NCBI GenBank assembly: GCA_011375175.1
Contig: DRME01000110.1
Location: 1-53,429, forward strand
Direction of reading: 5' to 3'
Length of the DNA stretch: 53,429 bases
Source of the DNA: Deltaproteobacteria bacterium
GTDB lineage: Bacteria > Desulfobacterota > GWC2-55-46 > DRME01
The translations under genes were made by a program, and so were the position numbers. Of the stretch, positions 1 to 53,429 are shown one piece after another (the stretch's first letter is position 1; each line of letters opens with the position of its first letter). Under the pieces are notes generated by a model, which was not told where the DNA came from, made no database searches, and saw nothing but the letters and a program-made list of their open reading frames with translations.

Positions 1-169
1 GTAAAAAGGTTCCCTCAGACTCCCTCCAAAAACTTTTAACGCCCTGCGGTTCATCCCGATTTTGCAAGCAAAATCGGGATGAACCGCAGGGAATTAAAGT
101 CTTTGAAGGGGGTCTGGGGGAAACTTTCTACAGAAAGTTTCCCCCAGGGTAATTAATCAGAGTTTCCTT
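1..169 (+). repeat. Family A palindromic element, copy A1 (left end cut by window edge)
   Basis: The order is part of hairpin H1, a linker, the long hairpin H2 (24-nt arms at 42-65 and 68-91, perfect), a second linker, hairpin H3 (16-nt arms at 114-129 and 132-147, perfect), then the terminal repeat, which reads AAGGAAACTCTGATT on the minus strand. The terminal repeat touches the stop codon of argC (169-171), so the element is the immediate 3' flank of that gene. H3 could act as its transcription terminator or as an RNA 3'-end stabiliser. No ORF is seen in it. Confidence 0.9.
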
Positions 170-1239
170 CATATTTGGAGCGGCGCGGTGCGCAGTCCCT
201 CGGTCTCGTCGAATCCGAAGAGGATGTTCATGTTCTGCACCGCCGCCCCTGAAGCGCCCTTCACGAGGTTGTCTATGGCCGAGACTATGACCACACGTCC
301 CGTCCTGCCGTCGGCCCGCAGTCCTATGTCGCAGAAGTTGGAGCCCCGCACCCAGCTTATGTTTGGGAAGACCCCCTCGGGCCGCACGCGGACGAAGGGC
401 TCGCCGTCGTAGAAGTCCCGGTAGAGTTCGAGAAGCGCCACCGTCGTGTGGGTGCCGGTGAGCGAGGCCGTCACGGTGGTGAGGATGCCCCGCGACAGGG
501 GCAGGAGATGCGGCGTGAACGAGACCCTGACGGCGGCTCCGGCCACGTCGGAGAGGACGGCCTCTATCTCGGGCGTGTGGCGATGGACGGCGACCTTGTA
601 GGCGCCGAAGGCCTCGTTGACCTCGCAGAAGGAGGTTGCGAGCGAGGCCGACCGCCCGGCGCCGCTAACGCCGCTCTTCGAGTCGATGACGATGGTCGAG
701 GGGTCTACGACCTCCTCCTTGACGGCCGGCGCCAGGGCGAGCACGGCCGACGTGGGATAGCAGCCGGGATTTGCTATGAGCCTTGCGCCCTCGACGGCGC
801 GGCGGTAGAGCTCGGGCAGGCCGTATACGGCGGAACCGAGAAGCTCGGGGGCCCTGTGCGGGGCGTACCAGGCGCGATACGTCCCGGCGTCACGGAGCCT
901 GAAGTCGGCGCTCAGGTCGACCACCTTCCTGCCGGCCTCGATGAGCCCGGGCACGACGGCCATGGAGGCGCCGTGGGGCAGGGCGCAGAAGATGCAGTCG
1001 GCCTCTCCGAGCGGTCCTTCGAGAGAGCCGAGGACGCCGCCCTCGGCTTCCCCCTTCAATTCATCGAAGAAGAGTCCGTCGAGATAGCCCATGAGCGAGG
1101 GAAAGACCGACGATACCGGCGCCCCGGCGAACTGTCTCGACGAGGCGTAGCATACCTCCACCTTGTCATGGAGCGCCAGGATGCGCAACAGCTCAAGCCC
1201 CGTGTAGCCGCTTGCGCCGATTACGGCCGCCTTTATCAT
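169..1239 (-). CDS. argC: N-acetyl-gamma-glutamyl-phosphate reductase
   Basis: This enzyme makes N-acetylglutamate semialdehyde from N-acetylglutamyl phosphate with NADPH, a cytosolic step of arginine biosynthesis. The N-terminus has the Rossmann motif GASGYTGLELLRIL. The catalytic cysteine lies in ANPGCYPTSA (about residue 160), followed by the dimerisation domain. The 356-residue length is normal. I chose the ATG at 1239 (MIKAAVIG) because family members begin there; an alternative start three codons upstream adds only MVA. It is the last gene of a minus-strand set rplM-rpsI-argC, although the gaps contain repeats and co-transcription is not certain. The stop codon abuts a family A element. 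The identification is secure. Confidence 0.96.
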   Translation of the reverse strand: MIKAAVIGASGYTGLELLRILALHDKVEVCYASSRQFAGAPVSSVFPSLMGYLDGLFFDELKGEAEGGVLGSLEGPLGEADCIFCALPHGASMAVVPGLIEAGRKVVDLSADFRLRDAGTYRAWYAPHRAPELLGSAVYGLPELYRRAVEGARLIANPGCYPTSAVLALAPAVKEEVVDPSTIVIDSKSGVSGAGRSASLATSFCEVNEAFGAYKVAVHRHTPEIEAVLSDVAGAAVRVSFTPHLLPLSRGILTTVTASLTGTHTTVALLELYRDFYDGEPFVRVRPEGVFPNISWVRGSNFCDIGLRADGRTGRVVIVSAIDNLVKGASGAAVQNMNILFGFDETEGLRTAPLQI

Positions 1240-1327
1240 CGCCACCACCCCTTGTCCGGGAAAAAAAGAAGGGAAGGCATATGGCGGCCTCCCCCTCGTG
1301 ACAAGACGTCCTTAAGCTGCGAACGCC

Positions 1328-1410
1328 TCAAGGAAACGCTGACTCATTTCACTGCGGGAAGCCTTCTTGAGAAGGTCTCCCGCAGAGCAATCAACCGGAG
1401 TTTCCTCAAG
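1328..1410. repeat. Minimal family A element: two terminal repeats around one hairpin
   Basis: The left end reads AAGGAAACGCTGACTCATT and the right end AATCAACCGGAGTTTCCT, which are inverted copies resembling the terminal repeats of the full A elements. Between them is a single imperfect hairpin (about 1352-1386, starting CTGCGGGAAG and ending TCTCCCGCAG). H2 and the linkers are missing. The element ends 4 bp from the rpsI stop codon, so it probably supplies the rpsI 3' end. It is either a deletion derivative or a minimal form of the family. Confidence 0.7.
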
Positions 1411-1413
1411 GGC

Positions 1414-1806
1414 CTATCTCTTGGAGAACTGGAACCTCGCCCGCGCGCCCCTCTGGCCGTACTTCTTCCTCTCCTTCATGCGCGGGTCCCTGGTGACGAG
1501 ACCGTATTTTCGCAGGGTGGGCTTGAGGGCCGGGTCCATGGCGATAAGGGCCCTGGCGATGCCGTGTCTTACGGCCCCGGCCTGTCCCGATATGCCGCCG
1601 CCCACCACGTTGGCCTTGACGGAGAACTTGCCGACCGTGCCGGTCACCTCGAAGGGCTGGCGGACGATCATCTTGAGGGTCTCCCTGGTGAAGTACTCGT
1701 CTATGGGCCTCTTGTTGATGACGATCTCTCCCGACCCGCCGCAGAGCCTCACCCTGGCCACCGAGGTCTTGCGCCTTCCGGTGGCGCTGTAGACTTCCTG
1801 AGTCAT
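1414..1806 (-). CDS. rpsI: 30S ribosomal protein S9
   Basis: This is ribosomal protein S9 of the small subunit, whose C-terminal tail reaches the P-site tRNA. The protein is 130 residues. It starts with [16 protein letters not shown], contains [19 protein letters not shown], and ends with the conserved basic tail [10 protein letters not shown], so it is complete. It follows rplM as in most bacteria, but the gap is 354 bp instead of the usual few bases. A minimal family A hairpin lies 4 bp after its stop. Confidence 0.97.
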
Positions 1807-2160
1807 TTACTCGATCCTCCGTTTTGTTTCAATTCCTTGCGGGGCGCCCGCCGCGGCAGCGCCGCGACACCGACTCCGCCGAACCGGCAATACCCTGTCG
1901 CTTATTCCATCGTCCGGCCCGTCCCGCGCCTTCCGCCCGGAAGCCGCGACACCGGCGAAGTCTCAGGGGGCGGCGCCATTTTCCTCGCCGCCTGCGCCCC
2001 TCAAGGCCGCGGCGTCTTCGGGGCCCGCCGATTCGATGAAGCCCTTTTCACGATGCCATTGCCCCCCAGCATGCCGTTGCCCCTGTCTGCCGTTGCCCCT
2101 GTCTGCCGTTGCCCCTGTCTGCCGTTGCCCCTCCTGCGCCGCCGTGGCGGCCAGCCGGGC
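1807..2160. other. Long rplM-rpsI intergenic gap with a 16-bp tandem repeat
   Basis: Four consecutive copies of TGCCGTTGCCCCTGTC run from 2072 to 2135; the first three are identical and the fourth ends differently. A degenerate half copy precedes them near 2054. The rest of the gap is GC-rich with no convincing ORF, promoter or terminator. rplM and rpsI are usually almost adjacent, so the gap looks like an expansion. Confidence 0.75.
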
Positions 2161-2589
2161 TCAGTCCAGGAGCGGCCTGGGGCGCTGCGCTGCGTGCGGG
2201 TGGTCGGGACCGGCGTAGACCTTGAGCTTCCTGAAGAGCGATCTGCCGAGCGGCCCCTTGGGGAGCATGCCCCAGACGGCCTTCCTGATGGCCTCTTCTG
2301 GCTTCTCGGCGAGGAGCTTGCCCAGGGCGACAGTCCTGAGGCCGCCGGGGTAGTTGGTATGCCTGTAGTAGATCTTGTCGGTGAGCTTTCTGCCGGTGAC
2401 GCTCACCTTGTCGGCGTTTACGACGACGACGAAATCGCCGGTGTCCACGCCCGGAGTGTAGACGGGCTTGTGCTTGCCCCTGAGCACCGACGCTATGGCG
2501 GCGGCGGTCCTGCCGAGGTTCTTGCCCGCCGCGTCGACGAGGTACCACTCCCTCTTCACCTCGCCGGTCTTTGCAAGATAGGTCTTCAT
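2161..2589 (-). CDS. rplM: 50S ribosomal protein L13
   Basis: This is ribosomal protein L13, an early-assembling large-subunit protein. The 142 residues start [20 protein letters not shown] and carry the family motifs [25 protein letters not shown] and MLPKGPLGR, ending at [11 protein letters not shown]. It is complete and of normal length. The ATG at 2589 is the conserved start. It is first of the minus-strand set with rpsI and argC and has a good promoter 40 bp upstream. Confidence 0.97.
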
Positions 2590-2627
2590 GATCGCGGTAA
2601 TCCCCTGAAGTCTTATTTGAACGAGTT

Positions 2628-2657
2628 ATTTTAATGGGGCCGGCCGTCTCTTGTCAA
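2628..2657 (-). promoter_or_regulatory. Sigma70-type promoter of rplM
   Basis: On the minus strand, TTGACA (2652-2657) and TAAAAT (2628-2633) are separated by 18 bp. Transcription would start about 30 nt before the rplM ATG. The -35 is consensus and the -10 matches 5 of 6. Confidence 0.7.
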
Positions 2658-2767
2658 GTGTTTTTGTTCTGCTGCGGTGAGCCGCGCCCCCTTGCCGTTC
2701 TCGCAGCACGGCCCGCTCGGATTCTCAAGAGGGGGATCTCCCTGCGCAATATTTTTCCCTTCCGCCC

Positions 2768-2796
2768 TTGACAAGCCCTGGGGTTTTTATTATAAT
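2768..2796 (+). promoter_or_regulatory. Consensus sigma70 promoter of tRNA-fMet
   Basis: TTGACA (2768-2773) and TATAAT (2791-2796) are both perfect, with a 17-bp spacer. The predicted start is a few bases before the tRNA 5' end at 2809. Confidence 0.9.
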
Positions 2797-2808
2797 GTTT
2801 ACTCCAGT

Positions 2809-2885
<77 letters not shown>

Positions 2886-2919
2886 TACAGATTCTCGCAC
2901 TTTGAGGTGCGATTTTAGG

Positions 2920-2947
2920 GGTCGGCCGTAAGGGCCGACCTTTTTTT
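2920..2947 (+). terminator. Intrinsic terminator after tRNA-fMet
   Basis: GGTCGGCC (2920-2927) pairs with GGCCGACC (2933-2940) across a 5-nt loop, followed by seven T (2941-2947). A smaller 6-bp hairpin TCGCAC/GTGCGA lies just before it (2894-2911). Confidence 0.92.
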
Positions 2948-3125
2948 GTTTGAAATTCTGGCGATTTTTTAATTTAATATGGCTAAGCATGTATAAGACA
3001 GCGGGAGAACAAGGCCCGGTTGTCCCCATTTTTGATAAAAGAAGGAGGCCTTCTTGTCTTGACAGTCCAAGATGTTGTGTGCTATTTATGTTCAAACCAC
3101 TATATACTGTAAAACGTATAATACC

Positions 3126-4595
3126 ATGGTAATGTTGTTCCAGACTGCAAAGCAGTTGCATCGGAAACAAATAGAGGACTTTGGTATCCCCATCTCTAAA
3201 GTCGAAAGGGCTGTACTCTATCAAAAATTTGCTGACAAACTTATCGTGAATCCCGAGCTTACTCGTGCCCTCGTATCCTACCAAGCTAATAAGAGTGCCC
3301 CGTTTTACCGCTGGCTGAAGTATAAGGAGGCCTTCTCTTCCGAGCTTGTCAAATATGTCTTGGACAGATTCCGGCCGAATGCAGGGAGGACTCCACGAGT
3401 TCTGGACCCCTTTGCAGGTGCAGGGACTACCCTGACCACTTCCTCGAAAGAAGGCTGGAAGGCAACCGGCATAGAGCTTTTGCCTATCGGAATCGCCGCT
3501 ATTCGCGCCCGTCTTTCTGCAGACAAGGTCAACATCAAATCATTCAAGTACTACTTGGACCATTTGGGAAAATACTCTTTTGATATTGCATCAAATAAGT
3601 ATACTTTTCCTCATCTCCGCATAACCGAGAAGGCGTTCTCGAAAAAGACAGAAAAAGCGCTTTCTTCGTACGTGGCATTTATCGAGAACATCAAAAATGA
3701 AGATACAAGGTATCTTTTCTGGTTCGCCTGCCTTTCCATCCTCGAAGATGTAAGTTTCACCCGTAAAGACGGTCAATACCTTCGGTGGGACTCAAGGTCG
3801 GGAAGATCACTGAGGTCGAGCTTCAACAAAGGCAATATCCCGGACTTCAGGACAGCCATAATCAGCAAGCTCCACATCATTTTCGATGACCTCAAGAAGA
3901 GAAATGGTGGCACCTTCTCTAAAAATGTCAAGGTGGTTGAAGGATCGTGCTTGACCGAGCTTGCAAAACTGCCGGCAGAATCCTTTGACCTTATAATGAC
4001 CTCGCCGCCGTACTGTAATCGCTACGATTACACTCGTACCTACGCCCTTGAGCTGGCTTTTATGGGTCACACTGAAGAAGATGTGAGAAACCTAAGACAG
4101 ACACTTCTCTCAGCAACCGTGGAAAACAAGACCAAGCGCAAGCAACTCGCGCTGGAATACTGCACTGCAGACAGGATGGACAGGTACGAAGCCGCGGTAA
4201 AAGCATTCACGAACCAACGAGCCCTCCACGAAGTCCTGGACATACTATACGAGGCGCGAGAGCAGGGCAGCCTGAATAACAATAACATACCAAACCTTGT
4301 GGAGAATTACTTCTTTGAGATGAACATCGTTATTCACGAGCTTTCGAGGCTGCTTGCACCGGGCGGTCACGTTGTAATGGTAAACGACAACGTCCAGTAT
4401 CACGGTGAAGAAGTCCCTGTCGATCTCATTCTCTCGGATTTAGCCCAAAACGCGGGGCTTAATGTTGATCACATCTGGGTCCTGCCGCGTGGTAAAGGAA
4501 ACAGCAGCCAGCAAATGGGTGCCCATGGCAGAAATGAAATCCGCAAATGCGTTTATGTATGGTCAAAACCAAACAACGAGCAAAAACCTTCATAG
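3126..4595 (+). CDS. DNA amino-methyltransferase (N6-adenine or N4-cytosine) of a type II restriction-modification system
   Basis: This protein probably methylates the recognition site of the nuclease encoded 3 bp downstream and so protects host DNA. SAM-binding motif I is VLDPFAGAGTT (about residues 92-102). Catalytic motif IV is TSPPY (292-296), continuing CNRYDYTRTY. The ~190-residue stretch between them may hold the target-recognition region. The motif order is I then IV. I start at the ATG at 3126 (MVMLFQTAKQLH); the frame also opens 18 codons upstream and a second ATG follows at 3132, so the start is uncertain. A TATAAT at 3117-3122 has no clear -35. Codon use is markedly more AT-rich than the flanking smc and rplM, consistent with transfer. 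SPPY does not settle N4 versus N6 chemistry. Confidence 0.88.
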   Translation: MVMLFQTAKQLHRKQIEDFGIPISKVERAVLYQKFADKLIVNPELTRALVSYQANKSAPFYRWLKYKEAFSSELVKYVLDRFRPNAGRTPRVLDPFAGAGTTLTTSSKEGWKATGIELLPIGIAAIRARLSADKVNIKSFKYYLDHLGKYSFDIASNKYTFPHLRITEKAFSKKTEKALSSYVAFIENIKNEDTRYLFWFACLSILEDVSFTRKDGQYLRWDSRSGRSLRSSFNKGNIPDFRTAIISKLHIIFDDLKKRNGGTFSKNVKVVEGSCLTELAKLPAESFDLIMTSPPYCNRYDYTRTYALELAFMGHTEEDVRNLRQTLLSATVENKTKRKQLALEYCTADRMDRYEAAVKAFTNQRALHEVLDILYEAREQGSLNNNNIPNLVENYFFEMNIVIHELSRLLAPGGHVVMVNDNVQYHGEEVPVDLILSDLAQNAGLNVDHIWVLPRGKGNSSQQMGAHGRNEIRKCVYVWSKPNNEQKPS

Positions 4596-4598
4596 AAA

Positions 4599-5570
4599 AT
4601 GGCAGAGACAAACCAATATACAGAAGATCTTCGCCTGATAAAATCCCTTCTCATAGTTACATCCCTGCAAAAACGAAGAGACCTCCATGCACTAAAACTT
4701 ATCAAAAAATTCGCTGGCAAGTTGCGCTGGAAACCATACAGCAACCTCCTTATCGACCCCGAAATCTGGAAATACGCAGTTAAGACCCAGGGATATGACC
4801 CAAAGCTCGTCTTTTGCCATCCAGAGGTTCTCTTATACGAGCCCACAACAAGCCTATACTATCGAGGGCTATGTGGACTTTCATTGAAAGCTGTAAGAGA
4901 CTATTTTGGTGCTGTCGATTCCCTGGAAGCGGGCAACCCGCGGGCACGTTTGGACAATGAAAAGGCGTTAAAAATGGCTCGTACCTATAATGCCTTCATT
5001 TGCTCAATCATAAAGAACTCATCTGATTGGACCCTTGAAAATGGCAACCGCACCATTATTGCCACGCTTGGCATCACCCTTGATGGCGTGATGAGGAACA
5101 AAATCGGGGATATAGCCGAAGAACGGATAAGGGGGCTTGTCGTAGAATGGCTGGCCGAACGCAATTTAATCATAGAACCGGTTCCTTCGAAGCTCAAAAA
5201 GCTCGAAAGTACACCAAGCTACCTAACCCTTAAAAAGGATATTTTGATGCGCTTTAGCCCGGAGCCGGACATATCGTTTCTAAAAGACGACCAGCTACTT
5301 GCCGTCATAGAGATTAAAGGCGGGATTGACCCGGCAGGCGCGCTCGAAAGGTACGGAGCGGCCAAAAAATCCTTTGAACATGCTATAGGTGTAAGCCCTA
5401 TGTGCAAAAACTTTTATCTTGGAGGTGTCTTTACAGAAGAGCTTACCAAGCGCATAAGCAGTGACCGCCTCGTTGAAAAAACATTCAATGTCATCGAAAT
5501 CCTTGACAAGCCAAAAATACGAAAAGAATTCTTTGACGAGATTTTTCATCACACATTGCGGCTGATATGA
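4599..5570 (+). CDS. Putative type II restriction endonuclease (PD-(D/E)XK fold)
   Basis: This is likely the cleaving partner of the methyltransferase, which ends 3 bp upstream in the same operon. The 323-residue protein has a plausible catalytic core in its C-terminal half: PD at residue 224 (EPDISFLKDD), then a strand ending in E238-x-K240 (AVIEIKGG), the classic D...ExK arrangement. The N-terminal half is helical and charged and probably recognises DNA. The size fits single-chain orthodox enzymes. An XcyI/Cfr9I-like (CCCGGG) relationship was considered, but I cannot confirm a family or target site from sequence alone. The low-GC composition matches the methyltransferase. Confidence 0.72.
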   Translation: MAETNQYTEDLRLIKSLLIVTSLQKRRDLHALKLIKKFAGKLRWKPYSNLLIDPEIWKYAVKTQGYDPKLVFCHPEVLLYEPTTSLYYRGLCGLSLKAVRDYFGAVDSLEAGNPRARLDNEKALKMARTYNAFICSIIKNSSDWTLENGNRTIIATLGITLDGVMRNKIGDIAEERIRGLVVEWLAERNLIIEPVPSKLKKLESTPSYLTLKKDILMRFSPEPDISFLKDDQLLAVIEIKGGIDPAGALERYGAAKKSFEHAIGVSPMCKNFYLGGVFTEELTKRISSDRLVEKTFNVIEILDKPKIRKEFFDEIFHHTLRLI

Positions 5571-5607
5571 AAAGAGGGCGGACTGAGTGAAGAGCTCACC
5601 GTGAACC

Positions 5608-5656
5608 TTCTAGAAATAGGGGGACGCCACCTCGTGGCGTCCCCCTATTTCTAGAA
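5608..5656. terminator. Bidirectional hairpin between the restriction and Abi genes
   Basis: A perfect 23-bp inverted repeat (arms 5608-5630 and 5634-5656, loop CTC) lies between convergent genes. The arm has a GC-rich core (GGGGGACGCCAC) and an A/T-rich foot, so each strand ends in a T-containing tract. The right arm overlaps the stop codon of the minus-strand gene (5651-5653). Confidence 0.85.
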
Positions 5657-6652
5657 TGGAATGTCGTCGTAATCATCTGTTTCAGGTCCGGCTTTCGGTT
5701 CTTCATTAGCCGGGTGAAGCTCAAGATGTCGTTTCAAGAGGTAAAGCATCAGGACGCCAGATAGATTTACAGCGAGTTCTGCAAGGCTCTTAGGAGGCTC
5801 GTTGACATCTATACCTTGTCCGTGCCCAACCCCCTTTTCAAAATTTCGCACCACGGGAACAGCTCGGAGAATATGCTCCTCAAATGCTTTCAAGAAGCCC
5901 TCATGGTAGTCGGGCACAAGACCGCTATCGATAACCTTTTTAATAAGACGCCCTGGCTTTTCCTGGTCAATCCCAAGAATCGCCTTCATCGTGCTTTCTA
6001 CCGCAAGATTAGCGGCGTGCATGGCACCCTTGTAGTCCCCGCTGGAGAAATCGGACCGAGCATGTTGAAATTCAGCTAACGCACCTTCGAATCCCCCTAT
6101 GAACAGAAGCTCTGCCGCTTTTGAATGTATTTCTGCTTCCAACCATTTCGAATCAACACGTATGATCCGGCCTTCAAGCATACGCCAGGGTAAATTGGCA
6201 TCTTCGAAGACAACGTTCAGCTGGCCTTGGTACTGGGCCGGATCGGCTAAAGGAGTATTCCAGTGCACTTTGTCTTCCACGAGAAGATCGTAAAATAGCT
6301 CCATAGCATCGAGGACAAACCTGGGGACACCACGCAGAATAAACTCTTTGGCATCCTTCAGAACCTCCCACTCCGACCGCGACTGGTAGGCACGTAGTTC
6401 CTCCCAACCGTGTTCTTTTTTCAGACAGTCGGGGAGTTCATCCCAAGCAAGTGTCCGGTTGTTGTTGTTGATACTGTTGGGATCGTAATAGGGATCAAAT
6501 TCCTCAATCACATACCAGATTCTTCGGCGAACAGGCTGACTAAGGCTTACTTCCCTGGCCGCTTCTGGATGTCTCTTTGAGAAAACTTTCAAAGCCATGG
6601 TATTCTTCACCTCGGAATCGCCAAGAGCATCGCGTCCAGTAATCGTTTCCAC
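5651..6652 (-). CDS. AbiJ-like abortive infection protein with HEPN/Abi_C-type C-terminus
   Basis: This is probably an anti-phage protein that stops growth by RNA cleavage. The N-terminal part (FSKRHPEAAREV, then RRRIWYVIEEF, then KKEHGWEEL) resembles the AbiJ N-terminal domain type 4 seen in STM4504/CBY_0614-like proteins. The C-terminal part has a helical repeat (DYKGAMHAANLAVESTMKA) and VVRNFEKGVGHGQG, matching the R-N...G-x-GHG signature of abortive-infection C-terminal/HEPN domains. The GTG at 6652 opens the frame; an ATG at residue 19 (MALKVFSKR, 6598) is an equally good start and lies nearer the conserved part. It is convergent with the restriction-modification pair, so the three form a small defence island. 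The family call rests on remembered motifs. Confidence 0.65.
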   Translation of the reverse strand: METITGRDALGDSEVKNTMALKVFSKRHPEAAREVSLSQPVRRRIWYVIEEFDPYYDPNSINNNNRTLAWDELPDCLKKEHGWEELRAYQSRSEWEVLKDAKEFILRGVPRFVLDAMELFYDLLVEDKVHWNTPLADPAQYQGQLNVVFEDANLPWRMLEGRIIRVDSKWLEAEIHSKAAELLFIGGFEGALAEFQHARSDFSSGDYKGAMHAANLAVESTMKAILGIDQEKPGRLIKKVIDSGLVPDYHEGFLKAFEEHILRAVPVVRNFEKGVGHGQGIDVNEPPKSLAELAVNLSGVLMLYLLKRHLELHPANEEPKAGPETDDYDDIPF

Positions 6653-6653
6653 T

Positions 6654-6764
6654 GCCTTTCGAGTACATGGCCAAAAGCGCGTTGACCAAGTGCAGGAAGT
6701 CAGGGCCGCGATCCTGCTCTATCGTGATGAGCGCGCGCAGTTTATGGTCGGCCCGGAAAGACCC
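6654..6764 (-). pseudogene. C-terminal-like gene remnant at the island edge
   Basis: Directly after the smc stop, one minus-strand frame reads FRADHKLRALITIEQ and DRGPDFLHLVNALLAMYSKGS: about 37 residues that look protein-coding but have no start codon, and the frame does not continue into the Abi gene. This looks like the severed end of a larger gene. It recalls the C-terminus of DUF1156-type DNA methylases, but that is a weak recollection. It may mark where the accessory island joined the smc side. Confidence 0.45.
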
Positions 6765-6766
6765 GC

Positions 6767-9700
6767 TCAGAACTCCACGCTCACGGCCTTCGATACGCCG
6801 GGCTCCTCCATGGTGATGCCGTAGAGCCTGTCCGCAAGCTCCATTGTCCGCTTGTTGTGGGTTATGAGCAGGAACTGGCTGCGGGCCGACATCTCCTTCA
6901 AGAAGGCGTTGAAACGGTCGATGTTGGCGTCGTCGAGAGGGGCGTCCACCTCGTCGAGCAGGCAGAAGGGACTCGGTTTTATGAGGAAGATGGAGAAGAT
7001 CAGCGCCGTGGCCGTCAGCGCCTTCTCGCCGCCGGAGAGCAGCGTCATGTTCTGGAGCCGTTTGCCGGGAGGCTGGGCCGCTATCTCTATGCCCGACTCC
7101 AGGATGTTGGACTCGTCGGAGAGCCGCAGCTCGGCCCTGCCGCCGTTGAAGAGCCGCGGAAAGGTCTTCTTGAATGTGGCGTTCACCTCATCGAAGGTGC
7201 GACGGAAACGCTCGCGGCTTGTCCTGTTTATCCGGGCGATGGCCTTGCGGATGGCCTCCATCGAGCGGGTGAGGTCCTCCTGCTGGGAGACGAGGAATTT
7301 GTGCCGCTCGTCGAGTTCGGCGAACTCCTCGAGGGCCGCCATGTTAACCTCGCCGAGCGAGTCGAGTCGGGCGCGAAGCTCATCGCGCCTGCCTTCGAGG
7401 GCCTCGACGTCTATATCCCCCTCTCCCGCGGCGGCGCCGGCCGTGTACGCGGCGAGGTCGCAGCCGTAGCGGTCGGCCATCCTCTCGCTCAGGGCCTCGC
7501 GGCGAAGCTCCGTCTCCTTGAGCTCCACCGAGAGCCTCCCGGCCTCCTCGCGCACGCGGGAAAGCTCCGAGCGCAAACCCTTGAGCTCCTCCTCGAGCTC
7601 CTTTTGCCGGCGGACCAGCCCTGCGATAACCTCCCCCTGCTCGATCTCCCTGCGCCGCACCCCCTCTCTTTCGGAGAGAAGCTTCTCGATGCGCCTCTTG
7701 AGCCCCGCGGCCCTGGACTGCGCCTCGCGGCGCTCCCTGAGACCCGACTCCACCTCGGCGGCCTTGAGCTCCATCCGGCCGCCGAGCTCGTCGATGAGTC
7801 TCTTCTTTTCGGCGAGTCTCTCCTTGAGCGCCCCGAGCTGCTCACGGGCCGATGCGATGGCCACCCGCGCCTCGGTCACCGAGGCGCGGCACCTCTCGCA
7901 CTCGGCCGCAAGCTCCGCCTCGCGGGACGAGAGCTCGGCCATGCGGGCCTCGACGGCCCCGCGCCGCTCCTCGAGCTCCTCGCGTCGCGCCGAGAGCGCC
8001 GCCTTGGCCGCGGCCACCTCCTTTAGCTTCTCCTCGGCCCCGCTCCGCTCGGAGGCGAGGGCCCCGCACCTGGTCGATAGCCGCTCCACCTCCTCGGCGA
8101 GCCTTTTTACGCGGCCTTCGACCTCGACACGCCCGATCTCCGTCGAATGGAGCGTCTCCCTCAGTCCCTCGACGACCTTCCTCGTCTCGGCCACGGCCGC
8201 CGAGAGCCCCTCGCGCCGCTGCCGAAGCGGCCGGAGCCGGCCCTCGAGGCGGGCCACATCGTCGCGCAGGCGCTTGATCTCCATCTTCTGCCGGAGTATG
8301 CCGCCTTCGGCGCCGCCGCCCCTGCCGCCGGTCACGACGCCGCATGGGTCCACGACCTCGCCCTCACGGGTGACTATGGTCCGCACGGCGCCGTTGCCTC
8401 TCCACAGCTCGGCAGCGGCGGCCATGTCGTCGACGACCACCACATTGCCGAGGAGGGCCCTCACAAACCCCTCGCAGCCGTCCTTGACACGAACCTCGTC
8501 GATGAGCACCGACGCATCGACGGTTCCGTCAAGGCCGATGGCCGGGTCTCCCACCCCGGCCATGACGGGGCTTCCCGCCTCCTTGAGGGGGACGAAGCTT
8601 CCGCGCCCGGCGGACCGCTCCTTGAGGTACTCGACGGCCTCCACGGCGCCTTCCATGTCGTCGACGAGCACGTACTGTAGCCTGTCGCCGAGCACGGCCT
8701 CGACGGCCCGCTCGAAGCCCGGCGAAGGCTCGATGACGTCGGCAAGGAGACAGCGCACGCCGGAGGAAAGGCGGGAGCGCCCCCCGCGCTCCCCGTCCCG
8801 GCCCAGGCGCATGACGGCCTTCACGCCGTCCTTGAGCCCCTCGTAACGGGCCTCCATCTCCTCGAGGGCCCGGAGTCTCGAAGCCTTGTGCGAGAGCTCA
8901 CCGGTCAGCGCGCCGAGCTCCTCCTCCACGGCGGCCCGTTCGTCTTCCAGGGCCTTGAGTTCGGCTGAGCTCTTCTCGAGCTCCGCGCCGAGGCTGCGGG
9001 CCTTCTCGACGAGGCCGTCGAGACCGCTGCGGAGTTCTCCGAGGCGCGCGCGCCTCTCTTCCAGCGCAGCGCTCGTCTCGGATATCTCCCTCGCCGCCCT
9101 CGCCTCGCGAAGCCTCAGGTCGTCCTCCTCCCTCATGGAGGCCTTCATCGAGTGCTTGAGCTCGGAGAGCTCGGAGAGTATCTTGAGGTGGGCGGCCTTC
9201 TCCGCGCTGAGAAGCGAGCGCTCCTCGTCGAGACGCTCCCGCGCCTCGGCGAGGCTCCGCTCTCTTGCGGCCAGCTCCTCGCGGCTGCGGGCTATGGAGG
9301 CCTCCCTGTCGGCCACGGCGGAGGCGATCTCCTCCACCTGGCCGCCCGCCGCCTCCCTCTCGGCCTCGAGGGCCGCGATCTCCTCGCCGAGCCTGCGCTC
9401 GTCGCGCTCGAGCCCGCTTACGAGCATGGCCACACGCTCGTTCTCGCGCTCGCAGCCGTCGATCTCGCCGTCGATGGCGGCGAGCCTGTTTCTCGTCTCG
9501 GCGAACGCCGCCTCCGCCTCGTCGCGGCCGCCGCTCAGCTCCTCGCCGGCGGCCTCGGCCGCGCTCATCCTGGCTGCAAGCGCCGCCTCCTCGTCGGCGA
9601 GGAGCGAAAGCCTCCTTCTCCCCTCGTCGATCCTGCCGGCAAGCTCCCTGTAGCTGCGGCCGGCGAGCCGCAGCTCCACTTCCCTGAGCTCGTCGCGCAG

Positions 9701-10360
9701 GGCCTTGCACCGCTCGGCCTTTCGGGCCTGGCGCTTGAGCGAGCCGAGGCGGCGCTTGACCTCGCCGGTTATGTCGCCTATCCTCGTGAGGTTCGCCTTC
9801 GTCGCCTCAAGGCGCCGCAGCGCCGCGTCGCGCTTGCCCTTGAAGCGGTTTATGCCCGCCGCCTCCTCGAATATGACGCGGCGCTCCTCGGCTCTTGCGT
9901 TTATGAGCCAGCCCACCTGGCCCTGCTCTATTATGGAATAGGCCCTCGTGCCTATGCCCGTGTCGGTGAAGAGGTCTACTATGTCCCTGAGCCTGGCCCT
10001 CACCTTGTTTATGTAGTACTCGCTCTCGCCCGAGCGGTAGAGCCTGCGCTTGACCTCTATCTCGCCGAAGGAGGCGAATCGCGGCGGGGCGGCCCCGCCG
10101 TCGTTCGAGAAGGTGAGGACCACCTCGGCCATGCCCATGGGCTTTCGCGTCTCGCTGCCCGAGAATATGACGTCCTCCATGAGACGGCCGCGCAGGTGCC
10201 GGGCGTTCTGCTCGCCCAGGACCCAGCGCACGGCGTCGACGATGTTGCTCTTGCCGCAGCCGTTGGGGCCCACCACGGCCGATATGCCCAGCGGGAGGTC
10301 GAAGACAACGGGGTCGGCGAAGGACTTGAAGCCCTGTATCTTGAGTCTCTTTATCTTCAT
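6767..10360 (-). CDS. smc: Chromosome segregation ATPase SMC
   Basis: SMC is the ATPase of bacterial condensin, which compacts and segregates the chromosome with ScpA/ScpB (not in this window). The 1197 residues follow the full SMC plan. Walker A is GPNGCGKS (31-38). Then come a long coiled coil, a hinge near 500-670 (VEAVLGDRLQYVLVDDMEGA), a second coiled coil, and the C-terminal ABC signature LLSGGEKAL with Walker B FCLLDEVDAPLDD. I chose the ATG at 10360 (MKIKRLKIQGFKSF), the conserved start; the frame extends 23 codons further with an unlike, GC-rich sequence. The coiled-coil Glu/Arg richness produces many long false ORFs on the other strands. Downstream are the gene remnant and the defence island. 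Confidence 0.97.
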   Translation of the reverse strand: MKIKRLKIQGFKSFADPVVFDLPLGISAVVGPNGCGKSNIVDAVRWVLGEQNARHLRGRLMEDVIFSGSETRKPMGMAEVVLTFSNDGGAAPPRFASFGEIEVKRRLYRSGESEYYINKVRARLRDIVDLFTDTGIGTRAYSIIEQGQVGWLINARAEERRVIFEEAAGINRFKGKRDAALRRLEATKANLTRIGDITGEVKRRLGSLKRQARKAERCKALRDELREVELRLAGRSYRELAGRIDEGRRRLSLLADEEAALAARMSAAEAAGEELSGGRDEAEAAFAETRNRLAAIDGEIDGCERENERVAMLVSGLERDERRLGEEIAALEAEREAAGGQVEEIASAVADREASIARSREELAARERSLAEARERLDEERSLLSAEKAAHLKILSELSELKHSMKASMREEDDLRLREARAAREISETSAALEERRARLGELRSGLDGLVEKARSLGAELEKSSAELKALEDERAAVEEELGALTGELSHKASRLRALEEMEARYEGLKDGVKAVMRLGRDGERGGRSRLSSGVRCLLADVIEPSPGFERAVEAVLGDRLQYVLVDDMEGAVEAVEYLKERSAGRGSFVPLKEAGSPVMAGVGDPAIGLDGTVDASVLIDEVRVKDGCEGFVRALLGNVVVVDDMAAAAELWRGNGAVRTIVTREGEVVDPCGVVTGGRGGGAEGGILRQKMEIKRLRDDVARLEGRLRPLRQRREGLSAAVAETRKVVEGLRETLHSTEIGRVEVEGRVKRLAEEVERLSTRCGALASERSGAEEKLKEVAAAKAALSARREELEERRGAVEARMAELSSREAELAAECERCRASVTEARVAIASAREQLGALKERLAEKKRLIDELGGRMELKAAEVESGLRERREAQSRAAGLKRRIEKLLSEREGVRRREIEQGEVIAGLVRRQKELEEELKGLRSELSRVREEAGRLSVELKETELRREALSERMADRYGCDLAAYTAGAAAGEGDIDVEALEGRRDELRARLDSLGEVNMAALEEFAELDERHKFLVSQQEDLTRSMEAIRKAIARINRTSRERFRRTFDEVNATFKKTFPRLFNGGRAELRLSDESNILESGIEIAAQPPGKRLQNMTLLSGGEKALTATALIFSIFLIKPSPFCLLDEVDAPLDDANIDRFNAFLKEMSARSQFLLITHNKRTMELADRLYGITMEEPGVSKAVSVEF

Positions 10361-10462
10361 GAACACACCTCGGCGCCACGGACCCGCCGCCGGCCCCGCG
10401 ACGAAACCGCTCCTCGCCACGGCAACCACACCGGCCGGACACGGGGCCTCACCTGTGTGAAG

Positions 10463-10491
10463 AGGTTAGCAGAGTCCCGAGACTTTGTAAA
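10463..10491 (-). promoter_or_regulatory. Candidate smc promoter
   Basis: On the minus strand, TTTACA (10486-10491) and TAACCT (10463-10468) have a 17-bp spacer. A second possibility, TATACT at 10510-10515 with TTGTAT at 10531-10536, has only a 15-bp spacer. Either would give a leader of about 95-150 nt. Confidence 0.4.
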
Positions 10492-10554
10492 GGGAAAAAT
10501 ACTACGGAAAGTATACCGGAGAGACGCAGGATACAATATGTTGGGGCAAGCCGG

Positions 10555-10763
10555 CGATTGCACTGAGGGAACCTTTTTGAAAAAAGGTTCCCTCAGACTC
10601 CCTCCAAAAACTTTTAATGCGAGTTGGCTTCCCCCTGTTTTGCCAGGCAAAACAGGGGGAAACCAGCTCGTATTGAAAGTCTTTGAAGGGGGTCTGGGGG
10701 AAACGTGGGCCTGTGGCCCTTCTACAGAAAGTTTCCCCCAGGGTATTTAATCAGGGCTTCCTT
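10555..10763 (+). repeat. Family A element, copy A2
   Basis: H1 is at 10563-10596. H2 is of the second sequence type (GAGTTGGCTTCC..., 10620-10670), with one mismatch and one wobble. H3 carries the 15-bp module GTGGGCCTGTGGCCC, and the right terminal repeat reads AAGGAAGCCCTGATT on the minus strand. Its last bases overlap the ppdK stop codon TAA (10762-10764). The element lies just downstream of ppdK (minus strand) and upstream of the smc promoter, so it separates the two transcription units. Confidence 0.9.
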
Positions 10764-13500
10764 AAGATTTGCGGCTGCTCTTTGCGCTCTTTCGTCCCCT
10801 GCCCTTTTTGCCTTCCTCGGCGTCCTTGAGCGCCGCGTGGGCCGCGGCGAGCCTTGCTATGGGGACCCTGAATGGAGAGCACGAGACGTAGTCGAAGCCG
10901 TTACGGTGGCAGAACTCCACGGTCGCCGGGTCTCCGCCGTGTTCTCCGCAGATGCCTATCTTGAGGTCTCTTCTCACGGCCCGGCCCTTTTCTATGGCCA
11001 TGCGTATTAGCAGGCCCACGCCCTCCTGATCGAGCGACTGGAAGGGGTCGTTTGCGAAGATGCCCGCGCGGTTCTCGTCTACGTAGACGGGGAGGAAGCG
11101 GCCCGAGTCGTCGCGCGACATGCCCATGGTCATCTGCGTGAGGTCGTTGGTGCCGAAGCTGAAGAACTCGGCCACCTCGGCCACCCTGTCGGCCGTGAGC
11201 GCGGCCCTGGGCACCTCGATCATGGTGCCCACCAGGTAGCGGACCTTGACGCCGTAGCCGGCCATGACGGCGGCGGCGACCTCTCTTGTGCGCGTAGCCA
11301 GTATGTCGAGCTCCTTTGCGTCTATGACGAGGGGGTGCATGATCTCGGGGAGCACGCGCACGCCCTTCTTCTTGCACTCGCAGGCGGCCTCCATGATGGC
11401 GCGCACCTGCACCTCCAGTATCTCGGGATAGGTGATGCAGAGGCGGCAGCCCCGGTGCCCGAGCATGGGATTGGACTCGTGGAGCCGCTCTATGCGGTGG
11501 CGCACCTGGTTGAAGGGGAGTTCGAGGGCCTGGGCCAGGAGCTTCTGGTCGCTTTCGTTGTGGGGGACGAATTCGTGGAGAGGGGGATCGAGCAGCCTGA
11601 TGGTGACGGGCTTTCCGTCCATGGCCTTGAAGATGCCGATGAAGTCCTTGCGCTGGAGCGGCAGGATGCGCTCGAGCGCCTCCTTGCGCGAGGCCGTGTC
11701 GTCGACCAGTATCATGCGCTGGATGGCGAGCCTCCTCTCGTCGGTGTCGAAGAACATGTGCTCCGTGCGGCAAAGCCCTATGCCCTCGGCGCCGAGTCGG
11801 ACGGCGTTCTCTGCGTCGTAGGGGGTGTCCACGTTGGTGCGCACCTTGAGGGTGCGGGCCTTGTCCACCCACTTCATGAGCTTGAAGTAGGAGTCCGGGA
11901 GCTGCGGCTTCTTGAGCCTAAGGGCCGCGCGGAAGACCTCGCCGGTGGAGCCGTCGAGCGTTATCTCGTCGCCTTCCTTTATGACCGTATTGCCCACGGC
12001 GGCCGTCTTGGCCTCGTAGTCGACCGCGAGGTCCTCGCATCCCACGACACAGCACTTGCCCCATCCGCGCGCCACCACGGCGGCGTGGGAGGTCTTGCCG
12101 CCCTTGGCCGTGAGGATGCCCTTTGCGGCGTGCATGCCGCCCACGTCCTCGGGGCTCGTCTCCTTCCTCACCAGGATCACGTCCTTGCCCGAGGCGGCCC
12201 ACTCCTCGGCGTCCTTTGCCGTGAAGACCACGTGCCCCGATGCGGCGCCCGGCACGGCTCCGATGCCGGAGGCGAAAAAGTGTTTTTTCCGCTCCTCGAC
12301 GGTTATGGAGGGGTCGATGATCGGGTAGAAGAGACCTTCTATGTCCTTCTCCGTTATCCTCTTGACGGCCTCCTCCTTCGTTATGAGCCGTTCCTTGACC
12401 ATATCGACGGCTATCTCGAAGGCGGCTATGGGCGAGCGCTTGCCCACGCGGCACTGGAGGATGTAGAGCTTGCCGTCCTCGATGGTGAACTCTATGTCCT
12501 GCATGTCCTTGTAGTGGCGCTCGAGCTTCTTGCGCACCTCGCAGAGCTGCTTGTAGGCCGCGGGCATTATGGTCCTGAGCTCATCGAGGTGGATGGGCGT
12601 GCGGATGCCGGCCACCACGTCCTCTCCCTGGGCGTTCATGAGCAGGTCGCCGTAGAAGACGTTCTCGCCGGTGCTCGGGTCCCTGGTGAAGCACACGCCC
12701 GTGCCGGAGGTCTCGCCCATGTTGCCGAAGACCATCTGGACGATGTTGACGGCCGTGCCGAGAAGCCCCGTTATGTTCTCCACGCGGCGGTAGGTCACGG
12801 CCTTCTCGGCCATCCACGAGCCTATGACGGCGTCTATGGCGCCCCAGAGCTGCTCGAGCGGGTCCTGGGGGAAGTCCTCGCCGGTGCTCTCCTTGTAGAC
12901 CTTCTTGAGGACGGGTATCAGCTCCTCCAGTTCTTCCTCGTTCACGTCCGTGTCGACCACGGCGCCGGTGCGCTTGCCCAGGCGAACGCGCGTTCTCCTC
13001 TGTTTTATGTCCTCGAACTCGTCCTCGAACCTGGCCTTGTCCACCCCCTTGGCCGTGGAGCCGTACATGAAGATGAAGCGGCGGTAGGCGTCGAGGGCGA
13101 AGCGGCGGTTCGAGGTCTTGCGCGCAAGACCCTCGACGGAGCGGTCGTTCAGGCCCAGGTTGAGGATCGTCTCCATCATGCCGGGCATGCTCCGCGCCGC
13201 GCCCGAGCGCACGGAGACGAGAAGCGGGTCGTCGGCGTCGCCCAGCTTCTTGCCCGTGAGCTTCTCCAGTCTCCTGAGGTGGGTCAGGACCTCGTCCTCG
13301 AATCCGGGAGGGTACTTCCTGCCGTGCCTGTAGTAATAGTCGCAGACTTCGGTGGTAATGGTGAAACCGGCGGGCACCGGCAGACCTATGTTGGGCATCT
13401 CCGCCAGTCCGGCGCCCTTACCACCGAGGAGATCCTTCATGTCCCCCCTGCCCTCGGCCTTGGCCGCGCCGAAGAAATAGACGTACTTTTTCCTGGCCAT
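10762..13500 (-). CDS. ppdK: Pyruvate, phosphate dikinase
   Basis: This enzyme interconverts pyruvate + ATP + Pi and phosphoenolpyruvate + AMP + PPi, serving gluconeogenesis or PPi-saving glycolysis. At 912 residues it is of family size. The N-terminal ATP-grasp domain starts YVYFFGAAKAEG and has GGKGAGLAEM and VRSGAARSMPGMMETILNLG. The central phosphohistidine domain has GGKTSHAAVVARGWGKCCV with the swivelling His near 472. The C-terminal PEP/pyruvate TIM barrel has GIGLCRTEHMFF and FSFGTNDLTQM, with the proton-donor cysteine in IGICGEHGGDP. The ATG at 13500 is the conserved start. It is divergent from gyrA. Its stop codon overlaps element A2. Confidence 0.97.
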   Translation of the reverse strand: MARKKYVYFFGAAKAEGRGDMKDLLGGKGAGLAEMPNIGLPVPAGFTITTEVCDYYYRHGRKYPPGFEDEVLTHLRRLEKLTGKKLGDADDPLLVSVRSGAARSMPGMMETILNLGLNDRSVEGLARKTSNRRFALDAYRRFIFMYGSTAKGVDKARFEDEFEDIKQRRTRVRLGKRTGAVVDTDVNEEELEELIPVLKKVYKESTGEDFPQDPLEQLWGAIDAVIGSWMAEKAVTYRRVENITGLLGTAVNIVQMVFGNMGETSGTGVCFTRDPSTGENVFYGDLLMNAQGEDVVAGIRTPIHLDELRTIMPAAYKQLCEVRKKLERHYKDMQDIEFTIEDGKLYILQCRVGKRSPIAAFEIAVDMVKERLITKEEAVKRITEKDIEGLFYPIIDPSITVEERKKHFFASGIGAVPGAASGHVVFTAKDAEEWAASGKDVILVRKETSPEDVGGMHAAKGILTAKGGKTSHAAVVARGWGKCCVVGCEDLAVDYEAKTAAVGNTVIKEGDEITLDGSTGEVFRAALRLKKPQLPDSYFKLMKWVDKARTLKVRTNVDTPYDAENAVRLGAEGIGLCRTEHMFFDTDERRLAIQRMILVDDTASRKEALERILPLQRKDFIGIFKAMDGKPVTIRLLDPPLHEFVPHNESDQKLLAQALELPFNQVRHRIERLHESNPMLGHRGCRLCITYPEILEVQVRAIMEAACECKKKGVRVLPEIMHPLVIDAKELDILATRTREVAAAVMAGYGVKVRYLVGTMIEVPRAALTADRVAEVAEFFSFGTNDLTQMTMGMSRDDSGRFLPVYVDENRAGIFANDPFQSLDQEGVGLLIRMAIEKGRAVRRDLKIGICGEHGGDPATVEFCHRNGFDYVSCSPFRVPIARLAAAHAALKDAEEGKKGRGRKSAKSSRKS

Positions 13501-13664
13501 AAAACCCCTCCCGCAAACAGTTTGGTCTACGATGCAAAAAGGTTAACAAAAATAGAGGCGGAAGTCATCAAGTAATTTCCCCGCCATGGCCTCTTTTTCC
13601 GCCCCCCGGCGGGCCGTGAGGGCCGTCCCGCCCCCTCCTGCTAAGGGGTCGAAAACAAAAAAGT

Positions 13665-13693
13665 TTGACACGATGGGCCATCCTTCATATCAT
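13665..13693 (+). promoter_or_regulatory. Sigma70-type promoter of gyrA
   Basis: TTGACA (13665-13670) and TATCAT (13688-13693), with a 17-bp spacer, match 6/6 and 5/6. The predicted start near 13700 falls within the first bases of element A3, so the whole element would be the gyrA leader. Confidence 0.75.
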
Positions 13694-13887
13694 TAGGGAA
13701 ACTCTGATTTATTGCACTGAGGGAACCTTTTTGCAAAAAGGTTCCCTCAGATTCCCTCCAAAAACTTTTAACGCCCTGCGGTTCATCCCGATTTTGCAAG
13801 CAAAATCGGGATGAACCGCAGGGAATTAAAAGTCTTTGAAGGGGGTTCCGGGGGAGACTTTCTACAGAAAGTCTCCCCCGGTCAATC
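13694..13887 (+). repeat. Family A element, copy A3, in the gyrA leader
   Basis: The left terminal repeat is GGAAACTCTGATTTATTGCA (13697-13716). H1 is at 13717-13750 with perfect 16-bp arms. H2 arms are at 13774-13797 and 13800-13823 (perfect). H3 arms are at 13848-13863 and 13866-13881. H3 differs from that of A1 at two paired positions, both compensated. Only 27 bp separate the element from the gyrA ATG at 13915. Confidence 0.92.
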
Positions 13888-13914
13888 GACCCGAATCTTA
13901 TCCGAGGAGAGACG

Positions 13915-16347
13915 ATGGGCCGCCAGGAAAGACCTGTAGCCATAGAAGACGAGATGAAGAAGTCCTACATGGACTACGCCATGTCCGTCATCGTGGGCAG
14001 GGCGCTGCCCGACGTGCGCGACGGACTCAAGCCCGTCCATCGCAGGATACTCTTCGCCATGCACGAGATGGGGGTGGAGTGGAACAAGCCCTACAAGAAG
14101 TCGGCCCGCGTGGTGGGCGACGTCATAGGCAAGTACCATCCCCACGGCGACGCCGCGGTCTACGACGCCATAACCAGGCTCGTCCAGGACTTCTCCATGC
14201 GCCACCCGCTCATCGACGGCCAGGGAAACTTCGGCTCCATCGACGGCGACCCTCCGGCCGCCATGCGCTACACCGAGGTGAGGATGGCGCGCCTGGCCTC
14301 CGAGCTCCTGGCCGACATAGACAAGAACACCGTAGACTTCACGCCCAACTACGACGATTCGCTCCAGGAGCCGGTCGTACTGCCGGCGTCGTTCCCGAAC
14401 CTGCTCGTCAACGGCTCTTCGGGCATCGCCGTGGGCATGGCGACCAACATGCCCCCCCACAACCTCTGCGAGGTCGTCGACGCCCTGGTGCGGCTCATCG
14501 AGGACCCGGAGGTTGAGGACGGGGAACTTCTCGATATCGTGCCGGGGCCGGACTTTCCCACCGGCGCGTTCATCCACGGCCGCAAGGGCATAGTCGAGGC
14601 CTACACCACGGGAAAAGGCGTCATCCAGATGCGCGCCCGCGCCGTCATAGAGAGCAACCCCCGCACGGGCCGCAAGTCCATCGTAATCACCGAGATACCC
14701 TACATGGTCAACAAGTCCAAGCTCATCGAGAGCATGGCGGCGCTGGTGCGCGACAAGAAGATAGAGGGCATCTCGGACATACGCGACGAGTCGGACCGCG
14801 ACGGCATGAGGGTCGTCGTCGAGCTCAAGCGCGACGAGACGGCCGAGATAGTGCTCAACAACCTCTACCTCCACACCCAGCTCCAGAGCTCCTTCGGCAT
14901 AATAAACCTCGCCATAGTGGACGGCAGGCCCAGGGTCCTCACCCTGCGCGAACTGCTCGGCCAGTTCATAAAGTTCAGAAGAGAGGTCGTCACAAGGCGC
15001 ACCGTCTTCGAGCTCCGGAAGGCGCGGGAGCGGGCCCACATACTCGAGGGGCTGCGCATCGCCATAGAGAACCTCGACGCCGTCATAAAGCTCATCCGCT
15101 CGTCGGCGGGACCGAAGGAGGCGAAGGCGGGCCTCGTGGAACGCTTCGGGCTCACGCAGGCCCAGGCCCAGGCCATCCTGGAGATGCGGCTCCAGAGGCT
15201 CACGGCGCTCGAGCGCGACAAGATAGAAGAGGAGTACAGGGCGCTGCTGGAGCGGATAGGGCGTCTCGAATCCATACTCGCAAGCCCCGCAAAGCTCATG
15301 GAGGTGATAACCGGCGAGCTGCTGGCCATCAAGGAGCGCTACGGAAACGAGCGGCGCACCGAGATAATAGAAGACACGGGCGAGCTCACGCCCGAAGACA
15401 TAATAGCCGAGGAGGAGATGGTCGTCACCATCTCCAAGCGCGGCTATATAAAGCGCAACCCCACGAGCCTCTTCCGCATCCAGCGCCGCGGCGGCAAGGG
15501 CAAGACCGGTGTGACCACAAGGGACGAGGACTTCGTCTCCCATCTGTTCATCGCATCGACCCACAGCTACATCCTCTTCTTCACCGACCGGGGCAAGGCC
15601 TATCCCCTGAAGGTCTACGACATACCGCAGGCCGGACGGGCGGCAAGGGGCAAGGCCATAGTCAACATCATCAACGTCGAGCCAGGCGAGAACATAACGG
15701 CCTTCCTGCCGGTCAGGGAGTTCGTCGAGGACCGCTACGTCACCATGGCGACCCGTCGCGGACTGGTGAAGAAGACGGCGCTCATGAGCTTTGCGAACAT
15801 CCGCTCCGGCGGCATCATAGCCATAAACCTCGACGAAGGCGACTCCCTCATCGCCGCGAGGCTGACCGACGGAAAGAAGAACATATTCCTCGGCACCAGG
15901 AAGGGCCAGTCCATCCGCTTCAGGGAGGAAGAGGTCCGTCCCATGGGGCGCAACACCAGGGGTGTAATAGGCATAAAACTCGCCGACGACGACGAGGTGG
16001 TCGACATGGAGGCCCTCGACGACGACGCCACCATCCTCACGGTCAACGAGAAGGGCTACGGTAAACGCACCCGCGTCGACGAGTACCGGGTCCAGTCGCG
16101 CGGCGGAAGAGGCATAATAAACGTCAAGATAACGGACAAGAACGGGCCCGTCATAGACATGGCCCAGGTGCGCGACAACGACGAGATAATGATCACCACC
16201 ACGAGCGGCAAGTTCATAAGGATAGCCATGAGCTCGGTGCCCGTCATCGGCCGGAACACCATGGGCGTAAGGCTCATGGACATAGAAGAAGGAGAAAAGA
16301 TCGCCAGCGCGGCGCCGCTTGCCGAGAAGAGCGAAGAGGCTTCTTGA
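13915..16347 (+). CDS. gyrA: DNA gyrase subunit A
   Basis: GyrA is the breakage-reunion subunit of gyrase, forming A2B2 with GyrB (absent here) to introduce negative supercoils. At 810 residues it has the normal layout. The winged-helix domain has [17 protein letters not shown], and the catalytic Tyr is 119 in [11 protein letters not shown] coiled coil follows, then the C-terminal beta-pinwheel with the GyrA box QRRGGKG (near 522), which favours gyrase over topoisomerase IV. The residue equal to E. coli Ser83 is Ala80, while Asp87 is kept as Asp84. ATG 13915 has GAGGAGA upstream. The gene stands behind a good promoter and an A element. A degenerate H3 hairpin begins right after its stop. Confidence 0.96.
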
Positions 16348-16384
16348 GGGGAGCTCTCTGCGGAAGGTTTCCCCCGAAACAATC
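16348..16384 (+). repeat. Degenerate family A hairpin (H3 plus terminal repeat)
   Basis: GGGGAGCTCTCTGCGGAAGG followed by TTTCCCCCGAAACAATC resembles H3 and the following end of family A. It starts at the base after the gyrA stop codon. It can fold as a weak hairpin and may serve as the gyrA 3' end. Confidence 0.5.
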
Positions 16385-16406
16385 CGCCGACAGGGGGTAG
16401 GCGTTG

Positions 16407-17234
16407 GTGAAGTGCCGGTGTGGCGGGTGGTGGCTGGTGGGCCTCTCTTTCGCAGTCCTTGCGTTGCACGGCTGCAGCGAGGACGGTCTGCGGGCCGACT
16501 TCGAGGCGGCCGAGCTGGCGCTCGCCGGGGGCCGTTACATCGAGGCCGAACGGCTGTACCGGCGCATCGTAAAGGAGGACCCGGCCGGGCCCCTGGCCCC
16601 CAAGAGCCAATACAGGCTGGGCTTCATATACGACCACTACCTCGACGACGCCTCGAGGGCGCTCGACGCCTACGAGGTCCTGCTCGGCTCCTACCCCGGG
16701 AGCCCGGAGGCCGCGGAGGCGAGGGGCCGGCGGGCTGAACTCTACTCGCGGCTCGGCGCTCACCGCAAGGCTATAGAGGACTACCAGGTCCTCAAAGAGC
16801 TCGCCCGGGGGCCGGGAAAGGCCGACTACCAGTTCCGCATAGCCATGGAGTATCTGAAGATGAACGACCTGAGGCAGGCGAGGATCGAGCTCGGCGAGAT
16901 AGTGAAGGCCGACCCGGCGAGCGAGCTTGCGCCGCGGGTCTACTTCCACACGGCCTCGACCTACTACATCGAGGGCGAGCTTGCAAGGGCCGTGGAGAAC
17001 TACGAGAGGGTGATGAGGGACTTTCCCGACGACCCCCTGGCGCTGGAGGCGGCCATCGGCATGGCCGCGGCCCTGGAGGAATCGGGGGACCTGGAGGGGG
17101 CGCTCCGGATGCTGCGCTCCGTGGAGAAGCGCTATCCGAACAGCGGGGTCGTCACGACACGGATAGGGCGCATCGAGAAGCGACTCGGCAAGAGGCCGGG
17201 GAGCAAGGCTGAGAAGGGCCGCCGGCGGCGGTGA
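16407..17234 (+). CDS. TPR-repeat outer-membrane-type lipoprotein
   Basis: The function is not assigned. The N-terminus has a lipoprotein signal: a short basic start, a hydrophobic stretch (LVGLSFAVLA) and the lipobox LHGC followed by Ser-Glu, which does not suggest inner-membrane retention. The rest is at least five TPR-like helical pairs (for example GGRYIEAERLYRRIVKEDP, GELARAVENYERVMRDFPDD), ending in a lysine/arginine-rich tail. The architecture is like BamD or YbgF/CpoB, but I see no feature that decides between them. I prefer the GTG at 16407, 8 nt after a GGGGGT run; a TTG one codon upstream is possible. gpsA follows 13 bp later, so they are likely co-transcribed. Confidence 0.8.
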   Translation: MKCRCGGWWLVGLSFAVLALHGCSEDGLRADFEAAELALAGGRYIEAERLYRRIVKEDPAGPLAPKSQYRLGFIYDHYLDDASRALDAYEVLLGSYPGSPEAAEARGRRAELYSRLGAHRKAIEDYQVLKELARGPGKADYQFRIAMEYLKMNDLRQARIELGEIVKADPASELAPRVYFHTASTYYIEGELARAVENYERVMRDFPDDPLALEAAIGMAAALEESGDLEGALRMLRSVEKRYPNSGVVTTRIGRIEKRLGKRPGSKAEKGRRRR

Positions 17235-17247
17235 GCGGGATCTGCCG

Positions 17248-18264
17248 ATGAAGAACAGTTCGGACCTCAACGACGTGAAGGTGAGCGTGCTCGGCGCCGG
17301 GAGCTGGGGCACCACACTGGCCGACCTCCTGGGCCGAAAGGGCCTCAGGACGACGCTCTGGGTGAGAGAGGCTGAGCTTCTCGAGACGATGGAGAAGACG
17401 GGCGAGAACGAGATATTTCTGCCGGGCGTTAAGATTTCGGAGAACGTGCTGCCCACGGGCTCCCTCGAGGTGGCCTGCCGGGCCCCTCTCATCGTCTGCG
17501 CCGTGCCCACCCACGGCGCAAGGGAGGTCTTCAAGGAAGCGGCCCGCTTCATCTCCGACCCCGAGACGGTCATCGTGAGCGCCTCCAAGGGCATAGAGGA
17601 GGAGACGGGCATGAGGGTGAGCGAGATCATGGCCGACATGCTCCCGCCGGTCCGGGCCGTCGTGGTGCTCTCGGGACCGAGCTTCGCAAGGGAGGTCGCC
17701 ATGGGAAAGCCCACGGCCCTGTGCGCGGCGTCGGCGAACACGGAGGCGGCCCTGCTCGTGCAGAAGACCTTCAGCACCGACTGCTTCAGGGTGTACACAA
17801 ACAGCGACGTAACCGGGGTGGAGCTGGGCGGCGCCCTGAAGAACATCATCGCCATAGCCTCGGGCATATGCGGGGGGCTGGGGCTGGGCCCCAACGCCAG
17901 GGCGGCGCTCATAACGCGGGGACTCGCCGAGATGACGCGCCTGGGCACGGCCCTGGGCGCAAGGGCCGAGACGTTCTCGGGCCTGTCGGGGCTGGGTGAT
18001 CTGGTGCTCACCTGCACCGACGAGATGAGCCGCAACTACACGGTGGGACTCAGAGTGGGCCGGGGCGAGAAGCTCTGGACCATCATGTCGGAGATGAAGA
18101 TGGTGGCCGAGGGAGTGCGCACATCGCGGGCCGTGAAGACGCTCGCCGAGCGCCACGGCGTGGAGATGCCGATAACCGGCGAGGTGTGCAGCGTCCTCTA
18201 CGAGGACAAGGACCCCCGCAAGGCGGTAATGGAGCTCATGACGCGCAGGCTGCGCCGGGAGTAG
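17248..18264 (+). CDS. gpsA: Glycerol-3-phosphate dehydrogenase [NAD(P)+]
   Basis: GpsA reduces dihydroxyacetone phosphate to sn-glycerol-3-phosphate, the backbone for phospholipids. The 338-residue protein has the Rossmann motif [16 protein letters not shown] at the N-terminus, the substrate-binding segment [16 protein letters not shown], the catalytic lysine in [21 protein letters not shown], and [10 protein letters not shown] near residue 250. Length and order of motifs are normal. ATG 17248 has a weak GCGGGA upstream. It lies 13 bp after the TPR lipoprotein and 31 bp before pcm, so it is within a plus-strand operon-like run. Confidence 0.96.
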
Positions 18265-18295
18265 GCCGGCGTCGGGGGGAGGCGGAGGAGAAGAG

Positions 18296-19027
18296 ATGTA
18301 CCGACGGGCGCCCTCGCAGGCCGCGGTGACGGCCCTTGCTCTCCTCGGCCTGCTTTGCGGTGCCGGGGCGCAGGGCGCCGACCCCTACGAGAAGGTTAGG
18401 GCCCTCATGGTGGAGCGCCAGATCGAGGCCCGCGGCATCAAGGACAGGCGCGTGCTCGAGGCCATGGCCACGGTGCCGCGCCACGAGTTCGTGCCCGAGA
18501 CCTACCGCGACGAGGCCTACGCCGACCACCCCCTGCCCATAGGAGAGGGCCAGACGATCTCGCAGCCCTACGTCGTCGCCCTCATGACCGAGCTCCTCGA
18601 TCTCAAGGGCGGGGAGAAGGTGCTCGAGATAGGCACGGGCTCGGGCTACCAGGCCGCCGTGCTCGCCGCCGTCACGGAGAGGGTCTACACCATGGAGATC
18701 CGCGCCGCCCTGGCCAAGGAGGCGGCCGCAAGGCTCGAGCGCCTGGGCTACAGGCAGGTGCGCACACGGCTCGGCGACGGCTACTACGGCTGGCCCGAGG
18801 AGGCGCCGTTCGACGCCATCATAGTGACGGCGGCGGCCAACCACGTCCCCCCGCCGCTGCTGGCCCAGCTCAAGGAGGGAGGACGGCTCGTCATCCCCAT
18901 AGGCTCGACGAGGTACTACCAGACGCTCACGCGCATAACCAGGGTCGAGGGCGAATTCGAGGTGGAGCACGTAACGAGCGTCATGTTCGTGCCCATGGTG
19001 GGGGCGGCGCAGAAACAGCGCCCCTGA
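18296..19027 (+). CDS. pcm: Protein-L-isoaspartate O-methyltransferase with an N-terminal signal-like segment
   Basis: PIMT methylates isoaspartyl residues in aged proteins with SAM to start their repair. The core (from about residue 32, [13 protein letters not shown]) is complete, with [17 protein letters not shown] and the SAM motif [16 protein letters not shown]. Unusually, the core is preceded by about 28 residues that look like a cleavable signal peptide (arginines, then [18 protein letters not shown]). If real, the enzyme would be exported to a compartment without known SAM supply; the core methionine at residue 39 could also be a cytosolic start. ATG 18296 is preceded by GGAGGAGAAGAG, a strong ribosome-binding site, which supports the long form. 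Confidence 0.92.
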
Positions 19028-19040
19028 CGGCGGCGCCATA

Positions 19041-20444
19041 ATGCACCAGGAACGCATAGCCATAGAGAGCCCGGCGGCGGCGCTGCGCGCCATCTCACGC
19101 CTTGAGATGCCCTTTGCCTGCCGCTGCCAGGCCGAGGGGGCCGGCGGCCCGCTCGTGCTGCTCGGCGCCGAACCCTACATGGTCCTGAGCTGCGACGGCC
19201 GCGGCACAAGACTCTCCGGCGCGCGGGACGGACTCTTCGCCGACCCCTTCTCGGCTCTCTCCGCGATCATCGCCGACCACGCCCCCCTTCCAGAAGCAGA
19301 AGGCCCCTTCCCATTCAACGGCGGGGCCTTCGGCTACTTCTCCTACGACCTGAAGGACCTTGTCGAGCCCTCCCGCCGCCCCGCCTCCCAGCCCGCCGCC
19401 TCACAGGCGGTCGAACTCGCCGCCGCGGGGCTACCCCGCGCGCTCCTCGGCTTCTACGATCCCGTGATAGTATGGGAGGAAGAGACACGGCGGGCGTGGG
19501 CCGTATCCTACCAGACGCAAGGCTGGCAGGGCAGGCTCGAAAGACTCAGGGAGGCCCTCTCTCTCGGCGGGCCGGAGCCCGGAGCCCTGCGGCCCTCGCG
19601 GTTCTGTCTCTCCGACTTTACGCGCGAGGGCTACATGGAAGCCGTCGAAAGGGCCATAGACTACATAGCGGCGGGCGACATATACCAGGTGAACCTCTCG
19701 CAGCGGCTCGTACTCGAGTGGAGCGCTCCGGCGCTGCGCGCCTTCGAGGCCCTCGGCGGCACGGACGGCGCGCCGTTTTCGGCATACCTCGACGCCGGCC
19801 CCTTCCAGGTGGTCTCTAACTCGCCGGAGCTTCTTTTGCGTGTAAGGGGGCGCAGGGCGGAGACACGGCCCATAAAGGGGACGCGGCGCAGGGGAGCGGA
19901 CCGCCGGGCCGACAGGGCCATGGTCGATGAGCTGAGAAACAGCCCCAAGGAGCGGGCCGAGCACGTCATGATAGTGGACCTGGAGCGTAACGACCTCGGC
20001 AGGGTCTGCGAGCCCGGGACGGTGCGCGTGCGCTCCTTCGGGCGCATAGAGACCTTCCCCGGCCTCCACCACATGGTCTCGGTAGTCGAGGGGAGGCTGA
20101 GAGAGGGCGTCGACTCGGCACAGTGCCTGCGCAACGTCTTTCCCGGCGGCTCCATAACGGGGGCGCCCAAGATCAGGGCCATGGAGATAATCGACGAGCT
20201 CGAGCCCACGCCCAGGGAACTCTACACGGGAGCCGTCGGATGGTGCGACCTCTCGGGCGACATGGAGCTGGCCATGGCCATACGGACGGCGGTGGTCAAG
20301 GACGGGCTCATGTACCTCGGTGTGGGCGGCGCGGTCGTTGCCGACTCCGACCCCGCCTGCGAATACGACGAAACGATCCTCAAGGCCGCCGGCTTCCTCG
20401 CGGTGGCCGGTGTGAACGATGGGCTACGCATACGTAAACGGTGA
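19041..20444 (+). CDS. pabB: Aminodeoxychorismate synthase component I
   Basis: PabB converts chorismate and glutamine-derived ammonia to 4-amino-4-deoxychorismate for folate synthesis. The 467-residue protein has the chorismate-binding fold. The early segment FNGGAFGYFSYDL, the signature PIKGTRRRG (PIKGT with lysine marks PabB; TrpE has PIAGT), the metal-site segment MIVDLERNDLGRV and FPGGSITGAPKIRAMEII are all present. The adjacent pabC, overlapping by 26 nt, supports PabB over TrpE. The glutamine amidotransferase partner (PabA) is not in the window. ATG 19041 lies 13 bp after pcm, so the genes are probably co-transcribed. Confidence 0.93.
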   Translation: MHQERIAIESPAAALRAISRLEMPFACRCQAEGAGGPLVLLGAEPYMVLSCDGRGTRLSGARDGLFADPFSALSAIIADHAPLPEAEGPFPFNGGAFGYFSYDLKDLVEPSRRPASQPAASQAVELAAAGLPRALLGFYDPVIVWEEETRRAWAVSYQTQGWQGRLERLREALSLGGPEPGALRPSRFCLSDFTREGYMEAVERAIDYIAAGDIYQVNLSQRLVLEWSAPALRAFEALGGTDGAPFSAYLDAGPFQVVSNSPELLLRVRGRRAETRPIKGTRRRGADRRADRAMVDELRNSPKERAEHVMIVDLERNDLGRVCEPGTVRVRSFGRIETFPGLHHMVSVVEGRLREGVDSAQCLRNVFPGGSITGAPKIRAMEIIDELEPTPRELYTGAVGWCDLSGDMELAMAIRTAVVKDGLMYLGVGGAVVADSDPACEYDETILKAAGFLAVAGVNDGLRIRKR

Positions 20445-21297
20445 GATGGTGCCCGCGGAGAAGGCCGCGGTCAGCGTCTTCGACCGGGGCTTCCTCTACG
20501 GCGACGGCCTCTTCGAGACGATGAAGGCCTATGACGGCCGCGTCTTCCTCTTCAGGGAACACATGGAGAGGCTGCGCCGCGGCGCCGTGGCGCTTGGCAT
20601 AAGCACCTCGCCTCTGAAGGGGCTCCGCCGCGCGGCGGCCGAGCTCATGGAGCGTAACGGCCTCGTGCGCGGCGAGGCCCGCCTGCGGGTCACCCTCACC
20701 CGCGGCGTATTCGACGGCGGACACGGCCCCGTCGGGAGGACGAGGCCCACCGTCGTCCTCACGGCCGGGGCGCTCGACGACGGGGCGCTCTCGCGGCTTC
20801 GGCGCCGCGGCGTAAGGGCCGTGCTCGCCTCGGTGCCGGCGCCGCCGCTTGCGGCGTTCAAGACGCTAAACTACCTCCCCTGCGTCATGGCCAAGGCCGG
20901 GGCCCGGCGCGCCGGCGCCTTCGAGGCCCTCTTCACGACGGCCGACGGCCGCCTCACCGAAGGCACATCGACAAACCTCTTCATCGCAAGGGACGGAACC
21001 CTCTTGACGCCGCCGCCCGAGTCGGGCCTGCTGCCCGGCATAACACGCCGCGCCGTCATGGAGATGGCCGGGGAGGCCGGCATATCCGTCGTCGAGGCCG
21101 ACCTGCGCAGCCGCGACCTCTACGAGGCCGACGAGGCGATGCTCACGAACTCGATAATAGAGGTGGTGCCGCTCGTGGCCGTCGGGGACCGGCCGATCGG
21201 CACTGGCGCTCCCGGCGACCTCACACGCCTGGTACAGTCGCTCTACAGCGCGGCGCTCAGCCGACTCGCCTCCCGCCGCCGGGCGGCGGCGCCTTGA
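20419..21297 (+). CDS. pabC: Aminodeoxychorismate lyase / class IV aminotransferase
   Basis: This PLP enzyme most likely splits aminodeoxychorismate into pyruvate and p-aminobenzoate. The 292-residue class IV fold starts YVNGEMVPAEKAAVSVFDRG and FLYGDGLFETMKAY. The Schiff-base lysine is in FKTLNYLPCVMAK, and the cofactor loop is EGTSTNLFIARDG. D-amino acid and branched-chain aminotransferases share the fold; the 26-nt overlap with pabB is the main reason to call PabC. ATG 20419 lies inside the pabB end, implying translational coupling. The stop codon lies within the -35 element of the next gene's candidate promoter. Confidence 0.86.
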   Translation: MGYAYVNGEMVPAEKAAVSVFDRGFLYGDGLFETMKAYDGRVFLFREHMERLRRGAVALGISTSPLKGLRRAAAELMERNGLVRGEARLRVTLTRGVFDGGHGPVGRTRPTVVLTAGALDDGALSRLRRRGVRAVLASVPAPPLAAFKTLNYLPCVMAKAGARRAGAFEALFTTADGRLTEGTSTNLFIARDGTLLTPPPESGLLPGITRRAVMEMAGEAGISVVEADLRSRDLYEADEAMLTNSIIEVVPLVAVGDRPIGTGAPGDLTRLVQSLYSAALSRLASRRRAAAP

Positions 21298-21322
21298 TTT
21301 TCCGGCCGCCATTCGGTATATT
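21294..21322 (+). promoter_or_regulatory. Candidate promoter giving a leaderless GGDEF mRNA
   Basis: TTGATT (21294-21299) and TATATT (21317-21322) have a 17-bp spacer and overlap the end of pabC. The usual start, 6-8 nt after the -10, coincides with the ATG of the next gene at 21329, and no Shine-Dalgarno sequence precedes that ATG. Confidence 0.5.
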
Positions 21323-21328
21323 TTCCTT

Positions 21329-22402
21329 ATGAAACCGGCAGACGCCAAAGGTCCGGGCGGCGAAAGCGAAGGCGCCGCGGACGGCGGGTCCGGGCACACG
21401 AGGTGGACGCCCGAGCTCGATACGCTCGTAGAGGTCGGCAAGGCCGTAACCTCTTCGCTCGACATCACCCATATCCTCAAGGTGGTGATGGAGAAGATAA
21501 GCGAGCTCTTCCGTCCCTCCAACTGGTCGCTTCTCCTCCTGGACGAACGCAGCGGCGAACTCACCTTCGAGATAGTCGTGGGCGAAGGGGCCGAAAAGAT
21601 AAGGGAGCTGAGGCTAAAGCCCGGCGAAGGCATAGCCGGCTGGGTGGCCCGCGAGGGCGTGCCGCTTCTCGTCCCCGACGTGGCCACAGACCCGCGCTTC
21701 TGCGGCAAGATCGACAGGCTCGCCGGCTTCTCGACGAAGTCGGTCGTATGCGTGCCCCTGAAGGCAAAGGGCAGGTGCCAGGGCGTAATCGAGCTCATCA
21801 ACTCGGTGGAGTCCTTCACCGAGGACGACCTGCGCCTGCTCAGCGCGCTCGCCGACTACACGGCCATCGCCATAGAGAACGCCAAGTACCTCGACAAGGT
21901 GGAAGAGCTCACCATAACCGACGACCTCACCGGCCTCTACAACACGCGCCACCTCCACAGCTGCCTCGAATACGAGGTCGAGAGGGCGCGGCGCTACGAA
22001 TACGACGTCTCCATGATATTCCTCGACATCGACAGCTTCAAGTCCATCAACGACCGGTACGGCCACCTCCGCGGCTCGAGGCTTCTGTGCGAGGCCGGCT
22101 CTCTCATCAGAAAGAACGTGAGGAGCGCCGACATAGTATGCCGCTACGGCGGCGACGAGTTCGTCGTGCTCCTGCCCCAGACCTCGAAGAAGAACGCCAT
22201 GGCGGCGGCCGAGAAGCTGCGGGAGGCGCTGCGCAGCCACAGCTTCCTGCGCGGCGACGGCCTGGACTGCCGCATAACGGCCAGCTTCGGCGTGGCCTCG
22301 TTCCCGGCCGACGCAAAGGACAAGTACGAGCTCATAAGCCTTGCGGACAGGGCCATGTACAAGATCAAGAACCTGACAAAAGACGGGGTGTCATGTCTTT
22401 GA
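21329..22402 (+). CDS. GAF-GGDEF diguanylate cyclase
   Basis: This protein likely makes cyclic di-GMP from two GTP in response to a small ligand. The 357 residues comprise a GAF domain (about 28-185; LKPGEGIAGWVAREGVPLLV) and a GGDEF domain (about 190-350) opening with DDLTGLYNTRHL. The active-site motif GGDEF is intact at 274-278. The product-inhibition I-site RSAD (265-268) sits exactly five residues before it. There is no membrane segment, so it is cytosolic. Its own promoter would make the mRNA leaderless. The next gene overlaps its end by 10 nt. The link to the PrsKR genes downstream may be regulatory, but this is inference. Confidence 0.92.
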   Translation: MKPADAKGPGGESEGAADGGSGHTRWTPELDTLVEVGKAVTSSLDITHILKVVMEKISELFRPSNWSLLLLDERSGELTFEIVVGEGAEKIRELRLKPGEGIAGWVAREGVPLLVPDVATDPRFCGKIDRLAGFSTKSVVCVPLKAKGRCQGVIELINSVESFTEDDLRLLSALADYTAIAIENAKYLDKVEELTITDDLTGLYNTRHLHSCLEYEVERARRYEYDVSMIFLDIDSFKSINDRYGHLRGSRLLCEAGSLIRKNVRSADIVCRYGGDEFVVLLPQTSKKNAMAAAEKLREALRSHSFLRGDGLDCRITASFGVASFPADAKDKYELISLADRAMYKIKNLTKDGVSCL

Positions 22403-22779
22403 GAAGGCGGCGGCTCATCGGCGCACGGCCGGTCGCCGCCGCAGCGGCCGCGCTGCTCGCGGCGCTGCTCGCCGGCGGCTGCGCCACGGTGACGCGCACG
22501 GCCGTGGGCGTGCCCATAGAGGCCGAACGCGTCGAGGCCATACGCCCCGGCGAGACGACAGAGGCCGAGATAATCGGCGCCTTCGGAGAGCCGGCCGGGA
22601 TATCGAGGGACGGGGACGGCGACAAACTCGTCTTCCGATACGAGCAGAGGGAGGTCCCCTCCTACTTCGGCGGCCTCGTGGTGAACGAAAAGAGGGCGTC
22701 GGTGCGGACGACGACCCTGGAGGTGACCATCCGCAACGGGAAGGTCAGCTCCTACCGCCTGACGACGACGGAGAAATGA
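22393..22779 (+). CDS. Small BamE/SmpA-like lipoprotein
   Basis: This 128-residue protein begins with a basic region and a long alanine/leucine stretch ending in the lipobox LAGGC. The mature part reads IRPGETTEAEIIGAFGEP and then LVFRYEQREVPSYFG, resembling the small BamE/SmpA-OmlA fold, which often assists outer-membrane assembly. The exact function is unknown. The ATG at 22393 overlaps the end of the GGDEF gene by 10 nt, so translation is probably coupled. It is followed 61 bp later by prsK. Confidence 0.75.
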   Translation: MSLRRRRLIGARPVAAAAAALLAALLAGGCATVTRTAVGVPIEAERVEAIRPGETTEAEIIGAFGEPAGISRDGDGDKLVFRYEQREVPSYFGGLVVNEKRASVRTTTLEVTIRNGKVSSYRLTTTEK

Positions 22780-22840
22780 GGCGCCCGGCCCCCCGCCCGG
22801 CCCCCCGCCGCCGCGCACGCCCGTACCTGCGAGAGGTGTC

Positions 22841-24952
22841 GTGAGCCTGTACGCCTACCTTGCCCTTCTGCCCGCTGCAAGCGTCGTGCTCTGTGCGTCG
22901 CTGGGTCTTTTCACCCTCTCGCGCAACCCACGCAATCCCGCCAACATCGGGCTCTTCGGCGGCCTGGCCGCCCTCACCGTCGTCGAGACCGGCGCGGCCT
23001 TCATGCTCCTGCACGCGGGCGATGCTACGGGCCTTGTGGCCGGCGCCCGCCTGGCGGCGGCCGGCATGGCGCTCCTGCCGCCGCTGTGGCTCGTCTTCAC
23101 GCTATCGTTTGCAAGGAGCGAGCCTGCGGCGGTGCTCAGACGGTGGTCTCCCGTCCTGGCCGCCTTCACGCTCCTCTCCCTCGTCTTCATCTACATCATA
23201 TGCCTCCACGCCCCATCCCCCCTGCGCGCCGTCCAGCCGAGCCTCTTCGCCCCTTCCCGCCACACCGTGACCGTCTCGACCGCGGGACGCTACCTCGCCG
23301 TATACGTGATACTCGGCCTCCTGCCGAGCCTTGCACACCTTGAGAACACGCTGCGCTCGTCCACGGGCGGGAAACGATGGTCGGTAAAGTACATAGTCTT
23401 CGGCGTCGGCGCGGTCCTGGTCTTCTTCGTCTACCTCGCAAGCCAGATGATGCTGCTCGGCGCAATGGAGCTTGAGCTCATGGCCACGGTCTCTGCGGTC
23501 ATACTCATCTCGGTCTCCCTGCTCGCCGTGTTCATCATCCGTTACAGGCTCATGGACGTGGACATCTTCATATCGAGGTACGTGGTATACAACTCGCTTG
23601 TGCTGCTCATCGTGGGCATATACCTCATCGCCGTGGGCCTCATCGCCCACGGCATCAAGTACTTCGACCTCCCCTTCGACTACTTCGTGACGACGCTCTT
23701 CGTCTTCGCGGCCCTTCTCCTGCTCATGGTCCTGCTCTTCAACACGCAGCTTCGCCGCCGCTTCCAGCTCTTCATAAACCGCCACTTCTACAGCCACAAG
23801 TACGAGTTCCGCGACAAGTGGATGGAGACCATCGAGCGGCTCGGCTCGTGCACCACCGTGGCCGCCACGGCCGACATACTGGTGGAGATGATATCGGAGA
23901 CGATGGGCACAAAAAAGGTCTTCCTCTGGCTCCACGAGCCGGGCATGAAGCGCTACAGGCTCATACGGCCGCCGGACGAGAACTCAAGTATAGGTGAAGA
24001 TCATCCGATAGTAAGGCATCTGAGCTCGCGCAAGAGACCCTTTTTCCTCAAGGAAGCGATGGAACGGGAGAAGAGGGACGAAGAGGCCGCAGACGCGCTG
24101 GAGCGGCTCGCCGAGCAGACCGGGGCCGTGCTCTGCGCCCCCCTTGCCGCAGGGGACGAACTGCTGGGCTTCACCCTCCAGCAGCCCGACCTAAGCGGCG
24201 AGGAGTACCGCCAGGACGACTTCGACATCCTCGGCGCCTTCACCGCCCAGGCGGCCGTGCAGATAAAGAACGCCATCCTCACCGACGACCTCATGGACAT
24301 GAAGGCCGTGGAGGGCTTTCACAAGATGAGCTCCTTCATAATGCACGACCTCAAGAACCTCACCAACTCGCTGTCGCTGGTGAGCCAGAACGCAAGACAC
24401 AACATGGACAACCCCGACTTCCAGCGTGACGCCATAAAGACCGTAGACGGCACGGTGCGGCGCATGAAGGAGCTCATAGGCAGGCTCTCGACCATAAGGA
24501 AGGGCCTGGAGCTGCGCCGGGAGCCCACCGACCTCTCGGCCGTCATCGAGGAGGCCGTGGCCAAGACGGTCGTGCCGCCGGAGAAGGAGATAACGCTCAC
24601 CAGGGAGCTTAGGGAGATGGGGCCTGTCATGGTGGACCCCATGGCCATGGAGATGGTGCTCGTAAACCTCATATCCAACGCCTGCGACGCCATAGCCTGC
24701 CGGGGGCGGGTGCACGTGAGCTCGGAGGCAAGCGACGGTTTCGCACGGATCGAGGTGAGCGACGACGGCGAGGGCATGTCGGCGGAATTCATGGAGCACT
24801 CTCTCTTCAAGCCCTTCATGAGCACCAAGAGCGGCGGCATCGGCATCGGGCTCTACCAGTGCAAGATAATCGTCGAGGCCCACAAGGGCCGCATCGAGGC
24901 GGAGAGCGAAGAGGGCCGCGGCACGACCTTCACCATACGGCTGCCCCTGTGA
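22841..24952 (+). CDS. prsK: PEP-CTERM system sensor histidine kinase PrsK
   Basis: PrsK is the membrane kinase paired with PrsR that controls exosortase/PEP-CTERM surface-protein and polysaccharide genes. The N-terminal ~290 residues contain about eight membrane segments (starting LYAYLALLPAASVVLCASLG). Residues ~320-485 form a GAF-like domain. The phospho-acceptor helix is SSFIMHDLKNLTNSLSLVSQ, and the ATPase has an N-box (NLISNACDAI), G1 (DDGEGM) and G2 (GGIGIGLYQCKII). The 703-residue size fits the family. The GTG start at 22841 has GAGAGGTG upstream. prsR follows 29 bp later. No exosortase gene is in the window. Confidence 0.9.
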   Translation: MSLYAYLALLPAASVVLCASLGLFTLSRNPRNPANIGLFGGLAALTVVETGAAFMLLHAGDATGLVAGARLAAAGMALLPPLWLVFTLSFARSEPAAVLRRWSPVLAAFTLLSLVFIYIICLHAPSPLRAVQPSLFAPSRHTVTVSTAGRYLAVYVILGLLPSLAHLENTLRSSTGGKRWSVKYIVFGVGAVLVFFVYLASQMMLLGAMELELMATVSAVILISVSLLAVFIIRYRLMDVDIFISRYVVYNSLVLLIVGIYLIAVGLIAHGIKYFDLPFDYFVTTLFVFAALLLLMVLLFNTQLRRRFQLFINRHFYSHKYEFRDKWMETIERLGSCTTVAATADILVEMISETMGTKKVFLWLHEPGMKRYRLIRPPDENSSIGEDHPIVRHLSSRKRPFFLKEAMEREKRDEEAADALERLAEQTGAVLCAPLAAGDELLGFTLQQPDLSGEEYRQDDFDILGAFTAQAAVQIKNAILTDDLMDMKAVEGFHKMSSFIMHDLKNLTNSLSLVSQNARHNMDNPDFQRDAIKTVDGTVRRMKELIGRLSTIRKGLELRREPTDLSAVIEEAVAKTVVPPEKEITLTRELREMGPVMVDPMAMEMVLVNLISNACDAIACRGRVHVSSEASDGFARIEVSDDGEGMSAEFMEHSLFKPFMSTKSGGIGIGLYQCKIIVEAHKGRIEAESEEGRGTTFTIRLPL

Positions 24953-24981
24953 GCCGCACCACCGCGCAAAGAGCGGAAACG

Positions 24982-26340
24982 ATGGAACAGAAACCCAAGC
25001 TTCTCATCGTAGACGACGAAGAGTCCATCAGGACCCAGATGAAGTGGGCCCTCATAGACGACTACGACGTCTACCTGGCGGCCGACGCCGACAAGGCCAT
25101 GCAGCTCGTGCACGCCAAGAAGCCGCACCTCGTCACCCTCGACCTCGGTCTGCCGCCCACGCCAAGCGACCCACGCGAGGGCCTCGATCTCCTCGCAAAG
25201 ATACTCCACTTCGAGCCGGGCGCAAAGGTCATGGTCGTCACCGGCGACCCGGACAAGAAGACGGCCCTCGAGGCCGTAGCCCACGGCGCCCACGACTACT
25301 TCACAAAGCCCATCGACATAGAAGAGCTCAAGATGAGCCTGCGGCGCGCCCATTACATCTACACCCTCGAAGCCGAGCACAGGGCCATGAGCATTCGGCT
25401 CCAGCAACAGGGCTTCTCCGCGATCATAGGCTCCTGCAGGCCCATGCAGAAGATATTCGACGCCGTGCGCAAGGTGGCCACCACCGACGTTCCGGTGCTC
25501 GTCACCGGCGAGAGCGGAACGGGCAAGGAGCTCGTCGCCATGGCCATCCACAAGCAGAGCGCGAGGCAGGGCAAGCCCTTCGTACCCATAAACTGCGGCG
25601 CCATACCGGAGACGCTCATGGAGAGCGAACTCTTCGGCCACGAAAAGGGGGCCTTCACGGGCGCGCACGTCCAGCGCAAGGGCAAGGTCGAGCAGGCCGA
25701 CGGCGGCACCCTCTTCCTCGACGAGATAGGCGAGCTTGCGCCGGCCCTGCAGGTGAAGCTCCTGCGCTTTCTCCAGGACCACACCATCGAGCGCGTCGGA
25801 GGCCGCAGGACCATAGAGGTGGACGTGCGCATAATAGCGGCGACCAACAAGGACCTTGTGCGACTGATCGAAGAGGGCCTCTTCCGTGAGGACCTCTACT
25901 ACAGGCTCGCCGTGGTCAACATCGAGCTTCCGCCGCTGCGCGAGCGCGGCGAGGACAAGGTACTGCTGGCCAAGAGTTTCCTCCAGAAGTTCGGCGACAG
26001 CCGGGCGGGCCCCCGCCATCTCTCGCGCGAGGCCGTGGAGGCCATCAACGCCCACGACTGGCCCGGCAACGTGCGGGAGCTGGAGAACAGGATGCGCCGG
26101 GCCATAACCCTTGCCGAGGGACCGTCCATCACGCCCTCGGACCTCGGCCTCGAGGAGACGGCCGGCACGGCCATGCGGCTCGACCTCAGGAAGGCGCGCG
26201 AGGAACTGGAGACGAGGTACGTCAACATGGCCCTCGTAAAACACAACGGCAACATCACAAAGGCGGCCGAGGAGCTGGGGCTTACGAGACCGACGCTCCA
26301 CAGCATGATGAAGAAGTACGGGATCGTCACGCAGCGCTGA
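24982..26340 (+). CDS. prsR: PEP-CTERM-box sigma54-dependent response regulator PrsR
   Basis: PrsR activates sigma54 promoters after phosphorylation by PrsK. At 452 residues it has three parts. The receiver domain (LLIVDDEES; acceptor Asp in LVTLDLGLPP, followed by the slightly extended loop typical of PrsR) comes first. The AAA+ domain has Walker A GESGTGKE and the sigma54-contacting loop GAFTGA. The C-terminal Fis-type helix-turn-helix reads ITKAAEELGLTRPTLHSMM. I chose the ATG at 24982 (MEQKPKLLIVDDEE); the frame opens further upstream inside prsK but with unlike sequence. The downstream PEP-CTERM gene at 27767 has a sigma54-type promoter and is the obvious candidate target. Confidence 0.93.
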   Translation: MEQKPKLLIVDDEESIRTQMKWALIDDYDVYLAADADKAMQLVHAKKPHLVTLDLGLPPTPSDPREGLDLLAKILHFEPGAKVMVVTGDPDKKTALEAVAHGAHDYFTKPIDIEELKMSLRRAHYIYTLEAEHRAMSIRLQQQGFSAIIGSCRPMQKIFDAVRKVATTDVPVLVTGESGTGKELVAMAIHKQSARQGKPFVPINCGAIPETLMESELFGHEKGAFTGAHVQRKGKVEQADGGTLFLDEIGELAPALQVKLLRFLQDHTIERVGGRRTIEVDVRIIAATNKDLVRLIEEGLFREDLYYRLAVVNIELPPLRERGEDKVLLAKSFLQKFGDSRAGPRHLSREAVEAINAHDWPGNVRELENRMRRAITLAEGPSITPSDLGLEETAGTAMRLDLRKAREELETRYVNMALVKHNGNITKAAEELGLTRPTLHSMMKKYGIVTQR

Positions 26341-26363
26341 CGCGAGGTCCCGGACCGGCGCCG

Positions 26364-26396
26364 GGGCGGGCTCCCCCTCCCCGCGGGAGCCCGCCC
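26364..26396 (+). terminator. Strong GC hairpin after prsR
   Basis: GGGCGGGCTCCC (26364-26375) pairs perfectly with GGGAGCCCGCCC (26385-26396) over a 9-nt loop. No T tract follows, so it may be a factor-assisted terminator or mRNA 3' stabiliser between prsR and the epimerase gene. Confidence 0.5.
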
Positions 26397-26443
26397 GGCG
26401 GCCACACACAAAGGCAACCCGGCAGGGTGCTTCGAGGGAGAAG

Positions 26444-27385
26444 ATGAAGAGATTTCTCGTAACGGGAGGTGCTGGCTTCATAGGTTCCAACCTCTGTGAG
26501 ATGTTGACGGGCGGAGGCCACCGCGTCCGGGTCCTGGACAACCTCTTCTCGGGCAAGAGGGAGAACCTCGCCGCAGTGGCCGACTCCATCGAGTTCATGG
26601 AGGGCGACATACGAGACGAAAGGGCGCTGAAGGAGGCGATGGAAGGGATCGACTACTGCATCCACCTCGCCGCCATAGGGTCGGTGCCCCTCTCGGTGGA
26701 AGACCCGGCGACGACCCACGAGGTCAACGCCACCGGCACGCTCAACGTCCTGAGGGCGGCGCTCGCCGCGGGCGTGAGGAAGGTCGTCTACGCCTCCACA
26801 TGCGCCGTATACGGCGACGACCCGAGGCTTCCGAAGACCGAGGAGATGACGCCCACGCCCAAGACCCCCTACGCGACCACCAAGCTCATGGGCGAGCACT
26901 ACTGCGCCAACTTCAGCGACCTCTACGGCCTCTCCACCACCTCGTTCCGCTACTTCAACGTCTACGGCCGCCGCCAGGACCCGGCCTCCCACTACGCCGC
27001 CGTCATACCGAAGTTCATAACGGCGCTCCTCAAGGGGGAGGCGCCGGTCATCTTCGGCGACGGCGAACAGAGCAGGGACTTCATATACGTGGACGACCTC
27101 AATCGCGCCAACATGCTCGCCGCCATGGCCGAAGAAGAAAGCGGCCAGGTGTACAACCTCGGAACCGGCCGCAGCGTCACCGTGAACGAGCTCTTCACCG
27201 TAATCCGCAACTGCGCGGGCCGCCTCGATATCGAGCCGGTCTACGGCGAGGAGCGCAAGGGCGACATAAAACACTCCCGCTCCGACATCTCGAAGGTCAG
27301 AGGGCGGCTGGGCTTCAATCCCCGCTTCGACATGGAGCGGGGCCTCGCCGAGACGGTGCGCTACTACGAGGAGACGGCCCCGTAG
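26444..27385 (+). CDS. NAD-dependent nucleotide-sugar epimerase
   Basis: This is an extended short-chain dehydrogenase/reductase that likely acts on UDP-sugars for surface polysaccharide. The 313 residues have the NAD motif VTGGAGFIGSNLCEML at the N-terminus. The catalytic serine/threonine region is VVYASTCAVYGDDP, with YATTK as YxxxK. Substrate-binding segments RYFNVYGRRQDP and SRDFIYVDDL follow. AAIGSVPLSVEDP resembles WbpP/TviC-type UDP-N-acetylglucosamine 4-epimerases, but UDP-glucose 4-epimerase activity cannot be excluded. ATG 26444 has GAGGGAGAAG upstream. Its place between prsR and a PEP-CTERM gene fits the known link of that system with exopolysaccharide. Confidence 0.85.
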   Translation: MKRFLVTGGAGFIGSNLCEMLTGGGHRVRVLDNLFSGKRENLAAVADSIEFMEGDIRDERALKEAMEGIDYCIHLAAIGSVPLSVEDPATTHEVNATGTLNVLRAALAAGVRKVVYASTCAVYGDDPRLPKTEEMTPTPKTPYATTKLMGEHYCANFSDLYGLSTTSFRYFNVYGRRQDPASHYAAVIPKFITALLKGEAPVIFGDGEQSRDFIYVDDLNRANMLAAMAEEESGQVYNLGTGRSVTVNELFTVIRNCAGRLDIEPVYGEERKGDIKHSRSDISKVRGRLGFNPRFDMERGLAETVRYYEETAP

Positions 27386-27497
27386 GACGGCCCTTGTTCC
27401 CCGCCGCCGCTCTCGTCGCCGCCTTCATCGGGAAGCTTCCCTGCGGGCCATGAGGGGGGAGCGGCCCGACGTATGCTTTCTTTACACCGGGACGATC

Positions 27498-27635
27498 TCA
27501 ACAATCCTCATATATTACGGTATGTTACCGCCAAACGCCCCCTCTCGGCATCCTCATCCCCGTCAGCTATTGTTGACACTTTTTCCCCTCCCCAGCGATC
27601 TTCAATAAATAGTAATGTAAATTCAACACGTTGAA
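27498..27635 (+). promoter_or_regulatory. Candidate activator half-sites upstream of the sigma54 promoter
   Basis: Three related sites occur: TCAACAAT (27498-27505), its exact inverse ATTGTTGA (27569-27576), and the palindrome TTCAAC-AC-GTTGAA (27622-27635). A separate palindrome CGGTA-TGT-TACCG lies at 27518-27530. PrsR is a natural candidate binder of the CAAC/GTTG sites. No experiment is implied. Confidence 0.35.
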
Positions 27636-27639
27636 ACTC

Positions 27640-27655
27640 CGGTACGTTAATTGCA
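27640..27655 (+). promoter_or_regulatory. Sigma54-type -24/-12 promoter of the PEP-CTERM gene
   Basis: CGGTACG-TTAA-TTGCA follows the sigma54 pattern TGGCACG-N4-TTGCW. The essential GG (27641-27642) and GC (27653-27654) are correctly spaced; only the first and fourth bases differ. The start would be near 27666, about 100 nt before the ATG. Confidence 0.65.
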
Positions 27656-27766
27656 TATCTAAAAATGGCAGGACGCAGGGAGTCTCCGCCACTTCGAGCA
27701 ACGGTAGGGGACTGACCGACGGAACGGACGATACGTGCGAGCGGAGAACTACGGAAAGGAGTTGAC

Positions 27767-28408
27767 ATGAACAGCCTCAAACGAATCATAGCGGCAGCGG
27801 CCGTCTTCGCCGCCGTCGTACTCACAGCCGGCAAGGCATCGGCCCTCGTGCTGCTGAGCGACGGCTTCGAGACGGAGACGACGTTCTCCTGGCAGCCAGC
27901 CTTCATGAACTTCAACAACTGGGACGTGACCAGCGGCACGGTCGACATCATAAGCGAGTGGTCGTATTGGAACTGGTTCCCCGGCTACGGCTACTACGTG
28001 GACCTCGACGGCAGCTCTTACAAGGCCGGCACCCTCACGTCGAAGACCAACTTTTCACTGACGCCCGGCGTATATACCCTCTCCTTCGACCTCGCCGGCA
28101 GCCAGAGGAAGATTCCCTCTACGGATACAGTGACGGTGAGCCTCGGATCGGTATTCAGCCAGACCTACACCCTCCCGTCGACAGCACCGATGTCCACCTA
28201 CAGCTACAGCATCACCGTAACCTCGCCCACCACGGGCCACATCTCCTTCAGCCACGCAGGCGGCGACAACGTGGGCATCATACTGGACAACGTGCTCTTC
28301 GAGAAGATGGCCGCCAGCGTTCCCGAGCCCTCCACCCTCCTTCTGACCGCTTCCGCGGCGGCGGGATGGCTTTTTGCGAGACGCCGCCACGGCGGCTCGC
28401 CGCTCTGA
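27767..28408 (+). CDS. PEP-CTERM sorting-signal surface protein
   Basis: This is an exported protein destined for exosortase processing. The 213 residues start with a signal peptide (LKRIIAAAAVFAAVVLTAGK, cleaved after ASA). The mature part is a beta-rich, carbohydrate-binding-like domain with FDLAGSQRK and HISFSHAGGDNVGIILDN. It ends in the tripartite PEP-CTERM tail: VPEPS, a hydrophobic span (TLLLTASAAAGWLFA) and ARRRHGG. The ATG at 27767 has AAAGGAG 5 nt upstream. A strong terminator follows. The nearby PrsK/PrsR pair and sigma54 promoter suggest direct control. The biological role is unknown. Confidence 0.92.
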   Translation: MNSLKRIIAAAAVFAAVVLTAGKASALVLLSDGFETETTFSWQPAFMNFNNWDVTSGTVDIISEWSYWNWFPGYGYYVDLDGSSYKAGTLTSKTNFSLTPGVYTLSFDLAGSQRKIPSTDTVTVSLGSVFSQTYTLPSTAPMSTYSYSITVTSPTTGHISFSHAGGDNVGIILDNVLFEKMAASVPEPSTLLLTASAAAGWLFARRRHGGSPL

Positions 28409-28433
28409 GAAGAGACCGGGCGCAAGCGCAGGC

Positions 28434-28469
28434 AAAAAGGCCCCGCTCCGGGACGGAGGGGGCCTTTTT
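28434..28469 (+). terminator. Intrinsic terminator after the PEP-CTERM gene
   Basis: AAAAAGGCCCC (28434-28444) pairs with GGGGCCTTTTT (28459-28469); the second arm supplies the T run. It separates this gene from the helicase gene. Confidence 0.88.
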
Positions 28470-28479
28470 CTTTGGGGCC

Positions 28480-28508
28480 TCGACCTCTTGTCCCCTCCGT
28501 GTTAACAT
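28480..28508 (+). promoter_or_regulatory. Weak candidate promoter of the helicase gene
   Basis: TCGACC (28480-28485) and TAACAT (28503-28508) have a 17-bp spacer, each matching 4 of 6. The start would fall at about 28515, directly at the ATG, with no ribosome-binding site visible, so this would be another leaderless mRNA. Confidence 0.3.
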
Positions 28509-28515
28509 AACGGTC

Positions 28516-31074
28516 ATGGCTCCCACCATCGACTCGCTCATAAGCCCGGACGCCGCCGAGCGGCTGCGCCGTGAGATCGCGTCGGTCTCGGGCAACGAGG
28601 TCTTCTTCGAGGGCTCGGTCGAGGACGGCGTGGTCACGGCCGTGAGGCCCCTTGCGCGGGGCAACGGCCGGGCCGTGCCCGCCGCGGCCGCCACGGTGCG
28701 CCCCGGCTCTGTGGTCATCCACAACCATCCCGGCGGTACGCTCACCCCGTCGGAGGCCGACATCGAGGTGGCGTCGCGGCTCGCCGAACGGGCCGTGGGC
28801 TTCTACATCATCGACAACGACGCCTCCCGTGTCTACGTCGTCGTCGAGGCGGCGGCGCAAGGCAGGCCGCGGCCCGTCGAGGCGGCGGAGCTGAAGGCCG
28901 TGCTCGGCCCCGGCGGGGCCGTGGCCCGGACCCTCGAGGGCTACGAGCACCGCCCCCAACAACTCTCCATGGCCGCCGCAACGGCAGCCGCCTTCGGCTC
29001 GGACGCCGCGGCCCTCATAGAGGCGGCCACAGGCGTGGGCAAGAGCTTCGGCTACCTCGTCCCCTCCATCATCTGGGCAACGGAGAACAAGGAGCAGGTC
29101 GTCGTATCGACGAACACCATAAACCTCCAGGAGCAGCTCATAGGCAGGGACCTGCCGCTGCTGGAGTCGGCCATGCCGGGCTCCTTCAGCTACGTGCTCG
29201 CCAAGGGCAGATCGAACTACGTCTGCCTGCGCAAGGCCGCCGAGCTCGAGGCCGCTCCCCAGTTCTTCGAAGACACGGCCGGCCTCGAAGGGCTCTTGCG
29301 ATGGATCTCGCGCACCAGGGACGGAAGCCTCACGGAGCTGCCATTCACGCCCGAGCCCGCGCTCTGGGACGCCGTGGCCTCGGAGACCGACACCTGTCTC
29401 AAGCTGCGCTGCCGCCACTACCGCCGCTGTTTCTTCTACGAGGCCCGCCGCGCCGCGGCGGCCGCCGACATCGTGGTGGTGAACCACCACCTCCTCTTCG
29501 CGGACCTGGCCATAAAGCACGCCCGCGGCACCTTCGCCGAGGCCGGGGCCCTGCCGCCCTTCGAAAGACTCGTCATAGACGAGGCCCACCGCATCGAGGA
29601 GATCGCAACCGAGCACTTCGGCGAGAGCGTGGGCGGCGCGGCCGTGGCCCGCGCAACGGGCAGACTCGTGTCGGCCCGGAACCCGAAAAAGGGTCTCATC
29701 GCCCTCTTCTGCGCAAAGCTGCGGCGCTGGCTGGAGATGCCGGAGCTCTCGGCGCTGCTCGCCTCGCTCGCCGACGAGACGGCTCCGCTCGTTGAACAAG
29801 CTCGCCTTGCCGGGGCCGAGGCCTTCGCCCTCCTCCACCACTTCGCCCTCTCTCTCGACACCGAGGGAAGCGGACGCACGAGGCTGCGCCTGACCGGGGA
29901 GCTGCGCTCGCGGGCGGGGTGGGACGACGTGGAGGAGGCGCTGGGGCGGTGTTCCGCCCTTCTCAAGAGACTCTCCCGCGAACTCAAGAGCGCGGCCAGG
30001 ACCACGGCAAAGGCCGCCGAGGAACGCAGGGAGCTCGACGAGGAGCTGGGCTCCATGGAGGTCGAGGTCTCGGCCATGGCCTCGCGCACGGCCGCCCTCG
30101 CCGCGGCCGTGGAGGCGGCGCTCGGCCCGTGCCCGGAAGGGTACGTGCAGTGGATCGAGGCGACGGCTCCGGCAAGGGGCCCTGTTCCGAGGGCGCGGCT
30201 CAACGTATCGCCCGTGGACGTGGGCTCCGCCCTGCGCGAGGCCCTCTTCGACACCATGCGCTCGGTCGTCATGACGTCGGCCACGCTCACCGTGAAGGGC
30301 GGCTTCGAGTACACGGCCCGGCGGCTGGGACTGGACCGCTGCGGCGGACGCCGGACGGTGGAGGAGCGCTTCGACTCGCCCTTCGACTACGAGCGAAACG
30401 TCCTCCTCGCCGCGGCGACCGACATGGCCGACCCGCGGGACGAGGACTATGCCGGCGCCCTCGCCGCCGCGCTCGCTCCCCTAATTCGAGCCTCCGGCGG
30501 AGGCGCGCTCGTGCTCTTCACATCGCACGCCCTCCTCGACGAGACCTACTCGGCGCTCGAAAGGACCTCGGCCGGAGAGTTCACGCTGCTGCGCCAGGGC
30601 GCCCGGCCCCAGCGCCGGCTGATCGAAAGATTCAGAAGGGAGATCGACTCGGTGCTCCTGGCCACGTCGTCCTTCTGGGAGGGAGTAGACGTGCCCGGTC
30701 CCTCGCTGCGTCACGTCATCATAACGCGCCTGCCCTTCGAGGTCCCCGACGACCCGGTCTTCCAGGCGCGCTGCGAGATGCTCGCCGGGGCCGGCAAAGA
30801 CCCCTTCGTCCACTACATGCTCCCCAGGGCGGTCCTGCGGCTTCGCCAAGGCTTCGGCAGGCTCGTCCGCTGCCGCACCGACCGCGGTGTCGTGACCATC
30901 CTGGACAGCAGGCTCGCCTCCAGGAGCTACGGCAGGGCCTTCACGGCATCGCTGCCGCGATGCAGGAGGGCCTTCGGCCCCATCGAACGGATCGAAGCGG
31001 AGATCAGGGCCTTCTTCGACCGGCCTTCCCGCACAGAGCGGCGGACCTGCCGTCACGACGGGCAAGGAGGTTGA
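28516..31074 (+). CDS. DinG/XPD-like Fe-S DNA helicase fused to an N-terminal JAB/JAMM domain
   Basis: This is an ATP-driven 5'-3' DNA helicase of the DinG/YoaA/XPD group, likely in repair or R-loop removal. In the 852-residue protein, residues 1-~130 carry a JAMM metal motif: Glu28 or 32, H69-N-H71-P-G-G, and S79-E-A-D82, like the RadC family. The helicase follows: Walker A EAATGVGKSFGYLVP, four spaced cysteines for a 4Fe-4S cluster (YVCLRK, then TCLKLRCRHYRRCFFY), DEAH box LVIDEAHRIEE, and C-terminal motifs VLFTSHALLDETY and RLRQGFGRLVR. The ATG at 28516 lacks a ribosome-binding site; a GTG four codons upstream (28501) is an alternative. The B1 hairpin element lies about 70 bp beyond its stop. 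The helicase call is firm; the role of the JAMM domain is not known. Confidence 0.88.
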   Translation: MAPTIDSLISPDAAERLRREIASVSGNEVFFEGSVEDGVVTAVRPLARGNGRAVPAAAATVRPGSVVIHNHPGGTLTPSEADIEVASRLAERAVGFYIIDNDASRVYVVVEAAAQGRPRPVEAAELKAVLGPGGAVARTLEGYEHRPQQLSMAAATAAAFGSDAAALIEAATGVGKSFGYLVPSIIWATENKEQVVVSTNTINLQEQLIGRDLPLLESAMPGSFSYVLAKGRSNYVCLRKAAELEAAPQFFEDTAGLEGLLRWISRTRDGSLTELPFTPEPALWDAVASETDTCLKLRCRHYRRCFFYEARRAAAAADIVVVNHHLLFADLAIKHARGTFAEAGALPPFERLVIDEAHRIEEIATEHFGESVGGAAVARATGRLVSARNPKKGLIALFCAKLRRWLEMPELSALLASLADETAPLVEQARLAGAEAFALLHHFALSLDTEGSGRTRLRLTGELRSRAGWDDVEEALGRCSALLKRLSRELKSAARTTAKAAEERRELDEELGSMEVEVSAMASRTAALAAAVEAALGPCPEGYVQWIEATAPARGPVPRARLNVSPVDVGSALREALFDTMRSVVMTSATLTVKGGFEYTARRLGLDRCGGRRTVEERFDSPFDYERNVLLAAATDMADPRDEDYAGALAAALAPLIRASGGGALVLFTSHALLDETYSALERTSAGEFTLLRQGARPQRRLIERFRREIDSVLLATSSFWEGVDVPGPSLRHVIITRLPFEVPDDPVFQARCEMLAGAGKDPFVHYMLPRAVLRLRQGFGRLVRCRTDRGVVTILDSRLASRSYGRAFTASLPRCRRAFGPIERIEAEIRAFFDRPSRTERRTCRHDGQGG

Positions 31075-31144
31075 GGGCCTCTTCCCCCTCCCCCGGCAAG
31101 ACCTTCGGAAGAAGAGACAAGGACTCCCTCATATTCGGACAGGC

Positions 31145-31226
31145 CCTGCGGCCCCCGGCAGGTTCGGACCGCGCCATGCGGGGTCTCTTTACGCCTTTGC
31201 GGTCCGAACCCGCCGGGGGCCGCAGG
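31145..31226 (+). repeat. Family B hairpin element, copy B1
   Basis: Arms at 31145-31172 and 31199-31226 (28 nt, one mismatch) close a 26-nt loop starting GCCATGCGGGG and ending TTACGCCTTT. The loop can form an inner GCG-rich stem with CGCC. The upstream flank CCCTCATATTCGGAC resembles the flanks of B2 and B4. It lies between the helicase gene and element A4. Confidence 0.85.
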
Positions 31227-31321
31227 ACAGGCATGCCTCCAGGGTCCCCCTGACGGCGCTCCAAAAAACGCTTCGGCGACCGCTGAAACCGAAACCCGAA
31301 AGGAAATGCCCGCCTGCACTA

Positions 31322-31349
31322 TTGACAGCGCTCCGTCCGCTGGTATATC
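31322..31349 (+). promoter_or_regulatory. Candidate promoter of hisIE
   Basis: TTGACA (31322-31327) and TATATC (31344-31349) have a 16-bp spacer. The start would be near 31356, at the first bases of element A4. Confidence 0.5.
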
Positions 31350-31352
31350 CTT

Positions 31353-31540
31353 AGAAAAGTTCTGCTTAATTACTCTGGGGGAAACTTTCTGTAGAAAGTT
31401 TCCCCCAGACCCCCTTCAAAGACTTTCAATCCGAGTTGGTTTCCCGCTGTTTTGCCTGGCAAAACAGCGGGAAACCAACTCGCGTTGAAAGTTTTTGGAG
31501 GGAGTCTGAGGGAACCTTTTTACAAAAAGGTTCCCTCAGT
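31353..31540 (-). repeat. Family A element, copy A4, in the hisIE leader
   Basis: It lies in opposite orientation to A1: terminal repeat, H3, H2 (second sequence type, perfect 25-nt arms at 31432-31456 and 31458-31482), then H1. H2 differs from that of A5 by one C-G pair swapped to G-C. It ends 25 bp before the hisIE ATG. Confidence 0.92.
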
Positions 31541-31565
31541 CACGGGGAGGTTGCGGGTCGGGACG

Positions 31566-32261
31566 ATGGAGGGTGATATAGGGAGGGGTGTTGACCTCAA
31601 GGAGATAAGGTTCGACGAGCGCGGGCTTGTTGCGGCCGTGGCGCAGGACGCCGTCACCGGCGAGGTCCTCATGGTGGCATGGATGAACGCCGAGGCCGTG
31701 GAGAAGACGCTTTCAAGCGGCAAGGCCCACTATTACAGCCGCTCGCGCCGAAGGCTGTGGCTCAAGGGCGAGACGTCGGGCAATTTCCAGTACGTCCGGT
31801 CGGTCTTCTACGACTGCGACGGCGACACTCTGCTGCTCAGGGTCGATCCCGCTGGGCCGGCATGCCATACAGGCGAGCGCACGTGTTTTTATCGGACCCT
31901 CAAGGACGGAGGCGGGGGGGACGGCGGGGGCGGCGAAGCGACGAGCCGCATAATAGACGAGCTCTACGGGGTGGTCGCCTCGCGCAAGGGAGCAGACGCC
32001 GCCAGCTCCTACACGGCCTCGCTCTACGCGGGCGGTCTCGCCAGGATAAACTCGAAGGTCGAGGAAGAGGCGGCCGAGCTCGTCGAGGCCGCAGCGCAAA
32101 AGGGTGACGACCAGGTGGTCCACGAGCTCTGCGACCTCTGGTTCCACACGCTCGTACTCCTTGCACACAGGGACATCGCCGTCAAGCGGGTCTACGACGA
32201 GCTTGCAAGACGTTTCGGGACCTCGGGCATAGAGGAAAAAAAAGCGAGAAAGAGAGGTTGA
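31566..32261 (+). CDS. hisIE: Bifunctional phosphoribosyl-AMP cyclohydrolase / phosphoribosyl-ATP pyrophosphatase
   Basis: This enzyme performs steps 2 and 3 of histidine biosynthesis. The 231-residue fusion has HisI first ([36 protein letters not shown], with metal ligands in [10 protein letters not shown] and [10 protein letters not shown]). A glycine-rich linker follows, then HisE ([16 protein letters not shown] and [19 protein letters not shown]). The ATG at 31566 is preceded by a GGGAGG about 20 nt upstream, so the start is not certain; a downstream ATG at 31674 would lose conserved sequence. Other his genes are not in the window. The HIT gene follows 6 bp later. Confidence 0.94.
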
Positions 32262-32267
32262 AGCCCC

Positions 32268-32603
32268 ATGGACTGCATTTTCTGCAAGATAGCCGCCAAA
32301 GAGATGAGCTCCACGATCATAGACGAAACGGACGACATGATCGTCGTCCAGGACATAAACCCGCAGGCCCCGACCCACGTTCTCGTCATACCGAAGACCC
32401 ACTACTCCACGCTGCTCGACTGTGAAGACCGCTCGCTTCTCGGCGAGATGCTCAAGACGGCCTCCCGCGTGGCCCGCGATCTCGGCATCGACGAGCGGGG
32501 TTTCCGCGTGGTGGTCAACACCAACGACGAAGGCGGCCAGACGGTGCGTCACCTCCATATGCACGTGCTGGCCGGCAGGCCTCTCTCCGGCAACATGGGC
32601 TGA
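32268..32603 (+). CDS. HIT-family nucleotide hydrolase (HinT-like)
   Basis: This is a purine nucleoside phosphoramidase-type protein, homodimeric and cytosolic. The 111 residues contain the N-terminal CIFCKIAAKEM (zinc-type cysteines), PTHVLVIPKTHYSTL, and the histidine triad HLHMH near the C-terminus, in the arrangement typical of HinT. The length is normal. It is co-transcribed with hisIE (6-bp gap) and followed by a strong hairpin terminator. Confidence 0.94.
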   Translation: MDCIFCKIAAKEMSSTIIDETDDMIVVQDINPQAPTHVLVIPKTHYSTLLDCEDRSLLGEMLKTASRVARDLGIDERGFRVVVNTNDEGGQTVRHLHMHVLAGRPLSGNMG

Positions 32604-32646
32604 CGCCGCTTCTCGTCGACGGCGGGCTCCGCCGCCGGCCGACGAC

Positions 32647-32686
32647 AAAAGAGCCGCCGCACCCTCGCTGGTGCGGCGGCTCTTTT
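32647..32686. terminator. Bidirectional terminator between HIT and propeller genes
   Basis: Perfect 17-bp arms at 32647-32663 and 32670-32686, with a GAGCCGCCGCACC core and A/T-rich ends, give a T run on each strand. It serves the convergent HIT (plus) and propeller (minus) genes. Confidence 0.92.
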
Positions 32687-32711
32687 TGTCTCCGCCTGCG
32701 ACGACCGGGCT

Positions 32712-35225
32712 TCAGGACCTCTTCCTCGAAGCCGCCAGGGCGGCGCAGCAGGCGAGACCGGCCAGGAGCAGCAGCGAGGTCCGCGGATGGGCCGCCCCGT
32801 AAACGAGCGGCGTGAGCGCCCAGCGCGTGGCGCTGCGAAGCGGCTCGTGGCGGGCTATGAGCCGCGCCACAGGGGGAGAGACCCTGTAGTAGGCGGCGAC
32901 GAAGAGCCTGCCCGGACCGTTTGTGAGGAGGTAGCGGTCCCTGAACTTGCGCAGGACCTCTACGTGCGGGTCGAGATAGGAGCCGTAGGCCGCCGTGGCT
33001 ATGAAGCAGTTGCCGCCGTCGCCCGACGATGACGACGAGCCCGTCGTCGCGGACGAGGTGGACGACGAAGACGAAGTGGCCGTCGTGTCGGCCGTGTAGG
33101 TGTAGAGTCCTATCGCCGTGCCGGCCATGATGTCGTCGTACTTGAGGACGTTCACGTCCTCGTGGGAAGAGGTGCACGAAGAGCCGAAGACCGACCATGT
33201 GGAGCCGCCGTCGGTGGTCTCGTATATGCAGTTGGAGACCGCTGCGTAGGCCTTGTCGGCGTCGGAGGGGTCTACCGTGACGGCCGTGAAGTCGGTGCTC
33301 GAGGCCCCTATGGCCGAGGTGAGCGACGTCCATGTCCAGCTCGAAAAGCCCGAGGAGGTCGGTATGTAGAGCACGCCCTTGTAGACGCCGCCGGTGGTGG
33401 CGACGTAGACGGTCATGTAGTCTCCCACGGTCGTGCCGGCTATGTCGGTCACGATCTCGCCGTCGAGCGATGTGCCCGTGGAGGGAGTCCACCAGTTGCC
33501 CGAGGCCGTCACCGAGGTCCTGGCCCGAAGTCCCCTCGCCGTGCCCGCCCCGTTGCCCACGCCAGCCCAGACGGTCGAGTCGGTGACCCAGAGGACGTTG
33601 ACCGGCGTGCCCGTGATGGAGGCGTCCTCGGTCCAGGTGGCGCCGCCGTCGTCGCTGTAGAAGACGCCGCCGTCGTCACCGGTCTCCCAGTTGTAGCCCG
33701 CCAGATAGACGCGCGTCGGCGTGGAGGGAACGAAGTTGATTGAGGTTATAATCGAATGGTCGGCCCTGGTCGTGCCGAAGACCCCCGCGTGGTCCTCGGC
33801 CCTGAAGACGGTCGTCCACGTGGGAGGCGTGGTCGTGCCGTTGGTGGTCCGGTAGACGCGGCCCGCGTTGTTGCCGACCAGCACGGCGGCCGGGTCCGAG
33901 GGGTCGATGGCCGCCTCGGTGGGCGGCGCGCCGTCGCCGCCGGGGTAGATGGGGAATATCCAGTCAGAAGGCGAGGCGGTGGAGGTCGGGTCGGTGGGAT
34001 CGAAGTTCACGGCCCTGCCGGCCCCGCTCTTGGCCGTTATCCAGAGCTCCTTGTGGGTAGACGAGTACTCGTAGAACTCCATGTCGTTCAGCACCACGGC
34101 CTCCATGCCGTCGTTGTTTCCCAGCTCCGATCCGGCGGTCCAACCGCCGGAGCCGTGGTTCATCTTTCCCAGGCCCCAGTCGGTGCCGATGTATATGATG
34201 GTGGAATCTATGGGGTCGACCTCGAGGGCCCCGTCGTTGACGTTGGTCGTGACCACGGCCGAGCCGACGGTGGAGCTCAGTTGCGGGGCGTGGGACCACG
34301 TGGAGGACGAAGGGGGGTCGAGCACCGATGCGCCTATGAAGACCCTGTTGTTGTCGAACTTTATGTACTGGGGGTATCCGCCCGGAAAGCTGGCCGAGCC
34401 CGGGCAGCTCGAGTCCCAGGAGGCCGACCAGGTGACGCCTCCGTCGGTGGACCTGTAGACCTGGGGATTGGCCGAGCTTCCGGCGACGAAGAGGGTGTTC
34501 GCGTCTGAGGGGTCCACGCCGATAAGATGCACCTCCACGGAGCCGGAACCGCAGGGCACGCTGCCGGGCTTCGGGATAGTCGAGGCCGTGAAGGAGCCGC
34601 CCGAGGCCGTGAGCCTGTAGAGTGTCGTCGTGGCGCCGCCGGTGCGGGTGACGGCGAAGAGGGTGTTAGCGTCGTAGACCGAGAGGGAGACGACCTCGAC
34701 GCCCGAGCCGAAGGAGTAGATGGTGTCGAAGGGGTCGCTCACGCCGCCGGTGCTGCGGTAGACGGTACCGTCGGAGGTGCCCACGTAGAGGCCCGAGCCG
34801 TGGGCCTTGAGCACCAGCGGGTTCGGCACGCCGCTTACAGCCGACCACGTGCCCGCGGCGCCGCCGCTGCCGCTGCCGTAGAGCGCCGTGCCGGAGCCGC
34901 TTACGCTTATGACGGCGTAGACGTCGTCGGTGTATCCCGAGGCGAGGTTGGCCTCCACCTCCGTGGCCTTGCCCGCTATGGAGGGATGGGTCACCGACGT
35001 CCAGCGCGAGGCCGACGAGTCCCACTTCATGACTCCCTTTATGCCGTCCACTGCTATGAGCAGGGCCGTGGAGCCGGAGTCGTCGTAGGCCGTGATGTCC
35101 ATGACCTGGGCGCCGTATACGCCCATGTTCACCTTCTGGAGCGCGCCCTGCGAAGGGGCGGCCCCCAGGAGCAGGAGCGCCGCAAGCAGTAACGCGCTCC
35201 CTCTGAGGACAGCTTTGCTTCCCAT
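32712..35225 (-). CDS. Exported Asp-box beta-propeller protein with CFI-box C-terminal domain
   Basis: The function is unknown; it is probably a surface or periplasmic protein. In the 837 residues, a signal peptide ([17 protein letters not shown]) is followed by repeated Asp-box/BNR blades such as [23 protein letters not shown] and [12 protein letters not shown], suggesting a seven- to ten-blade sortilin/neuraminidase-like propeller. A serine/threonine-rich linker follows, then [10 protein letters not shown] (Cys740), which defines the CFI-box domain. The C-terminus has a hydrophobic span and a basic end (AASRKRS), like a sorting tail. The start ATG 35225 has a perfect AAAGGAGGT (35234-35242). 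Large and monocistronic, it is convergent with the HIT gene. Confidence 0.85.
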
Positions 35226-35555
35226 GAGTCCGTACCTCCTTTAGTGGTATTCGACCTCTCGCGTGGAAACTTCCGCGGCTGAAAGAGACTTCCCGCGGCC
35301 CGCAACTGCGAGGAAGAAACCTCACTCTCGATGGGAACGCTCCAGGTGAGCGGCGCGGCAAGGTTATTGGTGGAAAGTGTCGGTCCGTGCCTGACGGACT
35401 GCGGTCTGCCCGCCGGTGGAATCCTCTCGGGAAGGGGCCTGGGTCCGCGACTGCCCCGGCGAAGCGAACCTGGGCCTCTCCGTTGCCACAAAGGTTCTAT
35501 CGGACGGAGGCGGAGAAAACTTGATGGGCCGGCTGGCCGGCATCGAAGGAGCCGC
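35226..35555. other. Upstream region of the propeller gene
   Basis: Only the Shine-Dalgarno AAAGGAGGT of the propeller gene (35234-35242) is clear. I see no consensus promoter, known riboswitch or ORF. A poor sigma54-like match (TGGCA with AGGCC) on the minus strand near 35475-35490 is not convincing. Confidence 0.5.
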
Positions 35556-35963
35556 TCAGCCCATGAGCCGCAGGTACTCCTTGAGCATGCACCGGTCCTC
35601 GACGTAGTCCATGCCCGCCTCTACTGCTATGGAGGCGGCCTCAGGGCTTGTAATGCCCTCCTGAAGCCACAGCACATGGACATCGCCCCTCTCGGCCCGT
35701 CTCCTCGCGGCCCGCGCCGCTATGGCCGGCACCTCGGCCGGAGGGCGGAAGACCTCGAGCACGTCTATCCTCTCTTCCACCTCATCGAGCGAGGCGTAGC
35801 AGCGAAGCCCCATGATCTCCCGTGCCGAAGGATTTATCGGTATGATCCGGTAGCCCTTTTCGGCGAGAAAGGCGGGCACGCGGCTGGCGGCCTTTCGGGG
35901 GTCGCGGCTCATGCCGCAGACGGCGATGTTCACGCTGTCGGTGAATATGCGCTTCAACGTCAT
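35556..35963 (-). CDS. CoA-binding protein (YccU-like)
   Basis: This is a small CoA-binding Rossmann protein of unknown cellular role. The 135 residues carry NIAVCGMSRDPRKAASRVPAF, YRIIPINPSAREIMG and the C-terminal signature GMDYVEDRCMLKEYLRL, covering a complete CoA_binding_2 domain. ATG 35963. It lies 43 bp downstream of proline dehydrogenase on the same strand and may be its operon partner. Confidence 0.9.
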   Translation of the reverse strand: MTLKRIFTDSVNIAVCGMSRDPRKAASRVPAFLAEKGYRIIPINPSAREIMGLRCYASLDEVEERIDVLEVFRPPAEVPAIAARAARRRAERGDVHVLWLQEGITSPEAASIAVEAGMDYVEDRCMLKEYLRLMG

Positions 35964-36006
35964 CCTGACCCCCTTCCCCGCCGGTCCGGCCCTCGACGAC
36001 GCGGCG

Positions 36007-36855
36007 TCAGTCGAGTATGTTCCTCAGCACGAAAAAGAGGTTCTCCCTGCGCTCGCGCACGCGCCGCAGCATGTAGGGGAGCCAGTGGGAGCCGTAAGGG
36101 ACGTAGACCTTGACGCGGTATCCCTCGTCGGCGAGCCGCTGCTGAAGCGAGCGCTTTATGCCCATGAGCATCTGGAACTCGAAGGAGCGGGGGTCTATGT
36201 CGTTGTCGGCGGCGAAGCGCCTGGCCTTGTCGATGAGGACCGTGTCGTGGGTGGCCAGGGCCGGACGGTTGCCGCCGAGGAGCAGCAGCTTCATGAGCCT
36301 TTCATAGCTGCGGTCCACGTCGGCCTTGCGGGGCCAGGCGATCTCGGCGGGCTCCCTGTAGGCCCCCTTGCAGAGCCTCACGCTCGCACCCAGCGAGACG
36401 AGCCGCTCCACGTCGGCCTCGCTGCGGTAGAGGTATGCCTGGATGGCGATGCCGATGTTACGGTACTTCTCGAAGAGCCGGCAGAAGAGCTCGATGGTCT
36501 TTTCGGTGTAGCGCGAGCCTTCCATGTCGAAGCGCAGGAAGTTGCCGAGCCGGGCGGCCTTCTCTATTATGCGCTCGGCGTTCTCCAGCGCAAGCGACTC
36601 GGCGATGTCCAGCCCCATGTGGGTGAGCTTGAACGACGCCGATGCGTCGAGCCCCGCGGCGGCGATGTCCTCGAGCAAGGCCACGTACTCGTCGGCCGCG
36701 GCCCCGGCCTGCGCCTCGTTCCCGACGTTCTCGCCCAGGTAGTCGATGGTCGCCGCAAGGCCCCGCTCGTTGAGCGAGGCCGCCGTGCGCAGCGCATCCT
36801 CCCTCGACTCGCCGGCCACGTAACGGCCGGCGAAGAACCTCGTCAGGGCCTTCAC
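36007..36855 (-). CDS. Proline dehydrogenase
   Basis: This flavoenzyme oxidises proline to pyrroline-5-carboxylate and passes electrons to the quinone pool. The 282-residue single-domain form has YTEKTIELFCRLF, QAYLYRSEADVERL, VRLCKGAYREPAEIAWP and the substrate-binding end YVPYGSHWLPYMLRRVRER, where the two arginines grip proline. It is not a PutA fusion; a separate dehydrogenase would finish the oxidation, and the aldehyde dehydrogenase at 43368-44858 is a possible partner. The start is GTG 36855 (MKALTRFFAGRYVAGES). The GTPase-like gene lies 98 bp upstream. Confidence 0.92.
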   Translation of the reverse strand: MKALTRFFAGRYVAGESREDALRTAASLNERGLAATIDYLGENVGNEAQAGAAADEYVALLEDIAAAGLDASASFKLTHMGLDIAESLALENAERIIEKAARLGNFLRFDMEGSRYTEKTIELFCRLFEKYRNIGIAIQAYLYRSEADVERLVSLGASVRLCKGAYREPAEIAWPRKADVDRSYERLMKLLLLGGNRPALATHDTVLIDKARRFAADNDIDPRSFEFQMLMGIKRSLQQRLADEGYRVKVYVPYGSHWLPYMLRRVRERRENLFFVLRNILD

Positions 36856-36894
36856 CAGGCGCCTCCTTGTGCGGCTCCCCCCGGACGCCTACTT

Positions 36895-36952
36895 CAAGAG
36901 AGCGTCCGCCCGGGGTCTCTTCAAAAAGGTTCCCGCAGACGATTCCCCCGGC
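36895..36952. repeat. Degenerate family A fragment
   Basis: TCAAAAAGGTTCCCGCAGAC and GATTCCCCCGG resemble pieces of H1 and H3. It sits in the 98-bp gap directly after the stop of the upstream GTPase-like gene. No full hairpin is preserved. Confidence 0.35.
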
Positions 36953-36953
36953 G

Positions 36954-38267
36954 TCAGAGTCCGGCGATGAAGCTTTTTACTATGTCGGCGAGGCCCGGGC
37001 TCTCGCGGTCGCGTATGCCGTAGCTTACGCGCACCGCCGGTCTTTCGAGTTCGAGCACCCGGGTCAGGTCTATGGGCGTTGCCACGAGCACGGCGTCGCA
37101 GGGCACAGCCTCGATGGTCGCCTTCAGGTCCCTTATCTGCTCCGGGCCGTAGCCCATGGCCGGCACGAGCTCCTTGAGGCCCGTATGGAGATCGAGGGTC
37201 TCCTTTATGGAGCCTACGGCGTAGGGCCTGGGGTCCACGGGCGCCGCGCCCTCGCGCAGGGCGGCGGTGTAGCCCGCTCCGTATGCCATGCCGCCATGGG
37301 TCAGCGTGGGACCGTCCTCGACGACCAGGACCTTCTTTCCCTTTATGTCGCCGTCCATCTCGATGGGCGAGTCGGTCTCCACGGTGCGCGCCCCGGGGTT
37401 GACGAAGGCCACGTTGGCCCTCAGGGCCTCCACGTCCTCGGCCCGCGCGCTGTCGACCTTGTTGATGACCACCACGTCGGCGCGCCGCAGGTTGGCCTCG
37501 CCCGGATAGTAGGAGAGCTCGTGGCCCGGGCGCAGCGGGTCGGCCACGACGATCTCGAGGTCGGGATAGAAGAAAGGCATATCGTTGTTGCCGCCGTCCC
37601 AGACGATGAGATCCGCCTCCTTCTCGGCCTCGGCGAGCACGGCGGCGTAGTCCACACCGGCAAAGACCGTTACGCCGGCGCCGATAAGATGCTCGTACTC
37701 CTCGCGCTCCTCTATGGTGCAGCCTGCGCTGTCGAGGCTCTCCATGTCCGGGAAGCGCTGGACCCGCTGCGAGGCCAGGTCGCCGTAGGGCATGGGGTGG
37801 CGCACGGCTACGGCCTTCTTGCCGGCCTCCGCGGCGAGCAAGCAGACAAGCCGCGTGACGGCGCTCTTGCCGCAGCCCGTCCTTACGGCGCAGACGCTTA
37901 TGACCGGCCTGCTCGCCCGGAGCATCGTGGACTTCGGCCCGAGCAGCCTGAAGTCGGCGCCCATGGCCAGGGCCAGCGATGCCTCGTGCATTACATGCTC
38001 ATGGGAGACATCGCTGTAGGAGAAGCAGACCTCGTCGACGGAAAATTCCTTTACGAGCCGCGCAAGTTCCTCTTCGGGGTATATCTCGATACCGTCGGGA
38101 TAGAGGGGGCCGGAGAGGACGGGCGGATAGGTGCGGCCCTCGATATCTGGTATCTGGGCCGCCGTGAAGGCCACGACCTCGACCGAAGGGTCGTCGCGGA
38201 AGACGACGTTGAAGTTGTGGAAGTCGCGCCCGGCGGCGCCCATGATGAGAACCCGCCTCTTCTTCAT
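36954..38267 (-). CDS. Cyclic 2,3-diphosphoglycerate synthetase-like GTPase
   Basis: This protein belongs to the family named for archaeal cyclic 2,3-diphosphoglycerate synthetase; the role of bacterial members is unclear. The 437 residues start RVLIMGAAGRDFHNFNVVF, followed by a P-loop domain with VRTGCGKSAVTRLVC, the switch-like VWDGGNNDMPFFYP, and NKVDSA resembling the GTP-specific NKxD. The C-terminal part includes VVEDGPTLTHGGMAYGAG. It is cytosolic. ATG 38267. It lies between element A5 upstream and proline dehydrogenase downstream. The family call is good; the reaction is not established. Confidence 0.75.
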   Translation of the reverse strand: MKKRRVLIMGAAGRDFHNFNVVFRDDPSVEVVAFTAAQIPDIEGRTYPPVLSGPLYPDGIEIYPEEELARLVKEFSVDEVCFSYSDVSHEHVMHEASLALAMGADFRLLGPKSTMLRASRPVISVCAVRTGCGKSAVTRLVCLLAAEAGKKAVAVRHPMPYGDLASQRVQRFPDMESLDSAGCTIEEREEYEHLIGAGVTVFAGVDYAAVLAEAEKEADLIVWDGGNNDMPFFYPDLEIVVADPLRPGHELSYYPGEANLRRADVVVINKVDSARAEDVEALRANVAFVNPGARTVETDSPIEMDGDIKGKKVLVVEDGPTLTHGGMAYGAGYTAALREGAAPVDPRPYAVGSIKETLDLHTGLKELVPAMGYGPEQIRDLKATIEAVPCDAVLVATPIDLTRVLELERPAVRVSYGIRDRESPGLADIVKSFIAGL

Positions 38268-38298
38268 ACAACGGTCCCTTTCCGGGGGGAAACTTTCT

Positions 38299-38510
38299 TA
38301 AGGAAACTCCGATTTATTGCCCTGAGGGAACCTTTTTGTAAAAAAGGTTCCCTCAGACTCCCTCCAAAAACTTTTAACGCGAGTTGGTTTCCCCCTGTTT
38401 TGCCTGGCAAAACAGGGGGAAACCAACTCGTATTGAAAGTCTTTGAAGGGGGTCCGGGGGAGACGTGGGCCTGTGGCCCTTCTACAGAAAGTTTCCCCCG
38501 GGGAAGTCAG
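38299..38510 (+). repeat. Family A element, copy A5
   Basis: The left end TAAGGAAACTCCGATTTATT is preceded by a scrap of another H3 (38285-38298). H1 is at 38322-38356. H2 is of the second type with perfect 25-nt arms (38380-38404, 38406-38430). H3 carries the GTGGGCCTGTGGCCC module (38464-38478). It lies between the stop of the PAP2-GT39 gene and the start of the GTPase-like gene, both minus strand. Confidence 0.92.
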
Positions 38511-38578
38511 AACTTGCCGAGTTTCTCTGCTTCACAGAGGTTCCCTCTATATTATGATAGCCGTCAAATGGAGACAGG

Positions 38579-40741
38579 TCAAGAGAGCTCGCAGAACCGG
38601 CCGATGGGCGGGAACTCTTCGCCTATGCCCACGAGGAGGTAGCCGTTTCTCGCGTCGATGAACTTGAGGGCCGGGAAGGCGGCCTTGAGCTCGTCGAAGC
38701 GCTCCTCGGCGGTGACGACGACCACCGCGCCGTCCTCACCGAGCGAGGCGAGCCGCGACAGCTCTCCCCTGTCGAGCTTGGGCACCCTGCCTCCATAGTA
38801 GAAGGCGAGGCTCGGCCTGTTTATGTCGTAGGCGACGAAGGAGTATCCCTCGCCGAGCCCCCGGCCGTAGAGGGCGTAGTCGTAGAGTGCGCCCTGGAGG
38901 AAGAGGTTGGCCGGCGGGACGACGTAGGTCCTGAGGAAGACGAGAAGGCAGACCGTCACGAGCCCCATGGCCGCAATTCCCGCGGCCCTGTGGCGGAGGG
39001 CGAGAAACGCCGCTGCGGCGACGAGCAGCAGCAGGACGGCCGGGACGACGAAGTAGAAGCCGCGAAGCGGCACGGGAGAGCGGATCTCCACGAAGGGGAG
39101 GACGAGGAGCGGCAGGGCCGCCAGGACCGAGACGGCGGCGAGCGCGTAAAAGCCCTTCCACCGCTCGTTGAAGCGCACTATCTCGGCAAGCCTCGTCCCG
39201 ACCATTATCGACGCCGCCGGCCAGAGGGGGAATATGTAGTTGGGCAGCTTGGTGCGCGAGAGGGAGAAGAAGACGAAGACGAAGAGGAACCAGAGGGCCG
39301 CGAAGGTGAAGAGTCCGCCGCGCTCGGCCACGCCGCGCACGAGTCCGCCCGGAAGCCACAGGTACCAGGGGAAGAAACCCACGAGCAGCACGACGACGAA
39401 GAAGTAGACGGGGCCGCTGTGGCCGGAGATGACGCCCGTGTAGCGCCGGATGTGGTGCTTGATGATGAAGGCGTCGATGAACTCCCATCCGTTGGCGGCG
39501 TAGACGGCGACGAACCACGGGAGGGCGACGGCGAGAAAGAGCGCCACGGCCCCGGGACGCAAGGGCTCGGCGAGCCTCGAGGCGGCGCCGCTGAAAATGA
39601 GGTACAGGGCCGTCACGGCCGCTGGGAAGAGCAGACCCACAACCCCCTTTGTCAGCACGGCCAGCGCCGAGGCGCCCCAGAATCCGTACCACCAGCGCCC
39701 GTCACCGCCCGTCAACGCGAGATAGGCGCTGTAGAGCGAGGCCGTTATGAAGAAACAGAGCGTCATGTCCGTTACGGCCGAATGGCTGTAGACGAAGAAC
39801 TCGATGTTGGCCGCCAGGACGAGTGTGGAGAAGGCCGCGGCCTGCGCGTCCCTTACGCGTCTGACGAAAAGGTATGTGACGGCGCAGAGCGCGACCCCCA
39901 AGAAGGCCGAGACGGCCCTGGCTCCGAAGTGGCCTGTGCCGAAGACCTTGTACGAGACGGCCATGAGCCAGTAGAAGAGGACGGGCTTGTCGTAGCGGGG
40001 CTCGTAGTTGTAGGTGGGGGTGATGAAGTCGCCGGTCTCGACCATCTCGCGGGTCGCCTCGCTGAAGACGGCCTCGTCCACGTCGAAGAGCAGAAATCCA
40101 CCGAGCTTGAAGAACGAGACGAAGATGGCGAGGAAGAGGACGAGCGCCGCTATGCGCTGCTCCCTTGTGGTGCGGTTGACGAGAAAATAGGCGCTGGCCA
40201 GGCCGAGGACCGCGCCGCCGACGATATCGGTGGGGTAGTGGGAGCCGAGCGCCACGCGCGAGAGGCCCACCAGTGAGGCGAGAGCGTAGAAGAGCGGAGC
40301 AAGGCGCGGATAATAGCGGGCCAGGACGAAGGCTATGGCGAAGCTCGTCGTCGTGTGGCCCGAGGGAAAGGAGTTGAAGCGGCCCGTGGTGTCGAAGACG
40401 ACGGGGTTGTTGAGGAGCTCGGTGAGGGCGCCGTCGGCGTGGGCCATCCTGGGCCGCTCGAAGGCGGCCTTGAGAAGATGGAGCCAGACCGACGAAAGGC
40501 CGAGCGCAAGCAGCGACCTGAAACCGGCCTCCCTGAGCCTTGACTCCCGGAGGGCGTATCCGGCGGCCAGCAGCGCCGCGCAGAAAGCGGCCTGGAGCCC
40601 GCCGTCGCCGAGGGCGCTTAAGAACCTCGCAACGGCCGTGAGCCCGGGGCCGCGCTCCATGGCCGCTGCCGCCGGGTCGAGCATCCACGCGGCGGCAAAG
40701 GCGGCTGCGGTGATGACGGCCGCACGCAACCCCTCAGACAA
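38579..40741 (-). CDS. PAP2 phosphatase fused to a GT39/ArnT-like glycosyltransferase
   Basis: This inner-membrane fusion protein (about 720 residues) probably handles polyprenyl-linked sugars. The N-terminal ~220 residues are a PAP2 lipid phosphatase with all three motifs: KAAFERP, FPSGHTTTSFA and SRVALGSHYPTD. The rest is a family 39 transferase with FDVDEAVFSEATREM (acidic pair after the first transmembrane segment), KPVLFYWLM, SHSAVTDMTL and about ten membrane spans. One chain could dephosphorylate the lipid carrier that the transferase consumes. The frame opens at 40894, but that overlaps the upstream gene by 106 bp; I prefer the TTG at 40741, which has GGAGGGG 4-5 nt upstream. An upstream start is possible. 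Confidence 0.82.
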   Translation of the reverse strand: MSEGLRAAVITAAAFAAAWMLDPAAAAMERGPGLTAVARFLSALGDGGLQAAFCAALLAAGYALRESRLREAGFRSLLALGLSSVWLHLLKAAFERPRMAHADGALTELLNNPVVFDTTGRFNSFPSGHTTTSFAIAFVLARYYPRLAPLFYALASLVGLSRVALGSHYPTDIVGGAVLGLASAYFLVNRTTREQRIAALVLFLAIFVSFFKLGGFLLFDVDEAVFSEATREMVETGDFITPTYNYEPRYDKPVLFYWLMAVSYKVFGTGHFGARAVSAFLGVALCAVTYLFVRRVRDAQAAAFSTLVLAANIEFFVYSHSAVTDMTLCFFITASLYSAYLALTGGDGRWWYGFWGASALAVLTKGVVGLLFPAAVTALYLIFSGAASRLAEPLRPGAVALFLAVALPWFVAVYAANGWEFIDAFIIKHHIRRYTGVISGHSGPVYFFVVVLLVGFFPWYLWLPGGLVRGVAERGGLFTFAALWFLFVFVFFSLSRTKLPNYIFPLWPAASIMVGTRLAEIVRFNERWKGFYALAAVSVLAALPLLVLPFVEIRSPVPLRGFYFVVPAVLLLLVAAAAFLALRHRAAGIAAMGLVTVCLLVFLRTYVVPPANLFLQGALYDYALYGRGLGEGYSFVAYDINRPSLAFYYGGRVPKLDRGELSRLASLGEDGAVVVVTAEERFDELKAAFPALKFIDARNGYLLVGIGEEFPPIGRFCELS

Positions 40742-40788
40742 CGGCCCCCTCCGCAACGGGCGCGCCGCAGACCATGGCCGCAGCAGGC

Positions 40789-42069
40789 TCAGCCACCGAT
40801 TATGTCCTCTATCACGTCGAGGGCGCGGTGGAGCTGCTCCTCCGTTACGATGAGCGGCGGCATGAGCCGAACGACGTTCTTTTCCGTGCCGCACTCGACG
40901 AGGAGCAGGCCCTTGCGCTCGCTCTCCTTTATGATGCGCTCCACGAGCCCGCGGTCCGGGCTGCGGCCGTCCTTTACGAACTCTATGCCTATCATGAGCC
41001 CCAGGCCGCGCACGTCGCCTATGCAGCCGTGGCGGGCCTTCATGGCGGCGAGCCTCTCCATGGCGGCCTCGCCCACGCGGCGGGCGTTGTCGAGAAGCCC
41101 GTCCCGCTCTATGGTGTCGATGGTCGCCGAGGCGGCGGCGCAGGAGACGGGATTGCCGCCGAAGGTCGTGCCGTGGGCACCCGGAGGCCAGGCATCCATG
41201 ATCTCCGAGCGGCCGGCGACGGCGCTCAGCGGAAAGCCCGAGGCTATGCCCTTGCCGAGCGTCATTATGTCGGGCCTCACCTCGTAGTGCTCGCAGGCGA
41301 ACCAGCGGCCCGTCCTTCCGAAGCCGGTCTGGACCTCGTCGATTACGAGCAGTATGCCGTGCTCGTCGCAGAGCCGGCGCAGCCTTTGCAGGTACTCACG
41401 CGGCGCGGGCGCGTACCCCCCCTCGCCGAGCACGGGCTCCACTATTATGCAGGCCGTCTCCTCCGGCGTTACGAGATGGCGAAGCGTCGTCTCCAGGTAG
41501 CCGAAACACTCGAGCGAACAGTCGTCGCTGCGCCGCCCCATGTGACAGCGGTAGCAGTAGGGGTAGGGCACGTGAAAGACCGACGGCAGGAGCGGGTGGT
41601 AACGCCTCCGGTAGCGGGCCGACGAGGTCGTCAGCGCCACGGCCCCGGTGGTCCTGCCGTGGAAGGCGCCGATGCAGGCCACAACGCCCTGGCGCCCCGT
41701 GTAGTGGCGGGCGAGCTTTATCGCCCCCTCCACGGCCTCGGCGCCGCTGTTGGAGAAGAAGAAACGGTCCACGCCCTCGGGCGTTATGCGCGCAAGCCTC
41801 TCGGCGAGCTCGGCCACGGCGTCGTAGTAGACGATGCAGCCCGAGTGGATCATCCTGTCGAGCTGGGCCCTGACCGCCTCGACCACACGGGGGGGACGGT
41901 GTCCGAGGTTCGTCGTCGCAAGCCCCGAGGCGAAGTCGAGATAGCGTACCCCGTCTTCGCCCGTTATGTAGATGCCCTCGGCGCTGCGGGCCACAACGCC
42001 CGTGTGAAAGACGAGCGCCGGTGTCAGATGGCGCCTGACCCTCCCGATAACGTCGTCGCCCATGGCCAT
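40789..42069 (-). CDS. Class III aminotransferase (GabT/acetylornithine type)
   Basis: This PLP-dependent omega-aminotransferase uses 2-oxoglutarate as the likely acceptor. The 426 residues have the cofactor-phosphate site FFFSNSGAEAVEGAIKLAR, GAFHGRTTGAV, the cofactor Asp in LLVIDEVQTGFGRTG, and the Schiff-base lysine in LGKGIASGFPLSAV. A cysteine-rich insert PYCYRCHMGRRSDDCSLEC near residue 180 may bind metal. 4-aminobutyrate or an ornithine/lysine-type amine could be the substrate; sequence does not decide. The ATG at 42069 is used; another lies two codons in. The downstream fusion protein gene is probably co-transcribed, and an A-half/B2 element lies upstream. Confidence 0.85.
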   Translation of the reverse strand: MAMGDDVIGRVRRHLTPALVFHTGVVARSAEGIYITGEDGVRYLDFASGLATTNLGHRPPRVVEAVRAQLDRMIHSGCIVYYDAVAELAERLARITPEGVDRFFFSNSGAEAVEGAIKLARHYTGRQGVVACIGAFHGRTTGAVALTTSSARYRRRYHPLLPSVFHVPYPYCYRCHMGRRSDDCSLECFGYLETTLRHLVTPEETACIIVEPVLGEGGYAPAPREYLQRLRRLCDEHGILLVIDEVQTGFGRTGRWFACEHYEVRPDIMTLGKGIASGFPLSAVAGRSEIMDAWPPGAHGTTFGGNPVSCAAASATIDTIERDGLLDNARRVGEAAMERLAAMKARHGCIGDVRGLGLMIGIEFVKDGRSPDRGLVERIIKESERKGLLLVECGTEKNVVRLMPPLIVTEEQLHRALDVIEDIIGG

Positions 42070-42097
42070 GCCCTCCTCGCAGGTAAGTGGAAAAGCA

Positions 42098-42290
42098 ACG
42101 CTCTTGCCTTAATTGCCCTGGGGGAAACTTTCTGTAGAAGGGCCACAGGCCCGAGGGCCACAGGCCCACGTTTCCCCCCTCACCGCCCCATCGTATGTTG
42201 TTCGGACTTCGGCTGTACCGGGGCTCGGCCCGCGCCAGGCGGGGTTGTTACGCCTTTGCGGCCCGGTCTCCCGGAGGGCGCCGCAAACAG
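42098..42290 (-). repeat. Family A half-element joined to family B hairpin B2
   Basis: The A part is a degenerate terminal repeat and H3 (42119-42178), whose tip holds two tandem copies of the module GGGCCACAGGCCC (42140-42152, 42155-42169). The B part follows directly: flank CGTATGTTGTTCGGA, loop 42234-42257 (GCCAGGCGGGG...TTACGCCTTT, 24 nt), with at least 14-bp imperfect arms beside it. H2 and H1 are absent. It fills most of the 304-bp gap upstream of the aminotransferase gene. Confidence 0.75.
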
Positions 42291-42373
42291 CTTGACATAC
42301 AGGGAAGTCCCGCGAAACCGGGGAGCACGACCTCCTTCAAGAACGCCTCACTTCGGGACGGATGAGCGTCTTT

Positions 42374-42625
42374 TCAGTCCGTCCCCCCTATGAGTTCGGG
42401 CTCGCAGACGAGCGAGTCGTAGACGGCGAGCCTGCCGCACTTTTTGCAGATGTATTCGATCTTGTCGAGCATGGGGGGGCAGACGTGACGGGCGTCGTCC
42501 ACCTCTTTTCCGCAGAACTCGCACGTGAAAGGCACGGCGTCCTTGAGGGGGTGGCAGAGGTGCCCCCTGCCGCTTGCGATCACCCCGCAGTTGGGACACT
42601 TGAAGGTTTCAACGTATTCGGTCAT
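42374..42625 (-). CDS. Small zinc-ribbon protein
   Basis: The function is unknown. The 83 residues contain regularly spaced metal-ligand pairs: KCPNCGV, LCHPLK, TCEFCGKEVD, HVCPP, YICKKCGRLAV and a last VCEPE, suggesting two or three zinc ribbons (or rubredoxin-like sites). The start is ATG 42625 (MTEYVETFKCPNC), preceded by AAGGAGCC; the longer frame starts inside the neighbouring gene. It follows the rubrerythrin-like gene by 38 bp, so both may belong to one metal- or redox-stress unit. Confidence 0.78.
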   Translation of the reverse strand: MTEYVETFKCPNCGVIASGRGHLCHPLKDAVPFTCEFCGKEVDDARHVCPPMLDKIEYICKKCGRLAVYDSLVCEPELIGGTD

Positions 42626-42663
42626 GACAAGAGGCTCCTTTCCTGCTCCCCGAGGGGACCTCG

Positions 42664-43176
42664 TCACCTGCGGCCGGTCAGCTCCTCTTCGAGCTCGATG
42701 AGTCTTTTGAGGTGGTTTCGTTCCTGCGCTATCAGCTCTTCCACCACGGCGCGGTCGCGCTCTTCGAGCGCCTTCTGGAGCTCGTAGTAGAAGAGGAGCG
42801 AGTCCTTTTCCATGTCCATGGCCTTTTTGACGGCATCGAGGTCGCTTCCCGCCTCGGCGGCGAGCCTGGCGCCCTCGGCGGGACGGGTGAAGACCTTGGT
42901 GTCGGCTATGGCCCGCAGGTACCGGGCCACCTCCTCGATGTAGGGGTTGAAGACGCCGGCAACGCCCTCGCCTTCCTTCTTCCCGGTGAGACGGGCCTTT
43001 ATGGCGAGAAAGCTGTCCACGTGGCGCCTCTCCTCCTCGGCCAGGTACTCGAAGACGGCGCGAAGCTCGTCGCTCCCGGCGGCGCCGGCCGCATCGGTAT
43101 AGAACTTCAGGCCGTTCTCCTCGATCTTGACGGCCATCTCCAGTATCTCCTCGCCGGAAAAACGGACCGGATCCAT
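42664..43176 (-). CDS. Rubrerythrin/ferritin-like diiron protein
   Basis: This is likely a four-helix di-iron protein used in peroxide or oxygen defence. The 170 residues have two ExxH-type helical pairs: IEENGLKFYTDA, YLAEEERRHVDSFLAI, DMEKDSLLFYYELQ and LIAQERNHLKRLIELEEEL. It has no rubredoxin domain of its own, but the zinc-ribbon gene directly downstream could supply an equivalent partner. I start at ATG 43176 (MDPVRFSGEEILEMA), which has GGGAGG upstream; the frame extends 27 codons with unlike sequence. Confidence 0.87.
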   Translation of the reverse strand: MDPVRFSGEEILEMAVKIEENGLKFYTDAAGAAGSDELRAVFEYLAEEERRHVDSFLAIKARLTGKKEGEGVAGVFNPYIEEVARYLRAIADTKVFTRPAEGARLAAEAGSDLDAVKKAMDMEKDSLLFYYELQKALEERDRAVVEELIAQERNHLKRLIELEEELTGRR

Positions 43177-43275
43177 AAAAACCTCCCTCTCACATGGGGC
43201 GGCCGCCTTCAGCGCCTTCGTAAATCCCGTGAACATGGGGCTGTCCTCTCGGGACAAGGACGGCTTGAACCGGGG

Positions 43276-43332
43276 ATTGAAGCTCTTTGAAGGGAGCCGG
43301 GGGGAATTTTTTCACCAAGAAGTTTCCCTCCG
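43276..43332 (+). repeat. Partial family A element (linker and H3)
   Basis: ATTGAAGCTCTTTGAAGGGA followed by a degenerate H3 (GGGGGGAATTTTTTC... AAGAAGTTTCCCTCCG) matches the right half of family A. It lies 36 bp after the aldehyde dehydrogenase stop, upstream of the rubrerythrin-like gene. Confidence 0.6.
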
Positions 43333-43367
43333 ACTATACCAGAAATCGCCCCATGGGGCAAGGCGCT

Positions 43368-44858
43368 TCAGGTGTCGATCTGGGCCTTCTGGAGCCTGTT
43401 GCTGAAGTCGCGGTAGATGATCTTCCACTTGCTGAAGAAGTCGAGCGCGCCGCCGCGGCCTCCGGCCTCGCGGTGTCCCATGCCGCTTCGCTTTATGCCG
43501 CCGAAGGGCAGTTGTATCTCGGCCCCTATGGTGGAGGCGTTTATGTAGACGAGGCCCGTGTCGAGCTCGCGCTCGGCCAGGGCCGAGCGGTTCACGTCGC
43601 CGGTGTAGATGGCCGACGAGAGGCCGTACTCCGAGGAGTTGACGATGGAGACGGCGTCGTCGAGGTCGCGGGCCTTTATGACGGCCACGACGGGACCGAA
43701 GATCTCCTCGCGGGCTATGCGCATCTGCGGGGTGACGTCGGCGAAGACCGTGGGCTCGACGAAGAAGCCCTTTGCGAGATCGCCGCTCGATGCGTCGGAT
43801 CCGCCGCACACAAGGCGCGCGCCCTCGGCCCTGCCCACCTCGATATAGTCGAGGACCTTCTTCTTCTGTTCGGCGTTTATGAGGGGCCCCACGTCTGTTG
43901 CGGGATCGAGACCGTCGCCGAGCCTCAGGGCGCGGGTCTTCTCGACGAGCATGTGGAGGAAGCGGTCGTGGACGGGCTCGTGCACGACCACGCGGCTTGC
44001 CGCCGTGCAGCGCTGTCCCGTCGTTCCGAAGCCGCCCCAGAGCACGCCCTCCACGGCGAGCTCGAGGTTGGCGTCGTCCATTACGATGATGGCGTTCTTG
44101 CCTCCCATCTCGCAGGAGACCTCCTTGTCCCAGGCGGCGCACCGCCTGGCAAGCGCCTCGCCCACGGCCGACGACCCGGTGAACGATACGCCGTCCACGT
44201 CGGGATGGGAGGCGAGGGCCTCGCCGGCCTCGCTTCCCGTGCCGTGGACGAGATTGAGCACGCCCGGCGGCAGGCCGGCCTCGACGAGCAGCTCCACGAG
44301 CCGCGTGGCCGCAACGGGCGTGTAGCTCGAGGGCTTGAAGACCACCGTGTTTCCGCACACCAGCGCCGGCAGTATCTTCCAGGCCGGTATGGCGGTGGGA
44401 AAGTTCCATGGCGTTATGAGGGCGAAGACCCCGACGGGCATGCGCACCGACTTGCAGTCCTTGTCGGGGAGCTCGCTGGGCACGGTCTCGCCCGAGAGCC
44501 TGCGGCCCTCTCCGGCCATGTAGTAGGCCATGTCGATGGCCTCCTGCACGTCGCCGAGCCCCTCGCTTATGACCTTGCCCATCTCCCTGGTTACGAGCTC
44601 GCCGAGGGAGCGCTTGTTCCTTACGATTAGCTCGGCGGCGCGGAAGAGTATCTCGCCGCGCTTGGGGGCGGGCACGAGCCTCCAGCTCTCGTAGGCCTTC
44701 CTGGCGGCGGCCACCGCCGCGTCAACGTCCTCGGCGCCCGAGGCGGCCACAACGCCGACGACGTCGGAAGTGTCGGCCGGATTGACGCTCTCTATCGTCC
44801 TGCCCGAGGCGGCCTCCACCCACCGCCCGTCGATGAGGTTCATTATGCGCTCCGCCAT
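43368..44858 (-). CDS. Aldehyde dehydrogenase
   Basis: This NAD(P)-dependent enzyme oxidises an aldehyde to an acid. The 496 residues have the cofactor segment ALITPWNFPTAIPAWKILPAL, the glutamate base in VSCEMGGKNAIIVMDDA, and the catalytic cysteine in GGFGTTGQRCTAASRVV, with EEIFGPVVAV and LPFGGIKRSGMGHREAG toward the end. The substrate is uncertain. The GTTGQRCTA context resembles semialdehyde dehydrogenases, and the nearby aminotransferase and proline dehydrogenase suggest amino-acid semialdehydes (glutamate, aminoadipate or succinate semialdehyde). ATG 44858 has AAAGGAGG upstream. Confidence 0.88.
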   Translation of the reverse strand: MAERIMNLIDGRWVEAASGRTIESVNPADTSDVVGVVAASGAEDVDAAVAAARKAYESWRLVPAPKRGEILFRAAELIVRNKRSLGELVTREMGKVISEGLGDVQEAIDMAYYMAGEGRRLSGETVPSELPDKDCKSVRMPVGVFALITPWNFPTAIPAWKILPALVCGNTVVFKPSSYTPVAATRLVELLVEAGLPPGVLNLVHGTGSEAGEALASHPDVDGVSFTGSSAVGEALARRCAAWDKEVSCEMGGKNAIIVMDDANLELAVEGVLWGGFGTTGQRCTAASRVVVHEPVHDRFLHMLVEKTRALRLGDGLDPATDVGPLINAEQKKKVLDYIEVGRAEGARLVCGGSDASSGDLAKGFFVEPTVFADVTPQMRIAREEIFGPVVAVIKARDLDDAVSIVNSSEYGLSSAIYTGDVNRSALAERELDTGLVYINASTIGAEIQLPFGGIKRSGMGHREAGGRGGALDFFSKWKIIYRDFSNRLQKAQIDT

Positions 44859-44880
44859 TCAAACCCTCCTTTCCCCTCTT

Positions 44881-45092
44881 CTCAGGGAACCATGATTTAC
44901 TTCACCGGGGAAGCTTTTTTGTGGAAGGGTCGAAGCCCCCTCTTCAGGGTCAAAGACCCCCGTCTTCCGGCGGGGAATGAACCGGAGTTGCATGGAAGAG
45001 CCCCTTGTTTCGGTCACACGGCGCCGCTGCGGCCGGACCGCGCCAGGCGGGGTTCTTTTACGCCTTTGCGGGCCGGCCGCCCCGGCGCCGTG
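44881..45092 (-). repeat. Degenerate family A half joined to family B hairpin B3
   Basis: The A part (about 44881-44970) keeps a terminal repeat-like AGGGAACCATGATTTACTTC and an H3-like stretch with a GGGTC...GCCCCC tip. B3 has 25-nt arms (45017-45041, 45068-45092; three mismatches) around a 26-nt loop GCCAGGCGGGG...TTACGCCTTT. It lies upstream of the aldehyde dehydrogenase gene. Confidence 0.75.
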
Positions 45093-45241
45093 CGGGCAAA
45101 GGGCCTCCCCGAGAACAATCGGCCGCGGAATCCCCGGTATTGAGGTGAATATTCAACGGCTTACAGGGAAATTATAGCAGAGGGATCGGGGCTCGTCCAG
45201 AAGCCTTGGGGGGAAGGTAAGGTATATCAATTTGTGTCAGT

Positions 45242-45460
45242 AAAGGAAGCTCTGATTAATTACCCTGGGGGAAACTTTCTGTAGAAGGGCCATGGGCCCA
45301 CGTTTCCCCCAGCCCCCCTTCAAAGACTTTTAATTCCCTGCGGATCATCCCGATTTTGCAAGCAAAATCGGGATGATCCGCAGGGCGTTAAAAGTTTTTG
45401 GAGGGAGTCTGAGGGAACCGTGGGTCTGTGACCCTTTTACAAAAAGGTTCCCTCAGAATA
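45242..45460 (-). repeat. Family A element, copy A6
   Basis: Terminal repeat AAGGAAGCTCTGATTAATT; H3 with the module (45287-45301 region); H2 of the first type, perfect arms at 45336-45359 and 45362-45385, with a paired T-to-A/A-to-T change relative to A1; H1 also carries a module variant (GTGGGTCTGTGACCC). It ends 16 bp from the nfnB stop and probably provides its 3' end. Confidence 0.92.
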
Positions 45461-45476
45461 GTTTAAGCGGCGAGGC

Positions 45477-46934
<1,458 letters not shown>

Positions 46935-46950
46935 TTAGTCCGCTCTTTTT

Positions 46951-47156
46951 GGGAAACTCTGATTTATTGCACTGAGGGAACCTTTTTGTAAAAAGGCTCC
47001 CTCAGACTCCCTCCAAAAACCTTTGACGCCCTGCGGTTCATCCCGATTTTGCTTGCAAAATCGGGATGAACCGCAGGGAATTGAAAGTCTTTGAAGGGGG
47101 TCCGGGGGAAACATGGGCCTGTGGCCCTTCTACAGAAAGTTTCCCCCAGGGTAATC
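46951..47156 (+). repeat. Family A element, copy A7, between nfnA and nfnB
   Basis: Left repeat GGGAAACTCTGATTTATTGC; H1; H2 of the first type, perfect arms at 47029-47052 and 47055-47078; H3 with a module variant ATGGGCCTGTGGCCC. The right terminal repeat is cut short so that its TGATTACCC (minus strand) supplies the nfnA stop codon TGA (47155-47157). It lies within what should be a two-gene operon. Confidence 0.92.
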
Positions 47157-48012
47157 AAAGATTTTCGCGTTCGTAGCAGCGCGGTCCCTCGTGGTATGTG
47201 AACTCGTCCATGGCCATGCGTTCTTCCTTGAGGTAGCTGCGGTTGCGGCGTATGAGCTCGTCGAAGTCCACTTTGTGGCCGTCGAACTCGGGGCCGTCGA
47301 CGCAGACGAACTCCGTCCTGCCGCCGATGGTGACCCTGCAGGCGCCGCACATGCCCGTGCCGTCGACCATGATGGGGTTGAGGCTCACCATGGTGTGGAT
47401 GCTGTAGGGCCTTGTCACCTCGCTCACGGCCTTCATCATCGGTATGGGGCCTATGCCGATGCAGAAGTCCATGGAGCGGCCCTCGTCGATCATGTTCTGG
47501 AGGACCTGGGTCACGAATCCGTGGTGGCCGTAGGAGCCGTCGTCGGTGGTGACGAGCAGCTCATCGCTCGCCGAGCGCATCTCGTCCTCGAGGATGAGGA
47601 GCCCCTTGTTGCGCGCGCCTATGATGGATACGACGGTGTTGCCCGCGGCGCGCAGGGCCTTGGCTATGGGCAGAAGCGGCGCAACCCCTATGCCTCCGCC
47701 CACGCATACGGCCGTGCCGAAGTTCTCTATGTGCGTGGGCTTTCCGAGGGGGCCGACCACGTCGAGGATTCGGTCTCCCTTGACCATGTCGCCGAGCTGG
47801 GTCGTCGTCTTGCCCACCTCCTGGACGATGATCGTGATGGTCCCCTCGCCGGTGTCGGAGTCGACGATGGTGAGCGGGATCCTCTCGCCGTGCTCGTCGA
47901 GACGGAGCAGGACGAACTGACCGGCCCTGCGTTTGGCGGCGATCCTCGGCGCCCTGATCCTGTAGAGATAGACCGTGTGGGCCAGCTCGACCTTTTCTGT
48001 TATCTCGTACAT
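47155..48012 (-). CDS. nfnA: NADH-dependent ferredoxin:NADP+ oxidoreductase, small subunit (NfnA)
   Basis: This small subunit binds NAD and FAD and holds a 2Fe-2S cluster. The 285 residues carry a ferredoxin-NADP reductase fold (GQFVLLRLDEHGERIPLTI for FAD; CVGGGIGVAPLLPIAKAL for the nucleotide) and the C-terminal cluster motif DGTGMCGACRVTIGG with the later VCVDGPEFDGH. I start at ATG 48012 (MYEITEKVELAHTV), preceded by AAAGGAG; a longer frame adds unlike sequence. The stop codon lies inside element A7. It is probably upstream in an operon with nfnB, unless A7 terminates. Confidence 0.92.
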   Translation of the reverse strand: MYEITEKVELAHTVYLYRIRAPRIAAKRRAGQFVLLRLDEHGERIPLTIVDSDTGEGTITIIVQEVGKTTTQLGDMVKGDRILDVVGPLGKPTHIENFGTAVCVGGGIGVAPLLPIAKALRAAGNTVVSIIGARNKGLLILEDEMRSASDELLVTTDDGSYGHHGFVTQVLQNMIDEGRSMDFCIGIGPIPMMKAVSEVTRPYSIHTMVSLNPIMVDGTGMCGACRVTIGGRTEFVCVDGPEFDGHKVDFDELIRRNRSYLKEERMAMDEFTYHEGPRCYERENL

Positions 48013-48135
48013 GGAAACGCTACGCTCCTTTCCTGTTGTGGCGCGGCCCGGGGCGGCGCCCAAAGAAGATACGAGACCGCCTCTTCCCCCCATGCCGGTC
48101 CGAAAGGCAAGGCCGACGAAGAAAGGCGCCTCCCT

Positions 48136-48867
48136 TCAGGCGGCGAAGAGGACCCAGAACTCAACGTTGCCCTTCGCCCCCCTTATGGGCGAGGGTGTCG
48201 TGCCGAGGCAGCGAAACCCAAGCGCAAGGCCGCAACCCTTTATTTTCTCGACAACGGCCCTGTGCTTTGCCGGGTCCCTGACGACGCCGCCCTTTTCGAC
48301 CTGCCCCCTGCCCACCTCGAACTGGGGCTTCACCAGCGCAAGCACCCTTGCGCCGGGCGCAAGGAACTCCCTCACCTTCGGCAGGACCTTTTCGAGCGAG
48401 ATGAAGGAGACGTCTATGACCGCCAGGTCGATGGGGTCGGTTACGGCGTCCCGTGCGAGGTTGCGGACGTTCACGCCCTCGAGTAGACGGACCCGCCCGT
48501 CGCGGCGGAGCCGCCAGTCCAGGAGCCCCCGGCCCACGTCCACGGCCCAGACCGCGGCCGCGCCCCGCTGGAGGAGGCAATCGGTGAAGCCCCCGGTGGA
48601 GGAGCCCACGTCCATGGCCCTAAGGCCCCTCACATCGAGGCCGAAGCGGTCGAGCGCCCCCTCGAGCTTGAGCCCCCCGCGGCTTGCGTAGCGCGGCCCC
48701 TCCTTGATCTCTATGCGGCAGTCCGCCCGATACTCGCGGCCCGGCTTGTCGGCCACGGCGCCGTCCACCACGACGCGTCCCGCCATTATAAGAGCGCGGG
48801 CCTTCTGGCGGCTCTCCACGAGCCCCCGCTCCACGAGCATCCTATCGATGCGCGACTTTTCTCGCAC
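48136..48867 (-). CDS. tlyA: TlyA-family rRNA (cytidine-2'-O)-methyltransferase
   Basis: This enzyme methylates ribose of rRNA cytidines (and is historically called a haemolysin). The 243 residues have an N-terminal S4 RNA-binding domain ([18 protein letters not shown]) and an FtsJ-like domain with SAM motif [16 protein letters not shown], then [17 protein letters not shown] and [17 protein letters not shown], carrying the K-D-K residues. I use GTG 48867 ([11 protein letters not shown]), which overlaps the end of dxs by 26 nt; TTG 48885 is possible. The overlap implies coupling with dxs. The long repeat-free gap after it contains no clear terminator. Confidence 0.93.
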
Positions 48868-50740
48868 CGCCGCCAAGGCCCGCAAAGAGCAGCGCCGCCC
48901 GCTCTATGCCCGCGGCGTCGAGGCCCAGCATGGCCCTAAGCTCCTTCTGCCCGCCGTGCTCTATGTAGCGGTCGGGGACGCCGAGTCTCCTTACGGGCAG
49001 GTGGATGTCCCTCGACTCGAAGAGCTCGAGCACCGCCGAGCCGAAGCCTCCCTGCAGCGCGCTCTCCTCGACGGTGAGCACCCGTCCCGTCGCCTCGGCG
49101 GCCTCTATTATCGTCTCCTCGTCCAGGGGTTTTACGAACCTCGCGTTCACGACGGCCGCCGAGATCCCGGCGGCCTCCAGCGCCTCGGCCGCCTCCATGG
49201 CCGGATGGACCATGGAGCCCAGGGCGATGATGGTGAGGTCCCCGCCCTCCCGCATGAGCTCGGCGCTGCCCGGCCGTATCTCGCGCAGCGGTCCCGAGAG
49301 GTCCGCCCCCACGCCCTCGCCCCTCGGATAGCGTATGGCCGTGGGAGCGCCGTAACCGACGGCCGAGTGGAGCAGGTGGCGCAGCTCGCCTTCGTCCCTC
49401 GGAGCGGCCACCACCATGTTGGGCAGGTGGCGCAGGTAAGAGACGTCGAAGAGGCCGTGGTGGGTGGGACCGTCGGCGCCGACCAGGCCGGCGCGGTCCA
49501 TGGCTATGACCACGGGCAGCCCCTGGAGCGCCACGTCGTGGAAGACCTCGTCGTAGGCCCTCTGCAGGAAGGTTGAGTATATGGCCGTAACGGGCCGCAA
49601 CCCCTCCTTGGCGAGCCCTCCGGCAAAGGTCAGGGCGTGCTGCTCGGCTATGCCCACGTCGAAGAACCTCTCGGGGAACTCCTCGGCGAAACGCGAAAGC
49701 CCCGTGCCCTCGGGCATGGCCGCCGTTATGGCCACGACCCGCTCGTCACGGCGGGCGAGCTCGATGAGGGTGGAGCTGAAGACCTCGGTGTAGGTGGGGG
49801 CCGACTTGCCGCCCCTGCTGCCCGTGGAGGCGTCGAAGGGACCGACGCCGTGGAAGCACGAGGGATTGCGCTCGGCGGGCTCGTAGCCCTTGCCCTTGGT
49901 CGTAAGGGCGTGGACGAGCACCGGCCCCTCGAGCTCGCTGACGGCGTTGAAGGTCTCCACCAGCGACGGGATGTCGTGACCGTCCACGGGACCGACGTAG
50001 TGGAAGCCGAGCCCCTCGAAGAGCATGCCCGGCGTAAAGAGCGTCATGAGCGAGTCCTCGGCCCGCTTGGCGAAGTCCATGATCCTGTCGCCTATCATGG
50101 GTATGGACTTTATGAATATCTCGATCTCTTTCCTGAGCCTCATGGCGAAGCGCCCCGTGATCTTGCGGCTTAAGAAGGAAGAGAGGGCGCCCACGTTGCG
50201 CGAGATGCTCATCTCGTTGTCGTTGAGCACGACGATGAGGTCTTTTTTCAGGTGGCCCGCCTGGTTGAGCCCCTCGAAGGCGAGCCCCGCCGTCATGGAG
50301 CCGTCGCCTATGACGGCTATGACCTTGTTGTCGCCGCCCGAGAGGTCCCGCGCCGCCGCCATGCCGAGGGCCGCCGATATGGAGGTTGACGAGTGTCCGG
50401 CGACGAAGGCGTCGTAAGGGCTCTCCGAGGGCTTGGGAAAGCCGCTTATCCCGCCGCGCCGGCGAAGCGTGCGGAAGGCCTCGCGCCGGCCGGTCAGTAT
50501 CTTGTGGGCATAGGCCTGGTGACCGACGTCCCAGATGAGCCTGTCCCCGGGCGCGTCGAAACAGTAGTGGAGCGCCACGGCGAGCTCCACGGCCCCGAGC
50601 GAGCTTGCAAGGTGTCCGCCCGTGCGCGCAACGGTCTCCACGATGAGCTCCCTTATCTCGCCGGCCAGTACGGAGAGCTCTTCGAGCGAGAGTCCCTTGA
50701 GATCGTCGGGAGCGTCGATCCTGTCGAGAACAACAGCCAT
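48842..50740 (-). CDS. dxs: 1-deoxy-D-xylulose-5-phosphate synthase
   Basis: This thiamine-diphosphate enzyme makes DXP from pyruvate and glyceraldehyde-3-phosphate, the first step of the MEP isoprenoid pathway. The 632-residue protein has [18 protein letters not shown], the TPP-binding [20 protein letters not shown], the pyrimidine domain with [17 protein letters not shown] and the C-terminal [22 protein letters not shown]. The start is ATG 50740 ([14 protein letters not shown]); TTG 50746 is two codons upstream. It is 21 bp downstream of ispA and overlaps tlyA, so ispA-dxs-tlyA looks like an operon, a known order in Proteobacteria. Confidence 0.97.
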
Positions 50741-50761
50741 CTTCAAGACACCTTTTCCCTC

Positions 50762-51652
50762 TTACCTGCTTCTTTCCACCATGTAACGGGCCATGGCCCT
50801 GAGAGGCTCGGCCCTGTGGTCAAGCCCCTCTATGGCCGCGAGCGCCCGCTCGACGAGCTCCTCCGCCCTGCGGCGCGACTGCTCGACCCCCATGAGCGCC
50901 GGGTAGGTGGCCTTGCCCCTCTTTACATCGGCGCCCGCGGTCTTTCCCATGAGCTCGCCGTCGCCCTCCACGTCGAGCACGTCGTCGGCTATCTGGAAGG
51001 CCAGGCCCACGGCCTCGCCGTAATCCGTCACGGCTTCGAGCCCCCTGTCGTCGGCCCGGCCGAACATGGCGCCGCACCGCACGGCCGCCCGTATGAGCTC
51101 GCCCGTCTTGTGTATGTGTATGTACTCCACGAGCGGCAGCGTCACCTCGCCCCCCTCGCTCTCGATATCGACCATCTGGCCGCCTATCATGCCCTCGCTC
51201 CCTGCGGCGCGGGCAACCTCCCTGATGACGCCGACGATCAGGGCCTTGTCGTCCGTGGGCGTGCGGGCGATGATGTCGAAGGCGCAGGTGAGCAGCGCGT
51301 CTCCGGCCAGCACGGCCGCCGCCTCTCCGAAGGCCCTGTGGCAGGCGGGACGGCCGCGCCTGAAGTCGTCGTCGTCCATGGCCGGCAGGTCGTCGTGAAT
51401 GAGCGAGTATGTGTGGATGCACTCGAAGGCGCAGGCCGTGTTCATGGCCTCTTCCTCGGCGCCGCCGAAGGCCCCGGCCGCCGCCAGCACCAGAAGCGGC
51501 CTCAGCCGCTTGCCGCCTGCAAAGAGGCTGTAGCGCATGGCCCTGTGCACCGTCTGGGGATAGGCACTCTCCGGCGGCAGCAGCCTCGAGAGCGCATCGT
51601 TGACGCGGGCCGCCCCGTCGTTGAAAAAACCTCTCAGATCGAATCCCGTCAT
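50762..51652 (-). CDS. ispA: Farnesyl/geranylgeranyl diphosphate synthase
   Basis: This is a short-chain trans-polyprenyl synthase condensing IPP with allylic diphosphates. The 296 residues have the conserved KRLRPLL, the first aspartate-rich motif DDLPAMDDDD with IHDDLPAMD, GEAAAVLAGDALL, and the second motif QIADDVLDVEGD, followed by KGKATYPALMG. Two residues between the aspartates of the first motif mark the bacterial FPP synthase type, but C15 versus C20 product is not certain. ATG 51652 has AAAGGGCG upstream. An xseB gene, often beside it, is not seen here. Confidence 0.94.
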   Translation of the reverse strand: MTGFDLRGFFNDGAARVNDALSRLLPPESAYPQTVHRAMRYSLFAGGKRLRPLLVLAAAGAFGGAEEEAMNTACAFECIHTYSLIHDDLPAMDDDDFRRGRPACHRAFGEAAAVLAGDALLTCAFDIIARTPTDDKALIVGVIREVARAAGSEGMIGGQMVDIESEGGEVTLPLVEYIHIHKTGELIRAAVRCGAMFGRADDRGLEAVTDYGEAVGLAFQIADDVLDVEGDGELMGKTAGADVKRGKATYPALMGVEQSRRRAEELVERALAAIEGLDHRAEPLRAMARYMVERSR

Positions 51653-51707
51653 CGACCGCCGCCCTTTCGGGACCGTCGCCTCGAAGAAGAAGTGAATGAC
51701 AATTCAA

Positions 51708-52064
51708 AGAAAGCCCTGACCAATTGCCCCGGGGGAAACTTTCCGAAAAAGGGCCGCAGGCCCCTCTTCTCCCCGCGGCCCCCTCGTATGTTATGCGGAT
51801 CTTTGACGGTCCTCTGGAGGTTCGGCCCGCGCCAGGCGGGATTTTTTTACGCCTTTGCGGCCCGAACCTCCAGAGGACCGCCCCCCCCCGGGCAGCTAAA
51901 GCGGGCAAGACACCCCCTTCAAAGACTTTCGATTCCCTGCGGTTCCTCCCGATTTTGCTTGCAAAATCGGGAGGAACCGCAGGGCGTTAAAAGTTTTTGG
52001 AGGGAGTCTGAGGGAACCTTTTTACAAAAAGGTTCCCTCAGTGCAATAAATCAGAATTCCCCTG
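51708..52064 (-). repeat. Family A element A8 interrupted by family B hairpin B4
   Basis: The terminal repeat (CCCTGACCAATTGCCCC) and H3 left arm (51730-51743) lead into a GGGCCGCAGGCCC tip. Then comes B4: flank CCCTCGTATGTTATGCGGA; arms 51807-51830 and 51857-51880, one mismatch; 26-nt loop 51831-51856. A resumes at CACCCCCTTCAAAGAC (about 51911). H2 arms are 51935-51958 and 51961-51984, with a paired A-to-C/T-to-G change. H1 and the right repeat end near 52064. It lies upstream of ispA. Confidence 0.88.
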
Positions 52065-52146
52065 AGTAGATGGTAATTCTATCAGATGGGTTGCAAGATT
52101 ACAAGACCCGGGGGCGGGAGGCCCCCGGCCCCCTCCATGAAAGAAG

Positions 52147-52177
52147 ACCCCCGCCGGCGGAAAGCCGGCGGGGGTCG
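52147..52177 (-). terminator. Terminator of cspA
   Basis: GACCCCCGCCGGC (52147-52159) pairs perfectly with 52165-52177 across a 5-nt loop. On the minus strand it is followed by TTCTTTC, a weak T-rich tract. Confidence 0.75.
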
Positions 52178-52277
52178 GAAACAGGGCTTCTGAAAAGCCA
52201 CCGGCGGCGTCCCCATCCGTCGTCCGCCGCCTCCAGGCCGAGCGTGTCAGAAGACGCGCAACCAGAACTCCCGGAGT

Positions 52278-52478
52278 TCAGACCCTCACCACGTGGGATG
52301 CCTGGGGCCCCTTGGGGCCCTGGACGACCTCGAACTCCACCTCTTCGCCTTCCTTGAGGGTCCTGAATCCCTCGCCCTCGATATTGGAGTAGTGGACGAA
52401 TATCTCATCGCCCGACTCTTCCTGTATGAATCCGAATCCCTTTGTGTTGTTGAACCACTTCACCTTGCCTTTGGCCAT
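52278..52478 (-). CDS. cspA: Cold-shock/CspA-family RNA chaperone
   Basis: This is a single cold-shock domain (66 residues) that melts RNA structure. [16 protein letters not shown] and [15 protein letters not shown] contain RNP1 and RNP2, and the end [15 protein letters not shown] is canonical. The ATG at 52478 has AAGGAGG upstream. A good promoter places transcription start about 130 nt upstream, giving the long leader typical of cold-inducible csp genes. Cold induction itself is inferred. Confidence 0.96.
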
Positions 52479-52613
52479 GTTGCGCGTCCTCCTTTCCTTG
52501 GGCGATGGGCAAAAGCCCGGCTCGAAAGATCAAGGCCTGGAGGGCCGCCCGCCCGGCGGGGCAAGAGGCCCTCGCGGCCGCAAGTAGCTAAAAGCCCTTG
52601 GAAAATATCGACA

Positions 52614-52642
52614 ATCGTAGCAGGGTTGGCAGGGGGTGTCAA
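52614..52642 (-). promoter_or_regulatory. Sigma70-type promoter of cspA
   Basis: On the minus strand, TTGACA (52637-52642) and TACGAT (52614-52619) have a 17-bp spacer. The start is near 52607, leaving a leader of about 130 nt (52479-52607). This leader is GC-rich and has no ORF. Confidence 0.7.
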
Positions 52643-52682
52643 GTCTTTTTGGTGGAGCCGGCGCCGCGGCGCAAGCCCCCGA

Positions 52683-53429
52683 TCACCGTGCAAGCGACGA
52701 GAGCCTGACGACCGTAACGCCCTGGCGCGCGAGGGCGGGCACCTCCTCCTTGAGGACCTCGATGGTCTCGCTGTAGGGGTGGCCTATGGCGACGGCCGAG
52801 CCGTTTCGTCTGGCCAGGCGCACGGCCTCGCGAAGCCGCGCCCGTATGCGGCTCCTGTCGCGTTCGTTGTCGAGAAAGACGCTTCGCTCCACGGTCCTCA
52901 GGCCGAGACGGCGGGCCACCCTGGCCGCCACGGTGCGCCCCGAGGTCCTGCTGTCGAGGAAGAAGAAGCCCCGCTCCTTGAGCTCGCGCAGGACGAGCTC
53001 CATCAACCGCTCGTTCTCGGTGAAGCGCGAGCCCATGTGGTTGTTGACGCCCGAAAGGTGGGGCACGGCGTCGAGGTCTGCGAGGAGGTTGTCGACGATG
53101 TCGCGCTCCGACATGGAGGTCAGGAGGGCGCCGCGGCCTGGGTCGTGGTCCCGGCTGTTTCGCGGCTCCATGGGGAGGTGGAGGATGACCTCCCGGCCCG
53201 AGTCGTAGGCCATCTGCGCGGCCCGTCTCGAATGGCGCAGGTGGGGGAGCACGGCGAGCGTGATCGGCGCGTCCACCTCGAGGAGCCCCCGAACGGCATT
53301 GAGGTCGTAGCCGAGGTCGTCGATGACGATGGCGAGCCTCGGTCCCCGCGCCGCCGGGGAGGGGGGAGACGGGGGGGGCGGGGACGGCACCGGAAGGGGG
53401 CGGGCCTCCCTCTCGGCGGGCGCCGGGAC
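52683..53429 (-). CDS. Divergent polysaccharide deacetylase (YibQ-like), 5' end outside window
   Basis: This is a predicted periplasmic or exported member of the divergent polysaccharide deacetylase family. The visible part holds RLAIVIDDLGYDLNAVRGLL, the metal-region segments VILHLPMEP and GVNNHMGSRFTENERLM, FFLDSRTSGRTVAARVARRLG and AIGHPYSETIEVL. Upstream is a proline-rich linker. The frame runs open to the window edge with no stop, and a GTG at 53390 is not a convincing start, so the true start and probably a membrane anchor lie outside. The exact substrate is unknown. Confidence 0.85.
   Translation of the reverse strand, partial: VPAPAEREARPLPVPSPPPPSPPSPAARGPRLAIVIDDLGYDLNAVRGLLEVDAPITLAVLPHLRHSRRAAQMAYDSGREVILHLPMEPRNSRDHDPGRGALLTSMSERDIVDNLLADLDAVPHLSGVNNHMGSRFTENERLMELVLRELKERGFFFLDSRTSGRTVAARVARRLGLRTVERSVFLDNERDRSRIRARLREAVRLARRNGSAVAIGHPYSETIEVLKEEVPALARQGVTVVRLSSLAR

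Follow-up and report, generated by a model that had tools for sequence, protein, structure and literature searches.

The gyrA gene in the 53,429-nt stretch of DNA analysed here (the window; contig DRME01000110.1 of a Deltaproteobacteria draft genome) very probably carries a MITE that landed at a YTAR-type site on the -10 edge of its ancestral promoter and that now makes up most of the predicted leader, a placement that recurs at other genes. The features at this locus, in window coordinates, are as follows.

10762..13500, minus strand: pyruvate phosphate dikinase gene (gene call and Pfam), divergent, beyond the gyrA promoter
13665..13693, plus strand: gyrA promoter TTGACA-17-TATCAT, from the sequence and the relatives' counterparts, which have a similar spacer end and -10
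13693..13696, no strand: TTAG, a target site of YTAR type that shares the final T of the -10; no second copy of the duplication is recognisable
13697..13903, plus strand: three-hairpin MITE (element A3 of an earlier note on this DNA), about 207 bp, right limit approximate
13697..13713, plus strand: left terminal inverted repeat GGAAACTCTGATTTATT, from a repeat search; the predicted +1 (about 13700) lies inside
13717..13750, plus strand: hairpin 1, a perfect 34-bp palindrome with 17-bp arms and loop 0
13752..13845, plus strand: hairpin 2, lower stem with fixed mismatches, upper stem variable and nearly always perfectly paired
13848..13881, plus strand: hairpin 3 (34 bp), 16-bp arms and loop 2, with two compensated double changes relative to the commonest pairs of the aligned copies
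13882..13903, plus strand: probable decayed right terminal repeat (weak)
13904..13909, plus strand: ribosome-binding site GAGGAG (by eye), unpaired with a mean probability of 0.55 when the predicted transcript is folded
13915..16347, plus strand: gyrA, 810 aa (PF00521, 6.7e-169)

The earlier note had described a near-consensus promoter ending at 13693, and we find the same one: TTGACA (13665-13670), a 17-nt spacer and TATCAT (13688-13693), scoring 11 of 12; dinucleotide shuffling of the 400 nt in front of gyrA never reached that value in 300 trials. Promoters were also scored at 29 gyrA loci of the 37 relatives with a GyrA match, all from the same order (71-76% GyrA identity at these loci; UBA5799, at 74%, is the nearest named relative among the matches listed). 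A counterpart scoring at least 10 of 12 within 400 nt was present in 27 of the 29, compared with 5.9% of dinucleotide shuffles, the exceptions being one locus without a promoter of such score (L042) and one at a contig end (L055). These 27 promoters share the spacer end AAAnCCTTnA and have an A/T-rich block directly behind the -10, with majority AAAATATT (base by base A in 23, A in 13, A in 22, A in 18, T in 15, A in 15, T in 21 and T in 21 of 27). The window has TAGGGAAA in place of the AAAATATT-like block because the element starts there. The comparison marks TTGACA-17-TATCAT as the ancestral, predicted sigma-70-type promoter of gyrA.

Across the 218 nt that separate the start of the element from the ATG, no site scores above 7 of 12, and none in the last 35 nt above 4 of 12; as previously argued, a second predicted sigma-70-like promoter of comparable score does not fit between the element and gyrA. 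On the far side of the promoter, towards the dikinase gene, lies a motif GTCATCAAGTAATTT (13564-13578) that is perhaps part of the divergent promoter; two relatives (L041 and L031, by eye) have an exact or near match to it upstream of gyrA.

The terminal repeat GGAAACTCTGATTTATT begins at 13697, 3 nt behind the -10, which agrees with the element start formerly put at 13694-13697. The gyrA +1 was placed at about 13700 from the position of the -10, and with the element starting where it does, nearly the whole predicted 5' untranslated region is therefore element sequence. The expected three stable hairpins were found at 13717-13750, 13752-13845 and 13848-13881. A perfect palindrome of 190 bp, as had been claimed, was not found: the element is 78% identical to its own reverse complement over most of its length, and its perfect parts are three separate inverted repeats of 34, 50 and 34 bp, the second being the upper stem of hairpin 2 (13774-13823, 24-bp arms, loop 2). 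The left end of this copy is perfect and adjoins TTAG, while the right end has decayed, with 10% of shuffles scoring as high against the generic repeat. The figure of 27 bp given for the gap between element and ATG depends on where that end is placed; the ATG at 13915 is separated by 33 nt from hairpin 3 (ending at 13881) and by 11 nt from the right end if that is put at 13903, its probable position. For a predicted transcript of 275 nt starting at about 13700, the folding energy is -143.7 kcal/mol, and the ribosome-binding site is half open in the fold. At gathering thresholds, Rfam returned only a tRNA in the window and matched the element to no RNA leader family, and searches of plasmids and phages gave no match to it.

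The three-hairpin module was found in front of gyrA in none of the 29 relatives, within the stretch scanned for motifs (300 nt, or 179 nt in L055); in two relatives with promoters 324 and 353 nt from the start (L033 and L043), 450 nt were inspected by eye. The nearest match to the arm motif has 3 mismatches of 17 and lies upstream of the promoter in L039. With the promoter kept in 27 of 29 relatives, the module absent there and the element only 3 nt behind the -10, the proposal that the element forms the gyrA 5' leader is borne out as far as sequence comparison reaches. Upstream of the gyrA promoter in another relative (L054) lies an element with the same ends, another interior and TTAG on both sides; the gyrA leader of L033 has a different palindromic insertion, and L055 a seemingly related one (by eye). 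The gyrA upstream regions have therefore taken up such elements repeatedly, at different positions. By eye, the palindromic insertion in or near the gyrA leader of genomes G029 and G033 (L033 and L055) has CTCTAAAAATT-type ends.

Searching the 2.49-Mb draft genome with the terminal repeat at up to three mismatches gave 253+257 matches (510 ends), compared with 1+0 for a reversed-pattern control, or roughly 250 elements with such ends, not all of them three-hairpin. At up to two mismatches, at least one match was found in 33 of 39 genomes of the order (this one included), with counts up to 216+224 here and 150+155 in genome G012; controls reached 2+2, so the lowest genome counts are at chance level. 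We paired terminal repeats at 45 places in 304 kb, and 18 of these pairs are flanked by an exact 4-bp duplication (shuffled mean 2.6, maximum 10 in 500 shuffles), with no comparable excess among the 45 for lengths of 2, 3 or 5-9 bp. Strict YTAR accounts for only 7 of the 18 exact duplications, but when the flanks of 176 ends are tallied, the frequencies are Y.89, T.69, A.80 and R.89. In G012, where the ends and the target are the same, the interior is of quite another kind (exact duplications at 12 of 20 pairs; shuffles averaged 4.3, with a maximum of 9 in 300), so the ends look like a mobile chassis. One copy apparently lies inside the terminal repeat of another (L143). With terminal inverted repeats, many copies and a fixed 4-bp target duplication, the three-hairpin element is, by its sequence features, a MITE.

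The element ends, of type GGAARCTCTGATTWATT, begin GGAA, as the end of IS5 presumably also does. The 4-bp duplication with a YTAR profile is a likeness to the IS5 group and its MITEs, the IS5 target being given as YTAR in passages of PMC10359306 and PMC5493358; unlike the IS5 group, the element has a three-hairpin interior, and no IS5-type transposase was found in the draft genome. Profiles PF05598, PF01609 and PF01797 were all absent from it at E<=0.001, and their respective controls gave a signal in only 3, in 9 and in 5 of 14 genomes. PF01609 was present in 1 of the 39 genomes searched, where its two frames have none of the element's ends alongside, one end lying more than 1 kb away in L181. 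With hundreds of ends and no IS5-type or Y1 transposase detected in the genome, the family is apparently orphaned. Elsewhere in the order, some genomes have the three-hairpin core between outer ends of another sequence, such as GCAGGTTGCTGA (L021-L029); core and ends therefore seem to recombine.

The placement seen at gyrA was found repeatedly. In a first look at 37 element-gene arrangements, 10 had a promoter scoring at least 9 of 12 closely abutted by the element start, compared with 1 of 111 comparison stretches taken farther upstream. We then scanned the flanks of element ends, most of them from stretches chosen because they bear the element; we required at least 70 nt of flank, which kept 178 ends, of which 176 are distinct. 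A promoter-like site of at least 9 of 12 reading into the element was present at 25 of the 176 (whole-flank shuffled mean 4.65). At 14 of these the gap between the -10 and the element is 0-8 nt (shuffled mean 0.65, maximum 3 in 20 shuffles), and for 13 of the 14 it is 2-5 nt; leaving gyrA out gives 13 of 175, and at a threshold of 10 of 12 there are 7 compared with 0.05 expected. The other 11 inward-reading ends have their site at 14-54 nt, and 11 ends have an outward-reading site, so the flanks of the element are promoter-rich in general, and the peak at 2-5 nt stands out from them. Looking at the -35 alone also supports the peak: a -10-like hexamer lies at 2-5 nt from 36 ends, and 6 of these have a -35 that scores at least 5 of 6 (0.14 expected); the same test at 9-12, 16-19, 23-26 and 30-33 nt gave 0, 1, 0 and 0.

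The window itself holds a second copy in the same arrangement:

31355..31545, minus strand: second copy, limits approximate, left end with 4 mismatches

Here a TTGACA promoter with a TATCCT-type -10 abuts the element, which is followed by hisIE (31566-32261); because its terminal repeat has 4 mismatches, this place is left out of the 176 ends. For the 15 places (14 plus hisIE) the next gene could be resolved at 13, using, as in the first look and in the orientation count below, our own hexamer gene finder for gene neighbours, not curated annotation. In 13 of 13 this gene is co-directional and first after the element, and in 10 of 13 it begins 211-277 nt from the element start. Genes behind these copies include gyrA and hisIE (Pfam); others look, by eye only, like hisD, mobB, hsp20 and nhaA. 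At 8 of the places the core is h1-first and at 6 h3-first, and one place has no core. In five sampled relatives the signal is weak: if only the best-scoring hit is taken, 5 of 79 ends fall within 0-8 nt, or 6 if any hit of that score counts, compared with about 1.2 by shuffling; the best hit falls at 2-5 nt for 2 ends, and the G035 stretches gave no ends. The -10-edge habit is therefore shown for the one genome only, and what is new is that in this genome insertion at the -10 edge is a habit. No description of the three-hairpin element or of a MITE targeting the -10 edge was recognised among the literature matches listed.

One further reading of this habit falls somewhat short of an even chance. 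In it, a MITE family orphaned of its transposase would specifically target YTAR at the downstream -10 edge, where DNA is melted in the open complex of RNA polymerase or destabilised by supercoiling; promoters would stay alive, and the element would have become the structured 5' UTR of a whole set of genes including gyrA.

The peak could also arise by survival: elements would insert at random YTAR-like sites, and only the tolerated insertions would be left at the -10 edge. Among 54 copies for which both neighbouring genes were called, none interrupts a predicted gene; purifying selection is therefore likely, and this, together with the generally promoter-rich flanks, favours survival without targeting. 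Against it, 13 ends sit at 2-5 nt compared with 11 spread over 14-54 nt, where insertion spares the promoter as well. Nor is YTAR any denser at 2-5 nt than farther on behind element-free promoter-like sites (ratio 1.10 at 2-5 nt and 0.98 at 9-30 nt, from about 1 and 10 sites, few in number), so the peak is not accounted for by motif and promoter simply coinciding. Survivorship alone is a doubtful account, but survival bias could contribute to the -10-edge peak.

A domesticated RNA leader would be expected if selection kept the three-hairpin RNA as an mRNA stabiliser or an RNase III site, for which parts of the literature on Correia and ERIC elements offer precedents. We aligned 25 of 56 full-length cores, chosen for their plain outer stems (alignment A1). 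Of the 73 pairs predicted, 17 show double changes, and the 24 upper-stem pairs of hairpin 2 show no one-sided change, with 5 of 600 cells broken or gapped; the two compensated pairs in hairpin 3 of the gyrA copy point the same way. Most of the double changes nevertheless distinguish two main stem sequences, carried by 11 and 14 of the aligned copies, and are therefore not independent. Perfect pairing can result from selection on structure or from palindrome correction during replication. The orientation and neighbour count used 60 of 61 cores (one was a duplicate entry), including 6 at the edge of a stretch or contig; cores between tandem genes lie 24 along transcription and 17 against it, and both orientations occur at promoter edges too (8 and 6, as above). 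With no clear orientation bias, palindrome correction fits better than structural selection, and we regard a domesticated leader as improbable.

The earlier note had called a DNA-topology sensor conceivable, in which cruciform extrusion of the leader palindromes would couple gyrA expression to supercoiling. This sensor was checked against gyrB, topA and the topA genes of relatives, and it was not supported; the sole favourable result of these checks was a copy ending about 55 nt upstream of topA (L185, at the G000:C53 end, the contig ending inside the copy). Such a sensor would be consistent with three perfect inverted repeats (34, 50 and 34 bp) that follow directly on a promoter, and gyrase genes respond to relaxation in E. 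coli in the account we cite here. On the other side, about 250 elements with these ends are spread over the genome, and the same placement in either orientation at unrelated genes such as hisIE looks like an insertion habit rather than a gyrase-specific sensor. The gyrB leader has no element, the nearest copy being about 0.85 kb upstream of gyrB; the module precedes gyrA in none of the 29 relatives, and the element was found in none of 28 relatives' topA upstreams scored (L207 was left out). In several relatives an upstream gene, candidate dprA by eye, ends just before topA. With so many copies, by our own estimate, one coincidence at topA is not unusual. A passage of PMC6170449 attributes the relaxation response of E. 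coli gyrA to about 20 bp around the -10, so the insertion, if anything, changed the sensing region and added no sensor. We consider a topology sensor highly improbable.

An assembly misjoin across the 200-bp repeat that put gyrA behind a foreign promoter is scarcely credible: several contigs do begin or end within the element, but the left side here is the promoter conserved upstream of gyrA in relatives and the right side is gyrA, so both sides belong together.

Returning to insertion of a MITE at the -10 edge of the gyrA promoter, the transposase moving these ends would prefer YTAR-like sites between -10 and +1 of promoters, where the DNA melts easily, by analogy with what has been proposed for IS5 and duplex-destabilised DNA. 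The promoter would survive, and gyrA would be transcribed through the element. In the folding model, the gyrA mRNA would start with three stable hairpins and have its ribosome-binding site about half open. The discriminator and initial transcribed sequence would have changed from AAAATATT-like, as in the relatives, to TAGGGAAA. The structured 5' end may be cut by RNase III or may slow decay. DNA topology would then influence the choice of landing site and would not be a signal read out by the gyrA copy, and the changed start-region sequence and RNA processing appear likelier effects than a dedicated topology sensor. Against this explanation we count the decayed right end, the lack of a recognisable second duplication, the low share of strict YTAR (7 of 18) and the failure to find a transposase, as well as the promoter-rich flanks, the weak signal in five relatives and the sampling of stretches biased towards the element.

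Mobile elements near promoters are already known in bacteria. For IS5, a preference for destabilised, easily melted promoter DNA is proposed in a section of PMC5493358. According to part of PMC10969869, a Correia element lies directly behind the mtrCDE promoter in Neisseria and its hairpin leader RNA is cut by RNase III. The gyrA element resembles Correia/NEMIS in being a short MITE directly behind a promoter with a predicted hairpin RNA in the leader, a likeness of placement; unlike the Correia case, it peaks 2-5 nt behind the -10 at several genes. TnGBS-type elements insert 15-17 bp upstream of the -35, as stated in an extract of PMC3942029, and unlike these and the other Mutator-superfamily groups that insert upstream of promoters (ISLre2, ISKra4), our element lands downstream of the -10. 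Like ERIC and REP/BIME it is an abundant intergenic palindromic repeat; unlike them it has terminal repeats and a YTAR-type 4-bp duplication, and the REP-associated Y1 transposase is PF01797, one of the profiles absent from the draft genome. If the sharp 2-5 nt peak is true, it amounts to clean promoter-sparing targeting that has given several genes, an essential one included, a common hairpin leader. The natural leader replacements offer a ready set for studying the effects of 5' hairpins and of the sequence behind the -10 on expression and on the response to supercoiling.

Many copies have small hairpin cassettes, GGGTCAYAGACCC or GGGCCTGTGGCCC, inserted in their outer stems. The cassette-bearing copies in the window are:

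10598-10790: cassette-bearing copy
38358-38500: cassette-bearing copy
45236-45467: cassette-bearing copy
46943-47155: cassette-bearing copy

A second palindromic motif with TTTACGCCTTTGCGG occurs at 31149-31223, 45018-45092 and 51807-51881, and in several copies it replaces hairpin 3. On the h3-first strand of two copies (L184 and L185) the element is open in one frame, and the two encode similar peptides. Elsewhere in the window, a 16-bp repeat CCCCTGTCTGCCGTTG is present in tandem at 2064-2127.
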